From Paludibacteraceae bacterium (GTDB lineage Bacteria > Bacteroidota > Bacteroidia > Bacteroidales > Paludibacteraceae), in contig JAFOFC010000066.1 in the NCBI GenBank assembly GCA_017387515.1, positions 1-54,976 on the forward strand: a stretch of DNA of 54,976 bases, read 5' to 3'. Of this stretch, positions 1-54,976 are shown one piece after another. The notes below the pieces were generated by a model. That model saw only the letters and a program-made list of their open reading frames with translations, made no database searches and had not been told where the DNA came from. A program made the position numbers and the translations under genes. Position 1 is the stretch's first letter. Each line of letters starts with the position of its first letter.

Positions 1-516
1 GTTTTCAACTTTAGCTTTAGAAGCGTTGTAAACGATGAAGTCAGGTTCAAAGTTTGCCAAATCTTCTTCTGAAGGACGGATGAACATGTTTTTAACAAAG
101 TGTGCTTGCCATGCTACTTCCATGATGAAACGAACTGACATACGGGTATCAGCGTTAGCACCGCAGAATGCGTCGATAACAAACAATCTTTTGTTAGAAA
201 GACAATCTTGAGCGATACCTTTAAGGGCGTTCCAAGATTCGGTAGAAAGAGGTTTGTTGTCGTTTTTATATTCGTCAGATGTCCACCAAACGGTATTTTT
301 AGAAGTTTCGTCCATTACAATGAATTTGTCTTTAGGCGAACGACCGGTGTAGATACCTGTCATAACGTTCACTGCACCAAGTTCAGTTTCTTGACCAACT
401 TCAAAGCCTTCTAAACCAGCTTTGGTTTCTTCAGCAAACAATACTTCGTAAGAAGGATTGTGTACAATCTCAGTAGTTCCGGTAATACCGTACTTGCTTA
501 AATCTAAATTTGCCAT
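1..516 (-). CDS. pckA: Phosphoenolpyruvate carboxykinase (ATP), N-terminal part
   Basis: Interconverts oxaloacetate and ATP with phosphoenolpyruvate, CO2 and ADP in the cytoplasm. About 172 N-terminal residues are visible from the start codon at 514-516; the gene runs off the left edge. The protein begins [11 protein letters not shown] and carries [12 protein letters not shown], the diagnostic N-terminal PckA motif (its Arg binds substrate), followed by a conserved stretch containing [10 protein letters not shown]. The nucleotide-binding P-loop half lies outside the window. A minus-strand -7 box TATATTTG sits at 603-610, giving a leader of roughly 80 nt. In gut Bacteroidota this enzyme often runs in the CO2-fixing direction towards succinate. 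Identification is firm; only truncation by the window edge limits it. Confidence 0.95.
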
Positions 517-721
517 CTTTTAATGTGATTAATGAATGTATAAAATTTAATTATCTCTAGTTTATTGACGGATAAAAGTGTATCTCCTTTTAATCCACCA
601 TGCAAATATAATTAGAAATATCCAAATTAACAACTCCAAGGGCTTTGATATCTCTTAAAATTTGATAATAATAGGTAGGCCCATAGTTTTTTTGTATTTT
701 TGCACTGCGATATGTAAGAAA

Positions 722-1951
722 ATGAAACAACTTTGTATTAACTATATTAACAAGGGTAGATTGACGGCTGAGGTACGTTTGCCCGCTTCTAAAAGCATTG
801 CCAATAGGGCGCTAGTAGTGGCCTCGTTGGGCGGTTTTGCGTCGTCCATTAAAAATTTGTCGGATTGTGACGATACGCAAGCTGTAATAAATGCCTTGTC
901 ATCGCAAACGCATACACCCAATGTTGGAGCGGCAGGTACGGCCATGCGCTTTTTAACTGCCTATTACGCGCAAATGCCTGGTATTTGGGATCTTTCTGGT
1001 AGTGATAGGATGCATCAACGTCCCATTGCTATACTGGTGGATGCTTTGCGTAGTTTAGGGGCAGAAATTAGTTATTTGCAAGAAGAAGGTTATCCTCCGT
1101 TGCGCATTGTAGGTAAACCATTGCATGGTGGTGAAATTGCCTTAAATGGTGGGGTAAGTAGCCAATACATATCGGCTTTGTTAATGATTGCCCCATACAT
1201 GGAGCAGGGTTTAACCTTGCGCCTTACCGATAAAGTGGTAAGCGTCCCTTATATACAGATGACACTATCGTTGATGCGTTTCTTTGGGGTAGAGTCGACG
1301 TTTGATGGTGCAACCATTAGGGTAGCTCCACAACGCTATAAGGCAGCATCGTTTGTAGTAGAGAATGATTGGTCGGCGGCCTCTTATTGGTATGCAGTGG
1401 TGGCTTTACGACCTGATACAACCCTCTTTTTGCCTTATTTACAAGAAGATAGCTGGCAAGGAGATGCGCATTTGGTTAGTTTATTTGAACCATTAGGCGT
1501 GCGTACTACCTTTGTAAACGGTGGTGTTGAATTGTCCTCGTCTGTAGAATCTGTTGTATCGCAATATACATGCGATTTAACATCGCAGCCCGATTTGGCG
1601 CAAACCTTGGTGGTTACCTGTATGATGTTGGGTATTCCTTTTACATTTTCGGGGTTGGGAAATTTAAAAATAAAGGAAACGGATCGTATTGCTGCCCTTA
1701 TTACAGAAAGCAAAAAAATGGGGTATGTATTGCGCGAGGTGGCAGAGGGTGTGTTGCAGTGGAATGGAGAAAGATGCCCTGTTACCCAGCCTATATGCAT
1801 TGATACCTACGAAGATCATCGCATGGCCATGGCATTTGCGCCTGCTGTGTTTAAGACAGGAACTATTTGTATTAATAATCCGCAGGTAGTCACTAAATCG
1901 TACCCACAATTTTGGGAAGAGTTGTCAAAATTCGTTACCTTTGTACCCTAA
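722..1951 (+). CDS. aroA: 3-phosphoshikimate 1-carboxyvinyltransferase (EPSP synthase)
   Basis: Transfers enolpyruvyl from phosphoenolpyruvate to shikimate 3-phosphate, the sixth step of the shikimate pathway. The 409-residue product has the N-terminal substrate loop LPASKSIANRAL, the signature GNLKIKETDRIAAL and the C-terminal EDHRMAMAFAP. I chose the ATG at 722, not in-frame codons from 662, because family homology begins there and a TATTTTTG -7 box at 695-702 would place the transcript start just upstream. The segment around residues 70-90 is short and the whole protein is slightly shorter than the 427-residue E. coli enzyme, as is common in Bacteroidota. rpiB follows 17 nt downstream and is probably co-transcribed. 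Confidence 0.95.
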   Translation: MKQLCINYINKGRLTAEVRLPASKSIANRALVVASLGGFASSIKNLSDCDDTQAVINALSSQTHTPNVGAAGTAMRFLTAYYAQMPGIWDLSGSDRMHQRPIAILVDALRSLGAEISYLQEEGYPPLRIVGKPLHGGEIALNGGVSSQYISALLMIAPYMEQGLTLRLTDKVVSVPYIQMTLSLMRFFGVESTFDGATIRVAPQRYKAASFVVENDWSAASYWYAVVALRPDTTLFLPYLQEDSWQGDAHLVSLFEPLGVRTTFVNGGVELSSSVESVVSQYTCDLTSQPDLAQTLVVTCMMLGIPFTFSGLGNLKIKETDRIAALITESKKMGYVLREVAEGVLQWNGERCPVTQPICIDTYEDHRMAMAFAPAVFKTGTICINNPQVVTKSYPQFWEELSKFVTFVP

Positions 1952-1968
1952 TTAATTTTCTTTATAAA

Positions 1969-2421
1969 ATGAAAGATTTAAATACTTTACGCGTTGCTGT
2001 AGCTTGCGATCATGCAGGTTTTGAACTAAAAGAAGAATTGGTTAAAATTTTCTCGGACAAGTTGTTTGAGTTAAAAGATTTTGGAACATTCTCGAGCGAT
2101 AGTGTTGATTATCCCGATATGATTCATCCTATGGCCAAAGAAGTAAACGACGGAAACTTTGATTTTGGTATTGCTATTTGCGGTAGCGGTAATGGCGTAA
2201 GCATGGTTGCCAATAAGTACAAAAACGTACGTGCTGCTTTGTGCTGGCAAGTAGAATTGGCTAAATTGGCTCGTCAACACAACGATGCAAACATTGTGTC
2301 AATTCCTGCCCGTTTTATTAGCCAAGTAACCGCAGAGTTGATTATTGAAGCCTTCCTTCAAACCGATTTTGAAGGGGGACGTCACTTAGCACGTGTTAGC
2401 AAAATTTCTGCTACGCTTTAA
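1969..2421 (+). CDS. rpiB: Ribose-5-phosphate isomerase B
   Basis: Interconverts ribose 5-phosphate and ribulose 5-phosphate in the pentose phosphate pathway. The 150-residue protein matches the RpiB/LacAB family: VAVACDHAGFELK at the N-terminus, DFGTFSSDSVDYPD, and the active-site loop ICGSGNGVSMVANK with its catalytic Cys. The ATG at 1969 is used because the family starts a few residues later; an earlier in-frame codon would overlap aroA. It lies 17 nt after aroA and overlaps the last 4 nt of the convergent coaD gene, so there is no room for a separate terminator between them. Confidence 0.95.
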   Translation: MKDLNTLRVAVACDHAGFELKEELVKIFSDKLFELKDFGTFSSDSVDYPDMIHPMAKEVNDGNFDFGIAICGSGNGVSMVANKYKNVRAALCWQVELAKLARQHNDANIVSIPARFISQVTAELIIEAFLQTDFEGGRHLARVSKISATL

Positions 2422-2861
2422 TCTTGTTGCGGAAGATACGAAGAAACGTCTTTTCCGTATTTCTTTAATTCGCGAACAATACTAGAGGAAACCTCTTTTA
2501 AAGCCGGATTGGCTAGCAGAAAGATGGTTTCTACCCCAAAAAATGTATAGTTAACCTTGGCAATTTCTTGTTCGTATGCCAAATCGGTTTCATTTCTAAT
2601 GCCACGTATAATGCACGTGGCATTTTCTTTTTTTATTAAATCGGCCGTTAGGCAATTGTATTGAATCACTTTAATGCGTGGATTGTTTTGGTACAATTGT
2701 TGTATGGTAGCCTGATTGTTTTCTGCTTGTTGGCATTTTTCGCTATTGTTGCCAATGGCAATGATAACGTTGTCAAACAGTTGCAATGCTCGTTCAACAA
2801 TGTTGGCATGCCCTTGTGTAAAGGGGTTGAATGATCCTGGAAAAATGGCCGTTCTAAGCAT
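2418..2861 (-). CDS. coaD: Phosphopantetheine adenylyltransferase
   Basis: Catalyses the penultimate step of coenzyme A synthesis, adenylating 4'-phosphopantetheine. The 147-residue size is normal for CoaD. It shows the nucleotidyltransferase motif GSFNPFTQGHANIVERAL (HxGH-type loop TQGH), RGIRNETDLAYE and the C-terminal VSSSIVREL. It is 3 nt downstream of the DUF6242 lipoprotein gene on the same strand and overlaps rpiB tail to tail by 4 nt. Family and function are secure. Confidence 0.95.
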   Translation of the reverse strand: MLRTAIFPGSFNPFTQGHANIVERALQLFDNVIIAIGNNSEKCQQAENNQATIQQLYQNNPRIKVIQYNCLTADLIKKENATCIIRGIRNETDLAYEQEIAKVNYTFFGVETIFLLANPALKEVSSSIVRELKKYGKDVSSYLPQQD

Positions 2862-2864
2862 CTT

Positions 2865-4136
2865 TTATTGTTTAATAAAATCTACAATTCTGATGCGTCC
2901 TTCCCATACCTCTAATCCATTTTGCCCGCTATTGGGTTTATTAAATACGTATAGGTTGTTGTTGAATACGGTGGCGCATGCTCCTTCTTGAAAATAAAAC
3001 GCATCTGGAAGCTGTTGATACGAAGGCATATTATCCCAAGAATAACCGTTATTGCTTGAGGTGTAGTTGTTGGTTACTACTTGATGGTTGTTGTATCCGC
3101 CCATTACAAAAATGTGATGGTTGTAGTAGGCGCATATAGCATTGTAACGGGGAGTAATGCTGTATTTTCCTGTTTGGTTAAGGATGTTGGTCCAGTAATA
3201 ACCGTTGTCTGAAGAAAGAATGCAATTTTGTGATGTACCATCTACCTCTCCACCAATAAGGTAAAGCCCGTATGGGGTTTGTAATGCAGTAGCGCCTTCT
3301 GATGCAAATTGGGTAGGAAGCGTACTTTGTTCTTCTATTTGTAGTTGATGTTCGTTGTACGATATAAGCAGTGGAGTATTGCTATGTTGACCTTGCATCC
3401 ATAGTTTATTTTTAAGGCTACCTATTAGTTGGGTAATGGTGCCCTCCGTAAAGGTAGCAACAGCGTCCCATTGGTTTTGGTTAAACCTTAGCAATGTGTT
3501 GCCTTCTTGGTTGATGGCGTATAGTTGGTTGTTAAGGCTTGCTAGGGAGATAATAGAAAATGCTGATTCAAAGTTGGCTATTTGTTGCCATTGAGTGCCA
3601 GTATTGCTATAAACTGTATATAAGCATGTTTCGCCTTGTTGGCTATAGGCAAACACGTAGGCAGCTTGCTCTGTGCTGGTGGCTTTAAAAGAGGTGGCAT
3701 GGCTGTTTAATAGTACAGGATTCTTCCATATAATCTCATCTGGATTTACACGATGTTGATTTACCGTGATGGTATAGGTGGCCTCGCTTTTTTTGTTTTG
3801 CGAGAGTATGTACAGAGAAACAGGTTGGCGAAAATCGATGCTATCTTCTCCGCTCCAATAATTGCCGTTCATTTTTATCTCTTTGGGAGTACCTGTAAAT
3901 TGGATGGTAGGTTTTAATTTAGATAAATCGTAACCGTATCCTACCGAGTCCTCGTTAAAGATAACGCAATTGATGGTGTCGATGGTAAATTGGATGGTTT
4001 CAATATTAGGTACAGCCGTGTGATGTTCAAAACGAAAAGACTTAACGTGTGGGCTTGATTTTAAAACGACGTCCTCTTTTAGGCAACTAGTTAAAGCGCC
4101 AACTATTAGTAGTGTTGCAAGTAGATACTTTTTCAT
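2865..4136 (-). CDS. DUF6242-type lipoprotein with beta-propeller-like repeats
   Basis: A 423-residue exported protein of unknown function. The start at 4136 gives a lipoprotein signal MKKYLLATLLIVGALTSC with the lipobox Cys at residue 18. Residues about 25-125 look like the DUF6242 N-terminal domain of Bacteroidota (strain-like beta sandwich, with an INCVIFNEDSVGYG segment). The remainder holds several Kelch-like repeats with GG and paired aromatic residues, such as YLIGGEVDG and HIFVMGGYNNH, so a propeller is likely. It is probably anchored to the outer or inner membrane by lipid. Transcribed with coaD (3 nt gap). A hairpin just upstream ends the preceding lipoprotein transcript. Confidence 0.8.
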   Translation of the reverse strand: MKKYLLATLLIVGALTSCLKEDVVLKSSPHVKSFRFEHHTAVPNIETIQFTIDTINCVIFNEDSVGYGYDLSKLKPTIQFTGTPKEIKMNGNYWSGEDSIDFRQPVSLYILSQNKKSEATYTITVNQHRVNPDEIIWKNPVLLNSHATSFKATSTEQAAYVFAYSQQGETCLYTVYSNTGTQWQQIANFESAFSIISLASLNNQLYAINQEGNTLLRFNQNQWDAVATFTEGTITQLIGSLKNKLWMQGQHSNTPLLISYNEHQLQIEEQSTLPTQFASEGATALQTPYGLYLIGGEVDGTSQNCILSSDNGYYWTNILNQTGKYSITPRYNAICAYYNHHIFVMGGYNNHQVVTNNYTSSNNGYSWDNMPSYQQLPDAFYFQEGACATVFNNNLYVFNKPNSGQNGLEVWEGRIRIVDFIKQ

Positions 4137-4170
4137 GATTGCTAATCCGTATATATGGATGCAAAAATAC

Positions 4171-4209
4171 AAAAAAACGGGATAATCATCCGATTATCCC
4201 GTCTTTTTT
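4171..4209. terminator. Bidirectional intrinsic terminator
   Basis: A 10-bp perfect stem CGGGATAATC (4178-4187) / GATTATCCCG (4192-4201) with loop ATCC. It has seven A on the left (4171-4177) and six T on the right (4204-4209), so it can end the minus-strand TPR lipoprotein transcript and also work from the other side. Confidence 0.85.
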
Positions 4210-4223
4210 AGTTAAAAATATGC

Positions 4224-5900
4224 TTATTGAATAGCAGCTTTAAAATCTGATAGCAACCAGTATTTAGCAAATTCTAGGTCGGTAGCAGCGTTAGCAGCTT
4301 TTGCTTTGCAGATACCAGCAACCGATTTCAATGCAGCGCAAGTTTTTTCTAGGTCGTTAGCGCGAGCCGCGCAGATAGCCATTAGATAGTAGGTATTTGC
4401 GTTTTTGTCGGTTACGTTTTCTAGGATAGAGGTAGCTTTGTCTAAGTTACCGCTCAACAATTGAGCCAAAGCAGCATTGTTAGATACAGTATTACCGAAT
4501 GCTTCAACAGCTTTAGCGTATTCGCCTTTTTGAATGCTCAATACACCTTGTGCTTCGTTTAGTTGTTCAATGCTAGCTGCTTTGCCAAGGAATGCAGCAG
4601 CGTCTTCGGTGTTGTTGTCAACCAAAGCAAGCAATGCGTTGTTGAAGTTGGTTTCTGCAGCTTCTGCACCGCCGTTGTTAGCAGCGTTAGCAAGAGTAGC
4701 TTTGGTGTTGTCAAATTCACCTTTGGTAAATTGCAATGCAGCCAAGTTGTTTACTGCTCTCCAGTTGTCTGGGTTTTGGCTAGCGTTAGCTTCGGTAAAG
4801 GCAGCAGCATCTTCTGCAGTTGCAGCGATGGTAGCAGCATACATCAATTCTTCTACGTTCAATGTATCAGGGTTAGCTTTTGCCATTTCCAAAATTTGAG
4901 CGTCAGTTTTACCGGCTTTGATAACGGTAAGAGCTAGTTGAGAACGACGCAATTTAGGAAGAATGTCTTTTGCTAACTCGGTGTAAGCAGCAGAAAGATT
5001 TTTGATTTGTGCTTCACGTTCTGCAGGATCTTGGTATTGGCTAAGTACATTCAAGATTAATTCTTTGTCTTGGATGTTAGATTCGTTAACCAATTGTTGG
5101 AAACCTTCCCAGTCTTGAGCAATGTATTTAGCATCAATAGCAGCTTGGTTGTTTTTTTGTCTTTTCAAGAATTTAACGGTGTTGTCTTGACGTTTGGTAG
5201 CCAATTTTTCGTTTAATTCAACACCACCATCAGGAGATGCAGCAGAAATAACTTCGATGCCTTGTACAGTGCGAAGAGAGTCTTTTTTAGTAGCAGCTGC
5301 AGCAGCATTCAACGCTTTAACGTCTTTGTTGTTTCTTACGTTAGCTTGTTGAATTTGGAACATAATGTCTGCTTTGGTAACTTCTGCCGTGTCGCGCATA
5401 AATTGAGCGGGAGCAATAGCAGGGTTGATTTCGGCAGCATTAGCCAAAGTAGCAGTAGCAATACAACCTACAGCAATTTGAATTTCTGGGATTTGAACTT
5501 CTTTGTCTTTCAAAGTAGCTTTGAAACGCAAAACAAGTTTTGATTGTTTCATAGCAGGAACATAGTCGAAAGAGAAGTTTTGAGATACAGTACCACCGGC
5601 TTTGTATTGGATGGTTTCGTTGTTACCTTCAACTTTAGCGCCTTGATAGGTTGCAGATTCAGAAGCAGCTTCGCCTCCTTCGTATACCAATACTGGAATT
5701 ACTTCTACAACACCTTTTTCAGCAAAGTACTTTTCGGGGAAGGTTGCGGTAATGGTACCTTCAACTTTGCCACCTTTAACTTCTAGTGGGTTGGGGTTAA
5801 CGGTAAAGTATTCGGGTTTTAATTCGCCCAAATCTTGACACGATGCTAAAACTGCCAAAGCAGCCAAGCACATTCCTAAGCGTAATAAACTTTTTTTCAT
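4224..5900 (-). CDS. Ala-rich TPR lipoprotein with OmpA-like region
   Basis: A 558-residue lipoprotein; MKKSLLRLGMCLAALAVLASC gives a lipobox Cys at residue 21. Residues about 25-150 form a beta-rich domain. Residues about 175-240 hold a segment resembling a decayed OmpA-like peptidoglycan-binding domain (VISAASPDGGVELNEKLATKRQ, the position of the usual GHTDxxGxxxxNxxLSxxRA). Residues about 330-540 are Ala/Asn-rich helical repeats of TPR type. Similar TPR plus OmpA lipoproteins occur widely in Bacteroidales and may link outer membrane and cell wall; that role is inferred. A minus-strand TATCTTTG -7 box lies at 5955-5962. The strong terminator directly downstream suggests a single-gene transcript. 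Composition suggests high expression. Confidence 0.7.
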   Translation of the reverse strand: MKKSLLRLGMCLAALAVLASCQDLGELKPEYFTVNPNPLEVKGGKVEGTITATFPEKYFAEKGVVEVIPVLVYEGGEAASESATYQGAKVEGNNETIQYKAGGTVSQNFSFDYVPAMKQSKLVLRFKATLKDKEVQIPEIQIAVGCIATATLANAAEINPAIAPAQFMRDTAEVTKADIMFQIQQANVRNNKDVKALNAAAAATKKDSLRTVQGIEVISAASPDGGVELNEKLATKRQDNTVKFLKRQKNNQAAIDAKYIAQDWEGFQQLVNESNIQDKELILNVLSQYQDPAEREAQIKNLSAAYTELAKDILPKLRRSQLALTVIKAGKTDAQILEMAKANPDTLNVEELMYAATIAATAEDAAAFTEANASQNPDNWRAVNNLAALQFTKGEFDNTKATLANAANNGGAEAAETNFNNALLALVDNNTEDAAAFLGKAASIEQLNEAQGVLSIQKGEYAKAVEAFGNTVSNNAALAQLLSGNLDKATSILENVTDKNANTYYLMAICAARANDLEKTCAALKSVAGICKAKAANAATDLEFAKYWLLSDFKAAIQ

Positions 5901-6091
5901 TTTATTGTTATTAAAGTAAATAATTGTCTTTTGTTAAAATACAGTATATCGGTACAAAGATAGAAAAAAAACGATAACTAGATTAGAGGCAATGTCCTTT
6001 TTTTAGTAAAGTATGTAGGTTTGTTAGTAATATTTATAAATATTAACATATTTTTTTTCGTAAGCATTTCTTTATTGTGGAATTTTGTGCA

Positions 6092-7045
6092 ATGATTAAT
6101 TATCCATTATCGTGGTTATCTGCCAAACGGTTTGGCAATTTAGCTAAATTGTTAGGCTCGTATATGCGTGCAGTCTTATGCGGAAATACCCGCATAGCAG
6201 GCTATCCATACGCTGCCTCTATAGAACCTGCTAACTATTGTAACTTATCTTGTCCGCAGTGCCCTACAGGAAGGCATCAAATCGATAAAAAGGCCCAAAA
6301 ATTATCGTATCAAGACTTTTCGTATGTAGTGGATGCTTTGTCACCCTACTTGATGTACCTTAACCTATATTTTCAAGGGGAGTCTTTTCTGAACAATGAT
6401 TTGCCCAAAATGATTCGATATGCTAGCAGTAAAAAAATCTATACTTGCGTATCTACCAACGGCCACTTTTTAACCCAAGAGGTAGTAGATGAACTAAAGC
6501 ATACAGGGTTAAATCGCCTAATTATCTGTTTAGATGGTGCCAATCAGCAATCGTACCAAAAGTATCGAGTAGGGGGCGATTTCTTGAAAGTAATCGATGG
6601 TATTAAACGTTGTGTTGCAGCAGGATTACCAGTTGAGGTGCAATGCTTGTTGTTGGAATCGACAGAAAATGAAAAACAAGCCATTGTTAGCCTAGTTAAA
6701 TCGTTGGGTGTTAGAAAGTTTTATTTTAAGAAGGCTCAGTTTTACGACAATTATTTGTTTCCCCAAAAAGAAGAAAATAGACGATATGTTCAGTTGGCAG
6801 ATGGTTCTTTACGTACCAAGAAAGCGTGGAAGAATAGATGCTTTAGGATGTGGTCATCTGTGATAGTGGATGTATATGGTAGGGTATTGCCTTGTTGTTA
6901 CGATAAACATGCAACGTATGCGTATGGGAATCTGTTTAAAGACTCTTTTTATGTTATATGGAATGGCGATAAGGCAGCAAAATTCAGGCAACAAATAAGA
7001 ACCAATAGGAAATCTATAGCAATGTGTACCAATTGTACCGAATAA
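6092..7045 (+). CDS. Radical SAM/SPASM domain protein
   Basis: A 317-residue radical SAM enzyme. The CNLSCPQCP motif (CxxxCxxC, about residues 49-56) should bind the catalytic 4Fe-4S cluster and S-adenosylmethionine. The C-terminal part (CFRMWSSVIVDVYGRVLPCC ... CTNC) is a SPASM-like domain for a second cluster, as in peptide-modifying and some lipid- or sugar-modifying enzymes. No precursor peptide is seen next to it, so the substrate is unknown. The ATG at 6092 is preferred to a GTG at 6077, which would fall in a TTTTG-containing promoter-like stretch; the choice is uncertain. Related proteins in Bacteroidota stand alone next to envelope genes. It converges on the lipoprotein gene at 7095 with a shared terminator. 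Confidence 0.8.
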   Translation: MINYPLSWLSAKRFGNLAKLLGSYMRAVLCGNTRIAGYPYAASIEPANYCNLSCPQCPTGRHQIDKKAQKLSYQDFSYVVDALSPYLMYLNLYFQGESFLNNDLPKMIRYASSKKIYTCVSTNGHFLTQEVVDELKHTGLNRLIICLDGANQQSYQKYRVGGDFLKVIDGIKRCVAAGLPVEVQCLLLESTENEKQAIVSLVKSLGVRKFYFKKAQFYDNYLFPQKEENRRYVQLADGSLRTKKAWKNRCFRMWSSVIVDVYGRVLPCCYDKHATYAYGNLFKDSFYVIWNGDKAAKFRQQIRTNRKSIAMCTNCTE

Positions 7046-7050
7046 AAAAA

Positions 7051-7076
7051 GCAGCGAAAATTTTCGCTGCTTTTTT
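7051..7076. terminator. Intrinsic terminator between convergent genes
   Basis: A perfect 20-nt palindrome GCAGCGAAAATTTTCGCTGC at 7051-7070, flanked by seven A (7044-7050) and six T (7071-7076). It serves both the radical SAM gene and the convergent lipoprotein gene. Confidence 0.9.
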
Positions 7077-7094
7077 GTTATGAAACGCGCTCTT

Positions 7095-7922
7095 TTATTG
7101 AGCAGTTTTGGGTTCTTCTAGCAAAAGGCGTAAGCCTAAGTTATAGAATTTGCATGATTTTTCCATGCCTAGGCGGGCTTTGCAACGTAAGTAGTTAGTT
7201 CCATTTGTTGTGTCGTCAAAGCGTCCACCACGTACAGCGTAACCACCGGTTTTTCCTACTGGGTCGGTTTGCTCGGTTGCTTTGTAGGCAGTGCAACGGT
7301 CTTGACACCATTCTGCCACGTTACCAGTCATGTCGTAAATGCCCAATTCGTTGGCCTTTTTAAGACCACCAGGCTGTAAGTTATCGTTAGAGTTGCCAGC
7401 ATACCATGCCACCTCGTCTACATTATTGCTACCGCTGTAGGTGTAACCTTGGCTTAATTTACCGCCCATGGCTGCGTATTCCCATTCGGCTTCGGTGGGT
7501 AGGCGGAAGGTTAACCCTGTTTTTTCATTTAATTTTTCTATAAATTTGGTAGCATCGCTGTATTTGATGTTGTTTACAGGAAGGTTATCGCCTTTGATAT
7601 CAGAGGGGTTGCTTCCCATAATGGCGGTCCATTGTGCTTGGGTAACTTCTAGCATGCCGATGTAGTACGATTTGCTAAATTTAACTACGTGTGCAGGAGC
7701 TTCGTTGGCTTCGGTGCTGTTGTCATCGCCCATAATAAACATGCCTGTGGTATCGCGCATTACTTTTACAAAGGTACCCGCTTCGGTAACTTCGTATAAA
7801 TCGGGCCATGCAGCCTCTATCTCATCTTGTGTGGTGGGTGTAGGAGGCTCGTTATTTGAAGAGCAAGCGCAAAAAGCGATTGCAAAAGCAAATATAGATG
7901 CAAATAATATGTGACGTTTCAT
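7095..7922 (-). CDS. SUMF1/formylglycine-generating-enzyme-like lipoprotein
   Basis: A 275-residue lipoprotein (MKRHILFASIFAFAIAFCAC, lipobox Cys near residue 20). From about residue 60 it is an FGE-sulfatase (SUMF1) fold: GMFIMGDDNS, HVVKFSKSYYIGMLEVTQAQW, FRLPTEAEWEYAA, GIYDMTGNVAEWCQDR and a C-terminal GLRLLLE. Many Bacteroidota proteins with this fold, such as GldJ/GldK relatives, are not sulfatase activators but structural or T9SS-linked lipoproteins. I do not see the two closely spaced active-site cysteines of true formylglycine-generating enzymes, so enzymatic activity is doubtful. The start at 7922 lies 4 nt from the stop of the GH13 gene, so both form one transcript and the lipoprotein may help handle or anchor the secreted enzyme (inference). 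Confidence 0.8.
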   Translation of the reverse strand: MKRHILFASIFAFAIAFCACSSNNEPPTPTTQDEIEAAWPDLYEVTEAGTFVKVMRDTTGMFIMGDDNSTEANEAPAHVVKFSKSYYIGMLEVTQAQWTAIMGSNPSDIKGDNLPVNNIKYSDATKFIEKLNEKTGLTFRLPTEAEWEYAAMGGKLSQGYTYSGSNNVDEVAWYAGNSNDNLQPGGLKKANELGIYDMTGNVAEWCQDRCTAYKATEQTDPVGKTGGYAVRGGRFDDTTNGTNYLRCKARLGMEKSCKFYNLGLRLLLEEPKTAQ

Positions 7923-7926
7923 GGTA

Positions 7927-10776
7927 TTATTGTTTAATGATTTTGTGAGTTGAAATTTGGTCACCAATTTGTACACGTACTAGGTAAGTGCCTTTAATCA
8001 ATTGTGCCATCGAAATGGTTTCGCTATCGGTGTTGCTAGCTACTAGGTTGCCTGTTAAATTGTAAACTTGAATAGCGTTTGGTGTTTCTGCTGCAACAAC
8101 GGTAATAAGATCGTTGGTAACGGTAGGATATACCAAGCAACCATTTTGGGTAGCGGTAGCTTCGTCTATCGATACAGTATTATCTAATTTGCGCGATGTA
8201 AGAATTAGCAACTCGCCTGGTTTTAAGGTTAGGGTTTTATTGGTGCGGCTTACTTGTACTTGTTCGCCTGTCATGTAATTGTACCAAATACCTGTATGGC
8301 GGAAATCACCACTGGTAGTAATGTTTTCGCTAGCGTGGAAGTTAGCTAGGATAATAATATCAATGCTTGCTTCTGCAGCAGGATCGTTAGCTGGTTTTAC
8401 ATAGTGTACATCAATACGGCGTGGTATGCTAAAGTTAGCTTGGTTACAATTGGTAGCGGTTACCGATGCTTCGCGGAAGAAGGCAGGGTGTTTGCTTCTT
8501 AAATTAATAACCTTGGCCGATTGATAGTAGGTGTTCATGCGTAGCTCGTTTTGATCCCATTTCAAAACCCATGGAATGGGTTTGCGGCTGGTTCTGCAAC
8601 CATCGTCAAGGGGTTTGCCTGCTCCACAATAGTTGATAGAGTAGTCGTAACCCATTTCGCCAAATTGCCATAACATTTTAGGACCAGGTAGTAGTTGCGA
8701 GAAGGCAATCAAGGCAGGAACACGGCCTAGACGAACGGCTTCGTCTGTTTTGATGTTGCCCTTTCCGTATTCTTTAGCAATAAACATGTTGCGTTCTTCA
8801 TCGTGGCTTTCTGCATAACCTACCCATTGGTTGGTGTACATGCCACCTTTTTTGTTGCCATCCACAAAGTGGCTAGAACCTGGATCGCCTTTAGCGGCTT
8901 GGTTATAGCTGTTGTTCATATTGCGCCATGGAAGCATGCCTGCTTTGGCTAATTCTTCTTCTTCTGCATACTCAGAAAGGTGCTCTAAGATAAAGTAAGC
9001 ATCTTCTTTGGTTTCTTTAACGGCACTATAGTAGTCTTTTAGAATGACAATACGGCTTGCATCGTATTTGCCCCATTTGCCTGCGTCATCGCCAGAAACA
9101 GTTTGTGTCAAACCTTTGGTTAAGTCCATGCGGAAGCCATCTACTTTGTATTCTTCCAACCAATATTTTAATACGCGTTTAAAGAACATGCGAGTACCTT
9201 CGTATTCGTGGTTAATATCGTGGAATACGTTGTAGGGGTGTGTTGCAACACGGTTGTACCATGGGTTGTTTTCGGCAGTTGCATTGCCTTCCCAGTACAA
9301 TTTAGCAAAGGGTTGTTGACCCGTACCATGGTTAAATACCATGTCAATGATAACGGCGATACCGCGTTTGTGGCATTCGTCAATGAATGCTTTGTATTCG
9401 TTTTTGTTGCCGTATGCTTTGTCGTATGCAAAATAGTGGTTAGGATCGTAACCCCAGCTGTTGTTGCCGTCAAATTCGGATACGGGCATTAATTCAATAG
9501 CATTAACACCGAGTTTTTCACTGTAATCTAGGTAGTTCTCTTGGATATTAGATAAGCGTTTGTTGCTTACAAAATCGCGAACGCATAGTTCGTAGATGTT
9601 TAAATCTTCTTTTTTAGGAGCTTTAAAATCTGTTACTTCCCATTGGTAAGGATTTTCATCTTCTATTTGTAAGATAGATACTAAGCCATCGCCTTTTTCG
9701 GGATATGCAGGTAATCCTTCACCCTCTAAATAGCGAGACAATTCTTTGTCGTTCCATGGGTCTAGAATCACTTTAGAATAAGGGTCACTTACTTGTACTC
9801 TGTCGTCTACTAAATATTGGAATGCGTATTTTTTAGTAACTTCATCCAATTCAAACTCTAACCAAAATAGGGTGTTGGTTTTGTTGCCGCTAGCATCGTA
9901 CACATTGTGACGATACATGTGGTAGTCTTCGTTTTTCTCCCAATTGTTAAAGTCACCTAGCACATAAATGCATTTGCTTAATGGCGCTCTAAATACCAAT
10001 GCTACTTTATTGCCACCAGTATAGTTGATACCTTCTTCTAAACCTTCTGGTAATGCTTTTTCTGTACTTGCTTCAACAACAACTAGTTCTAGTGAATTAG
10101 AACATTCATCTTCGCCTTTAGTAGCAATCACTTTGATGGTTTGTTTGCCTACTTTGGTAAAGGTATATTCGTATTCAATATTGCTGCTTGCTTGGTTTTG
10201 TTTGTATACTTCAACATCATCAATGGTAATTTTTGCTGTTTCCATTTGAGCAGAAAATGTAGCTTTGATGTTGATTTTTTCGCCAACTTCGTAGCTGATG
10301 CCTGCATCGGGCGATGTGATGTCTACAATATATTTACCAGCAGGGTATAGTTCGTAGATAATATCACCGCCACTTTCGCTTTTACCTTCTTGAGTAGAGG
10401 TGGAGTTTCTAAATACAAATACTAATTTTTTAGCTGCTTCACCTTCTTCAAGGCCGTAGTAAGCTGCAATGCCTCCTTTGATGGTAAGTTTCCATAAATC
10501 TTTGCCAATGGATTCTAATTTGTATTTGTCATCGTTGTCTCCCCATTTTGTATCGTGCTTCCAATCAGAATCACTCTTGCTTGCTGCTGTAATTACACCG
10601 GTATGCGCATAGCAATCTTTGGCGCCTACCATGCCTTTGCTGCCTTGTGTAGCATCAAAGATAACAGCGAAATCTTCTGCGTAATCTTGGGTAATGTAGG
10701 TTGGTTCAGTGGTAATCTGCGCAAAAGCAAGCATGCTTAAAAAAACAGCACCACAAAGAAGTAATAGTTTTTTCAT
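7927..10776 (-). CDS. Secreted alpha-amylase family (GH13) enzyme with T9SS sorting domain
   Basis: A 949-residue exported glycoside hydrolase acting on alpha-glucans. Residues 1-19 are an SPI signal peptide. Residues about 21-235 are Ig-like/carbohydrate-binding modules, and about 250-340 a CBM48-like E-set domain (ALVFRAPLSKCIYVLGDFNNW). The catalytic barrel covers about 390-790: region I DMVFNHG (478-484), nucleophile Asp551 in GFRMD, acid/base Glu598 in ILEHLSE, and transition-state Asp659 in ESHDEE. Residues about 870-949 (VYPTVTNDLITV ... GTYLVRVQIGDQISTHKIIKQ) are a type A T9SS sorting domain, implying export across the outer membrane and surface attachment or release. A TATCTTCG -7 box lies on the minus strand at 10801-10808. 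It is the first gene of a two-gene transcript. Confidence 0.92.
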   Translation of the reverse strand: MKKLLLLCGAVFLSMLAFAQITTEPTYITQDYAEDFAVIFDATQGSKGMVGAKDCYAHTGVITAASKSDSDWKHDTKWGDNDDKYKLESIGKDLWKLTIKGGIAAYYGLEEGEAAKKLVFVFRNSTSTQEGKSESGGDIIYELYPAGKYIVDITSPDAGISYEVGEKINIKATFSAQMETAKITIDDVEVYKQNQASSNIEYEYTFTKVGKQTIKVIATKGEDECSNSLELVVVEASTEKALPEGLEEGINYTGGNKVALVFRAPLSKCIYVLGDFNNWEKNEDYHMYRHNVYDASGNKTNTLFWLEFELDEVTKKYAFQYLVDDRVQVSDPYSKVILDPWNDKELSRYLEGEGLPAYPEKGDGLVSILQIEDENPYQWEVTDFKAPKKEDLNIYELCVRDFVSNKRLSNIQENYLDYSEKLGVNAIELMPVSEFDGNNSWGYDPNHYFAYDKAYGNKNEYKAFIDECHKRGIAVIIDMVFNHGTGQQPFAKLYWEGNATAENNPWYNRVATHPYNVFHDINHEYEGTRMFFKRVLKYWLEEYKVDGFRMDLTKGLTQTVSGDDAGKWGKYDASRIVILKDYYSAVKETKEDAYFILEHLSEYAEEEELAKAGMLPWRNMNNSYNQAAKGDPGSSHFVDGNKKGGMYTNQWVGYAESHDEERNMFIAKEYGKGNIKTDEAVRLGRVPALIAFSQLLPGPKMLWQFGEMGYDYSINYCGAGKPLDDGCRTSRKPIPWVLKWDQNELRMNTYYQSAKVINLRSKHPAFFREASVTATNCNQANFSIPRRIDVHYVKPANDPAAEASIDIIILANFHASENITTSGDFRHTGIWYNYMTGEQVQVSRTNKTLTLKPGELLILTSRKLDNTVSIDEATATQNGCLVYPTVTNDLITVVAAETPNAIQVYNLTGNLVASNTDSETISMAQLIKGTYLVRVQIGDQISTHKIIKQ

Positions 10777-10908
10777 AGGTATTTTTTATTTGTTAGCTTA
10801 CGAAGATAGAAAAAAAAAGATTTGTTTGTATAAAAAAAATAAAAAAAATAGTAGAGAGCTATAATATACAAATGAAATTGTTAAAATCCGCAGGGCGAGT
10901 ATAAAAAT

Positions 10909-10934
10909 AAGGGGCTGACCATGGTCAGCCCCTT
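10909..10934 (-). terminator. Terminator of secDF
   Basis: A 26-nt fully self-complementary hairpin with stem GGGGCTGACC (10911-10920) / GGTCAGCCCC (10923-10932). Read on the minus strand it is followed by a T-rich stretch, and it lies 22 nt beyond the secDF stop. Confidence 0.8.
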
Positions 10935-10955
10935 ACACTAACAATTAGTGTTGTT

Positions 10956-13900
10956 TTATTTTTTTAGCTTTTTAGCATCGCCTTTTTTGATAAAATCGTA
11001 TGCTGCAGGAACGGCTATGAAAATAGTTGAGTAGGTACCTACAATTACACCAAGCAACATAGCAAATACAAAGCCTCTAATGGTTTCGCCACCTAATAGT
11101 AGAATTACAATTAACACCAATGCTGTAGATAACGAGGTGCTTAATGTACGGATAAGGGTAGCGTTAATAGCTTCGTTTATTACTTCGCCACGGTCGCGTT
11201 TAGGATACATGCCTATAATTTCGCGTACACGGTCAAATACTACTACTTTGTCGTTGATCGAGTAACCTACAATGGTTAGGATGGCCGCAATAAACGATTG
11301 GTCGATTTCCATTGAGAATGGCATAATTTTGTATAGTAACGAGTAAGCTCCAACGATGAAGATAACGTCGTGTACCAAGGCAAACAATGCGCCAGTGCTA
11401 TAAGAAATATTACGGAAACGAGCCAAAATGTATAGACCAATACCGATGATTGATAGTAAGATAGCCAAAGATGCATCAAATTTAATATCGTCTGCAATAG
11501 CTGCACTTACTTTTTGCGAACTTTGAATACCCAAGGTTTCTGTAGCGTCTTCGGTGGCTAGTTCTGCTTTACCATCGTTAAGAACATAACCATTGATAAA
11601 CATATCTTTGCTAACGCCTTGGCCTTCGAACATACCTTGTAATTCGGTATAAAGAATGCTTTCTACTTCGTCATCAATAGTTTGGCTGTTATCGGTAATT
11701 TTGTAGTTGGTAGAGATACGAACTTGTTTGTCGTTACCAATGGTAATTACCGATACAGAGGCATCTTGGAATCCGTCTTCTAGTAGGTCTTTGATGTCTT
11801 CTGTATTTACGTTTTCGTTAAAGCGAACTACATAGTTTCTACCACCGGTAAAGTCGATACCTTGGTTTAGACCTAAGGTAAACAACGATGCAATAGCACC
11901 AATTACCATAATGCCTGCAGCCACGTAGCTAGCTTTACGTAGTTTTAACCAATTTACTTTTACATTGGTAAGCAAGTTTTTAGATAGTTTGGTGGTGAAG
12001 GTCCATTTGCTTAGGCTGCCACTTTCGCTCATGCTGCTGTAAATTAAGCGAGTAACAAATACAGCGGTAAAGAACGAGGTAATGATACCAATGATAAGGG
12101 TAGTAGCAAAACCTTTGATAGGACCGGTACCAAAGTAGAACAAGATAATACCTGTAAGTACGGTGGTTAAGTTAGAGTCTACAATAGCAGACATAGCATT
12201 TTTATAACCGTCTGTTACAGCTGCTTTATGCGATTTGCCCGCTCTTAACTCTTCTTTGATACGTTCGTAGATAAGTACGTTGGCGTCAACAGCCATACCC
12301 ATGGTAAGTACAATACCTGCAATACCAGGTAGGGTAAGAACCGCTTTGAACGATGCTAGGATACCTACCAAGAAGAATACGTTCAACAACAAGGCGCCGT
12401 CTACAATTAAACCAGGAAGTAAACCATAGAAGAAAATCATGTATATCATGATGCATGCAAAGGCAATGGCAAATGACCACAAACCTTTTTCGATAGCTTC
12501 TTGACCCAATGATGGACCAACAATGTCTTCTTGTACAATGCGCGATGGAGCAGGCATTTTACCAGATTTAAGTACGTTGGCCAAGTCTTTTGCTTCTTGT
12601 GCGGTAAAGTCACCCGAAATTTCTGATTGACCACCAGTAATTTCGGTGTTTACATTAGGATATGAATATACCATATCGTCCAATACAATAGCAATGCTAC
12701 GACCAATGTTTTCTTTGGTTAAGCGAGCCCATGTTTTGGCACCTTCTGGATTCATTGACATGCTAACGGTGTAGTTAGCGCTAACTTGGCTTAAGTTTTC
12801 GCGCGCATCTACAATTACATTACCACCTAGAGGTGCTTTGCCGTCGCGGTTGGTAATTTTGATGGCTACCAATTGATAGTAAAGACCTTTTTCGTCTACA
12901 GGTTTAACCGTCCAGCGGAAACCCAAATCGCGTGGTAATACTTCTTTTACTTGACGTAGTTTTAGGTATTCCATTACCGTAGCGGTGTCGCGAATGCTAA
13001 CAGCACCTACAGCAGGACCATAACCCAATTGACCTTGGTAGTTGTTGATTAACAATTTGCTGAATAAAGGATTTTCTTTAGCAAATTGTTCCATTTGTGC
13101 TACGCTATCTGCTTGTGCAATGGCATCGGCTGCTAAAGCTGCGCTTAGCGAGTCGGTAGCGCTGGTAGCATTGGTGGCTTGAACAGACTCGGTTGCTGCT
13201 GCAGTAGGAGTAATGCTTGCCACATATTCTTTAACTACGGCATTGGCTTTTTCTAAAGCTGGATAGATTTCTGTTAGGTTGTAGGTTTCCCAGAATTCAA
13301 GGCTAGCCGAACCTTGTAATAGTTTACGAACGCGTTCGGGTTCTTTGATACCAGGAAGCTCAATTAAAATACGACCATTGGTTTCGAGGCGTTGAATGTT
13401 AGGTTGTACCACACCAAAGCGGTCAATACGGGTACGAAGTACGTTGAACGAGTTGTCAACAGTAGCTTGTACTTCTTCTTTTAATACGTTAATGACTTCT
13501 TCGTTGGTGCTTTTTAGGCTGATTCGGTCTTTTAAGTCGAAAGTAGTGAAGATAGCAGACAAACGTGCGTTAGCATCTAACTCTTCGTAAGACTCTTGGA
13601 ATAAATCAATAAAGTCTTTTTGGCTTTCGGTTTGACGAGCAATAGCCATTTCCATGGCTTTGTTAAATGTTTCGTCTTTGCTGTTGCCAGAAAGTGTACG
13701 AACAATATCAGGAACAGATACTTCCAAGATAACGTTCATACCGCCTTTTAAGTCAAGACCTAAATTTAATTCATTCTCACGGCATTCTTTTAGGGTGTAA
13801 CCCAACCAAACTTCTTCGGTAGCCATGGAGTCCAAATAATGGTACTCTGCCATTTTGTCGCCGTTAGCATATTCTTTTGCCTTACCGTTGTAGATAGAGG

Positions 13901-13982
13901 TAACTACATTAAACGATAGGTAAAAACAACATACTAACCCCAACAATACAGCAAACAATGTTACAAATCCTTTGTTTTGCAT
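10956..13982 (-). CDS. secDF: Fused protein translocase subunit SecDF
   Basis: Uses the proton gradient to help pull preproteins through SecYEG from the periplasmic side. The 1008-residue protein joins SecD and SecF in one chain, the usual Bacteroidota arrangement. SecD part: TM1 at 7-29, ELNLGLDLKGGMNVILEV (71-88), the P1 head domain, an Ala/Thr/Ser-rich insertion at about 255-295, and the TM block from about 500 with GMAVDANVLIYERIKEELRAG (562-582). SecF part: TM near 685-705, NQGIDFTGGRNYVVRF (706-721), and the TM block from about 838 with VGYSINDKVVVFDRVRE (905-921). A minus-strand TATATTTG -7 box lies at 14049-14056. It has its own terminator and appears monocistronic. Confidence 0.96.
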   Translation of the reverse strand: MQNKGFVTLFAVLLGLVCCFYLSFNVVTSIYNGKAKEYANGDKMAEYHYLDSMATEEVWLGYTLKECRENELNLGLDLKGGMNVILEVSVPDIVRTLSGNSKDETFNKAMEMAIARQTESQKDFIDLFQESYEELDANARLSAIFTTFDLKDRISLKSTNEEVINVLKEEVQATVDNSFNVLRTRIDRFGVVQPNIQRLETNGRILIELPGIKEPERVRKLLQGSASLEFWETYNLTEIYPALEKANAVVKEYVASITPTAAATESVQATNATSATDSLSAALAADAIAQADSVAQMEQFAKENPLFSKLLINNYQGQLGYGPAVGAVSIRDTATVMEYLKLRQVKEVLPRDLGFRWTVKPVDEKGLYYQLVAIKITNRDGKAPLGGNVIVDARENLSQVSANYTVSMSMNPEGAKTWARLTKENIGRSIAIVLDDMVYSYPNVNTEITGGQSEISGDFTAQEAKDLANVLKSGKMPAPSRIVQEDIVGPSLGQEAIEKGLWSFAIAFACIMIYMIFFYGLLPGLIVDGALLLNVFFLVGILASFKAVLTLPGIAGIVLTMGMAVDANVLIYERIKEELRAGKSHKAAVTDGYKNAMSAIVDSNLTTVLTGIILFYFGTGPIKGFATTLIIGIITSFFTAVFVTRLIYSSMSESGSLSKWTFTTKLSKNLLTNVKVNWLKLRKASYVAAGIMVIGAIASLFTLGLNQGIDFTGGRNYVVRFNENVNTEDIKDLLEDGFQDASVSVITIGNDKQVRISTNYKITDNSQTIDDEVESILYTELQGMFEGQGVSKDMFINGYVLNDGKAELATEDATETLGIQSSQKVSAAIADDIKFDASLAILLSIIGIGLYILARFRNISYSTGALFALVHDVIFIVGAYSLLYKIMPFSMEIDQSFIAAILTIVGYSINDKVVVFDRVREIIGMYPKRDRGEVINEAINATLIRTLSTSLSTALVLIVILLLGGETIRGFVFAMLLGVIVGTYSTIFIAVPAAYDFIKKGDAKKLKK

Positions 13983-14102
13983 ATTCTATAAGGTTATTAA
14001 ATTATTGTAATCGTTTGTAATAAGTCTTTATTGCCTAAAAACAAGGCGCAAATATAATTAAAATATCTAAATAGTCAAAAATAAGTAACTTATTCTGGCC
14101 TA

Positions 14103-15152
14103 TTAAATAATTAACATGGCATCGCCGTAAGTGCCAAATTGATAGCCTTCTTTTAGGGCTTCGTTGTAGGCATTCATTACGTAGTCGTATCCACCAAAAG
14201 CCGCTACCATCATAAGTAATTGCGAATAAGGGAAATAGAAATTAGCTACCATCGAAGACGCTACTGTAAAATCGTAAGGAGGGAAAATGAATTTATTGGT
14301 CCATCCATCAAATGCTTTTACGTGACCTTCGGTACAAACCGCTGTTTCTAAAGCACGCATTACCGTGGTTCCAACTGCACAAATGCGTTTTTTATCGTCT
14401 TGAGCTTTGTTTATTAGTTGGCAGGTTTCTTCGGGTATAATCAATTGTTCCGAATCCATTTTGTGCTTGGTAAGGTCTTCTACATCAATGTCGCGGAAGT
14501 TGCCTAAACTAGCATGTAGGGTTAAGAAAGCAGAATCGATATCTTTGATTTCCATGCGTTTCATCAATTCGCGGCTAAAGTGAAGAGCCGAGGTTGGAGC
14601 CACTACAGCACCCTCGTTGCGAGCAAAGATGGTTTGGTAGCGTTCGGCATCTTCGGGTTCTACCTCGCGCATAATGCTGCGTGGAAGAGGGGTTTCGCCC
14701 ATGCTGTATAGCACTTGTTTGAATGTATCGTGGTCGCCGTCAAACAAAAAACGAAGGGTTCTGCCGCGTGAGGTGGTATTATCAATAACTTCGGCTACCA
14801 ATGAATCGTCTTCGCCAAAGTATAATTTGTTGCCAATACGGATTTTACGCGCAGGATCCACCAAAACGTCCCACAAACGTAGTTCCTCGTTTAACTCGCG
14901 CAACAAGAATACCTCAATGCGGGCACCTGTTTTTTCTTTGTTGCCGTACAAACGTGCAGGGAATACCTTGGTGTCGTTGAATACAAACAAGTCGTGCTCA
15001 TCAAAATATTGCAAAATTTCTTTGAATATTTTGTGTTCAATCTGACCAGTTTTTTTGTTTAATACCAACAAACGGCATTCGTCGCGAAATTTGCTAGGAT
15101 ATTGCGCAATTTGTTCTTCGGGTAATTTGAATTTAAATTGAGATAATTTCAT
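14103..15152 (-). CDS. queA: tRNA preQ1(34) S-adenosylmethionine ribosyltransferase-isomerase
   Basis: Transfers and isomerises the ribosyl group of S-adenosylmethionine onto preQ1-modified tRNA, making epoxyqueuosine in the queuosine pathway. The 349-residue length is normal. Visible QueA motifs include [24 protein letters not shown], the SAM-region [20 protein letters not shown] and [16 protein letters not shown]. The start at 15152 (MKLSQFKF) is preferred to an upstream in-frame ATG at 15167, which would overlap truB. It is the last gene of the run ftsX, DUF3098, uppP, truB, queA, an order conserved in many Bacteroidota. Confidence 0.96.
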
Positions 15153-15159
15153 AGTATAA

Positions 15160-15852
15160 TTAGTCAATATTTTTATTTGCTAGTTGTTGTACAAAGTCTT
15201 CGTATTCAAGGCATTGGTCTAATGTAATATCGCCAATTCGGGTGCGTTTTAGGGCGGTTAGGTGCGCTCCGCTTTGCAAGGCAAGGCCAATGTCTCTGGC
15301 CAAAGCGCGTATGTAGGTACCTTTGCTACATACTACCCGTATAGTTATGCTAGGTAATTGACAATCAATAAGTTCTATCTCGTCTATTACCAATGTTTTA
15401 GGCTTGATTTCAACTTCCATGCCTTCGCGTGCGTATTGATAGGCACGTTTGCCGTCTATTTTTACGGCCGAAAAAGTAGGCGGAATTTGTTCGATGGTAC
15501 CTACAAATTGTTGTAAAGTACTGCGTACCAACTCTTCTGTAATGTGTTCGGTTGGATACGTTGCATCAATCTCTTTTTCTAAATCGAACGATGGGGTGGT
15601 TGCTCCTAGTTGCAAGGTAGCAATGTATTCTTTGGTTTGGTATTGAAACGATTCAATAAGTTTGGTGGCTTTGCCTGTGCAAAGAATCATAACACCAGTT
15701 GCCAAGGGGTCTAGTGTGCCTGCATGCCCTACCTTTAGTTTTTTTACACCTAAATGACGCGACAAAACCCCACGCACACGGTTCACAAGATTAAATGAGG
15801 TCCATGTGAGGGGCTTGTTAAAATATAGTATTTCTCCTGCGATATAGTCCAA
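15160..15852 (-). CDS. truB: tRNA pseudouridine(55) synthase
   Basis: Converts U55 in the T loop of tRNAs to pseudouridine. The 230-residue protein has [19 protein letters not shown], the catalytic [16 protein letters not shown] (Asp of TLDPLA attacks the uridine) and the RNA-contacting [15 protein letters not shown]. It ends shortly after the catalytic fold, so it lacks the long C-terminal PUA extension of the E. coli protein. It sits 7 nt from both queA and uppP, consistent with one transcript. Confidence 0.96.
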
Positions 15853-15858
15853 TTTGTA

Positions 15859-16647
15859 TTATGCTAAGATAATGGCTAAACCGCCGGCAATTAAACAATA
15901 GGCTGCAAAATAGATAAGTTTGCCTTTTTTTACAATGTGAATCATAAATTTACAGGCTAAGCATCCCGAAATATAAGCGGCAATAAATCCTAGAACCAAC
16001 GATAAAATGGGGATATTTACCACCACTTCACCTTGTAAAATATGTAGTAATTCTAAGAAAGCATCGCCTAGAATAGGAACCAATACCATTAAAAAAGAGA
16101 ATTGCGCAATGCTTTCTTTCTTGTTGCCAAGTAATAAACCCGTAGCAATGGTAGTGCCCGAACGCGATAAGCCAGGTAGTACAGCGCATGCTTGTGCAAT
16201 ACCTATAATAAAGGCATCGCGGTACGAAATGTTTTCGCGAACGCGAGGTTTGGCAAAGTAGGCAAAAGCAAGTAATAACGAGGTAATGATAAGACAACAA
16301 CCTACAATAAGCAAGCCTTGTCCAAAGAAAGCTTCCACTTGGTCTTTAAAAAAGATGCCCACAATAAAAATGGGAATCATCGAAATAGCTATTTTAACGA
16401 TGTATTCTTTTTCGGGATTCCATGTTTTAGTAAAACAACCCTTTAAAAGTGCCCATATTTCTGCCCATAAAATGGTAATGGTACTTAGTACGGTAGCAGC
16501 ATGTACTACTACGGCAAAAAGAAGGTTGTCTTGGCCAGAACTACCAAATAAGGCTTGCCCAATCTCAAGGTGTCCGCTGCTACTAACAGGCAAAAACTCG
16601 GTTAATCCTTGTATCAAACCAAGGATAAGTGCTTCCCACCAGTTCAT
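15859..16647 (-). CDS. uppP: Undecaprenyl-diphosphatase
   Basis: An integral membrane phosphatase that recycles undecaprenyl diphosphate to the monophosphate used as lipid carrier for peptidoglycan and O-antigen; also the bacitracin resistance protein BacA. The 262-residue sequence has about eight hydrophobic helices, the (E/Q)xxxE-type motif [20 protein letters not shown] near the N-terminus and [17 protein letters not shown] in the middle, both essential in the family. It is 3 nt from the DUF3098 gene and 6 nt from truB. Confidence 0.96.
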
Positions 16648-16650
16648 TTT

Positions 16651-16893
16651 TTATTTCTTTTTGTTTTTGGGTTTGTAAAATAAGGAGACAATAACAGAAA
16701 GGTAGCCAAAAAATACAATGACAGGTGCTACCACAATGCGTCTAACACTATAAATGTCTTGCTCAAAGCATCCTTCTTCTGATACAGGGCCCATCATTAA
16801 GGCAAATCCAATGATGATGACAACAACACCTGCGCCAATCCACCATAGATTCTTTTTATTTAGTCGAAGTGTTAAGTTATTTTCTTCACTCAT
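16651..16893 (-). CDS. DUF3098 small membrane protein
   Basis: An 80-residue protein with two predicted transmembrane helices (about 14-34 and 52-72), separated by a short loop with YSVRRIVVAPVIVFFGY, matching the DUF3098 family. Function unknown. Its fixed place between ftsX and uppP in many Bacteroidota suggests a link to cell division or wall synthesis, which is inference from synteny. Gaps of 5 nt and 3 nt to the neighbours support co-transcription. Confidence 0.85.
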   Translation of the reverse strand: MSEENNLTLRLNKKNLWWIGAGVVVIIIGFALMMGPVSEEGCFEQDIYSVRRIVVAPVIVFFGYLSVIVSLFYKPKNKKK

Positions 16894-16898
16894 AAGGC

Positions 16899-17777
16899 TT
16901 AGATATAATACATATCGTCTACGTGTAGACGTAAATAACGGGTTACAGATAAATGCGTAGCAATGGTGGTAATGGTAATACCCGATATAATCATCACTAC
17001 AAACGAGATAAGAAGCGCATTCATGCTTTCGATAGAAAGCAATTGGCTTAACTCGTCGCGCAACAAGAATAGGATGCTAGAGAGCATACCCATAGCTAGG
17101 ATGGCCGATATTAAACCGGTTACGATGCCTTGCACTAAAAATGGTTTGCGAATAAATGCTCCTGTTGCTCCTACCAGTTTCATGGTATGGATAAGGAAAC
17201 GTTTGGCATAAACTGATAATCGTACTGTGTTGCTAATCAGTGCGTAAGATATTAAAATAAGCAGTGCCGACAACCCTAGTAATACCACCGAAATGCGGCG
17301 TACGTTTTGGTTGATGGTATCGATAAGGTCTTTTTGGTAAATAACTTCTTTTACCTCTGGCATCCGTTGTAAAGATTGTTCTATAATGGCAATGCTATCG
17401 TTGTTTGCATAGTCTGACTTTAAGGTCATTTCTAACGAACCAAGCAACGGATTGTAGCCCAAAAATTCGGTAGGGTCTTGTCCCAATTCTTCTGCCAACT
17501 CTTTGGCAGCTGTTTCTTTGTCGATATACTGTGTGGTATTGGTAAAGGGACAAGCGTCTAAGTTTTTTTGCAATTTTTGAATATCGGCCGTTTTAACATC
17601 GTCTTTTAAAACAATCGATAGCGTCAAGTTTTCGCGAATGTATACCGATAACTCATTGGTTAATAATACCATAAGAGTGGTTGCTCCTATTAAGAAAATA
17701 ACCAATGATATGCTTATAATAGAGGTAAGACGCGAATTAAATAAGTGTCCTGCCGCTATGTTTTGCTTTTTATTCAT
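16899..17777 (-). CDS. ftsX: Cell division protein FtsX
   Basis: Permease-like partner of the FtsE ATPase; the FtsEX complex controls septal wall hydrolases during division. The 292-residue protein has a cytoplasmic N-terminus (MNKKQNIAAGHLFNSRL), one TM helix at about 20-45, a periplasmic domain to about 160 (including LKDDVKTADIQKLQKNLDACPFTN), and three further TM helices in the FtsX/MacB permease fold (LVGATGAFIRKPFLVQGI). The start at 17777 overlaps the end of the upstream YfhO-like gene by 8 nt; a start at 17816 would overlap more. ftsE is not adjacent, as is common in Bacteroidota. Confidence 0.92.
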   Translation of the reverse strand: MNKKQNIAAGHLFNSRLTSIISISLVIFLIGATTLMVLLTNELSVYIRENLTLSIVLKDDVKTADIQKLQKNLDACPFTNTTQYIDKETAAKELAEELGQDPTEFLGYNPLLGSLEMTLKSDYANNDSIAIIEQSLQRMPEVKEVIYQKDLIDTINQNVRRISVVLLGLSALLILISYALISNTVRLSVYAKRFLIHTMKLVGATGAFIRKPFLVQGIVTGLISAILAMGMLSSILFLLRDELSQLLSIESMNALLISFVVMIISGITITTIATHLSVTRYLRLHVDDMYYI

Positions 17778-20238
17778 GCCTGCTTTTTTTGAATTTCGCA
17801 AAGATAATATATCCAAAAGCCAAAGTCAAGAGTACCGAGCAAATAATTGTCAAAATTTTGCCAATTTGGTACGACTGTGGTTCAAACTTAAATACGATGT
17901 CGTATGTGCCTGCTTTTAGTGGCATGGCTCTTAAAACGTAGTTGGCGCGGCAGTGTGGCATTTCTACTCCGTCAACGTATGCTTTCCACCCTGTATAGTA
18001 GTAAATTTCAGAGAAAACGGCTACTTGTGGTGTGGTACTGGTAAAATGGTAAGTAAGTTGATTGGGCTGATAATCAGTTAATTGTATGCTTCCGAATTGT
18101 GGTTGGTATACCTGCTGACTGAATAGTTTACTAAAGCAGGTGTCAATAATAGCGGTTTGATGCAAGTCTTCTTGGTGAAGGGCTAGCATTTCTTGGTCGG
18201 CATTGTGACTCCAATCTATTTCGCTTACTAACCAAGCATTGCCCATGGCGTACTGGTTATGGATAGGCATAGCTTCTGGGTGATATACCAAGTATTTGGT
18301 GTTTAGCATGTTAATAACAGGAGTTGCCGCAAAAATAGAGTCGGCATCTGCATACGTAGTGATGCTACGTAGTTGGCCAATAGCTGTTTCTATTTCTTTG
18401 GCTAAATGAACGTCTATTAATTCTTGGTAACGACGTAGTTTTACGGCGCTGTATCCGCCTATGGTTTTGTAAAAATAAGAGGGTTGTGCACTATTAAATA
18501 CATCTACCGTTAGGTTTAATACCCTAAAATTAGGGTCTTTATCTTGCAAAATTAATTGGTCGGCAGTGGATGGTTTAAATTGATTTTTGGTTGATTTTTC
18601 ACTAACAAAATGATCTTCGTTTAGGTAACGATGGGCAATGGGGAGCATGTCGATGGCTACTAATGCAATGATAACAACGGCTAATGTATTGGTTTTTATG
18701 TATCGTTTGTTATAAACCCATAAAGCAATAAATGCCATTGCAATTAAAGCAAACGAACGCCATGCATCTTGGCTTAGTAATGAGGCTCTATCTAGTGGTA
18801 GTGTTTCTTGTAAGAAAGCGTAGTTGCCTGTTAAATTAGCATCGTTTGGAGCTGTAAAACTTCCTGCTAACGAGGGCATTAGCGCAAACAATAAACAGAT
18901 TCCTCCTGTGATGCCTGCAGCAATATATAATGGCTTTAATGAGGGTTGTTTCTCGCTACTGCACCATTGTTTTAGGGCAAGGAATGCCATAATACACATG
19001 CACAAGCAGCTAATGGTAAGTGTCATGGATACCGTTCTAAATTGGGCATACATGGGTACGTAATTTACAAAGAACCTAGATAATGGCTCAAAGTGGTAAC
19101 CCCACGAAAGTAGTATGCCTAGCACAGTGGCGCCTAAAAGCCACCAACGCTCTTTGTTGGGTAATATTTGTAATCCTAATACAAATAGGAAACATACAAT
19201 GGCACCTACGTATACTGGTCCTGCAGTAAAGGGTTGGTCGCCCCAATAGAGTGGTAACTGGAATGTTTCCATGGTTTTGGTAAGTTTAGCCCCACGCATG
19301 CCTGTTAACTCGCTAATGGTTTTAGCAGTCTCACTATTCTCGTCTAGTGTTCCGCCAGACGCTCCACCCATGTAATTGGGAATGAGCAAGGTAAGTGTCT
19401 CGTCAATACCATAACTCCAATTGGTAATGTAATCAAAATCTAACCCTTCTTGCTGCCCCGATTGGGTAAGGGTTAATCCGTTACTTTCGCCACGCATGGT
19501 AGCTTTGGCATATTCGGCAGTAGTAATAAGACGTGTGGCATTTAATCCAACCGCCACCATGGCTCCTAAACAAAGCCAGGCAATGGTAATAAAGAAGGGT
19601 TTTAGTTGTTTTTCTTTAATGGCAAAAATAAGTTCGGAGATGCCAAAGCAGATAACGGTAAATAAGGTATAGTAAATAATCTGTATGTGGTTGGCGTATA
19701 GTCCTAGTCCTAAAAACAACCCTAAAAGCGATGCTCCCCACCATGGATTTTTTCTAAAACCAACATAGATAGAGGCTATAATGGGTGCCATGTATGCAAT
19801 GGCAAGGGCTTTTGTATTGTGCCCTGCTACTAATATAATAAGGTTATAAGATCCAAAGGCAAAGGCAATGGCTCCTGCTATAGATAGATACGGTGAAGTG
19901 CCTAAAGCAATAAGAAGAACGTAAAATCCTATTAGGTATAAGAATACACGATAGGTGGGTCCAGGTAATATATGAAAGCATTGATCAATGTAAGAAACAA
20001 TAGAATTTGGTTCTTTCATGCAGATTTGATACGTGGGCATCCCGCCAAACATCGATCCAGTCCACAGGGTTTGTTCGTCGGCAGTTTGATTGTAGGAAAG
20101 TGCTTCGTGGCTCATACCTACATAACCAGCAGTGTCGCCTCCAAAGATGGTTTTGCCTTGTAACGATGGGTATAGATAAATAAAGGTAATCACTAAAAAG
20201 CTAATAATAGCAATTAGGTGTGGAAGGATTTTTTTCAT
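17770..20238 (-). CDS. YfhO-family multipass membrane protein
   Basis: An 822-residue membrane protein with about twelve to fourteen hydrophobic helices and a C-terminal soluble region (about 600-780). N-terminal features such as FGGDTAGYVGMSHEAL and WTGSMFGGMPTYQI match the YfhO family, a GT-C-like fold implicated in some Firmicutes in glycosylation of lipoteichoic acid. A role in envelope glycan transfer is inferred; the acceptor is unknown. The C-terminal AVFSEIYYYTGWKAYVDG is typical of YfhO. A minus-strand TACCTTTG -7 box at 20259-20266 makes this the likely first gene of the transcript running through ftsX to queA. Confidence 0.88.
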   Translation of the reverse strand: MKKILPHLIAIISFLVITFIYLYPSLQGKTIFGGDTAGYVGMSHEALSYNQTADEQTLWTGSMFGGMPTYQICMKEPNSIVSYIDQCFHILPGPTYRVFLYLIGFYVLLIALGTSPYLSIAGAIAFAFGSYNLIILVAGHNTKALAIAYMAPIIASIYVGFRKNPWWGASLLGLFLGLGLYANHIQIIYYTLFTVICFGISELIFAIKEKQLKPFFITIAWLCLGAMVAVGLNATRLITTAEYAKATMRGESNGLTLTQSGQQEGLDFDYITNWSYGIDETLTLLIPNYMGGASGGTLDENSETAKTISELTGMRGAKLTKTMETFQLPLYWGDQPFTAGPVYVGAIVCFLFVLGLQILPNKERWWLLGATVLGILLSWGYHFEPLSRFFVNYVPMYAQFRTVSMTLTISCLCMCIMAFLALKQWCSSEKQPSLKPLYIAAGITGGICLLFALMPSLAGSFTAPNDANLTGNYAFLQETLPLDRASLLSQDAWRSFALIAMAFIALWVYNKRYIKTNTLAVVIIALVAIDMLPIAHRYLNEDHFVSEKSTKNQFKPSTADQLILQDKDPNFRVLNLTVDVFNSAQPSYFYKTIGGYSAVKLRRYQELIDVHLAKEIETAIGQLRSITTYADADSIFAATPVINMLNTKYLVYHPEAMPIHNQYAMGNAWLVSEIDWSHNADQEMLALHQEDLHQTAIIDTCFSKLFSQQVYQPQFGSIQLTDYQPNQLTYHFTSTTPQVAVFSEIYYYTGWKAYVDGVEMPHCRANYVLRAMPLKAGTYDIVFKFEPQSYQIGKILTIICSVLLTLAFGYIIFAKFKKSRHE

Positions 20239-20401
20239 ACGTTTAGCAATTAAAGCAACAAAGGTAATATAATTTTCTCCTTATTTCATTTTTTTGTCGC
20301 TTTTGTGTGTTTATGTTTGTTTTTCGTGGCGTTTAGTAAAAAAAATAATCAAACTTATTTTTTTATGTGCTTGCTTTGTTTTATCTTTGCACTCGCAACA
20401 G

Positions 20402-20476
20402 CGGGATGTAGCTCAGCCCGGTTAGAGTACACGTCTGGGGGGCGTGTGGTCGCAGGTTCGAATCCTGTCATCCCGA
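20402..20476 (+). tRNA. tRNA-Pro (anticodon GGG)
   Basis: A full cloverleaf: acceptor CGGGATG / CATCCCG, D arm GCTC/GAGT, anticodon stem CACGT/GCGTG with loop CTGGGGG (anticodon GGG), T arm GCAGG-TTCGAAT-CCTGT, discriminator A. CCA is not encoded. A TATCTTTG -7 box lies at 20382-20389, about 12 nt upstream, with a poor -33 region. Confidence 0.96.
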
Positions 20477-20484
20477 CAAAGAAA

Positions 20485-20525
20485 AAATCCTTGGTAATCT
20501 TTCGATTATCAAGGATTTTCTTTTA
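20485..20525 (+). terminator. Terminator after tRNA-Pro
   Basis: Stem AAAATCCTTG(G)TAATC paired with GATTATCAAGGATTTT around a TTTC loop, then TCTTTT. It ends the tRNA-Pro transcript and, read the other way, may also serve convergent corA. Confidence 0.85.
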
Positions 20526-20537
20526 TCCATTGTGTTG

Positions 20538-21464
20538 TTAGAACCACTTCTTTTTTATCATGTATAAGGCAGCCAATAGGGTGATTAGCAAACTAGCACC
20601 TACTGTAGCCCAAAATAACCAATTAAAAATAGTGGTGCCTTCTTCTAAGTTCATGCCTAAAAAACTAGCTATCAACGTGGGCATCATCAGTACCAACGAA
20701 ATAGAAGTAAGGCGTTTCATAATGATATTCAAGTTGTTAGAGATAACCGATGCGTAGGCATCCATCATGCCACTAAGCACCTCGCTGTACACCAACGATT
20801 GCTCTAATGCTTGTTTTGATTCAATTTCTACGTCTTCTACCAAATCGGGGTCGTACACTTCTTTGGCTCCGCGCATATTTTTTAAACGATGAGTTAAAAT
20901 ATCGTTGCCACGAAGCGAAGTGGTAAAATAAACCAAACATTTTTCTAGACGAAGCAAGGTATGCAGGTCTTCGTTACGTACCGATGTTTCTAGTTGTTTT
21001 TCGGCAGCTTTGGTTTGGATGTTGATTTGTTTAAGGTATTTCAAGAACCAAATGCTAGACGATAATAGAAAACGAAAAACAAAGTTGATATTGTCTGTAA
21101 ATTGAATGTTTTTGCGTTTTGTGTACTGTATAAAGTCGGGTATAAGGTCTGTTTTAAAGAAACATACCGATACAAAAATATCGTCCTTAAAAATAATACC
21201 TAAGGGTACGGTGGTAAACGATGTGTTTTCGTCCTGCAGTTTGCAAGGAATACGCATCAAAATAAAGCACCAACCGTCTTCTACTTCAATACGTGGACGT
21301 TCGTCAACGTCTTCGATGTCGTCGTAAAATGCTTCGGGGACTTTTAATGTCTCAGTTAAGTACTTTTTGTCTTGAATGGTGGGTTTAACAACGTTTACCC
21401 AGCAGTTGGGTTCCCAGTTGTCGCATGGAACTAGTCCGGTACCGTTTTTTAAAAATGTTCTCAT
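20538..21464 (-). CDS. corA: CorA-family magnesium/divalent cation transporter
   Basis: A pentameric inner-membrane channel for Mg2+ (or Co2+). The 308-residue protein has the soluble alpha/beta N-terminal domain, a long helix (about 140-245) and two C-terminal TM helices; the first ends in the selectivity-filter motif GMN (IASFLGMNLEEG), and the basic tail IKKKWF follows the second. Two features are unusual here. A clear Shine-Dalgarno GGAGG (minus strand, 21471-21475) precedes the ATG. The leader from the -7 box TATCTTTG (21578-21585) is about 110 nt and holds a hairpin TGGAGA/TCTCCA (21491-21510) a few nt before it. That arrangement could regulate translation. Confidence 0.92.
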   Translation of the reverse strand: MRTFLKNGTGLVPCDNWEPNCWVNVVKPTIQDKKYLTETLKVPEAFYDDIEDVDERPRIEVEDGWCFILMRIPCKLQDENTSFTTVPLGIIFKDDIFVSVCFFKTDLIPDFIQYTKRKNIQFTDNINFVFRFLLSSSIWFLKYLKQINIQTKAAEKQLETSVRNEDLHTLLRLEKCLVYFTTSLRGNDILTHRLKNMRGAKEVYDPDLVEDVEIESKQALEQSLVYSEVLSGMMDAYASVISNNLNIIMKRLTSISLVLMMPTLIASFLGMNLEEGTTIFNWLFWATVGASLLITLLAALYMIKKKWF

Positions 21465-21589
21465 AGGTTACCTCCAAATGTTTATCAAAATGGAGATAGA
21501 ACCTTCTCCATTTATAAATTACAGCAATTGTTCGGATAATAATCGTCCATTATTTTGTGAAGTTTAAAATTTCGGTGCAAAGATATAAA

Positions 21590-22060
21590 AAAAATTAGGA
21601 ATGTGTAATTAGGAATTAGGAATTTTTCGAATAGCGAGCGCATAGTCAAGTTTACTTGACTATGCCGAGTCATGAGAAAAATCACGAAATGCGCAGCATT
21701 GAGTAATTTTTGTGCGAGGTGAGAGCAGAAGCAATGCGGTCCCTGAGCTTGTCGAATCTTTGTGCAAGCCGAGTGTAGAGTCAAGCTTGCTTGAACTATA
21801 CCGAGGCGCAGCCAAAGATATTAAAGGGCCCAGCATTGATTATCCCGACAGTTGCGATTAAGTGAGGGCAGAAGCAAAGTTTACTTTGATTATGCCGAAC
21901 GTGAGCAACATGAGCAAAGCTAGTGCCGCCAAGAATCATGAGGCAGCGAATAAAGTCGCAAGTCGAAGGTCGAAAGTCGAAGGACAAAAAAAGGAGAAAA
22001 GATTTCTCCTTTCTCCTTTATTCCCTTCGGTCATCAACACGTCTCATTTCTCCTTTTATG
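21590..22060. repeat. Composite dispersed repeat region A
   Basis: A long non-coding spacer between corA and ddh made of repeat fragments. It holds AATTAGG direct repeats (about 21605-21623), an inverted repeat AGTCAAGTTTACTTGACT (21643-21660) with relatives near 21780 and 21877, the palindromic-unit half GGTCCCTGAGCTTGTCGAA (21738-21756), CTCCTTT runs, and a further half unit TTCCCTTCGGTCATCAACAC (from 22021). A segment around 21665-21715 is, inverted, nearly identical to part of region B at 27010-27070. No coding potential with known homology is seen. Confidence 0.75.
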
Positions 22061-22061
22061 A

Positions 22062-22952
22062 TTACACTAGCTCGCGTATTAACGCTTCGCGATCACCATA
22101 TAGCATATCCATAGGTGCAATTTCTGGTAGGGTGTAAGCTCCGGGACGTTGTTTAACAACTGCACGTGCGCAGCTAACTAAAATTTGGCTAGTAAGTGCA
22201 GGGTTGTTAATGGTCATGCTAAACGAGAAACGTTGGCTTTGGGTGGTACCCGATACACCTTTGCGTTCAATGAGTACACCGTGTCCCATGTCTTGTAGTT
22301 CGTCTACGCTAGCAACGGGAATAACGTGTGTTTCGTCGTGGCTAAAGTAAGAGTCAGATTTGATGGCAGCCGTTACTGCTTCAAGGCTTGCGCCTTCTTC
22401 TAGTTCAACGTAAACCATGCGGCGATGTACGCTAGTTCCCAAAGGAATGGTCATAGAAAGTGCGTTCTTAACGCCTTCTTTGCTACGTGCCACTACCGAG
22501 TGGCCCATGCTCATGCCAGGACCAAAGTTGGTGTAGGTTAAACCTTTAGGAGCCATGGCTTTAAGCAATGCGCGAACAACTGAGTCTGAACCTGGGTCCC
22601 AACCAGCCGAAATAATGGCCGCTGCATTATTGGCTTTAGCAATGGGCTCTAGTTGTTGGCTAAGTGCCCAGATATCGGTGTGGATATCAAAACTATCTAC
22701 GGTGCAGATGCCTTTGGCTAGTAGTTCGGCTGCAGTTTGGGGCACGCTTCTACTAGGACCACACAAAATGGCTACGTCTACTTTGCCTAGGTCGTCAATG
22801 CTAGAAGCTACCTTGATGCCTGCTAATTCGGCAGGAACGTTGGTGGCATCGCGACGAACAATACCCGCCAATTCCATATCGGGGGCAGCTTGAACGGCTT
22901 GTAAGGCAAATTTGCCAATGTTGCCGTATCCTATAATGGCTACTTTAATCAT
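22062..22952 (-). CDS. ddh: meso-Diaminopimelate D-dehydrogenase
   Basis: Makes meso-diaminopimelate in one NADPH-dependent step from tetrahydrodipicolinate, ammonium and NADPH; the product feeds lysine and peptidoglycan synthesis. The 296-residue protein has the Rossmann motif IIGYGNIGKFAL, the family signatures CGPSRSVPQTAAELL, VDSFDIHTDIW, SAGWDPGSDSVVRAL and FGPGMSMGHSVVAR. It neighbours nfnBA and gdhA, which also handle NADPH and ammonium. The gene ends just after repeat region A. The assignment is strong since ordinary DapB lacks the DPGSDS motif. Confidence 0.95.
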   Translation of the reverse strand: MIKVAIIGYGNIGKFALQAVQAAPDMELAGIVRRDATNVPAELAGIKVASSIDDLGKVDVAILCGPSRSVPQTAAELLAKGICTVDSFDIHTDIWALSQQLEPIAKANNAAAIISAGWDPGSDSVVRALLKAMAPKGLTYTNFGPGMSMGHSVVARSKEGVKNALSMTIPLGTSVHRRMVYVELEEGASLEAVTAAIKSDSYFSHDETHVIPVASVDELQDMGHGVLIERKGVSGTTQSQRFSFSMTINNPALTSQILVSCARAVVKQRPGAYTLPEIAPMDMLYGDREALIRELV

Positions 22953-22974
22953 AATTTTTCAAATTAAGTTAAAG

Positions 22975-23031
22975 GAGAGTTGAGAAAGGAGAAAGGAGAA
23001 ATAACTCCTAACTCCTAATTCCTAACTCCTA
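22975..23031. repeat. CTCCTAA/AAAGGAGA short direct repeats
   Basis: A purine-rich stretch (GAAAGGAGAAAGGAGAAA) followed by four tandem CTCCTAA/TTCCTAA units. The same units recur in regions A and B. It lies between ddh and nfnB and could fold into a purine/pyrimidine hairpin; no gene is present. Confidence 0.6.
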
Positions 23032-23032
23032 A

Positions 23033-24484
23033 TTATTTATTCAAATATGCGTGCATAGATGCTGCGGCTTTGCGGCCGTCGCCCATAGCAAGAATAACGG
23101 TAGCGCCACCGCGAACAATGTCACCACCAGCAAAAATCATAGGAATAGCACTTTGTAAATCGTCGTTTACTACGATAGTACCTTTGCGCGATACTTCCAA
23201 ACCTTCGATGCTGTTAGGAATAAGTGGGTTAGGTGATACACCAACGCTCACAATAACAGTGTCTACATCAATTAGTTCGGTTGCACCTTCGATGGCAACG
23301 GGTTTGCGACGACCAGAAGCATCGGGTTCGCCCAATTCCATTTTTTGTAGCAACATTTGTTTTACGCGGCCTTTTTCGTCACCGTAATATTCAATAGGAT
23401 TGTGCAAAGTTCTAAATTCAACACCTTCTTCTTTAGCGTGTTTAACTTCTTCAACACGAGCAGGCATTTCTTCTTCGCTACGACGGTAAACAATCATGGC
23501 CAATTCTGCCCCCAAACGTTTAGCGGTACGAACCGAGTCCATAGCGGTGTTACCACCACCAATAACGGCTACACGTTTACCTTTTAATACAGGAGTATCA
23601 AAATCGTCTTTGGCAGCGCTCATTAGGTTAACACGGGTAAGGTATTCGTTAGACGACATTACACCAATTAGGTTTTCGCCTTTGATGTTCATAAAGTTAG
23701 GAAGACCAGCACCACTTGCTACAAACAAACCTTTAAAGCCTTCTGCTTTTAAATCGTCAAAGCTGATGGTTTTACCAACAATGCAGTCTTTAACAAAGGT
23801 AACGCCCATTTTTTCTAGGTTGTTGATTTCTACGTCAACAATTTTGTTAGGCAAACGGAATTCAGGAATACCATATTTTAAAACACCGCCAATTTCGTGC
23901 AACGCTTCAAATACAGTTACATCGTAACCCAATTTAGCCATATCGCCAGCAAACGAAAGTCCAGCAGGGCCCGAACCAACTACACCAACTTTGATACCGT
24001 TAGCAGGAGCTACTTGTGGAGTTGACATTTGACCGCTTTCGCGTTCGTAGTCGGCAGCAAAACGTTCCAAATAACCAATAGCCACGGGTTTTTTACCCAT
24101 TTTTAGGTGGATACATTGGCTTTCGCATTGTTTTTCTTGAGGACATACACGGCCACAAACAGCTGGAAGTGCAGAAGTCATTTTCAACACTTTAGCAGCG
24201 TTTAGGTATTCGCCACGTTCAATGTTTTTAATAAACGAAGGAATGTTGATGCTTACAGGACAACCGTTCATACAGCTAGGGTTGGGGCAGTCTAAGCAAC
24301 GTTTTGCTTCCATCAAGGCTTGCTCTTCGGTAAGGCCTTGGTTTACTTCTTCCGAGTTATGGCTGCGGTATTCGCCGTCCAACTCGTTCATTTCAACGCG
24401 CGCAATTTCGGTGCGTTCTTTGTTTTTCATTGCCTTGCGCAACTCGTCGCGCCATGGGGCATTTCTATCAATTAAGTTTTGCAT
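23033..24484 (-). CDS. nfnB: NADPH-side subunit of NfnAB-type transhydrogenase (GltD-like)
   Basis: A 483-residue GltD-family flavoprotein. N-terminal cysteines (CLDCPNPSCMNGCPV and CGRVCPQEKQCESQC) bind two 4Fe-4S clusters. GVVGSGPAGLSFAGDMAKLGY is the FAD-binding motif and VAVIGGGNTAMDSVRTAKRLG the NADPH-binding one, followed by MIYRRSEEEMPAR-like VYRRSEEEMPA. It could be named glutamate synthase small subunit, but no large subunit is nearby and it is paired (8 nt gap) with a PyrK-like flavoprotein. That pair is the layout of electron-bifurcating NfnAB (NADH-dependent reduced ferredoxin:NADP+ oxidoreductase). It would link reduced ferredoxin and NADH to NADPH for the neighbouring gdhA and ddh. 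Confidence 0.88.
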   Translation of the reverse strand: MQNLIDRNAPWRDELRKAMKNKERTEIARVEMNELDGEYRSHNSEEVNQGLTEEQALMEAKRCLDCPNPSCMNGCPVSINIPSFIKNIERGEYLNAAKVLKMTSALPAVCGRVCPQEKQCESQCIHLKMGKKPVAIGYLERFAADYERESGQMSTPQVAPANGIKVGVVGSGPAGLSFAGDMAKLGYDVTVFEALHEIGGVLKYGIPEFRLPNKIVDVEINNLEKMGVTFVKDCIVGKTISFDDLKAEGFKGLFVASGAGLPNFMNIKGENLIGVMSSNEYLTRVNLMSAAKDDFDTPVLKGKRVAVIGGGNTAMDSVRTAKRLGAELAMIVYRRSEEEMPARVEEVKHAKEEGVEFRTLHNPIEYYGDEKGRVKQMLLQKMELGEPDASGRRKPVAIEGATELIDVDTVIVSVGVSPNPLIPNSIEGLEVSRKGTIVVNDDLQSAIPMIFAGGDIVRGGATVILAMGDGRKAAASMHAYLNK

Positions 24485-24492
24485 CGTTCTAA

Positions 24493-25317
24493 TTATTTTT
24501 GGTTGGTGTATGCTGCCATAGCGGCTTGTTCTTCTGCACGATATGCGCCCATACGCATCATCATTTCGTCAAAATCTACTTGGTGAGCGTCAAATTCTGG
24601 ACCGTCCACGCAAACAAATTTGGTTTCGCCGCCAACCGATACACGGCAAGCACCGCACATACCTGTTCCGTCCACCATAATGGTGTTAAGAGAAGCAACG
24701 GTAGGAACCTCGTATTTTTTTGTCAATAAAGAAACAAATTTCATCATGATAGCAGGACCGATGGTTACGCAAAGGTCTACTTTTTCGCGGTTGATAACAC
24801 CTTCAACACCGTTGGTTACCAAACCTTGTGTACCGTAAGAACCGTCGTCGGTCATAATGATTACTTCGTCAGAGAATTTACGCATTTCTTCTTCCAAAAT
24901 AATCAAATCTTTAGTACGAGCTGCCAAAACGGTGATAACTTTGTTGCCTGCTTTTTTCAATGCTTCAACAATAGGAAGCATAGGAGCGGTACCTACACCA
25001 CCGCATGCACATACAACAGTGCCAAAGTTTTCGATGTGGGTAGCTTTGCCCAATGGACCTACTACGTCAGTAACCTCGTCGCCTACGTTTAAGGCGCATA
25101 ATTTGGTTGATGATACACCAATTTTTTGAACCACCAACGTGATGGTACCTTTTTCTAGGTCAGAACCTGCAATGGTAAGTGGAATACGTTCGCCTTTTTC
25201 GCCAACGCGAACAATTACGAAGTGACCTGCACGACGCGATTTAGCAATAAGTGGAGCTTCAATTTCTAATTTTACTACGTTTTCAGAAAAGTGCTCTTTA
25301 CTAACAATTTTATTCAT
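24493..25317 (-). CDS. nfnA: NADH-side subunit of NfnAB-type transhydrogenase (PyrK-like)
   Basis: A 274-residue ferredoxin-NADP reductase-family flavoprotein. An FAD-binding barrel (residues 1-95, RIPLTIAGSDLEKGTITLVVQ), an NAD-binding domain (VVCACGGVGTAPMLPI) and a C-terminal 2Fe-2S site (DGTGMCGACRVSVGG ... KFVCVDGPEFD) match NfnA/SudB. The Asp before the cysteines fits the unusual one-Asp three-Cys 2Fe-2S ligation described for NfnA. It is also related to PyrK of dihydroorotate dehydrogenase, but pyrD is absent here and NfnB is adjacent. First gene of the nfnA-nfnB transcript. Confidence 0.88.
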   Translation of the reverse strand: MNKIVSKEHFSENVVKLEIEAPLIAKSRRAGHFVIVRVGEKGERIPLTIAGSDLEKGTITLVVQKIGVSSTKLCALNVGDEVTDVVGPLGKATHIENFGTVVCACGGVGTAPMLPIVEALKKAGNKVITVLAARTKDLIILEEEMRKFSDEVIIMTDDGSYGTQGLVTNGVEGVINREKVDLCVTIGPAIMMKFVSLLTKKYEVPTVASLNTIMVDGTGMCGACRVSVGGETKFVCVDGPEFDAHQVDFDEMMMRMGAYRAEEQAAMAAYTNQK

Positions 25318-25399
25318 GCTTGTTTATTTGTTTATACGGCATTGCACCATCCCATAAAAATGGAACGGTGCAATGGATAATTGAGTGATTTAAATTTTC

Positions 25400-26734
25400 T
25401 TAGATGATGCCTTGAGCCATCATTGCTTTAGCTACTTTCATAAAGCCTGCAATGTTAGCACCTTTTACATAGTTGATGTAACCATCTTCTTCGGTACCGT
25501 ATTTTACGCAGTTTTCGTGAATGTTAGCCATGATGCTTTGCAATTTAGTGTCAACTTCTTCGCGGCTCCAACTAATACGGCCAGAGTTTTGGCTCATTTC
25601 CAAACCAGAGGTTGCAACACCACCAGCGTTAGAAGCTTTACCAGGAGCGTAAAGGATTTTAGCAGCTTGGAATGCTTCTACAGCTTCTGGAGTAGAAGGC
25701 ATGTTTGCACCTTCTGATACAGCAATTACGCCGTTAGCCAAAAGGGTTTTAGCATCGTCGCCATTCAATTCGTTTTGAGTTGCACAAGGAAGAGCAATGT
25801 CAGCAACTTCGCCCCAAGGACGAGCTCCTTCTACGTATTTGCAACCATATTTTTCTGCGTATTCTTTGATACGGCCACGTTGAACGTTTTTCAATTCTTT
25901 TACGTATGCTAATTTTTCAAAGGTGATACCTTCTGGATCGTAGATATAACCGTTAGAATCAGAAAGAGTCAAAGGAATTGCGCCCAATTGAAGCAATTTT
26001 TCGCAAGTATATTGAGCAACGTTACCCGAACCCGATACCAAGCAGCGTTTGCCAGCTAGTTCGATGTTGCGAGTTTTTAGCATGCTATTCAAGAAATAGA
26101 TGTTACCATAACCGGTAGCTTCAGGACGGATAAGTGAACCACCAAATTCCAAACCTTTACCAGTGAAAGTACCAGTAAATTCGCCAGAAAGTTTGCGGTA
26201 CATACCGAACATATAACCTACTTCGCGAGCACCTACGCCGATGTCACCAGCTGGGATGTCGGTGTCAGGACCAATGTGTTTAGAAAGTTCTAACAAGTAA
26301 GCTTGGCAGAAACGCATTACTTCGTTGTTAGATTTGCCACGTGGAGAGAAGTCAGAACCACCTTTACCACCACCCATTGGAAGAGTAGTCAAAGCGTTTT
26401 TGAATGTTTGTTCAAATGCCAAGAATTTTAAGATAGAAGGGTTAACTGACGAGTGGAAACGGATACCGCCTTTGTAAGGACCGATAGCCATGTTGTGTTG
26501 AACACGGTATGCCATGTTGGTTTGAACGTTACCTTTGTCGTCTACCCAAGATACGCGGAAGGTAAAGATACGATCTGGAATACAAAGACGTTCAATTAAG
26601 TTAGCTTTTTCAAATTCTGGGTGTTGGTTGTACACATCTTCGATGGTTTCTAACACCTCTTGTACAGCTTGAATGTACTCTGGTTCGTTGGGGAAGCGTT
26701 TTTTTAGGCTTTCCACTACATTTTTTGCGTTCAT
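25400..26734 (-). CDS. gdhA: NADP-specific glutamate dehydrogenase
   Basis: Aminates 2-oxoglutarate with NH4+ and NADPH to glutamate. At 444 residues it matches the hexameric bacterial GdhA class. Visible are the substrate loop VQHNMAIGPYKGGIRFH, the active-site PMGGGKGGSDFSP (catalytic Lys in GGGKGG), the catalytic Asp region PAGDIGVGAREVGYMFG, and the dinucleotide motif VSGSGNVAQYTCEKL. The use of strongly favoured codons suggests high expression. A strong promoter lies upstream (26831-26861, minus strand), so it is probably transcribed on its own, 82 nt ahead of nfnA. Confidence 0.96.
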   Translation of the reverse strand: MNAKNVVESLKKRFPNEPEYIQAVQEVLETIEDVYNQHPEFEKANLIERLCIPDRIFTFRVSWVDDKGNVQTNMAYRVQHNMAIGPYKGGIRFHSSVNPSILKFLAFEQTFKNALTTLPMGGGKGGSDFSPRGKSNNEVMRFCQAYLLELSKHIGPDTDIPAGDIGVGAREVGYMFGMYRKLSGEFTGTFTGKGLEFGGSLIRPEATGYGNIYFLNSMLKTRNIELAGKRCLVSGSGNVAQYTCEKLLQLGAIPLTLSDSNGYIYDPEGITFEKLAYVKELKNVQRGRIKEYAEKYGCKYVEGARPWGEVADIALPCATQNELNGDDAKTLLANGVIAVSEGANMPSTPEAVEAFQAAKILYAPGKASNAGGVATSGLEMSQNSGRISWSREEVDTKLQSIMANIHENCVKYGTEEDGYINYVKGANIAGFMKVAKAMMAQGII

Positions 26735-26830
26735 AACAGTTTATGTTTAGTTGTTGATTTGTTTAATTGTTTAATTGTCAAATTGTTCAATCATCAAGTG
26801 ACGAGTGATAAGCGACTTTTATAACAAGGT

Positions 26831-26861
26831 GCAAAGATAATATTTCTAGCGGAAAGTCAAA
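26831..26861 (-). promoter_or_regulatory. Promoter of gdhA
   Basis: Minus-strand -7 box TATCTTTGC (26831-26839) and -33 box TTTTG (26858-26862) about 18 nt apart, the Bacteroidota sigma-ABfr pattern. It gives a leader of about 90 nt containing TTGTTTAATTGTTTAATTG tandem repeats. Confidence 0.75.
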
Positions 26862-26929
26862 AGAGGAGAGAAAAAAAATAAAAAAAAATGATAGGTTGTT
26901 GTTAAAATGTTACTAAATATGACAAATTT

Positions 26930-27135
26930 ACTACAAAACGTAAGGTGTAGGGTGGTTATTTGTTGATTTGTTTAGGGGTTGTTCTGTTGACGAATCGGTG
27001 AATCGGTGAATCGAAAAATTACTCAGTGCTACGCATTTCGTGAAGTTTGGCTGCGGCTCAGCATAGAAAATAAATTTTCTCTGCATTCGCCTTGCACAAA
27101 CTTTCTCCTTTCTCATTTCTCCTTTCTCATTTAAT
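26930..27135. repeat. Composite dispersed repeat region B
   Basis: Spacer between gdhA and valS. It has GAATCGGTGAATCGGTGAATCG tandem units (about 26993-27014), a segment at 27015-27070 (ACTCAGTGCTACGCATTTCG) that matches region A in opposite orientation, the inverted repeat GAAAATAAATTTTC (27067-27080), and CTCCTTTCTCATTT tandem units to 27130. The rest of the 440-nt gap holds only the gdhA and valS promoters. Confidence 0.7.
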
Positions 27136-27175
27136 TTTATATCTTTGCGCTTTCAAAATGAATAAGCTAAACATT

Positions 27176-29797
27176 ATGGAACTAGCAAAAAACTATAATC
27201 CCGCCGAAATAGAGGCAAAATGGTATCAATATTGGTTAGATAATAAGTTGTTTGCATCTAAACCTGATGCGCGTGAACCTTATACCATTGTGATTCCTCC
27301 ACCTAATGTAACAGGGGTGTTGCACATGGGACACATGTTGAACAATACCATTCAAGATATTTTGGTGCGTCGTGCCCGTATGATGGGTAAAAATGCTTGT
27401 TGGGTACCTGGTACCGACCACGCTTCTATTGCAACCGAGGCTAAGGTGGTGGGACGTTTAGCTGAACAAGGCATTTCTAAAAACGAGCTAACCCGCGAGG
27501 AGTTCTTGAAACATGCGTGGGCTTGGACCGAAGAACACGGTGGTATTATCCTAAAACAATTGCGTAAACTAGGCGCATCGTGCGATTGGGATAGAACGGC
27601 CTTTACTATGGACGATTTGCGTTCTAAGAGCGTTATTAAAGTTTTTTGCGACCTATATAATAAAGGTTTAATTTACCGCGGTGTTCGTATGGTAAACTGG
27701 GACCCTAAGGCATTAACCGCTTTATCGGACGAAGAAGTAATTTATCAAGAACAAACCGGTAAATTGTATTACTTGCGTTATCGCATAGAAGGCGAGGATG
27801 GTTATGCTGTTGTGGCAACTACTCGTCCTGAAACCATTATGGGCGATACCGCTATGTGTATCAACCCTAATGACCCTAAAAACCAACACTTAAAAGGTAA
27901 AAAAGTAATTGTTCCTTTGGTAAATAGGGTAATTCCTGTTATCGAAGACGAATATGTTGATATTGAATTTGGTACAGGTTGTTTAAAAGTTACTCCTGCG
28001 CACGATGTAAATGACTACATGTTGGGCGAAAAATACGGCCTAGAAACCATCGATATTTTTAACGATAACGGTACTATTAGCGAAGCCGCTGGTTTGTATG
28101 TGGGCATGGATCGTTTTGATGTGCGTAAGCAAATTGAAATTGATTTGGCCGAGGCTGGCTTGTTAGAAAAAGTAGAAGCGTATACCAATAAAGTAGGTTG
28201 CTCGGAACGTACCAAAGTGCCCATTGAGCCTAAATTATCGATGCAATGGTTCTTAAAAATGGAACATTTGGCGCAAATTGCCCTAGAGCCTGTAATGAAC
28301 GACGATATTAAGTTCTATCCTGCAAAATATAAAAATACGTATCGCCACTGGATGGAAAACATCAAAGACTGGTGCATTAGCCGTCAGTTGTGGTGGGGAC
28401 ACCGTATTCCTGCTTATTTCTTGCCTCAAGGTGGATTTGTGGTAGCCGAAACGGCCGAACAAGCGCTTGAGCAAGCTATCGAAAAAACAGGTAATACTGC
28501 TTTAACCATTAACGATTTGCGCCAAGATAGCGATTGCTTGGATACTTGGTTCTCGTCGTGGTTGTGGCCTATTTCGTTGTTTGATGGTATTAATAATCCT
28601 GGTAACGAAGAAATTAACTACTACTATCCAACTGCCGACCTAGTAACTGGTCCCGATATTATTTTCTTCTGGGTGGCTCGTATGATTATGGCGGGTTACG
28701 AATACCAAGGTACCATGCCCTATAAAAATGTGTACTTTACTGGTATTGTGCGCGATAAATTGGGTAGAAAAATGAGTAAATCGTTGGGTAACTCGCCCGA
28801 TCCATTGGATTTGATTGAACGTTTTGGTGCTGATGGTGTGCGTATGGGCATGATGTTGGCTGCACCAGCTGGTAACGACATTTTGTTTGATGAATCGCTT
28901 TGCGAACAAGGTCGTAACTTTAATAATAAAATTTGGAATGCTTTCCGCCTAGTAAAAGGATGGCAAGTAGATGCCACCATAGAACAACCCGAGTCGGCTC
29001 GCTTGGCTGTGGCATGGTTTGAGTCGAAATTGGCAGAAATCGTTGCCGAAATTGATGATTTGTTTACCAAATATCGTTTATCGGAAGCGTTGATGGCGGT
29101 TTATAAACTATTCTGGGACGAATTCTCGGCTTGGTATTTGGAAATGGTAAAACCAGAGTACATGAAAGCCATTGATGCGGTAACCTACGAGGCAACTGTA
29201 TCGTGCTTTGATGCTTTGTTGCGTTTGTTGCATCCATTTATGCCATTTATTACCGAAGAGTTGTGGCAAGCATTGACCGATCGCAAAGAAGGCGAAAGCA
29301 TTATGGTGGCTCAAATGCCAGCGTTTGCTGCTGTAGATGCTGATTTGTTGGCTAAATTTGAAAAGGCCAAAGAAGTGGTATCGGGTATTCGTACCATTCG
29401 TTTGCAAAAAAATATTCCAAACAAAGATGCATTGAACTTGCAAATTGTAGGTGCGCACGATGATAGCTTGGATGCACTTGTTGTAAAAATGGCAAACCTA
29501 GCATCGATAGAAAAAGCAGAAGCAAAAGATGCTACGGCTATTGGTTTCTTGGTAGGGGCAGTAGAATATGCTGTTAAAATGGAAGGACGTATTAATGTAG
29601 AAGAAGAAATCGCTAAAATGCAAAAAGAAATTGATTATTTGCAAGGTTTCTTGAAAGGAGTTAATGCAAAACTTTCTAACGAGCGTTTTGTTGCCAATGC
29701 TAAACCTGAAATTGTAGAAAACGAACGTAAGAAAAAAGCAGACGCAGAAGGTAAAATTGCTGTTTTAGAAGAGTCAATTGCTGCTTTACGCTCGTAA
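27176..29797 (+). CDS. valS: Valyl-tRNA synthetase
   Basis: Charges tRNA-Val. The 873-residue class I synthetase has the HIGH-type motif [16 protein letters not shown] (about 38-53), the editing domain ([13 protein letters not shown]), KMSKS at [14 protein letters not shown], and a C-terminal coiled-coil arm ([18 protein letters not shown]). I chose ATG 27176 because Bacteroidota ValS proteins begin MELAxxYNPxxIE; an ATG at 27158 is also in frame. A TATCTTTGC -7 box at 27140-27148 puts the transcript start only about 20-25 nt before the start. Its own substrate tRNA-Val(TAC) is encoded 95 nt downstream. Confidence 0.97.
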
Positions 29798-29841
29798 AAC
29801 AAAAAAAAATAGCAAGTTTTTGAAAAATTCTTTCTAAAAAT

Positions 29842-29872
29842 TTTGCAGGTTTCAAAAATTGCCGTATCTTTG
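29842..29872 (+). promoter_or_regulatory. Promoter of tRNA-Val
   Basis: TTTG (29842-29845), a 19-nt spacer, then TATCTTTG (29865-29872): a textbook Bacteroidota promoter, with the mature tRNA starting 20 nt later. No terminator separates it from valS, so read-through from valS is possible. Confidence 0.85.
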
Positions 29873-29892
29873 CATCGCAATTGAGAAACAAA

Positions 29893-29967
29893 GGGCGATT
29901 AGCTCAGCTGGTTCAGAGCATCTGCCTTACAAGCAGAGGGTCGGCGGTTCGAATCCGTCATCGCCCA
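29893..29967 (+). tRNA. tRNA-Val (anticodon TAC)
   Basis: Cloverleaf: acceptor GGGCGAT/ATCGCCC, D arm GCTC/GAGC, anticodon stem TCTGC/GCAGA with loop CTTACAA (anticodon TAC), T arm GGCGG-TTCGAAT-CCGTC, discriminator A; CCA not encoded. Confidence 0.97.
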
Positions 29968-29970
29968 CAA

Positions 29971-30005
29971 AAGAAGACTTACACATGTGAGTCTTCTTTT
30001 TTTAT
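29971..30005 (+). terminator. Terminator after tRNA-Val
   Basis: Stem AAGAAGACT (29971-29979) / AGTCTTCTT (29990-29998), with ACA/TGT pairing inside, followed by an uninterrupted run of T. Confidence 0.9.
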
Positions 30006-30072
30006 GCATTTTTCTGATTCTTCCAGAGATAAAATACTACCTTTGTGAAGGGAACGAAATCCTATAAATACC

Positions 30073-30585
30073 ATGAAACATTGTACCGTGTGTGGCGCAG
30101 CGCTTCAAATGCGCTTTTTGCAAGACGAGGGCAAGGAAATACCTTTTTGCCCTGTTTGCAACGATTATCGCTTTGAAATGTTTAACGTAGCGGTGTGTGT
30201 GGCTATATTTACACCTAAACGCGATAAAGTGATGATGATGCGCCAATATGGCCGACAACTGTATAATTTTTTGGGTGGTTATGTAAATAAAGGCGAAACA
30301 GCCGAAGCGGCATTGCTACGCGAAATGCAAGAAGAAATGGGCATGACGCCTTTGTGCTACGAACCGATGTTCTCGATGTATTATACCCCTTCTAATACGC
30401 TGATGTTGGCCTTTTATGCCGAGGTGGCGGATGAAGATTTATCGGGCAGAAAAATAGACGAGGTAGACGAAGCAAAATGGTTTACCTATGCCGATGCGCA
30501 GCAGGCGGTAATTAAAGGGGCTGTAGCCGAAAGATTGTTGCAAGAAGTAAAAAATAGGTTTGCCAACTTACAAAACCCCTTCTAA
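30073..30585 (+). CDS. Nudix hydrolase with N-terminal zinc ribbon
   Basis: A 170-residue cytoplasmic pyrophosphohydrolase of the NADH pyrophosphatase-like type. Residues 1-30 hold a zinc ribbon (CTVCG ... CPVC) and the Nudix box GGYVNKGETAEAALLREMQEEMG has the expected GX5EX7REUXEEXGU pattern with metal-binding glutamates. The substrate cannot be told from sequence; NAD(H), ADP-ribose or another nucleoside diphosphate derivative are options. Its 3' end overlaps the convergent ZIP transporter gene by 18 nt. Confidence 0.88.
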   Translation: MKHCTVCGAALQMRFLQDEGKEIPFCPVCNDYRFEMFNVAVCVAIFTPKRDKVMMMRQYGRQLYNFLGGYVNKGETAEAALLREMQEEMGMTPLCYEPMFSMYYTPSNTLMLAFYAEVADEDLSGRKIDEVDEAKWFTYADAQQAVIKGAVAERLLQEVKNRFANLQNPF

Positions 30586-31320
30586 AAATACCAAACTCAT
30601 AAAACCTACTAATAGGGCGTAGGTGGCGGCTTTGTGGTAGCCGTGAGCGTGGGTTTCGGGTATCATCTCGTCGCTAATAACGTATAGCATGGCACCGCCT
30701 GCAAAGGCAAGCATAACGGGTAGCATTACCAGCGATATGGCGCCCAATCCGTAACCAATCCATACTCCTACAATTTCAAGCAAACCAATGGCTAACGATA
30801 TAAAGAAGGTGCGCCAGCGGCTTACCCCTGCCAATAGTAGGGGAGAAATTACCACCATACCTTCTGGAATATTTTGCAAAGCCAAGCCAAAGGTTACACT
30901 CCAAGCGGCATCGTTGGTGCTGTTGTTAAAGCCTACGCCGGCAGCAATGCCTTCGGGTAATTTGTGGATGGCTATCGCTAATACAAAGAGCAATACCTTG
31001 TTGATGTGTGCGTTGTTGGCGTGCGTTTCGGCGTCTAGCCCCGTTAACTTGTGTAAGTGTGGGGTAATGTTATCGAGCAAATTTAAGAACAAAGCCCCGC
31101 CTAAAACGCCTATGGCTACTTGCCACCAGCCTGCTGTGCCAGCCATTTCGGTGGCGGGCAGAATAAGGCCAACAACCGATGCCGCCAACATAATGCCAGC
31201 ACAAAATCCCATGATCATGTCGCTTACTTTATGGCTAAGGCCTTTAAAAGTAAGTCCGATTAGTGAGCCTATGACCGATGCGCAACATAGCGCGATAGCC
31301 GAAATCCAAACTGATTGCAT
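30568..31320 (-). CDS. ZIP-family metal transporter
   Basis: A 250-residue inner-membrane protein with eight predicted helices. TM4 and TM5 carry the metal-site motifs AIAIHKLPEGIAAGVGF and LALQNIPEGMVV that define ZIP (ZupT-like) transporters of Zn2+ and related divalent ions. A His-containing cytoplasmic loop (DAETHANNAHINK, about residues 97-109) sits between TM3 and TM4. The start at 31320 has a short leader. The 3' overlap with the Nudix gene means transcripts on the two strands are antisense at their ends. Confidence 0.92.
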   Translation of the reverse strand: MQSVWISAIALCCASVIGSLIGLTFKGLSHKVSDMIMGFCAGIMLAASVVGLILPATEMAGTAGWWQVAIGVLGGALFLNLLDNITPHLHKLTGLDAETHANNAHINKVLLFVLAIAIHKLPEGIAAGVGFNNSTNDAAWSVTFGLALQNIPEGMVVISPLLLAGVSRWRTFFISLAIGLLEIVGVWIGYGLGAISLVMLPVMLAFAGGAMLYVISDEMIPETHAHGYHKAATYALLVGFMSLVFLEGVL

Positions 31321-31369
31321 GACGCAAAAGTATCAATAAAGCGCAAGATTTGCAAAAATATCTGGTCAA

Positions 31370-31400
31370 TTTGCTTTTTGTAGAAAATGTAGTACTTTTG
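31370..31400 (+). promoter_or_regulatory. Promoter of structured RNA 1
   Basis: TTTG (31370-31373), a 19-nt spacer and TACTTTTG (31393-31400) give a strong match to the Bacteroidota TTTG-N19-TAnnTTTG consensus, implying transcription from about 31406 into the structured RNA. Confidence 0.75.
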
Positions 31401-31405
31401 TCCTA

Positions 31406-31640
31406 GTAGAATTTGTAAACCAAAAACAGTTTAACTATAAACAAAAAGTAGAACCTAACATATAACGTTTTAATCATTTACTGATTATTCTGAGTAGCTC
31501 CAAAACCTAGGAAATTTTGATTGCTCTACGTAAGAATAAGTCCGTAAGTGTCTGCGTGTTTACGTGGACTCGGCTTATCTTGTAGAGCGGGCTTTCCTAG
31601 GGCCTTGGAGTAGAGATATGCTTGGGTCCGCGTTTTTTTT
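31406..31640 (+). ncRNA. Structured RNA 1 (shares its 3' domain with RNA 2)
   Basis: About 235 nt with no long gene. The 5' 90 nt are A/U-rich. The 3' part is a long folded rod: CTCCAA (31498-31503) pairs with TTGGAG (31605-31610), CCTAGGAAA (31506-31514) with TTTCCTAGG (31593-31601), CTCTAC (31524-31529) with GTAGAG (31582-31587), ATAAG with CTTAT, and TCCGTAA with TTACGTGGA around a 12-nt loop. After the rod, GGGTCCGC (31624-31631) precedes eight T (31633-31640) and can pair with GCGGGCTT (31587-31594), forming an alternative terminator helix that would disrupt the rod. I cannot match it to tmRNA, SRP RNA or RNase P; the single rod is somewhat like 6S RNA, which remains a possible identity. 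It may act in trans or as a leader of the HTH gene 26 nt downstream. Confidence 0.6.
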
Positions 31641-31665
31641 ATTTGCCCTTAAAACAAATACGCAG

Positions 31666-31881
31666 ATGAGTTCTCCTATTCACATCGGTTCTATTATTCG
31701 CGACGAACTACGCCGTCAAGGCAAAACCAACGGTTGGTTTGCTAAGCAAATCAATGTAAATCCTCGCACCGTTAATAAAATCTTCTTAAAAAGCGACATC
31801 GATACGCATCAACTGCTACAAATTTCGCGCGTATTAGGTGTTGACCTATTCAAAAACTATTCAGAGATGTTGCAAATATGA
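31666..31881 (+). CDS. Small XRE-type helix-turn-helix protein
   Basis: A 71-residue protein consisting almost only of a Cro/XRE-like HTH: RDELRRQGKTNGWFAKQINVNPRTVNKIF fits helices 2-3 and the recognition helix, and TDxHQLLQISRVLGVDLF the C-terminal helices. The ATG at 31666 lies just after the T tract of structured RNA 1; an earlier in-frame codon inside the RNA is rejected. It lacks a dimerisation tail. It may repress nearby genes or bind the repeats directly after it; neither is shown. Confidence 0.75.
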   Translation: MSSPIHIGSIIRDELRRQGKTNGWFAKQINVNPRTVNKIFLKSDIDTHQLLQISRVLGVDLFKNYSEMLQI

Positions 31882-31930
31882 TGCCCAATATGGGCAATTG
31901 CCTGTTTTGGGCGAGATGCCCGATATAGGC
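31880..31930 (+). repeat. Pair of 16-nt direct repeats after the HTH gene
   Basis: GATGCCCAATATGGGC (31880-31895) recurs as GATGCCCGATATAGGC (31915-31930), 35 nt apart, two mismatches. The first also contains the inverted repeat GCCC-AATAT-GGGC. It begins at the HTH stop codon. It may be an operator pair or a weak terminator; no T tract follows at once. Confidence 0.5.
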
Positions 31931-32046
31931 GTGGGTTTTTGTTAAATATTATTTTGTTTTTCTGTTCTTTTGTGAAAGAAATTTAAGGAAGTTCTCTATA
32001 AATCAATTCAGCATTAGGATAAACTTTTTTTCATTAAATATAAATT

Positions 32047-32074
32047 AAACCGATGTTCCGATGGGATATAACAG
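32047..32074 (+). repeat. Duplicated leader element, copy 1
   Basis: A 28-nt element ending CGATGGGATATAACAG, matching copy 2 at 33724-33751 at 25 of 28 positions. It ends 10 nt before a lipoprotein start. It contains paired CGATG motifs. Possibly an untranslated-region control element common to this cluster. Confidence 0.6.
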
Positions 32075-32084
32075 GAGGAAGGAT

Positions 32085-32486
32085 ATGAAAAATACTTTTA
32101 TAGTCTTACTAACGTTGTGTTTGGCGAGTTGTTCTTCGTACAAATTAGCCAATACGGTGTGGGTAAATGTGACTGAGACGGAATTAGCCGGTAAAAAGGG
32201 GAATGTTTTTACTAGCTTGTATTTTATGGAGGAAGATCAAATGTGCATAAATACAAGTGTGGAACAAGATTCTTCAATGCTTATACCACCTGTGGTGACC
32301 TCTTCTGGTACGTATAAAAATAAGGGAAATCTTGCTAAAGGAGTTAAATTAGAACTAAATCTGGTAGATAATTATGGTTTAAAGGAGACTAAGAACGGGT
32401 TGATTACAAAAGATGCAATGTATTTATTTGAAACAGATTCTATAGCAAGAGTGTATAAAAAAGTGTCTAATCTTAAATTGAAATAA
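32085..32486 (+). CDS. Small lipoprotein of unknown function
   Basis: A 133-residue lipoprotein; MKNTFIVLLTLCLASCSS has a lipobox Cys at residue 16. The mature part is beta-rich with alternating polar strands and no family I recognise; its size and VWVNVTETE ... TYKNKG ... ELNLVDNYG pattern could fit a META/lipocalin-like small barrel (weak). The ATG at 32085 is set by an unusually strong Shine-Dalgarno AGGAGGAAGG (32072-32081), rare in this genome. The OmpA-domain gene starts 2 nt after its stop, so the two are co-translated. The AT-rich codon use differs from neighbouring core genes. Confidence 0.65.
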   Translation: MKNTFIVLLTLCLASCSSYKLANTVWVNVTETELAGKKGNVFTSLYFMEEDQMCINTSVEQDSSMLIPPVVTSSGTYKNKGNLAKGVKLELNLVDNYGLKETKNGLITKDAMYLFETDSIARVYKKVSNLKLK

Positions 32487-32488
32487 TT

Positions 32489-33712
32489 ATGAGAAGAAAA
32501 TTGATATATAATTTGTTGATAGTATTATCGCTCTCTCCCATATTGGTTAGTTGTGGCGTTTTTGGAGAAGCAATTACTGGATTTGCGCAGGCATATACAG
32601 ATTATGTAAATAATACGGGAAGTGATCCTATAGGTATGTATAATCAAGCATCAGCATGGCAGAAAAATAGTGTGGGGAAATCACTTGTTGTTGCAGATCT
32701 TGGTGTGGGTGCATTGGAAATAGCTACAGGTAAAGAGTTGGGAGGACTTAAAGGTGTCATTAGAGGAACGACTGATGCGTATTTAAGTAATGATTTGATG
32801 GTAAAGGAGGGAAATGATGTTGCAGCTTTGGTTGGTGTAGGTTTGACGGCAACAGGTAAAACTCTTGATTATTTAGATTATAAAGAGTATGTAAAAGAAC
32901 GGGATGAATTTTTATATGGAGAAGAAAATAAAAAATATTTTGATCCAGAAAGTTCTGATTATGACCCTTATCATTTCTGTAGGTATATTGTAGATGATGC
33001 AAGAAGAACTATAAGAGAAGCCACTCAAGAAGAAATGTGGGCTTGTATCAGAGAACAAGATTCTAGAAATGTCCAAGGTAAGGCGAGGTATGATATGATA
33101 AATAGCGGGTTGGTATCTGAATGGGAATATGATTCGTTATTTGGAAATGATTCGCTTAAGCAGGTTAATGCTGATTTGTATCGAGAATATAATTTTAAAC
33201 TTGCTTTAATGAGAACTGAAACTTATTATAATGCGAATAATAGCAATGGTGGAGTAAATGTTGGTTCTACTGCAGGAATGAGTGAAGAAACGATGCAAAA
33301 TTCTTCTTTAAATGAATCTATAGAGATTGAACAAGAAAAAGCGCACGTTGAACAAAAGATTGCATTTGCAACACAAAAGATAGAAGAAACAATAGTAGGA
33401 TTGTATAAATTTGATAGCGATGAGTTGTCACAAGAGCAAAAGAATGAATTGGATGAAGTTGCGGTGGCTTTGAATGACAACAAGGAGTTGAATATTACCA
33501 TTTACGGTCATACTTGTGATATAGGTACTGAGAAAGCAAATTACAATGTTGGTATGCGTCGTGCAGAAAAGGCTAAAACGTATTTGATTGAGCATGGGGT
33601 AGATGCGAATAGAATTCAAATAGTTTCGCAAGGTGCTTCGGAGCCGTTATTGCCTAATGTAAATAAGGAAAATCGTCAGAAAAATAGAAGAATATCATTT
33701 AAAGTATCATAA
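32489..33712 (+). CDS. OmpA-domain lipoprotein
   Basis: A 407-residue lipoprotein: signal MRRKLIYNLLIVLSLSPILVSC with lipobox Cys at residue 22. Residues about 50-120 are Gly/Ala-rich and hydrophobic (VGKSLVVADLGVGALEIATG), residues about 270-300 form a Glu-rich helix, and residues 300-407 are an OmpA-like peptidoglycan-binding domain (YKFDSDELSQEQ, ITIYGHTCDIGTEKANYNVGMRRAEKAK, QGASEPLLPN, RQKNRRISF). Note GHTCD in place of the usual GHTD. It likely tethers an outer-membrane complex to the wall. Second gene of the small exported cluster, 2 nt after its predecessor. Confidence 0.8.
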   Translation: MRRKLIYNLLIVLSLSPILVSCGVFGEAITGFAQAYTDYVNNTGSDPIGMYNQASAWQKNSVGKSLVVADLGVGALEIATGKELGGLKGVIRGTTDAYLSNDLMVKEGNDVAALVGVGLTATGKTLDYLDYKEYVKERDEFLYGEENKKYFDPESSDYDPYHFCRYIVDDARRTIREATQEEMWACIREQDSRNVQGKARYDMINSGLVSEWEYDSLFGNDSLKQVNADLYREYNFKLALMRTETYYNANNSNGGVNVGSTAGMSEETMQNSSLNESIEIEQEKAHVEQKIAFATQKIEETIVGLYKFDSDELSQEQKNELDEVAVALNDNKELNITIYGHTCDIGTEKANYNVGMRRAEKAKTYLIEHGVDANRIQIVSQGASEPLLPNVNKENRQKNRRISFKVS

Positions 33713-33723
33713 TTTAATATTTA

Positions 33724-33751
33724 AAACCGATGGGTCGATGGGATATAACAG
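33724..33751 (+). repeat. Duplicated leader element, copy 2
   Basis: Same 28-nt element as at 32047-32074, three changes, here 12 nt upstream of the start of an 88-residue secreted protein and 11 nt after the OmpA gene stop. Confidence 0.6.
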
Positions 33752-33763
33752 ACACAAATTATT

Positions 33764-34030
33764 ATGAAAAGAATTACTTTGTTAATGGCGCTTGTAGTAA
33801 TGGGATTAGCTACTTATGCAAATGCTCCATATGCAGGTCAAAGTTGTAGTTGGGAAGATAATAATAAAAGCGGTGCGTCATCGTGGAAAAATGGTGAGAC
33901 TCGTAAAGATAAAGACGGAAATAATTATAGCACTCACTATAAGCATGAGGGGAATATTAGATATGAGAATAATAATCCATATTGTGAAGATGGTGCAGGC
34001 AATGTAAGAAGAGGAGGTTATAGTTATTGA
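33764..34030 (+). CDS. Small secreted hydrophilic protein
   Basis: An 88-residue protein with an SPI signal peptide (MKRITLLMALVVMGLATYANA, cleavage near residue 21) and a short, very hydrophilic mature part rich in Asn, Lys, Gly and Tyr (WEDNNKSGASSWKNGETRKDKDGNN), containing two Cys. No family is recognised. Preceded by copy 2 of the leader element. Its stop is 2-3 nt from the next start, so both are probably made from one transcript. Confidence 0.6.
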   Translation: MKRITLLMALVVMGLATYANAPYAGQSCSWEDNNKSGASSWKNGETRKDKDGNNYSTHYKHEGNIRYENNNPYCEDGAGNVRRGGYSY

Positions 34031-34032
34031 TA

Positions 34033-34248
34033 ATGCAAATGTATAAACTTTTTTCTTGTTTATTTTTCTTGCAGATGGCTGTGGTGTTGCCTGTGTTTGC
34101 AGGGAATGAAGTTAATCAAGTTCCTAAATTCTGCATGCACTGCAAGGGCATAAAAACAACACTTACGCCGGAAGGAACGCCTTATGCCTGTAAGTATTGC
34201 AATGGAACTGGTATTTTGAAAAGTTCTGAGAGCAATATTATTAAGTAA
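34033..34248 (+). CDS. Small exported zinc-ribbon-like protein
   Basis: A 71-residue protein with a signal peptide (MQMYKLFSCLFFLQMAVVLPVFAG) and a mature CMHCKG ... CKYCNGTG pair that resembles one DnaJ-type CxxCxG zinc finger half. Start could be 34033 or 34039. Immediately after the previous gene and before a strong terminator at 34264-34300, which ends the cluster. The short exported cysteine motif next to dsbD is suggestive of redox context but unproven. Confidence 0.6.
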   Translation: MQMYKLFSCLFFLQMAVVLPVFAGNEVNQVPKFCMHCKGIKTTLTPEGTPYACKYCNGTGILKSSESNIIK

Positions 34249-34263
34249 TTATTTTCTTAACAT

Positions 34264-34300
34264 CGAGCAGTTGAAGTTATCTTCGATTGCTCGTTTTTTT
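34264..34300 (+). terminator. Terminator of the small exported-protein cluster
   Basis: Stem CGAGCA (34264-34269) / TGCTCG (34288-34293) with inner GAAG/CTTC pairing, followed by seven T. Confidence 0.85.
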
Positions 34301-34320
34301 CTATTTAATTTGCTTCTATT

Positions 34321-34376
34321 CCAAATTTATGGCAATAATTTTGGAATATAATCCAAAAATATGGCAATAATTTTGG
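34321..34376 (+). promoter_or_regulatory. Two tandem 24-nt repeats upstream of dsbD
   Basis: Two near-identical units (34321-34344 and 34353-34376) of form CCAAA-WW-TATGGCAATAATTTTGG, each with outer dyad CCAAA/TTTGG, spaced 32 nt start to start (about three helix turns). They lie 43-98 nt upstream of a TATATTTG -7 box (34419-34426). A further AATAATTTTGGAAT occurs just after the dsbD stop (36383-36396). The layout suggests operator sites for a dimeric regulator. Confidence 0.55.
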
Positions 34377-34446
34377 AAAAACGGATAAAAGGACACAGAA
34401 ATTAGTATTAGTTTTTCTTATATTTGTACTTTCAACTCCTTTTTTT

Positions 34447-36384
34447 ATGAAACGATTTATTTTCTCTATAACCCTGTTTTGGGCGGTGACGATGTCGGTA
34501 TTGGCGTTCGAGAATCCCGTTACTTGGAGCATCAGCTGCAACGAATTGGATGCCCAACAGGTAGAAGTGGTGCTGACGGCTCAAATACAAGAGGGTTGGC
34601 ATTTGTACTCGCAACATCAAGATGGAATGGCTTTGCCCATGGTGATTAAAACAACCGATACGGAGCAGGCTAAATGGTTAACGGATGGTCTTTGGGAAGA
34701 ATCGCCAACCTATACCGAAGAGTACAATGCGATTTTTAAAGAAAATGAGCGCTTTTTGAGCGGTACGGCCACGTTTACTACAAGAATAGAACGTCTTACT
34801 GCCGATGCATTTACCTTACCCATTCAAATAGAAGCGCAAGCATGTGCCATGCTGTGTGTGCCTGTCGATACGGAATTGCAGGTGCAAGTGCCTCAAACTA
34901 CCCTTGTTGATTCATCTGCTACAGCAGCGGATTCAGCTAGCGAAACGTCGCTTTGGTGGTTCTTCTTGATGGCCTTTGGTGGCGGTTTGTTGGGTATTCT
35001 AACCCCTTGTGTATTCCCTATGGTGCCCATGACGGTATCGTATTTTATGAAAAACGGTGGCAAAAAACAAGCCTTATTTTACGGTTTCTCTATTGTATTT
35101 ATTTACGTTTTAGTGGGCATTGTGCTGTCGGCTATCTTTGGGCAAGATTTTGCTAATATTATTAGTACACATTGGCTACCCAATTGCTTGTTTGCAGTTA
35201 TTTTTATTGCCTTTGCGTTTTCGTTGCTGGGTTATTTTGAAATTACCTTGCCCAGTGGATGGGTAAACAAATCGGCAGGCATGGAAGAAAAGGCGGGTTA
35301 TTTGGGCACCTTCTTTATGGCGCTTACCTTGGTGTTGGTGTCGTTTTCTTGCACCTTGCCCATAGCGGGCGCAGTAGCCTTAGGTGCTGCCGATGGTAGT
35401 TTTGTAAAACCCATTGTAGGGATGTTGGGCTTTTCGTTGGCCTTTGCCTTGCCTTTTACTTTGTTTGCTTTCTTTCCGGGTTGGCTAAAAAAACTACCCA
35501 AGTCGGGCGGTTGGATGAATACGCTAAAAGTAACCCTTGCTTTTGTAGAATTGGCCTTTGCACTTAAATTTTTAAGTGTGCCCGACCAGGCATATCATTG
35601 GGGTATTTTGGATAGAGAAATTTACCTCGCCCTTTGGATTGTTATTTTTGCTTTATTGGGCATGTATTTGTTGGGTAAATTACGTTTCCCATCGGACGAT
35701 GAATATACGGTGCAAAAATCGCCCATTCGTTTTACCACGGCTTTGGCGGTTTGGGTTTTTGTTATTTACATGCTTCCTGGTATGTGGGGTGCACCGCTTA
35801 ATGCGCTTTCGGGTTGGTTGCCACCTATGAGTAGCCAAGATTTTGTAATGAAAAGTGGAGAAGCGTTTTCGGACCCTTTTTCCCTATCGGTCAACAACAC
35901 GTCGACAAGCTCAGGGACCGAAAATGGTGGCTTAGGGACCGAAAAGTTGCATACGGTACCTGGTTTAAATGCCGTATTTGATTACGACGAGGCCATTGCT
36001 TTGGCTAAACAGCAAAATAAGCCTGTATTTTTAGATTTTACGGGGCATGGTTGTGTAAACTGTAGGCAGGTAGAGCAGTTGGTGTTGGCAAAACCAGAAA
36101 TACAAGCGTTGATAAACAATCAAACCGTTATGGCGGTATTGTATGTAGACGATAAAGTGGTGTCGCTGCCAGAATCCTATACCACGCACGATGGTAAGCA
36201 ACTAACCTTGCTAGGCGATAAAAATAGGTATATACAGAATTATGTGTACAAAGAAAATGCACAGCCTTGTTACCTACTAATCGACCCACATACCCAAAAG
36301 GTGTTGGCAGGCCCTATTTTTTACGAAACCAATGCAACATCGTTTAAAAACTTCTTGCAAAAAGGCATTGATGCCCTCCGTTAA
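34447..36384 (+). CDS. dsbD: Thiol:disulfide interchange protein DsbD
   Basis: Carries electrons from cytoplasmic thioredoxin to the periplasm. The 645-residue protein has a signal peptide (1-20), an N-terminal DsbD-alpha-like domain with Cys133 and Cys137 (QACAMLCVPV), an eight-helix membrane domain (about 168-450) with Cys188 in LTPCVFPMVP and Cys302 in FSCTLPIAG, and a C-terminal thioredoxin-like domain with CVNC (536-539). The linker at about 477-500 (SLSVNNTSTSSG ... GTEK) is encoded by a dispersed repeat that occurs elsewhere as non-coding DNA; it stays in frame and avoids both functional domains. TATATTTG at 34419-34426 is the likely -7 box. Confidence 0.94.
   Translation: MKRFIFSITLFWAVTMSVLAFENPVTWSISCNELDAQQVEVVLTAQIQEGWHLYSQHQDGMALPMVIKTTDTEQAKWLTDGLWEESPTYTEEYNAIFKENERFLSGTATFTTRIERLTADAFTLPIQIEAQACAMLCVPVDTELQVQVPQTTLVDSSATAADSASETSLWWFFLMAFGGGLLGILTPCVFPMVPMTVSYFMKNGGKKQALFYGFSIVFIYVLVGIVLSAIFGQDFANIISTHWLPNCLFAVIFIAFAFSLLGYFEITLPSGWVNKSAGMEEKAGYLGTFFMALTLVLVSFSCTLPIAGAVALGAADGSFVKPIVGMLGFSLAFALPFTLFAFFPGWLKKLPKSGGWMNTLKVTLAFVELAFALKFLSVPDQAYHWGILDREIYLALWIVIFALLGMYLLGKLRFPSDDEYTVQKSPIRFTTALAVWVFVIYMLPGMWGAPLNALSGWLPPMSSQDFVMKSGEAFSDPFSLSVNNTSTSSGTENGGLGTEKLHTVPGLNAVFDYDEAIALAKQQNKPVFLDFTGHGCVNCRQVEQLVLAKPEIQALINNQTVMAVLYVDDKVVSLPESYTTHDGKQLTLLGDKNRYIQNYVYKENAQPCYLLIDPHTQKVLAGPIFYETNATSFKNFLQKGIDALR
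35877..35946 (+). repeat. Dispersed palindromic repeat inside the dsbD frame
   Basis: About 70 nt of dsbD. A 40-nt core from CCCTATCGGTCAACAACACG through ACAAGCTCAGGGACCG matches 39178-39217 almost perfectly (CGGTCA ... GACCG arms), followed by a second arm TTAGGGACCGAAAAG. Length keeps the reading frame open and adds a Ser/Thr/Asn/Gly-rich linker. Confidence 0.8.
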
Positions 36385-36402
36385 TAATTTTGGAATGTTA
36401 GA

Positions 36403-36434
36403 TTTGTTTTTGCGCATTGCTTTCATTATCTTTG
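36403..36434 (+). promoter_or_regulatory. Promoter of fba
   Basis: TTTG (36403-36406), 20-nt spacer, TATCTTTG (36427-36434); the expected start is about 50 nt upstream of the fba ATG. Confidence 0.8.
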
Positions 36435-36490
36435 TACGCTCAATAGAGTAAAATCAGTATTTTTTATTCACTAATTTAATACAAAAAAAC

Positions 36491-37486
36491 ATGGTATCTT
36501 ACAAAGAACTAGGTTTGGTAAACACCAAAGAAATGTTTGCCGGTGCTATTAAAGGTGGTTATGCAATCCCTGCATTCAACTTTAATAACATGGAACAAAT
36601 GCAAGCTATTATTTCTGCTTGTGCTGAACAAAAATCGCCCGTAATTTTGCAAGTATCTAGCGGTGCTCGCAAATACGCTAACCAAACTTTGTTGCGTTAC
36701 ATGGCACAAGGTGCTGTAGAATTCGCAAAAGAATTGGGTTGGGAAAAACCACAAATCGCATTGCACTTGGACCACGGTAACTCGTTCGAATTGTGCAAAA
36801 GCTGCGTTGACATGGGCTTCTCTTCTGTAATGATTGACGGTTCTCACCTTCCTTACGAAGAAAACGTTGCACTTACCAAACAAGTTGTAGAATATGCTCA
36901 TCAATTCGGTGTAACCGTAGAAGGTGAATTGGGCGTATTAGCTGGTGTAGAAGACGACGTAGTAGCTGAACACAGCAACTATACTCAACCAGAAGAAGTA
37001 ATCGACTTCGTTACCCGCACAGGTTGCGACTCGTTGGCTATTTCAATTGGTACTTCTCACGGTGCTAACAAATTTACTCCAGAACAATGTACTCGCGACG
37101 AAAATGGTATCTTGATTCCTCCTCCATTGCGTTTCGATATCTTGAAAGAAATTGAAGAAAAACTTCCTGGATTCCCAATCGTATTGCACGGTTCTTCTTC
37201 TGTTCCTCAAGAATATGTTAAAATCATCAACGAAAACGGTGGTAAACTAAAAGACGCTGTAGGTATTCCAGAAGAACAATTGCGTAAAGCTGCTGCTTCT
37301 GCAGTTTGCAAAATCAACATCGACTCTGACGGTCGTTTGGCGATGACTGCTGCTGTACGTCAATTCTTCAACACCGATCCTGATAAATTTGACCCACGTC
37401 AATACCTAGGACCTGCTCGCGAAGAGTTGAAAAAATTGTACACCCACAAAGTGGTTAATGTTTTGGGTTCTGCTGGTAAAGCATAA
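36491..37486 (+). CDS. fba: Class II fructose-1,6-bisphosphate aldolase
   Basis: Cleaves fructose 1,6-bisphosphate into dihydroxyacetone phosphate and glyceraldehyde 3-phosphate in glycolysis and runs backward in gluconeogenesis. The 331-residue Zn-dependent enzyme has LHLDHGNSFELCKSCVDMGFSSVMIDGSHLP (metal His and catalytic Asp), EGELGVLAGVEDD, ISIGTSHGANKF and VLHGSSSVP. Codons are strongly biased to C-ending forms (AAC, GAC, TAC, TTC), unlike its neighbours, indicating very high expression. Own promoter (36403-36434) and terminator (37617-37649). Confidence 0.96.
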   Translation: MVSYKELGLVNTKEMFAGAIKGGYAIPAFNFNNMEQMQAIISACAEQKSPVILQVSSGARKYANQTLLRYMAQGAVEFAKELGWEKPQIALHLDHGNSFELCKSCVDMGFSSVMIDGSHLPYEENVALTKQVVEYAHQFGVTVEGELGVLAGVEDDVVAEHSNYTQPEEVIDFVTRTGCDSLAISIGTSHGANKFTPEQCTRDENGILIPPPLRFDILKEIEEKLPGFPIVLHGSSSVPQEYVKIINENGGKLKDAVGIPEEQLRKAAASAVCKINIDSDGRLAMTAAVRQFFNTDPDKFDPRQYLGPAREELKKLYTHKVVNVLGSAGKA

Positions 37487-37521
37487 TTTAAAGATAAATT
37501 AAAAGTGTATTTCTGCGTTAT

Positions 37522-37581
37522 GCTTGCCTTCAAAATCCTCATTTACATTAAGTAAACTCCGGTTTTTCAGGCTGCGCAAGC
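37522..37581 (+). other. Long hairpin in the fba 3' region
   Basis: A 60-nt near-palindrome: GCTTGC (37522-37527) pairs with GCAAGC (37576-37581), CCT with AGG, AAAATCC with GGTTTT, and TTTAC (37542-37546) with GTAAA (37552-37556) around ATTAA, with small symmetric internal loops. It lies between the fba stop and its terminator and would be transcribed in the fba 3' UTR. Confidence 0.6.
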
Positions 37582-37616
37582 CTTGAACTACAACTTTTAA
37601 TTTACTTTAATCGACT

Positions 37617-37649
37617 AAAAACTGACTAAGCAATTAGTCAGTTTTTTTT
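37617..37649 (+). terminator. Terminator of fba
   Basis: Perfect stem AAAACTGACTAA / TTAGTCAGTTTT with loop GCAA and eight T. Confidence 0.92.
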
Positions 37650-37666
37650 ATTTCTGTTCCTGAGTT

Positions 37667-37687
37667 GGTTGCTGAGCCTGTTAAAGC
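37667..37687. repeat. Degenerate half of the dispersed palindromic repeat
   Basis: GGTTGCTGAGCCTGTTAAAG resembles the arm GGTCACTGAGCTTGTCGA (reverse complement of 39201-39216). A worn copy in the fba-rpoD gap. Confidence 0.45.
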
Positions 37688-37705
37688 ATTGTAGAAGGGT
37701 TAAGA

Positions 37706-37740
37706 AATAAAAAAGGACTAACGCTATGGTTAGTCCTTTT
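37706..37740 (-). terminator. Terminator of rpoD
   Basis: Stem AAAAGGACTAAC (37711-37722) / GGTTAGTCCTTTT (37728-37740); on the minus strand it is followed by a T-rich tail. It begins 18 nt after the rpoD stop. Confidence 0.85.
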
Positions 37741-37758
37741 GCTTTTGGGTTATATGTG

Positions 37759-38619
37759 TTATCCTAGATAACCTTTTAGTTGTGTACTACGTGTGCTTGT
37801 TTTTAAGCGACGAATGGCTTTTTCCTTAATTTGACGAACACGTTCACGGGTAAGTCCAAATTTATCGCCAATTTCTTCGAGCGTCATTTCTTGACAGCCA
37901 ATGCCAAAGAAGCATACAATAATTTTCTTTTCGCGTTCGCTAAGCGTGTTAAGCGCGCGGTCAATTTCTTTGGATAGCGATTCGTTCATTAGCTCGCGGT
38001 CGGCAATGGGAGAATCGTCGTTTACCAACACGTCTAGTAGACTGTTGTCTTCGCCTTCTACAAAAGGAGCATCTACCGAAATGTGGCGTCCCGATACTTT
38101 TAAGGTATCTGATAGTTTGTCGATAGGAATGTCTAATTCTTCTGACAATTCAAGTGGAGAGGGACGACGTTCGTGTTCTTGCTCAAACTTAGACATGGCT
38201 TTGTTGATTTTGTTCAACGAGCCTACTTGGTTAAGTGGCAAACGTACAATACGCGATTGCTCTGCCAATGCTTGTAAAATGGATTGACGAATCCACCATA
38301 CAGCATACGAGATAAATTTGAAACCACGTGTTTCATCAAATTTTTCGGCAGCCTTAATAAGACCTAAGTTTCCTTCGTTAATTAAGTCGGGTAGACTCAA
38401 TCCTTGGTTTTGATACTGTTTGGCAACAGATACAACAAAGCGGAGGTTGGCACGTGTTAGTTTTTCTAGCGCAATACGGTCGCCCTTTTTGATACGTTGT
38501 GCCAATTCTACCTCTTCTTCGACTGTGATAAGGTCTTCTCTACCAATTTCTTGTAAGTACTTGTCTAGCGAAGCACTTTCTCTGTTGGTAATCGATTTTA
38601 CAATTTTAAGCTGTCTCAT
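37759..38619 (-). CDS. rpoD: Primary RNA polymerase sigma factor (sigma-70/ABfr type)
   Basis: Directs RNA polymerase to housekeeping promoters. The 286-residue form is short because Bacteroidota sigma lacks region 1.1 and the non-conserved region. Visible: region 1.2 ([14 protein letters not shown]), region 2 ([42 protein letters not shown], then [13 protein letters not shown]), region 3 and region 4 ([15 protein letters not shown]). The start at 38619 ([14 protein letters not shown]) matches the family; 39 nt upstream in frame is possible but lies at the promoter. A minus-strand TAAATTTG -7 box is at 38646-38653. This sigma recognises the TTTG/TAnnTTTG promoters noted in this window. Confidence 0.96.
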
Positions 38620-38749
38620 GATGCTATTACGGGCAAAATAAAGCGCAAATTTAGTCATTAAATACGAACATTACAAATAAAAACTAAAAAAATAAGGCCG
38701 ATTTTTGCTCCAAGAAAAGAAAATGCAGTATCTTCGCAGTCAAATAAAA

Positions 38750-39101
38750 ACAGTACGTCGGTTTGTCGCTGGCAATGCATATTGCGAGAGGAAAGTCCGG
38801 GCAATACAGGACACCGTGTTTCTGAAAGTAGAAGCTATCAGTGATGGTAGGTGAGCGCAGAAGAAAATAACCGCCCGCAAGGGTAAGGGTGAGAAGGTGG
38901 GGTAAGAGCCCACCAGCATGTATGGCAACATATGTGGCTGTGCGTACCACGGATTGCAAGACCAAGTATACTGACGCATGTAGGGCTGTCCGTCCGATGT
39001 CAGGGGGTAGGTTGCTAGAGACTGTCTGCGAGGACAGTAGTAGATAAATGACAAACACCTTTGTTTACAAAGGCACAGAACCCGGCTTATAGGCGTGCTG
39101 T
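38750..39101 (+). ncRNA. rnpB: RNase P RNA (bacterial type A)
   Basis: The catalytic RNA that removes 5' leaders of tRNA precursors. Helix P1 is ACAGTACG (38750-38757) with CGTGCTGT (39094-39101). Universally conserved parts are visible: GAGGAAAGTCCGGGC (about 38788-38802) and ACAGAACCCGGCTTAT (39075-39090), which pair as P4, plus the central AGAGCCCACCAGC-like region. T-rich sequence follows. A TATCTTCG -7 box lies at 38729-38736, diverging from rpoD. Confidence 0.96.
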
Positions 39102-39153
39102 TTTTTCTTTTTTTTGACTAATCGACTAACCGACGAATCGGCAAATCGAAAAA

Positions 39154-39230
39154 AATAAATCCTCCGCGTGGCACTTTTTCCCTTCGGTCAACAACACGTC
39201 GACAAGCTCAGTGACCGTGGAGGATTTATT
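39154..39230. terminator. Terminator-like hairpin whose loop holds the dispersed repeat
   Basis: AATAAATCCTCC (39154-39165) pairs exactly with GGAGGATTTATT (39219-39230). The loop contains the palindromic unit at 39175-39217 (CGGTCA at 39185, TGACCG at 39212), the same unit found inside dsbD. It lies at the 3' end of the toxin-antitoxin transcript and after rnpB. Confidence 0.65.
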
Positions 39231-39255
39231 GTTACTAAAGTTGTTTATTTGTGCT

Positions 39256-39582
39256 TTAGATGTTGATGACGGGTTGATTTGTATTTACAGTTGCCGTGTC
39301 AGAAATTCTACTTTTACTATTTTCGAGATGAATTGGTTTGAATGTGAAATCGGGTTGAAAACCAAGTTTTAGACTGATTTCTATCAATTTAGATAAACTG
39401 TAGTTGTAGTTTCCGCTTAGTAGTTGGCTTACAAAACTTTTAGATACACCTAAATGTGTGGCAAGCATAGTTCTGTTCATGTTGTTTGTTTCCATGAACT
39501 TACATGCGCAGTTGTATATATCAAGTTGGATTTTTTGTTCCCAATATGCGCTATTTGCTAGTATGTCTTGACGTCTTATCAT
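39256..39582 (-). CDS. HTH antitoxin (HigA/XRE type)
   Basis: A 108-residue protein with an XRE-type HTH: RTMLATHLGVSKSFVSQLLSGNYNYSLSKLIEISLKLG. An N-terminal helix region (WEQKIQLDIYNCACKFME) precedes it. It follows the toxin gene by 5 nt on the same strand, the toxin-first order of HigBA systems. It should neutralise the toxin and repress the common promoter; the inhibition site is not visible. Confidence 0.8.
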   Translation of the reverse strand: MIRRQDILANSAYWEQKIQLDIYNCACKFMETNNMNRTMLATHLGVSKSFVSQLLSGNYNYSLSKLIEISLKLGFQPDFTFKPIHLENSKSRISDTATVNTNQPVINI

Positions 39583-39587
39583 GGTGT

Positions 39588-39983
39588 TTATGAAAAATTA
39601 AAGTAAGGAAAATCTTTTGTATCTCTTTTAACTCTCTCAATGTCTTTTAATTGGTCTTTTTTGTAGCCTCCTCTTATAATATAAAAGGAAGGCGGTTGGA
39701 ATATAACGTAAATACGAATGGATTTGTCTTTAAATTCGTATATATCGTTTCTTGCTTTAGGGTTATTATTCTCAATGTGTCTAAATTTTTCTTTTGGTAG
39801 TTTGCTATATGGATTTATGTAATCCATTAAAGCAATGATTTTATGGATACTTTTTAAATCTTGTTGATTCTTTTGTGCTTGCTCTAAGAATGTGTTAAAC
39901 TGATTTTTTGCATCTATAGAAACCAAATAGAATGAATAGTTAGGGTTTTTTACTAAGTTGCATTGTTCAATAATGTACTGCAT
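39588..39983 (-). CDS. Putative RelE/HigB-like toxin
   Basis: A 131-residue basic protein. The strands IYEFKDKSIRIYVIFQPPSFYIIRGGYKKDQ resemble the RelE/HigB (phage Gp49-like) core, where Arg/Lys and Tyr residues cleave mRNA in the ribosome. No exact catalytic assignment is made. Promoter on the minus strand: TTTG (40059-40062), 19 nt, TAACTTTG (40032-40039). The adjacent HTH gene and AT-rich codon use fit a mobile toxin-antitoxin pair. Confidence 0.75.
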   Translation of the reverse strand: MQYIIEQCNLVKNPNYSFYLVSIDAKNQFNTFLEQAQKNQQDLKSIHKIIALMDYINPYSKLPKEKFRHIENNNPKARNDIYEFKDKSIRIYVIFQPPSFYIIRGGYKKDQLKDIERVKRDTKDFPYFNFS

Positions 39984-40031
39984 GTTTTTAAGAATTAAGT
40001 AATGGGAATGTTTAGTTATAACTTAACAATG

Positions 40032-40062
40032 CAAAGTTAAGCATCTTTTTTGTTTGTGCAAA
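40032..40062 (-). promoter_or_regulatory. Promoter of the toxin-antitoxin pair
   Basis: Minus-strand TTTG-N19-TAACTTTG, an exact fit to the consensus, about 50 nt from the toxin start. Confidence 0.75.
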
Positions 40063-40163
40063 AAAAAGATGAATTTTCTTCAATGAGTTAATAGTATATC
40101 ATTTATCCCTAACTTCGCACGGATTTGGCTTTTGCGTTGGTAGATGGTTGAGGCTAAATGAAA

Positions 40164-40188
40164 AAAGCCCGGTAAAATACCGAGCTTT
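40164..40188. terminator. Probable terminator downstream of aspC
   Basis: AAAGC-CCGGTA-AAA-TACCGA-GCTTT hairpin with one mismatch and six A on its left; on the minus strand this gives a T tail. It ends the aminotransferase transcript. The stretch between it and 40290 shows nothing else. Confidence 0.6.
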
Positions 40189-40289
40189 ATACCAATCTAA
40201 AGTTGCCTCTTAATAATGTTAACCGTCCAACTTTTTGGGGTCACATCAATTTTGAGTCAGTTTTTTCATTGTTGTTGGTGTTTAGTGTC

Positions 40290-41486
40290 TTATTTTAAGT
40301 TTGCTAAAGCATCTTTGATTCTGCCGAATGCTTTTACTAGGTTTTCGTCGCTGGTTGCGTACGACATGCGGATGCATTCGGGACTACCAAATGCGCCACC
40401 ACCTACGCAAGCTACGTGGCCTTCTTCTAGTAGGTACATGGCCAAATCGGCTGCGTCTTTAATTACTTTGCCGTTAGGAGCGGTTTTGCCAAAGAACGAG
40501 CTACATTTTGGGAATACGTAGAACGCACCTTTTGGTTCGTTTACTTGCAAACCAGGAATGTCTTTAAGCATATCCAAAACCAAGTTACGACGGCGTTCAA
40601 ATGCAGCGCGCATATCTGCAATGCATTGTTGGCTACCGGTATAAGCGGCTTCGGCTGCTTTTTGTGCTACCGAGCAAGGACCTGATGTATATTGACCTTG
40701 CAATTTGTTGCAAGCTTTAGCAATCCAAAGGGGAGCAGCAATCCAACCAATACGCCAGCCTGTCATGGCATATGCTTTAGAAACACCGTTTACAATAACA
40801 ACGCGGTCTTTAATTTCGTCAAATTGAGCAATGCTTTCGTGTTTGCCTACGTAGTTGATGTGTTCGTAAATTTCGTCGGCAATAACGTATACATTAGGAT
40901 ATTTAGCCAATACTTCTGCCAAACCTTGTAACTCTTCTTTTGAGTACACGCTACCGGTTGGGTTAGAAGGCGAACACAAAATTAACACTTTGGTTTTAGG
41001 AGTGATGGCAGCTTCTAATTGAGCAGGAGTGATTTTAAAATCTTGTTCAATGCCCGCTTCGATGATAACGTTGGTACCTTCGGCCAATTTTACCATTTCT
41101 ACGTAACTTACCCAATAAGGAGCAGGGATAATAACTTCGTCGCCTTTGTCTACCAAGCACAAAATAGCGTTACAAACCGATTGTTTAGCACCACCCGAGC
41201 AAACAATTTGAGCAGGTTCGTAATCTAAACCATTTTCGTTTTTCAATTTAGCCACGATGGCGTTGCGTAGTGCAGGGTAACCTGGAACAGGAGAGTAAAA
41301 AGAAAAATTGTTATCTACCGCATCCTTAGCAGCCTGTTTTATATGGTCTGGTGTAAAGAAGTCGGGTTCTCCAACACTCAAGTTAATAACATCTATGCCT
41401 TGTGCTTTTAGTTCTGCACTTTTTTGCGACATAGCCAAGGTTTCCGATTCGGAAAGTGCGTTAAGTCTTTGTGATAGTTGATTCAT
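40290..41486 (-). CDS. aspC: Aspartate aminotransferase family (class I PLP enzyme)
   Basis: A 398-residue pyridoxal phosphate enzyme, probably aspartate:2-oxoglutarate aminotransferase of the I-alpha/prephenate-type subgroup. Motifs: VGEPDFFTPDHI, GGAKQSVCNAIL, CSPSNPTGSVYSKEE, YVIADEIYEH and the PLP Lys in SKAYAMTGWRIGW. The C-terminal RMSYATSDENL contains the substrate-carboxylate Arg. The ATG at 41486 fits the family; TACATTTG at 41546-41553 (minus strand) is the -7 box. Exact amino donor specificity is not settled from sequence. Confidence 0.88.
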   Translation of the reverse strand: MNQLSQRLNALSESETLAMSQKSAELKAQGIDVINLSVGEPDFFTPDHIKQAAKDAVDNNFSFYSPVPGYPALRNAIVAKLKNENGLDYEPAQIVCSGGAKQSVCNAILCLVDKGDEVIIPAPYWVSYVEMVKLAEGTNVIIEAGIEQDFKITPAQLEAAITPKTKVLILCSPSNPTGSVYSKEELQGLAEVLAKYPNVYVIADEIYEHINYVGKHESIAQFDEIKDRVVIVNGVSKAYAMTGWRIGWIAAPLWIAKACNKLQGQYTSGPCSVAQKAAEAAYTGSQQCIADMRAAFERRRNLVLDMLKDIPGLQVNEPKGAFYVFPKCSSFFGKTAPNGKVIKDAADLAMYLLEEGHVACVGGGAFGSPECIRMSYATSDENLVKAFGRIKDALANLK

Positions 41487-41645
41487 TTTTTCTTCTTGTA
41501 TCGTTAAAAAAGGGTACAAAGTTTATCGATTCTTAAAAAATCTTGCAAATGTAATCATTTTTTCGGTTTTTTTATGCCTAAAAAAGACAGAAACTGATTT
41601 TGCACGCAAAAAATGTGTAATTTTGCCGGCAAAATACCTTGCATT

Positions 41646-42074
41646 ATGAGAAGAAAATTAGGATTAGTTGTGTTGTTTGGTTTATTGACTATGTCACTTT
41701 GGGCCAAGCCAGACGATATTTGTGGTATCTGGATAGACGATAACAAGGATGGTAAAACCGAGTTTTACAAAATTGCACCTAATAAGTACGAAGCCAAGTT
41801 AGTTTGGTTGGCTAAATCGGTAGATAGCGATGGTAAACCACTTCGTGATAAACGTAATCCCGATAAATCAAAACGTAACGATTTATTGATAGGGCAAAAA
41901 GTAATGAAAATGGATTGGGATGCAAAAGAGCAATGTTACATTTTGCATTATGCGTACGATCCAAAATGGGGAATGACGGGTACGGGTAAGATGTGGGTTA
42001 AAGGCGATGTAATGACCATCAAAGCGGGCAAGTGGGGTATCCGTGTTACCCGCACGATGGACAGGGTAAAATAA
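41646..42074 (+). CDS. DUF2147 secreted protein
   Basis: A 142-residue exported protein with signal peptide MRRKLGLVVLFGLLTMSLWA and the DUF2147 core: ICGIWIDDNKDGKTEFYKI ... LVWL ... RNPDKSKRNDLLIGQKVMKMDW ... GTGKMWVKGDVMTIKAGKWG. It probably folds as a small periplasmic beta barrel; function unknown in the family. The ATG at 41646 is preferred since a TAATTTTG -7 box lies at 41619-41626. It ends 7 nt before the convergent hisB stop, with no clear hairpin between. Confidence 0.88.
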   Translation: MRRKLGLVVLFGLLTMSLWAKPDDICGIWIDDNKDGKTEFYKIAPNKYEAKLVWLAKSVDSDGKPLRDKRNPDKSKRNDLLIGQKVMKMDWDAKEQCYILHYAYDPKWGMTGTGKMWVKGDVMTIKAGKWGIRVTRTMDRVK

Positions 42075-42081
42075 ATTTCGA

Positions 42082-43179
42082 CTATAGTGATCCTTTGGTA
42101 GATGGCAGCTCGTAGCGATAAATATCGCGCTTGACTGCCATTTTTAGTGCCCTGGATAGGGCTTTAAAGATGCCTTCTATTTTATGGTGTTCGTTTTCGC
42201 CCTCGGCTTTGATGTTGAGGTTCATCTTGGCCGTATCGCTAAACGATTTAAAAAAGTGCATAAACATTTCGGTGGGCATATCGCCTACCATTTCTCGCTT
42301 AAATTGCGCATCCCAAACCAACCAAGGACGGCCACCAAAATCAAGTGCTACGCTGCAAAGGCACTCGTCCATGGGTAAGCAATAACCGTAACGTTCAATG
42401 CCACGTTTGTTGCCCAAGGCTTGCAAAAAGGCTTCGCCCAATGCCAAACCAGTATCTTCTATGGTATGGTGTTCGTCTACGTTCAAATCACCTTTTACCA
42501 AAATGGTTAAATCAAAACCACCGTGTTTGCCAATTTGTTCTAACATGTGATCAAAGAAACCTACGCCAGTTTCAATACGGGTATTGCCGTGTCCGTCTAG
42601 GTTTAGGTCAATTTGAATATCGGTTTCGTTAGTTTTGCGTACTACTTGCGCACGACGCTCGCCGGCAAACAAGTATTCGGCAATGCTATCCCAATTTTGT
42701 GCTTCAAAGGTGGCGTCCGATGCGCCTAATTTATCGGTAATCAGAATGGATTTTGCCCCTAAATTTTGGGCCAATTGTACATCGGTTAAGCGGTCGCCAA
42801 TAACAAAACTGCCAGCTAAATCGTAGCTGCCATCCATGTATTGGGTAAGCATGCCAGTACCAGGTTTGCGGGTAGAAAGCCCCTCGTGTGGGTACGATTT
42901 GTCAATGTGAATGGCATGGAAAGTAATGCCTTCGCCTGCTAAAATTTCTAGCATTTTGTTTTGTACGCTATCAAACACTTCTTGTGGATATGCGTCGGTG
43001 CCCAAGCCGTCTTGGTTGGTTACCATTACCAATTCAAAATCTAGGTTTTTAGCAATAAAATACAAGTTGCGAATTACCCCGGGCAAGAAAGTCATTTCGT
43101 CTAAACTGTTTACTTGCTCGGTAATGGGTGGTTCTATAATAATCGTACCGTCGCGGTCTATAAATAAGGCTTTTTTCAT
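42082..43179 (-). CDS. hisB: Bifunctional histidinol-phosphatase/imidazoleglycerol-phosphate dehydratase
   Basis: Catalyses two steps of histidine synthesis. Residues about 1-165 are a HAD phosphatase ([22 protein letters not shown], zinc loop near [26 protein letters not shown]). Residues about 170-365 are the dehydratase with duplicated metal motifs [36 protein letters not shown] and [15 protein letters not shown] ... [15 protein letters not shown]. The start at 43179 overlaps the hisC stop by 4 nt, so translational coupling is likely. A further in-frame codon upstream lies inside hisC and is not used. Confidence 0.95.
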
Positions 43180-44210
43180 ACCATTTGTGCTAATGCGGTA
43201 AGTAATTCTTGGTTTTCTTGGGGGGTTCCTATGGTAATGCGCAGGCAACCTTGGCAAAGGGTTACGCTGTTGCGATTGCGTACAATAATACCTTTGTTTA
43301 CCAAATAGGTATATGTTTTGTTAGCATCGTCTACTTTTGCTAACACAAAGTTAGCGTCGGTAGGATAAATGTGCTTTACTAAAGGCAAGTTTTGCAAGTT
43401 GGCAATCATCTTGCTGCGTTCTGCCAAAAGGGTCTCTACCCACTTGTTTTTTTGCTCCACTGCTTCTACTTGCTTCAAAACAGCTTCTTGAGTAAGTAAG
43501 TTTAGGTTGTAAGGGTATTTTACCTTGTTAAAGAAAGCAATGATATCTTCTGATGCAAAGGCCATACCGCAGCGTAAAGCCGCCATGCCCCACGCTTTAG
43601 AGAAGGTTTGCAACACAATAATATTAGGGTATGCATTGAGCGATGCTAACCACGATGGCTCGTTAGAGAAATCGATGTAGGCTTCGTCAATAACTACAAT
43701 GCCCTCAAAACCGGTTACAATTTTTTCTATTTCGCTACGTTCTAACGAGTTGCCAGTAGGGTTGTTTGGCGAACACAAAAAGATAACTTTGGTGTTGGCA
43801 TCGCATGCGTCCAATACGTTTTGGGCATCTAGGCTAAAATCGTCGTTTAAATTAACTTGTTTGTAGGCAACGTTGTTAATATCGGCACACACCCCGTACA
43901 TGCCATAGGTAGGGTTAATGGCTACCACATTGTCTTGAGCAGGTTCGCAAAAAATACGGAAAATAAGGTCGATGGGCTCGTCGCTACCTACGCCTAACAT
44001 AATTTGAGTAGGGCGCACCCCTTTAAGCGCTGCAATTTTTTCTTTAAGTTGCACTTGTAAAGGGTCTGGGTAACGATTAAAAGGTTGGTTATAAGGGTTT
44101 TCGTTAGCGTCTAAGAAAACCGATGCCTCGCCTGTAAACTCGTTGCGTGCGCAAGAGTAGGGGGCTAAACTCCAAATATTGGGACGTATAAGTTCTTGTA
44201 ATGTTTTCAT
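43176..44210 (-). CDS. hisC: Histidinol-phosphate aminotransferase
   Basis: Converts imidazole acetol phosphate and glutamate to histidinol phosphate. The 344-residue PLP enzyme has [45 protein letters not shown] and the PLP Lys in [18 protein letters not shown]. It overlaps hisB by 4 nt and follows a lipoprotein gene by 5 nt. Other his genes are not in this stretch, so the pathway is split or only partly clustered here. Confidence 0.95.
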
Positions 44211-44215
44211 GTTGT

Positions 44216-44749
44216 TTAGTTTGCTGCTTGTTTGGTAACGGTAGAGTCTTTTACAAGTACTAAAAACTCTTGCACATACGGATTGTATGGATCTTCTACT
44301 TTAGACGTATTTTGCAAACGCATATTTACCGTTAAAGGTTCTTGCTGATTGGTACGTGCTTTAATGGGTATTAGCATCCAATACGTACCAATAATGTATG
44401 TTTGTGGTTTAAACTGATAAAATCCTTTGCCAGGTTGACTGTATTCGGTACAAAGTTGTTCGCCGTCTTCGGTAATGGTTACCAACGAGTCTTTTAGGTA
44501 TTCGCGGTCGATGTTTGTTTGAAAAGTGGTGAGTTCGTTACCACGGCCGTTTAATTCTATCTCTACAAAAAGGGTTTCTCCAACGCAAATAGGAGTTTCT
44601 GTGCTTGCAATTCGGGTAGTATCAATGTACATTCTGTGAAAAACGATGCATGGATTGTTGTAGTTGCCTAAGCATGATGTAAAGAATATACTCATTGCAG
44701 CAAAGGCAATGAATCCCATTATTTTGGCTATCTTTAGTGTCTTGTTCAT
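44216..44749 (-). CDS. Lipoprotein of unknown function
   Basis: A 177-residue lipoprotein ([22 protein letters not shown] then FTSC, lipobox Cys at about residue 26). The rest is beta-rich with [21 protein letters not shown] and WMLIPIKA and looks like an Ig-like sandwich. No family recognised. It shares a transcript with hisC-hisB (5 nt gap), with a TACATTTG -7 box at 44781-44788 facing the HAD promoter on the other strand. Its link to histidine synthesis is unexplained. Confidence 0.6.
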
Positions 44750-44847
44750 GGTAGATAAATATGGAGTCTAATAACCTACGCAAATGTAGTGTAAATTGAC
44801 GATATACACAAAAAATACTATCTTTGCACCTTAATTTTGAACGATAA

Positions 44848-45537
44848 ATGCAAACGGATATGAAACCGAATTTACCTTTTTTGCCCAAAGCTGTGTTTTT
44901 TGATATGGACGGAGTTATTTTTGACTCCATGCCCCGCCATGCCAAGGCTTGGAGCGAAGCCATGGCCCTAGAAGGCTTGCCTTTTTCTGAGTATCAAGTG
45001 TATTTGCAAGAGGGTAGAACCGGTTCGGGAACCGTAACCGATGTATTTTTAGCACATGGTAGGGGCGTGCCAACGGAGGCCGATATTCAGCGCATTTATG
45101 CCAACAAGAGTCGCCTTTTTGATGCTTTTGGAGACCCTATCCCAATGCGTGGTATGCACAATGTGCTAGAAAAGGTAAAATCGTTAGGACTAGAAATTTA
45201 CATTGTAACAGGCTCTGGCCAAGCTAGTCTGTTGGATACACTAAATCATTATTTTCCCCATACTTTCTACAAAGAAAAAATGGTAACTGCCTACGACGTT
45301 AAAAAGGGCAAGCCCGATCCAGAACCTTATCTTATGGCACTTGAAAAAGCGGGTTTGCAAGCGGACGAGGCCATAGTGGTAGAAAATGCCCCTTTGGGTG
45401 TGCGCTCTGCCAAAGGCGCAGGCATTTTTACCATTGCCGTAAATACTGGCATTCTTTCTGATGACGACCTTTGGCAAGCCGGCGCCGATGTGGTACTACC
45501 CGATATGGAGGCGTTGTTGGAATGGATAGGGAACTAA
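44848..45537 (+). CDS. HAD-family phosphatase, beta-phosphoglucomutase-like
   Basis: A 229-residue HAD hydrolase: FFDMDGVIFDSMPRHAKAWSEAM (catalytic DxD and cap start), IVTGSGQASLL (motif II), KKGKPDPEPYLMALEKAG (motif III Lys) and VVENAPLGVRSAKGAGIF (motif IV acidic pair partly replaced by E-N). This is the subclass with beta-phosphoglucomutase and 2-deoxyglucose-6-phosphatase; the sugar phosphate is not predictable. TATCTTTG at 44819-44826 is its -7 box. Structured RNA 2 follows after about 60 nt. Confidence 0.85.
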   Translation: MQTDMKPNLPFLPKAVFFDMDGVIFDSMPRHAKAWSEAMALEGLPFSEYQVYLQEGRTGSGTVTDVFLAHGRGVPTEADIQRIYANKSRLFDAFGDPIPMRGMHNVLEKVKSLGLEIYIVTGSGQASLLDTLNHYFPHTFYKEKMVTAYDVKKGKPDPEPYLMALEKAGLQADEAIVVENAPLGVRSAKGAGIFTIAVNTGILSDDDLWQAGADVVLPDMEALLEWIGN

Positions 45538-45558
45538 TTGAGAAAAAGAAGCGTTTTT

Positions 45559-45591
45559 TTTGTAATTCGCTAAAGAATCTTATTATATTTG
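45559..45591 (+). promoter_or_regulatory. Promoter of structured RNA 2
   Basis: TTTG (45559-45562), a 21-nt spacer and TATATTTG (45584-45591) predict transcription from about 45598, just before the closing helix of the RNA. Confidence 0.75.
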
Positions 45592-45599
45592 CAATGAAT

Positions 45600-45894
45600 A
45601 TTACCCACGTCGATGAGAGTGTATAGTGTTACACAATGGCGTGGGATTATGTGAGCGTTTATTACGCATGTTCTGACATTTTAGAAACTTCGCAACTTTC
45701 TTAATAACGTAGATCAGAATATAGCAACGATAAATGTTTGCGGGATATGGGTATGTACATGGCATATCTATACTTTGTTGTATAGTATGTTTACTTATAT
45801 CGACGTGGGCTTTGCGTTGTCTGTTCTATTTACGTTAGGCAATGCGAAGGCCTCTAAAATGTGGAACGACAACAGTCGGGTCCACGTTTTTTTT
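45600..45894 (+). ncRNA. Structured RNA 2, multi-helix, upstream of the SPFH/protease genes
   Basis: About 295 nt with no gene and dense pairing. A closing helix CCCACGTCGAT (45604-45614) / ATCGACGTGGG (45799-45809) encloses GTGTA/TACAC (45619-45634), GCGT/ACGC (45655-45667), TTCTGA/TCAGAA (45671-45719), ATATG/CATAT (45745-45767) and CTATAC/GTATAG (45768-45785). Then CTTTGCGTTG pairs with CAATGCGAAG (45810-45849) and GTGGA-A-CGAC pairs with GTCG-GG-TCCAC (45861-45885), ending in eight T. GGGTCCAC can instead pair with GTGGGCTT (45805-45812), the same alternative helix as in RNA 1. Pattern plus promoter argues for a real RNA; its class is unknown to me. Confidence 0.65.
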
Positions 45895-45949
45895 ATGTCC
45901 TTTACATAGTCAATTAATAGTATTATATAACAATTAAATTTTATAAAAT

Positions 45950-48664
45950 ATGAACTGTCCTCATTGCGGATTTGATAGAATCCTTCCGATGTACAAAGTT
46001 TGCCCAAAGTGTAAACAATCTTTAAATTCTTCAGTAGAATCTAAAACAACGACAAAAGATAATGTTGAAGTACAATCTAACACCGAAACAAAATTGATAA
46101 CAGGTTTATTTTGGGCATATCAAAAGGCTATCAAGGATCCATCAGTATTTAAAGATTATGCAAAGAGAAATCCTAACGATAGTAAAAAATTATTAGAGAA
46201 GTGGAAGAATGAAGGTCGTGATATTTCTATGTTAATTTCTGCATCTGCATCTTCTGTTTCAAATAATGTTTTAACTACAGATTCATCAGTTCAATCGACA
46301 ATTAATTCTACAAATAATAATATAAGTAAAGGTGATGTAGCAACAATTACAACTAAAAATAAATCCAATAATTATATTACTTGGCAGATAACTCAGAATC
46401 AATTTGCTCGCAATATATCAGCACAAGAAGTTGCTAATATGTCAGATTCTGATGGAGTGTATGTTCAAGAGGGCGTAACAGCTGTCATATTTGTAGATGG
46501 TGAAATAGTTTCTGAACTTGAAGGAGGTGGTCTTTATAAGTTTGCATCATCAAAAGTATATCGTGAAGCTGAATTAAAGTACGCAGAAGATGAAGAAGAT
46601 AAGCGTGCTCATGAAGGTATTATAAAAAAGATTGGTAGAGTAGGTCGTTCCTTATTGAATTTAGTTTTTGGAAAAAGTGAGAAGGTTCGTCAGGAGAATA
46701 ATAGAAAACGCAGAGAAACAATTAAAGAGATAGCAAAAAAAATTACTGGTAACTCAATAGTGTCTGTCGTGTTGAAACGTGACGGTGTGGTGCGTACGAC
46801 AATGGGTATTAGACCAGTAACGACTGAAGACGGTGGTGTAAATATGGAATTTGCTCCTTATAAAATCCACACGAAATCACTCACAGTAGATCTTGCAGTT
46901 GATTTTGAGGCACGTATTACGAATTTCCGTGAGTTCCGTACTACATATTTGATGGATCAAAATTCATATTCAGCAAATGACCTTCGTACAGCTCTAAATA
47001 CTTTTATGCGAACTGCACTTCAACGTGCGCTTCAGAACTATGTGGCAGATGGAGAATTGCTTCCTGCTGAGTTAATGGCATCCATTAGTTATGAGTTAAT
47101 GGCAAAAAGCCAGGAATTACTACATGGGATTGCCATCACCAATGTTTTAGATATTACAACATCTAATGAGGCTTTTGAGCGTTTCCGAGCATTAGAGGAA
47201 AAACTCTTCTGTACAGACAAGGAAATAGATTATCTTAGTCGCACAAATGAGTTTAAGAATCGTCTTCAATCTGTAGAAAATCAACAAAAGGTTGCTGAAG
47301 CAAAAACAGAGCTAGAACTTCGTAAGGAACTTGATCAAATAAATAATGATCAACTAATCCACGACGATGAAATGGAGGCATTTGTACAACTTCTTCAAAG
47401 TCAAAAGCGAATTCGTGAGGCTCGAGCAGAAAATGAAGAACTTGCAGAGCTACTAAAATTGAAGGGTAATCGTCTTGTTAGTGAAGAAGAACTCGATGTA
47501 CTGGTGAACAGCATAAGAGACAAGAAGTTTGATCGTGAGCAAGTGTCTGCTACTTTCCAATTGAATGCAGTTCACCGAACAGAGATGACTCGTATTCAAT
47601 TAGATGCAGAGCGCCAAAAGAATCAGTTGCTCAATGAAGCCGAACTAAACGACATTCGCTTTGAGCAAGTGCGCAAAGAACTTGCTCGTGAAATAGAGTT
47701 ATCTGAGTTACAAGAAGAACATGAATTAGCTTCAGCTAAACGCCTAGACGACTATGCTGATTCTCGTCGTGATAAAGACTTTAACTTTGACCAACGCCAA
47801 AAAGAAGCCGAGTATGTACTTAAGCAACGAGAAGCACAAGATACACTTGATTTGGAGAAGCAACGTACCCAAAATGAAATGGATATTCTTCGTCAAAAAG
47901 CAGAGGTCGCTCGCCAAAATATGCAGGCTATGCAACAACATGAGCAAGAAATGGCGGAGAAGAAACATCAAGAAGAAATGGCTCGCATTGCAGCTCAACA
48001 AAATATGACTGCTGAACAATTGATGGCTGCTGGTGCTGCAGGGTTGTCGGCGGAGGCACAAAAGGCTTTTGCCGAATCGTTAGCTGCTGCTAAGGGAGGA
48101 GACAAGGAACGTGAAATGTATGAGCGTATGCTTCAAATGCAAGCTGATAGCAATTCTTCAAATCAAGCACAACAAGCTGCGATGATGCAACAGATGATGA
48201 CTATGATGCAAGGAGCAATGCAAACTAATGCTACTATGGCAACGAATATGGCAGCAGGTCAGGCTGCGCAACAACAAGCACAACTAGAAGCTATGCAGAA
48301 TATCGCAGGTGCGCGAATCGCTCAAACTGAAGGAATGAAGGATGAGTACCGCAAGCAGATGGAACATGAACAGAAACGCACAGATGCTGCACAAGATAAA
48401 GCTCTCAACTATACAACCAAAATAACTCAAGAAGAAATAAAAGCAGAATCAAATATTGCAGGAAAAGTTAGTCCTAAGGATGAAGAAGCATCTTATTTTA
48501 TACCTGACTTTGGTACTAATTACACCATAAAGGAAATTGGTAACTTGATTTTGAACGGTACTATTGATCCTGATACTGAGTTAGAAGTCAATGGTGAATC
48601 CATGACTGTAGCTGAGGTAGAGGAATTCTATCCATTTCTTGAGAAAAAATATGGAAACGCATAA
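45950..48664 (+). CDS. Zinc-ribbon SPFH/band-7 protein with long coiled coil
   Basis: A 904-residue protein with no signal peptide. Residues 3-21 are a zinc ribbon (CPHC ... CPKC). After a Ser/Asn/Thr-rich linker, residues about 145-430 look like an SPFH domain of the cytoplasmic virion-core-like/flotillin group (VYVQEGVTAVIFVDGEIVSELEGGGLYKF; VDLAVDFEARITNF). Residues about 425-700 are a charged coiled coil, 680-830 are Gln/Met/Ala-rich, and 855-904 resemble a GYF_2-type tail (YTIKEIGNLILNGTIDPDTELEV). Such proteins oligomerise into rings or patches at membranes. It starts about 55 nt after RNA 2 and opens a run of five co-directional genes. Codons such as AGA and ATA are commoner than in core genes, suggesting transfer. 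Confidence 0.78.
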   Translation: MNCPHCGFDRILPMYKVCPKCKQSLNSSVESKTTTKDNVEVQSNTETKLITGLFWAYQKAIKDPSVFKDYAKRNPNDSKKLLEKWKNEGRDISMLISASASSVSNNVLTTDSSVQSTINSTNNNISKGDVATITTKNKSNNYITWQITQNQFARNISAQEVANMSDSDGVYVQEGVTAVIFVDGEIVSELEGGGLYKFASSKVYREAELKYAEDEEDKRAHEGIIKKIGRVGRSLLNLVFGKSEKVRQENNRKRRETIKEIAKKITGNSIVSVVLKRDGVVRTTMGIRPVTTEDGGVNMEFAPYKIHTKSLTVDLAVDFEARITNFREFRTTYLMDQNSYSANDLRTALNTFMRTALQRALQNYVADGELLPAELMASISYELMAKSQELLHGIAITNVLDITTSNEAFERFRALEEKLFCTDKEIDYLSRTNEFKNRLQSVENQQKVAEAKTELELRKELDQINNDQLIHDDEMEAFVQLLQSQKRIREARAENEELAELLKLKGNRLVSEEELDVLVNSIRDKKFDREQVSATFQLNAVHRTEMTRIQLDAERQKNQLLNEAELNDIRFEQVRKELAREIELSELQEEHELASAKRLDDYADSRRDKDFNFDQRQKEAEYVLKQREAQDTLDLEKQRTQNEMDILRQKAEVARQNMQAMQQHEQEMAEKKHQEEMARIAAQQNMTAEQLMAAGAAGLSAEAQKAFAESLAAAKGGDKEREMYERMLQMQADSNSSNQAQQAAMMQQMMTMMQGAMQTNATMATNMAAGQAAQQQAQLEAMQNIAGARIAQTEGMKDEYRKQMEHEQKRTDAAQDKALNYTTKITQEEIKAESNIAGKVSPKDEEASYFIPDFGTNYTIKEIGNLILNGTIDPDTELEVNGESMTVAEVEEFYPFLEKKYGNA

Positions 48665-48684
48665 TAGATAAGAGGATAATAGTT

Positions 48685-50724
48685 ATGTCAATGTTTATTC
48701 CATGTCAACATTGCGGTCATCAATATACAGAAGATTGGACCTGGTATATTTGTGATACATGTGGATACCGCATATGTATGAATTGTTATGGAAGCCATTC
48801 TGGTCCAGGAAATGGCCATAATAGTGGTGGAGGTAAGTGTAGTCAATGTCAAACAGGGTGGTTGCACATACAACATGGTATTCGTTCTTCTATATCAACG
48901 CCACTCACTAGTAGTAAGTTGGATGAGTATCTTTCTCGCGCAAGAGGTGGCAATAAGTCTCAGGAGAATCAATATACAACAGAAATATGCGAGCAATCTA
49001 CTTATTCTGAACAAGAACTATATCGTGCAAATTCATCAAATAAGACTCCAAAAGGAATTATTTACACCAATACAGCTCTCATTGCTAGCAAATATAAGAA
49101 TACAGATGCTACAGATGTACGTAATATTATATTAGATTTTATGCGTGCCTCTGAAAATAAGTCTGGCTTCATTTGGGACTTAATTGATCTAAGTTCGGAA
49201 GATATGAAAGGAGCAATAGCAGATGATGCTTCATGGATGGAGTATGCACAATTCTTGTCTGACTATTGTGAAGGTATGGGTATTTGTAAGTCTGCACGCA
49301 CACCATTATTCATTATAGGAGGTAGTGATGTTATTCCAATGCCTGAGTTTTACGCAAGCGTGGGACACGATGTTAAAACTATTGAAGACTCGGATATGCT
49401 CTATTGTTTTCCTATAAATTATCCTTGGAAGAAAGTTTCTATTGATGATGCCATATTCAATGTAGCACGTCTTCCTTTAGATTACGTAGAAAGTGGAAAA
49501 CTTTCGTCATCAGTGCAAGATGATCTGGGAGGATATTTCAAGCGTGCAGTTAAAGTTTTATCAGATGGGATCCCATTAACATATGCTATGATGACAGCAA
49601 ATGCGGGAAAAAATGGCAATAATGATTGGACATGGACATCGGCTGATGTTATGGCAAAACTCCCACAACAACAATTGAAAAATGATGGTAAATTAACACG
49701 TGATAATATGTTTTTGTGTCCATCTTTAGATGTGATGGGAGAAGAATATTATAGTAATGAGAATGTAAAAATATATAAGAATTATCTGTCTAAAACAGAT
49801 ATGCTATTCATAAATTTACATGGTTCACCCAATAAGGAATATTCTGGTTATCTTGGTCAAGAGGATTATGCTCCTTATTGGGGTATGTCAATTGAATTGA
49901 TGAAGCAATTGAAGTCCCCAATCATAAATGCCTTTCCTTGTTACGGAGCACGTTATGGAAAATATTTCTTTGATAACAATGATGGTAGTATGCCTGAATA
50001 TCAAGTTTATGATCGAGAAGATTCTATGTTGCTGACAGCTTTCTATAATGGCAATGTTCTGCTTTTTACAGGTTCGTGTACTAGCAGTATGTGTAGTAAT
50101 GTAATAGGTAATGGCACTATCGTAGATCATCTAAACGAGACAAACCATCCTGTAGATTTGTTGATGCCTGCAGGTTACGCAGAGGCAATGCTTAAACTCT
50201 ATGCTTGTTATCTGTTCCAAGGCGAACAAGCTGGCTATGCTATGCTTCGTGCAAAGATAGATTATCTCAATTATCGAGCAAAGTATGAGAACAAGGACCT
50301 TGTTTTCTTAACGCTTAATCAGTTTAATCTTTTTGGATGTCCAATACTCTTTTCTACACCGCAGGACGCAACACACCAATTGCGTGAATCGTTTGAGTCT
50401 ATGAGTATTCCTGCAAAAGAGTTGCCTGATGTAGAATATAATACAGAGTTTGACCGCTTTGAGCAAGGTGTTGACGGTATACTTAATCGTGCACGCACAC
50501 TTGTGGATAACAATCTCAAATTATTAGAAGAAAAAATTCGTACAGAACTCTATGGCGCATTAGGTCTCACAGAAGATAGCCTTACTCGTATTGAGAGTGT
50601 CGAATACCAAGGTCAACAATCTTATAATTTGACCTATGCCAAAAAGAATAAGTTCTATCCAGAATTCTACATTGTACAAACCGATGCAAATGGTGAAATT
50701 AAAGAAGTTTTAAAATCTAGATAA
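48685..50724 (+). CDS. Cytoplasmic caspase-fold (C25/gingipain-like) cysteine protease with zinc-binding N-terminus
   Basis: A 679-residue protein lacking a signal peptide or T9SS tail. Residues 7-55 are a Cys/His-rich finger (CQHC, CDTC, CMNC, CSQC, plus His38 and His45), treble-clef/B-box-like. Residues about 120-560 resemble the peptidase C25 caspase fold: TPLFIIGGSDVIPMPEF (205-221), NVARLPLDYVESGKL (259-273), the probable catalytic His379 in LFINLHGS and Cys419 in NAFPCYGAR, 40 residues apart, as a caspase/gingipain dyad requires. A second Cys465 is in FTGSCTSS. The C-terminal 110 residues include a helix. Gingipains are secreted; this one appears intracellular. It follows the SPFH gene by 20 nt. 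Confidence 0.75.
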   Translation: MSMFIPCQHCGHQYTEDWTWYICDTCGYRICMNCYGSHSGPGNGHNSGGGKCSQCQTGWLHIQHGIRSSISTPLTSSKLDEYLSRARGGNKSQENQYTTEICEQSTYSEQELYRANSSNKTPKGIIYTNTALIASKYKNTDATDVRNIILDFMRASENKSGFIWDLIDLSSEDMKGAIADDASWMEYAQFLSDYCEGMGICKSARTPLFIIGGSDVIPMPEFYASVGHDVKTIEDSDMLYCFPINYPWKKVSIDDAIFNVARLPLDYVESGKLSSSVQDDLGGYFKRAVKVLSDGIPLTYAMMTANAGKNGNNDWTWTSADVMAKLPQQQLKNDGKLTRDNMFLCPSLDVMGEEYYSNENVKIYKNYLSKTDMLFINLHGSPNKEYSGYLGQEDYAPYWGMSIELMKQLKSPIINAFPCYGARYGKYFFDNNDGSMPEYQVYDREDSMLLTAFYNGNVLLFTGSCTSSMCSNVIGNGTIVDHLNETNHPVDLLMPAGYAEAMLKLYACYLFQGEQAGYAMLRAKIDYLNYRAKYENKDLVFLTLNQFNLFGCPILFSTPQDATHQLRESFESMSIPAKELPDVEYNTEFDRFEQGVDGILNRARTLVDNNLKLLEEKIRTELYGALGLTEDSLTRIESVEYQGQQSYNLTYAKKNKFYPEFYIVQTDANGEIKEVLKSR

Positions 50725-50749
50725 ATAACTATTGTTGATAATTTTTTAT

Positions 50750-51244
50750 ATGGAACTTTATCATGCAACTATCAAGGAATATGAAAACGGGCAAACATAT
50801 TCTATAGATGATTATGAGGGTGATAATTATTTTTATACAAAATTAAACGACGAGCAGAAGAAAGTGGAAGAACTATTAGAAGAGTCCCGCAATCAGGATA
50901 CTCCTCAACGTAGAAAATGTTTCTTTTTTTTTGATAATCTAGATTATTGTTCGTATTTCTTTTCTAGACAATATCCAGGCGAACCATTTCATGTATACAA
51001 AGTAAATGTTGAGGATGTAAGAGGTGGATTTCCAATGTGTATGGTAAATGCAATAAAGAATAATATTGAACTTGCCCCAATGATGGTTGATGAGTATTGG
51101 GAACCTAAGAGTAAATGGAATGTTCTTGAATATTTAAGCAACAAAATGATTATTATTGAAGAGTGTGAAGTTAATAATAACCATATAAGTGCATCGTACC
51201 AATATAATTTAGATTCAGAAAAAGCAGGTAACTTTAATGCATAG
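50750..51244 (+). CDS. DUF2441-like small protein, possible ADP-ribosyltransferase fold
   Basis: A 164-residue protein. It opens MELYHATIKEYENGQTY, then RRKCFFFFDNLDYCSYFF, FHVYKVNVED and a late EYWEP ... WNVLEYLSNKMIIIEE. This order (YHxT, F-rich strand, Y-containing strand, C-terminal E) is what I associate with DUF2441 and related ART-like folds, where an H-Y-E type triad could bind NAD. I see no certain catalytic triad, so call it fold-level only. The ATG at 50750 is chosen over a TTG at 50732. It is 25 nt after the protease gene and 27 nt before the next, so it belongs to the same transcript and could be effector, toxin or modifier. Confidence 0.5.
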   Translation: MELYHATIKEYENGQTYSIDDYEGDNYFYTKLNDEQKKVEELLEESRNQDTPQRRKCFFFFDNLDYCSYFFSRQYPGEPFHVYKVNVEDVRGGFPMCMVNAIKNNIELAPMMVDEYWEPKSKWNVLEYLSNKMIIIEECEVNNNHISASYQYNLDSEKAGNFNA

Positions 51245-51271
51245 ATATACAGATAAAACGATAAAAAGCAA

Positions 51272-52789
51272 ATGAGTAAAATTTGTCCGATATGTAATCA
51301 TGAATGGCCAGACAACTTTCAGTCTTGTCCTTTAGATTCAACTCCTTTAATAAACAAAATAGAATCTACTTCTGGATTTTCTCTTAATTTAGGAGATGCT
51401 AATGCTGTATCTGGAGGTATAAACTTATCAGATAATCATTCAATTAATACTACAAATACTCATAATGTAGATTCGCATAATGTAATAACCAATAACATTA
51501 CGCAAATTGAACGCGAGAAAAGTATTGAGGAAATTAAGCATGAAAAAGAGCAGTCTTTCCGAGAAGCTTGCAAGAATGTTTATCAACATGGCTTAATGAC
51601 TTCTGATAATAAGAAGAAGTTAGAAGATATACAGTATCAACTGGGGTTAGATGGAATAACAGCATCGCGAATTATTTCGGAAGTTGCACGTCGTTTTGAA
51701 AAAAAGTCTGATGTGCTTTCTCCAGTACATCAAATAACATTTAACAATATTAAAACGGCAATATCTGCTAATCGTCTTGATATTGTAAATAGACTTTTAG
51801 CACAAATGAAAGCCATGGTGCAGAGGTACTCTACTGAAGATGTACAATATACCTATTATATGCTTCAAGCTATTTTGCATCCTAACACATGTATTGTTGA
51901 CTATGAAAACCAGCAAGAGGACAAGTATTGGCAATCGTTTTGGTCTTCAATCGCTTACCGCAAAGTAGGTGATATTGAAAAGTCTGAAATCTTGGTCGCA
52001 GATATCGGAGATAAATGGATAGATATTATTCCTCAAGAAAATGTATTTATACTGGCAGCAGTTAATGCTATGCTTGATAAGGATTATGAGTCTGCTAAAT
52101 CCTTATATGATAATGTAACAGGAGAACATTCTACACTCCTAACAGAATTGGTTTCTTGCATTTATACATTACTCTATAGAGACGCTCTTGCTGTAGATGA
52201 TTTGAAACAAATGCAGCAAGAGTGCAAATTCTATTCTGTAAATCTGTTTGATTCATGCAATGTACCGCAAATAAGTCATAATGAGACACTAAATTTTGAA
52301 CATTTTGAAGCAAAAGAGATACATGCAGTAGATGCTTCTCAATCAAATGCTGCGGAACCCAAACAAGAGGTAGAGGTGGTGCAAACACAAAAGGTCGCAA
52401 TACCCGAAAAGAAAATAGTATCACCCTCAAAAGCAGAGATACCTATAATTCCTCAAGCAGAACCGAAAAAAGAATTAGATATAATGAGTAATCCAATGTT
52501 GTTATTTGAATTGCTTAGTAAAACCACAACAGAGCAAATGCGTACATATAATCTCCTTTTGGAGTCTGCCTCAAAAGGAGACGGTAAAGCGGGTGTGTAT
52601 CTGGCATATTTTTACTTACATGGCATCATTGTTTCTGCTGATCTTAAAGAGGCGGAAAAAAGAATACTAAATAGTAATTATCAGAACGATCCTATTCTCA
52701 TTCAATTATTGATTGAGTTATATAACAAAAAAGGAGTAGCTGCGTTAGCAGATGTTTGGAAAAGAAAGTTAAATGCCTTAAAAAAATAA
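51272..52789 (+). CDS. Zinc-ribbon protein with TPR/Sel1-like helical repeats
   Basis: A 505-residue soluble protein. Residues 5-19 are a zinc ribbon (CPIC ... CPLD). Residues about 35-75 are low-complexity Asn/Thr/His/Ser, reading like tandem NxT/HN units. Residues about 75-120 are charged helix, and about 155-320 consist of helical pairs. After a Pro/Glu/Lys-rich linker (about 355-410), a Sel1-type pair (YNLLLESASKGDGKAGVYLAYFYLHGIIV) ends the chain. Probably a scaffold or sensor for the SPFH/protease module. No enzymatic motif. 6 nt before the next gene. Confidence 0.65.
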   Translation: MSKICPICNHEWPDNFQSCPLDSTPLINKIESTSGFSLNLGDANAVSGGINLSDNHSINTTNTHNVDSHNVITNNITQIEREKSIEEIKHEKEQSFREACKNVYQHGLMTSDNKKKLEDIQYQLGLDGITASRIISEVARRFEKKSDVLSPVHQITFNNIKTAISANRLDIVNRLLAQMKAMVQRYSTEDVQYTYYMLQAILHPNTCIVDYENQQEDKYWQSFWSSIAYRKVGDIEKSEILVADIGDKWIDIIPQENVFILAAVNAMLDKDYESAKSLYDNVTGEHSTLLTELVSCIYTLLYRDALAVDDLKQMQQECKFYSVNLFDSCNVPQISHNETLNFEHFEAKEIHAVDASQSNAAEPKQEVEVVQTQKVAIPEKKIVSPSKAEIPIIPQAEPKKELDIMSNPMLLFELLSKTTTEQMRTYNLLLESASKGDGKAGVYLAYFYLHGIIVSADLKEAEKRILNSNYQNDPILIQLLIELYNKKGVAALADVWKRKLNALKK

Positions 52790-52795
52790 AGTATC

Positions 52796-54658
52796 ATGAA
52801 ATTAGTTTGTCGTCAATGTGGTGCCCAATATGAAAAGGGTAAGTTTTGTCTTGAATGTGGAAGTCCATTAGAAGAGATGCAAGTCCAAAAAGTATTATAT
52901 TGTACCAATTGTCAAATGGTAGTAGAGTCTGGTAAATTTTGTCCAGAATGTGGCACTAAACTAGAAGAACGCGAAGTGGAATCGCCAATTAATACCAATT
53001 CTAATCCACTAGAAACTGGTATGGAGATAGAAACTGTATCAACAAACATCACAAGTGGCGATGAAGAAATTGAGACTATTCTATCAAAATATAGAGATGA
53101 ATATGGCGATATGCGCACCTTAAACAAAGAAGAGTATGCTGTCGCTTTAGAAGAAATTAAACATTGTGTGGATAAAGAAAATATAGAGGCGATGTGTTTT
53201 TTAGCCAATCTCTATATGGATGGTGATGGTGTTCCAAAAAATGAAACTGTAGCATACAACTTATTGAGAGAAGCAGAAAATAAAGGTTCTGAATATGCGA
53301 AAGCAATGTTAGCAATCTTTTATATGAAAGGAATGATAGTTGAACAAGATATTGATGAGGCAATTAACCGTTTGGTAAATGGATATAATAAGTTAAATAA
53401 TCCGTCTATAGCAGGTGTGCTGGCGAGGTTGTATTATGAATTGAATGATTTTAAAAAGGCATTGAAGTATGCGACTGAAGCAGTAGAAAAAAATGAAATG
53501 AGAGGTCTGGTTGTTTTAGGCTCGATGTATCTTAATGGTTATGAATTTGATAAGAATGAGGAAAAAGCATTTGATTTTTATATGGAAGCAGCCGCAATGG
53601 GAGAAGAAACAGCATTAAATCAAATTGGTTGGATGTATATGAATGGCATAGGAGTAGAGAAAAATACTTCGCAAGCATACTTTTGGTTTAATGAGTCTGC
53701 TCAGAAAGGTTCTGATGTTGGTATGTATAATTTAGCTTGTTGCTATAGAGATGGATATGGTGTTGAACAAGATATTGAAAAATCCACAGAATGGTTTAAA
53801 AAAGCATTTGAAGCAGGATATGTAGAAGAACTGGCTGAAAATACTGAGGAGAATTTATTAGACAATGCTAATTGTTTTTTTGAATCTAACGACTATAAGT
53901 CAGCATTAATTATTTATAAAGATTTAGCTGAGAATGGGAATGTCAGTGCTATGGTACATTATGGGATTTGTTTGATAAACGGACTTGGTACAAAGCAGAA
54001 TATGAAAGAGGGGATAGATTGGTTATCAAAAGGAGCAGATCAAGGTTCTGCTTTAGCATGCGTAAAATTAGCAGAAATTTATTTAGGTTTTGAATACAAT
54101 AAAAAGCAATTAAAACCTGATAGCAAAATGTCGAGAAAATATATTGAATTGGCTCAGAAATATGGCATTGATACTTCTGAAATCTCTGATTTAATTAAAA
54201 TGACCACACCATCTGCAAAGATTACTGGTTTGAAGTATATGTCTAATAGCATACAAGATAATACTTTGGGTGTAGAATTTTCTTTTGAACTAATAGTAGA
54301 TGGAATGTTAGGAGAAGATGTAAATGTATCAGTTTTAAATATAAATGAATTTACGGAGAAAAGTGTATCAAAAAAACCGTGTAAATGTTTATATGAGCCG
54401 ATAGAATGTGTTTATACTACTATTTTAAAACCAGAATACACATCTGTTCTATGGAAACCATATACGTTCTTTGTTCCTTATGATATGCTATGTGAATTTA
54501 ACAACCTTAATAATACTTTAGTTTTAATAATATGGAATCTGTCAGAGAAGAAACCTGTTCAATTAATAAAAGAGGAATTTCAATACGAACTTACACATAC
54601 TAAACATTTATTTAGAGCAGATGAATGGGGTTTCAAGTTATTAAGAAAATCTAAATAG
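52796..54658 (+). CDS. Double zinc-ribbon Sel1-repeat protein
   Basis: A 620-residue soluble protein. Two zinc ribbons lie at residues 5-21 (CRQCG ... CLECG) and 36-53 (CTNCQ ... CPECG). Residues about 120-470 hold at least eight Sel1-like repeats (for example ALNQIGWMYMNGIGVEKNTSQAYFWFNESAQKGS). Residues about 475-620 form a beta-rich C-terminal domain of unknown type (VEFSFELIVDGMLGEDVNVSVLN). The Sel1 array should bind peptide partners. Follows its predecessor by 6 nt and ends the run. No clear terminator except a hairpin at 54701. Confidence 0.7.
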   Translation: MKLVCRQCGAQYEKGKFCLECGSPLEEMQVQKVLYCTNCQMVVESGKFCPECGTKLEEREVESPINTNSNPLETGMEIETVSTNITSGDEEIETILSKYRDEYGDMRTLNKEEYAVALEEIKHCVDKENIEAMCFLANLYMDGDGVPKNETVAYNLLREAENKGSEYAKAMLAIFYMKGMIVEQDIDEAINRLVNGYNKLNNPSIAGVLARLYYELNDFKKALKYATEAVEKNEMRGLVVLGSMYLNGYEFDKNEEKAFDFYMEAAAMGEETALNQIGWMYMNGIGVEKNTSQAYFWFNESAQKGSDVGMYNLACCYRDGYGVEQDIEKSTEWFKKAFEAGYVEELAENTEENLLDNANCFFESNDYKSALIIYKDLAENGNVSAMVHYGICLINGLGTKQNMKEGIDWLSKGADQGSALACVKLAEIYLGFEYNKKQLKPDSKMSRKYIELAQKYGIDTSEISDLIKMTTPSAKITGLKYMSNSIQDNTLGVEFSFELIVDGMLGEDVNVSVLNINEFTEKSVSKKPCKCLYEPIECVYTTILKPEYTSVLWKPYTFFVPYDMLCEFNNLNNTLVLIIWNLSEKKPVQLIKEEFQYELTHTKHLFRADEWGFKLLRKSK

Positions 54659-54700
54659 TTGAAAGTAACCGTCTCCGCGGTCCGTATTTACAGATAAAAT

Positions 54701-54732
54701 AATAGCAGGATTTGTTTGTTTACCCTGCTATT
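54701..54732. terminator. Hairpin between the island and the IS66 remnant
   Basis: AATAGCAGG (54701-54709) pairs with CCTGCTATT (54724-54732), overlapping the remnant's stop codon. Read on either strand the following sequence is only moderately T-rich, so it is a weak candidate. Confidence 0.5.
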
Positions 54733-54921
54733 GCTTTATCCATCTATTTGGAAGGATGTTTCTATAAGCCTCTATTGAAGGATTTCTGTTTAGTATTTCT
54801 GTTCTGTTGAGTATGTCGGTGAGATATTCAAAGAAATTGATCTTATGTAACCTACATGAGCAAGCTAGCGAGTAGAAGATGCAACCACGCTTAGTTCCTT
54901 CATTAATGTAACAGTGATCTC
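54728..54921 (-). pseudogene. 3' remnant of an IS66-type transposase
   Basis: About 64 codons on the minus strand, ending at a stop codon (54728-54730), read CHYINEGTKRGCIFYSLACS then CRLHKINFFEYLTDILNR and YRNILPNRWIKQ. This matches the C-terminal tail of IS66 TnpC proteins (YSLIxSCKxxxxNPFEYLxDVL ... LLPxxW). A stop codon follows on the 5' side near 54925, and the rest to the window edge (to 54976) is not in frame, so it is a decayed fragment. It marks the island's right border as a mobile site. Confidence 0.6.
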
Positions 54922-54976
54922 ACTTTTTCATAAAAAAACAATTATAAGTGGGCGGAATTTGATAAAAAACTTCAAA

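Follow-up and report, generated by a model that had tools for sequence, protein, structure and literature searches.

The window analysed here is a 54,976-nucleotide stretch from a Paludibacteraceae bacterium (assembly GCA_017387515.1, contig JAFOFC010000066.1, positions 1-54,976 of the forward strand). At 45950..54658, the ORF listing gives five open-reading frames on the + strand, P0001 to P0005, encoding proteins of 904, 679, 164, 505, and 620 amino acids. They are separated by gaps of 20, 25, 27, and 6 nt in that order, the second being 7 nt if P0003 begins at TTG, in agreement with the five co-directional genes and gaps of 6-27 nt described in an earlier sequence-only reading of this DNA. 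Two features flank the module without belonging to it: a HAD hydrolase gene (44848..45537, + strand; Pfam HAD), the last gene of a conserved flank, and, at the contig end, a probable C-terminal remnant of an IS66-type transposase (54737..54919, - strand), which matches DDE_Tnp_IS66_C at 21.3 bits (E 3.2e-4), under the cut-off of 30. The window proteins were searched directly against Pfam, NCBIfam, PHROGs, and PADLOC, and P0002 also against the PDB. Apart from Sel1, zinc ribbons, and an EMC7 match, these searches were largely uninformative, and relatives from other loci (designated L002, L011, and so on) were brought in. A crude hydropathy test found no stretch of 19 residues with a mean of at least 1.5 in any window protein.

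Proteins and upstream RNA of the module

P0002 (48685..50724, + strand; 679 aa) carries a zinc-finger domain at residues 1-61 and, as judged from its relatives, a C25-type protease domain from about residue 122. The predicted catalytic residues, His379 in an N-x-H-G motif (codon 49819..49821, + strand) and Cys419 in a C-Y/F-G motif (codon 49939..49941, + strand), were invariant in 7/7 and then in 9/9 aligned proteins, three of the nine being annotated as 'C25 family cysteine peptidase'. A scan with Pfam Peptidase_C25 (PF01364, cut-off 23 bits) covered P0002 and its relatives from L002, L011, and L012; two of the three relatives passed (L011 at 27.1 bits and L012 at 40.6 bits), and window P0002 and the L002 protein gave no match. 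P0002 aligns with its L011 relative at 101 bits, and the protease profile matched no PDB sequence at E<=10. By sequence comparison, P0002 is a C25-type cysteine protease relative with a predicted activity and fold. The sequence-only reading had described a C25-like protease with a probable His379/Cys419 dyad and no export signal, and the comparisons agree with it on both points, the N-terminus being a zinc finger with no strong hydrophobic stretch. Stand-alone zinc-finger proteins matching P0002 residues 1-61, found in six of nine matched genomes, were rejected as module members, as tblastn found neither an SPFH-like gene nor the protease domain in the stretches covered (L013-L018).

P0001 (45950..48664, + strand; 904 aa) combines an N-terminal zinc ribbon, an SPFH-like domain at about 141-400, and a long coiled-coil-like part, as read from the ORF and profile comparison. 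The four ribbon cysteines (C3, C6, C18, and C21) are invariant in 4/4 sequences, and a further C-terminal ribbon, present in the SPFH-like proteins of L002, L011, and L036, is absent from P0001, which has the motif ALNYTT close to its end. The similarity of P0001 to its L011 homologue reaches 233 bits. Pfam Band_7 and Band_7_1 matched neither P0001 nor five relatives, NCBIfam and PHROGs gave no SPFH call for P0001, PF13421 had no match anywhere in the window's genome, and profile-to-sequence HMMER comparison with Band_7_1 proteins was not significant (best E 14). Profile-profile comparison aligned 190 collinear columns at a score of 30.2, with a nominal probability of 4-11%, and untrimmed profiles align 57-58 columns only. 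None of 199 column shuffles reached this score (maximum 27.2), and six unrelated families scored 13.9-17.6. The zinc ribbon of the earlier description is thus confirmed, and its SPFH assignment, unmatched in Pfam and moderately supported by profile-profile comparison, is plausible as a remote relationship at the sequence level.

P0003 (50750..51244, + strand; 164 aa from its ATG, with an alternative TTG start at 50732) is an accessory protein that the sequence-only reading had called DUF2441-like; this label is not supported, as a search of the window's genome with PF10386 returned nothing at E<=1, nor is the family among the Pfam matches of P0003 at that level. Its sole Pfam match over the cut-off is EMC7_beta-sandw (29.6 bits vs 26.6), it matches phrog_5663 at E 3.6e-5, and tblastn found no relative in 23 loci. 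Two zinc-ribbon Sel1 proteins had also been proposed. P0005 (52796..54658, + strand; 620 aa) fits, with Sel1 repeats at E 2.3e-39 in Pfam and a double zinc ribbon slightly under the cut-off (DZR, 26.5 bits vs 27.3); a relative in L002 shares 37% identity (E 1.6e-76) and is the only one outside the window among the 23 loci (tblastn). P0004 (51272..52789, + strand; 505 aa) does not, having no Sel1 match at E<=1 and three of the four ribbon cysteines. It consists of a degenerate zinc ribbon, an N/S-rich region, and a helical part, and is assigned as the partner gene by its similarity to the zinc-ribbon/TM protein of L011 (E 4e-7 in a single comparison, 5.5e-6 by tblastn); L012, L035, and L036 gave no direct tblastn match. 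Comparison of the window with L002 gave saturated dN/dS values in four of five comparisons, and 0.28 for the P0005/Sel1 pair.

A structured RNA, either an ncRNA or a leader, lies at 45590..45900 (+ strand; fold z -6.43) and was absent from the earlier note. Its hairpin before eight T appears in the computed fold and is missing from a simple hairpin scan. L002 has a counterpart at 6355-6700 (fold z -6.71), and a long-range stem joining 45604-45612 with 45801-45809 is possible in both RNAs (9/9 pairs, two with both sides changed), although the minimum-energy folds of both pair the 5' arm locally instead. Rfam gave no family at its cut-off. One phage match (H28) had E 0.03 and a further match (H29) E 0.3, a wide pattern for the RNA had no match in viral contigs, and a Prevotella match, lying within a signal-peptide-like coding start, was taken as chance.

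Recurrence of the protease and SPFH-like gene pair

The protease and SPFH-like genes stand next to each other in 6/6 loci that have both (the window, L002, L011, L012, L035, and L036), which supports the earlier claim that the SPFH-like scaffold and caspase-type protease form one unit. The SPFH-like gene is first in two loci and the C25 gene in four, and a zinc-ribbon, N/S-rich, Sel1/TPR-type partner stands next after the pair. The exact five-gene set was not found elsewhere, the outcome that the earlier reading had named as counting against it, with relatives of P0003 occurring in 0/23 loci and those of P0005 only in L002, so that the part of the earlier proposal that recurs is the pair. SPFH queries by tblastn over the 23 loci matched only in the five other module loci. 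The SPFH-like gene of L012 was read by hand, and absences were checked by tblastn, since a simple gene caller drops overlapped genes. When 393 genomes sampled across the order were searched, the two profiles matched the same three genomes only; because these three supplied training sequences, the information gained is that neither profile has a match in the other 390. The family of genome G111 (15 genomes, partly overlapping the sample) yielded two new protease matches, each adjoining an SPFH-like gene. Of these, L035 corresponds to L012 by synteny in a congeneric genome, which leaves L036, with other flanks, as the one separate new case and reduces the six loci to at most five separate contexts.

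This small number of loci leaves room for a chance neighbourhood, in which an unrelated protease and a non-SPFH coiled-coil protein stay together through drift or recent transfer. Such a reading could also draw on the missing Pfam Band_7 match and on C25 relatives that occur alone: solitary C25 peptidases exist in genome G642 (L028) and on Rhizobium plasmids (L048-L050), the latter sharing 22% identity with the L012 protease (E 5e-13), and tblastn found no adjoining SPFH-like or partner gene in the stretches covered. However, the genes adjoin in both gene orders although their proteins share only 24-28% identity, and adjacency persists in L036 despite its different surroundings, and we regard coincidence as very unlikely.

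Two types of locus can be distinguished. Type A (L011, L012, L035, and L036) adds lytic transglycosylase, LpoB-like, DUF6175, and LPP20 proteins, with Pfam matches to SLT, Mltc_N, and DUF6175 (6.8e-57) in L011 and to LPP20 (4e-10) in L012. LpoB (cut-off 22.3) was exceeded in L036 (22.4 bits), scored 17.0 in L012, and had no match in L011; an earlier 'CsgG-like' label, given by eye, was dropped as Pfam points to LpoB. The partner has a membrane helix in 4/4 type A loci and 0/2 type B loci, and internal hydrophobic stretches scoring 1.6-1.86 occur in some of the C25 and SPFH-like proteins of type A. Type B (the window and L002) lacks these envelope genes, and its two members share the structured RNA directly upstream, which probably controls module expression. 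The genes added in type A make stress on the envelope and peptidoglycan the first candidate context, although the link could be loose co-location, since the same envelope genes are also found without C25/SPFH (L076-L080).

These envelope neighbours could also fit protein sorting or maturation, with the protease processing cargo and the SPFH-like protein acting as a chaperone-like assembly platform, as the founding members of C25 mature surface proteins. Yet the window protease and SPFH-like protein begin with zinc fingers or ribbons rather than export signals, and the type B module has no recognised exported gene, making this role improbable.

A candidate envelope-stress module

The module is a rare one of gut-type bacteria, found in 1/61 sampled genomes of the window's family and 3/15 of G111's family, and apparently mobile within Bacteroidales. 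The flanking gene order through the HAD hydrolase is common to the congener loci L037 and L038 and divergent beyond it, and the genomes of these loci (G817 and G787) gave no C25 match. Such sporadic occurrence in a variable slot beside a conserved block, the undecayed His-Cys dyad and, weakly, the IS66-like remnant downstream would suit abortive infection, the main rival explanation, in which the platform would sense phage-induced membrane damage and free the C25 protease, so that growth stops or the cell dies. By analogy, peptidases of the caspase superfamily are a recurring element of bacterial conflict systems (PMC7159879). Several results weigh against this. PADLOC 2.0.0 gave no convincing match for five window and nine related proteins; the window matches were weak (P0002 to Csx23, E 0.0096; P0005 to PtuA, E 0.0032), and none of the nine related proteins matched at E<=0.01. 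Searches with P0002 of 72,556 plasmid and 50,697 phage records found no match, and the peptide patterns used found no relative of P0001, P0002, P0003, or either profile in viral contigs; plasmid records likewise held no match to P0003 or the L036 SPFH-like protein, and status as plasmid or phage cargo is unsupported. Moreover, type A loci accompany wall genes, and no sensor or nucleotide-cyclase domain appeared among the Pfam matches of the scanned module genes. Immunity is therefore a possible but rather unlikely role. The PADLOC comparison and the literature searched, in which no such system was found, agree with the earlier reading, which knew of no named system with this exact set.

Taken together, these features suggest a device, so far undescribed, for envelope stress or cell suicide. 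Our tentative preference is to see the window cluster as the compact, type B form of an SPFH-protease module in which an SPFH-like platform would hold a C25 protease in the cytosol for use under envelope stress. The SPFH-like protein may form a ring or patch in or close to the inner membrane, by analogy with YdjI and its partners YdjG/YdjH, and the protease could be held by docking onto the zinc ribbons and Sel1/TPR repeats. Membrane or wall damage would change the platform, after which the protease would cut a cytosolic or membrane target, so that the module would work as a switch for envelope stress or quality control. The membrane-crossing partner of type A may link the platform with peptidoglycan enzymes; in type B, where no membrane helix is detectable and association with the membrane is therefore proposed by analogy, soluble Sel1 proteins might take the place of the missing membrane-crossing arm. 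The least certain parts are the protease target, the trigger, and the role of the RNA. The earlier proposal of a scaffold holding an inactive protease, freed by a Sel1 partner, is compatible with this scheme.

A bolder version is a long shot. Here, an SPFH particle, assembled at the membrane or as a ring, would house the C25 'caspase' under a dedicated structured RNA, as a bacterial, vault-like protease chamber for envelope damage. In one lineage, a single-pass zinc-ribbon/Sel1 protein would connect it to peptidoglycan cutting and building; the other would be a reduced, cytosolic, RNA-linked version and a possible death switch. The parallel to a vault NADase (PMC13174449) was not adopted.

Comparison with known systems

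Caspase-superfamily effectors predicted to be cytosolic, in mobile-looking modules, also occur in the vWA-MoxR/VMAP and iSTAND ternary conflict systems (PMC7159879). The present module differs in its C25 subtype, in having no such partner domain among its Pfam matches, and in the lack of a convincing PADLOC match.

Among the closest known systems is the PspA-YdjG-YdjH-YdjI operon of B. subtilis (PMC8581546 and PMC11237479). There, the SPFH protein YdjI is probably soluble and its recruitment to the membrane needs YdjG/YdjH; in cells without YdjG or YdjH, wall synthesis becomes deregulated on alkali shock, a wall phenotype that deletion of YdjI does not share (PMC8581546); zinc ribbons are found on the Band-7 protein and YdjG (PMC11237479). 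In both systems, an SPFH-like protein with a zinc ribbon is next to a partner that also has one (and, in type A, a membrane helix), and both have a link to envelope and wall. Unlike the operon, the module has no PspA or TPM-domain (YdjH) match among the genes Pfam-scanned, its SPFH similarity is remote, and it contains a C25 protease and Sel1/TPR-type repeats.

The protease resembles peptidase family C25, the gingipain family, in its HG...C motif and in the Pfam matches of L011 and L012. Most of the C25 peptidases known so far are secreted; the module proteases, in contrast, have an N-terminal zinc ribbon or finger, no export signal seen, and an SPFH-like scaffold encoded alongside, with P0002 itself falling below Pfam detection. 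The solitary C25 peptidases share the protease domain and lack the N-terminal zinc ribbon. Regulation of proteases is an established function of SPFH proteins, as with HflKC and FtsH. If our preferred reading is true, the conserved combination of an SPFH-like platform and a C25 protease in the cytosol, tied in one lineage to peptidoglycan enzymes, would be a new route from envelope damage to proteolysis, and the SPFH-C25 pairing a testable parallel to the caspase-activating platforms of eukaryotes.

The protease and its accessory proteins

The module occupies positions 45950-54658 of the plus strand as five ORFs. If the third begins at the ATG at 50750, they are separated by 20, 25, 27 and 6 nt, and the arrangement of co-directional, closely spaced genes proposed in the sequence-only reading (gaps 6-27 nt) was borne out. 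An HAD hydrolase gene (44848-45537) lies upstream of it. Two loci from congeneric genomes (L037 and L038) share the gene order of the window up to this hydrolase, beyond which they diverge from it; a C25 gene was not found in these genomes. The slot that the module occupies is therefore variable. The contig end downstream of the module looks weakly like the C-terminal remnant of an IS66 transposase (21.3 bits vs a cut-off of 30). Within the genome that contains the window (1.76 Mb, 81 contigs, ~ 87% complete), the protease is present in a single copy.

By itself, the protease P0002 gave no useful match in Pfam, NCBIfam or PDB searches. A scan of genome contigs yielded one relative, in locus L002 from a Bacteroidaceae MAG of horse faeces (best segment 68%). 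Among 393 genomes searched in the order, nine had a match, comprising the window's own, two with full-length matches (G078 and G111, loci L011 and L012) and six matching the N-terminal zinc finger only. P0002 aligned with the L011 protein at 101 bits and 24% identity. In a Pfam Peptidase_C25 scan of the L002, L011 and L012 proteins, those of L011 and L012 passed the cut-off of 23 at 27.1 and 40.6 bits, respectively, and that of L002 did not. His379 and Cys419 were invariant in all seven module and solitary relatives, as well as in 9/9 members of a second set adding three Rhizobium proteins annotated as C25 family cysteine peptidase, drawn from seven plasmid records matching the L012 protein. 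P0002 is accepted here as a C25-type protease with an intact predicted dyad, in line with the sequence-only reading, which was also right that it carries no export signal as far as a simple hydropathy scan of the window proteins goes, none being seen. Stand-alone proteins of ~ 63 aa resembling the P0002 zinc finger (49-59% identity) were found in other Bacteroidales (L013-L018), among them L014 8633-8824 on the minus strand and L016 7817-8002 on the plus strand. Near these genes, by-eye labels place a radical-SAM-like gene in L015-L018 and also a Ser/Thr-kinase-like gene in L015, L017 and L018, and a stop falls inside the matched frames of genomes G376 (L013) and G201 (L017).

The accessory protein P0003 (50750-51244) had been called DUF2441-like, an assignment that the profile did not support. 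Its Pfam match to EMC7_beta-sandw, a domain known from a eukaryotic ER protein, lies over the cut-off, and it also matches phrog_5663 (E 3.6e-5). Two zinc-ribbon Sel1 proteins had been described as well; P0005 is one, and in P0004 (51272-52789) Sel1 was not detected by Pfam and the zinc ribbon has lost one Cys. By sequence comparison, P0004 and the zinc-ribbon partner encoded in L011 are homologues (E 4e-7 when compared singly, 5.5e-6 by tblastn), and the partners of L012 and of two further module loci, L035 and L036, are tied to P0004 only via L011 and a layout that they have in common, namely a ribbon, an N/S-rich region and repeats at the C-terminus. The N/S-rich repeat region, at about residues 40-80 of P0004 following the ribbon, is present by eye in all six aligned partner proteins and might form a beta-solenoid or serve as an amyloid-like segment for oligomerisation.

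The SPFH-like protein

P0001 had been read as a zinc-ribbon SPFH protein, of which the N-terminal zinc ribbon is solid and the SPFH part moderately supported. Pfam Band_7 matched neither P0001 nor its five relatives (L002, L011, L012, L035, L036), and a plain HMMER comparison of the SPFH-like domain with Band_7_1 proteins gave nothing significant (best E 14). The six module domains were aligned (A7) and compared with an alignment of seven Band_7_1 proteins (A8), one from genome G852 and six, all annotated SPFH, from the 19 plasmid records found with it. Untrimmed, the two profiles aligned over only 57-58 columns at a probability of 4-11%. On domain columns, hhalign gave a score of 30.2 (probability 8.4%), collinear across 190 columns, which was reached by 0/199 column shuffles (maximum 27.2, mean 15.7) and compares with 12.6 for the reversed alignment and 13.9-17.6 for A7 against six unrelated families. 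Against the same six families A8 scored 14.6-29.7, the highest value covering 18 columns with the zinc-ribbon partner family and being attributed to the zinc ribbons common to both. This score, above its controls, lends moderate support to an SPFH-like domain in P0001. The motif ALNYTT near the P0001 C-terminus is common to the window, L002 and L011.

Recurrence, wall-gene context and an upstream structured RNA

Profiles for the C25 protease (A3) and the SPFH-like protein (A4) each matched 3/393 genomes of the order, and the three were identical for both; as both profiles were built from these genomes, the result mainly shows a lack of hits to either gene in the other 390. In phylum and family samples partly overlapping these 393 genomes, matches were found in 2/395 of the phylum (the window's own and G642, where the C25 gene is solitary), 1/61 of the window's family, 1/5 of the G078 family and 3/15 of the G111 family, two of them new (G843 and G848). 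In both new genomes the SPFH-like gene adjoins the protease. L035 (G843) shares its flanks with L012 at ~ 80% identity and is therefore the same locus in a congener, while L036 (G848) has different flanks and ~ 34-44% identity. The protease and SPFH-like genes are adjacent in 6/6 loci having both, and the partner comes next or is separated from them by one small gene, the orders being SPFH-C25-P0003-partner in the window, SPFH-C25-partner in L002, C25-SPFH-partner in L012 and L035, and the latter plus an intervening small gene in L011 and L036. With SPFH-like queries, tblastn over 23 loci matched only the five other module loci. Of the five genes proposed as a unit, the core pair and partner are found in six loci, and P0003 had no relatives by tblastn in 23 loci.

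In type A loci (L011, L012, L035 and L036, from two families), a lytic transglycosylase gene precedes the protease, identified by Pfam SLT and Mltc_N in L011 and by BLAST in the others. After the partner come an LpoB-like protein (22.4 bits vs a cut-off of 22.3 in L036, below it at 17.0 in L012, none in L011), a DUF6175 protein (E 6.8e-57 in L011) and, where the sequence extends far enough, an LPP20 protein (E 4e-10 in L012). An N-terminal hydrophobic stretch of at least 1.5 was present in 5/8 tested envelope proteins of L011 and L012. A strong membrane helix is present in the partners of 4/4 type A loci and of 0/2 type B loci, the window and L002; these two carry Sel1 proteins without a membrane helix instead. 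DUF6175, of which no mention was found in the open-licence papers searched, is common by itself (62/267 genomes), and six of these loci that were inspected (L076-L081) contained no C25 or SPFH-like gene by blastp and tblastn. The LpoB-like and DUF6175 neighbourhood of type A recurs in L076, L078, L079 and L080, and LPP20 is found in some loci, including L077, so the envelope set exists also apart from the core. On the Rhizobium plasmids L048 and L049, the C25 peptidase gene lies near genes annotated as caspase family protein, chitosanase and murein L,D-transpeptidase, so that here too a protease lies close to wall enzymes. The main rival explanation, that these genes form an abortive immunity module, would fit their sporadic distribution but not the wall-gene context, and no convincing defence match supports it, PADLOC having returned no convincing one for the module proteins.

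Between the HAD gene and P0001, a 311-nt stretch folds at -103.1 kcal/mol (z -6.43 vs 100 shuffles), and the counterpart position in L002, beside quite different genes, has a fold z of -6.71. The two RNAs align over most of their length, with 3/500 dinucleotide shuffles scoring as high, and both are preceded by the motif TAnnTTTGC, which we take to be the Bacteroidetes -7 element. A long-range stem of nine pairs could form in both (9/9 pairs, of which two show compensatory changes); pairing fell to 22-44% of cells when the partner strand was slid. Two points count against this stem: a shuffle control, weak with two sequences, gave 119/500, and the minimum-energy fold of each RNA pairs the 5′ arm locally instead, so it may be an alternative state or may not form. 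Of the 83 loci searched, L002 and L025, which is a copy of the window, were the only ones with the paired pattern; the type A loci examined did not show it, and no Rfam family reached its cut-off. From these two examples, the RNA could be a small RNA or else a leader of the attenuator type.

Comparison with known systems

We read the module as a putative SPFH/zinc-ribbon envelope platform with a protease effector. The protease would be held on the SPFH-like platform, and envelope damage might free or cluster it. The sequence-only reading knew of no named system with this gene set, which agrees with PADLOC and with the open-licence literature, where the portions of text among the matches listed held no description of it. 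The best-documented relative, in spirit, is the B. subtilis YdjI system. According to PMC8581546, YdjI is a likely soluble SPFH protein recruited to the membrane by YdjG and YdjH, and wall synthesis is deregulated under alkali stress when YdjG or YdjH is lost, a phenotype not seen on loss of YdjI or PspA. PMC11237479 gives YdjG two zinc ribbons and the Band-7 protein (there YdjL) one. Like that system, type A would combine a zinc-ribbon SPFH-like protein, a zinc-ribbon transmembrane partner and a link to the wall; unlike it, type A has a predicted C25 protease where PspA stands.
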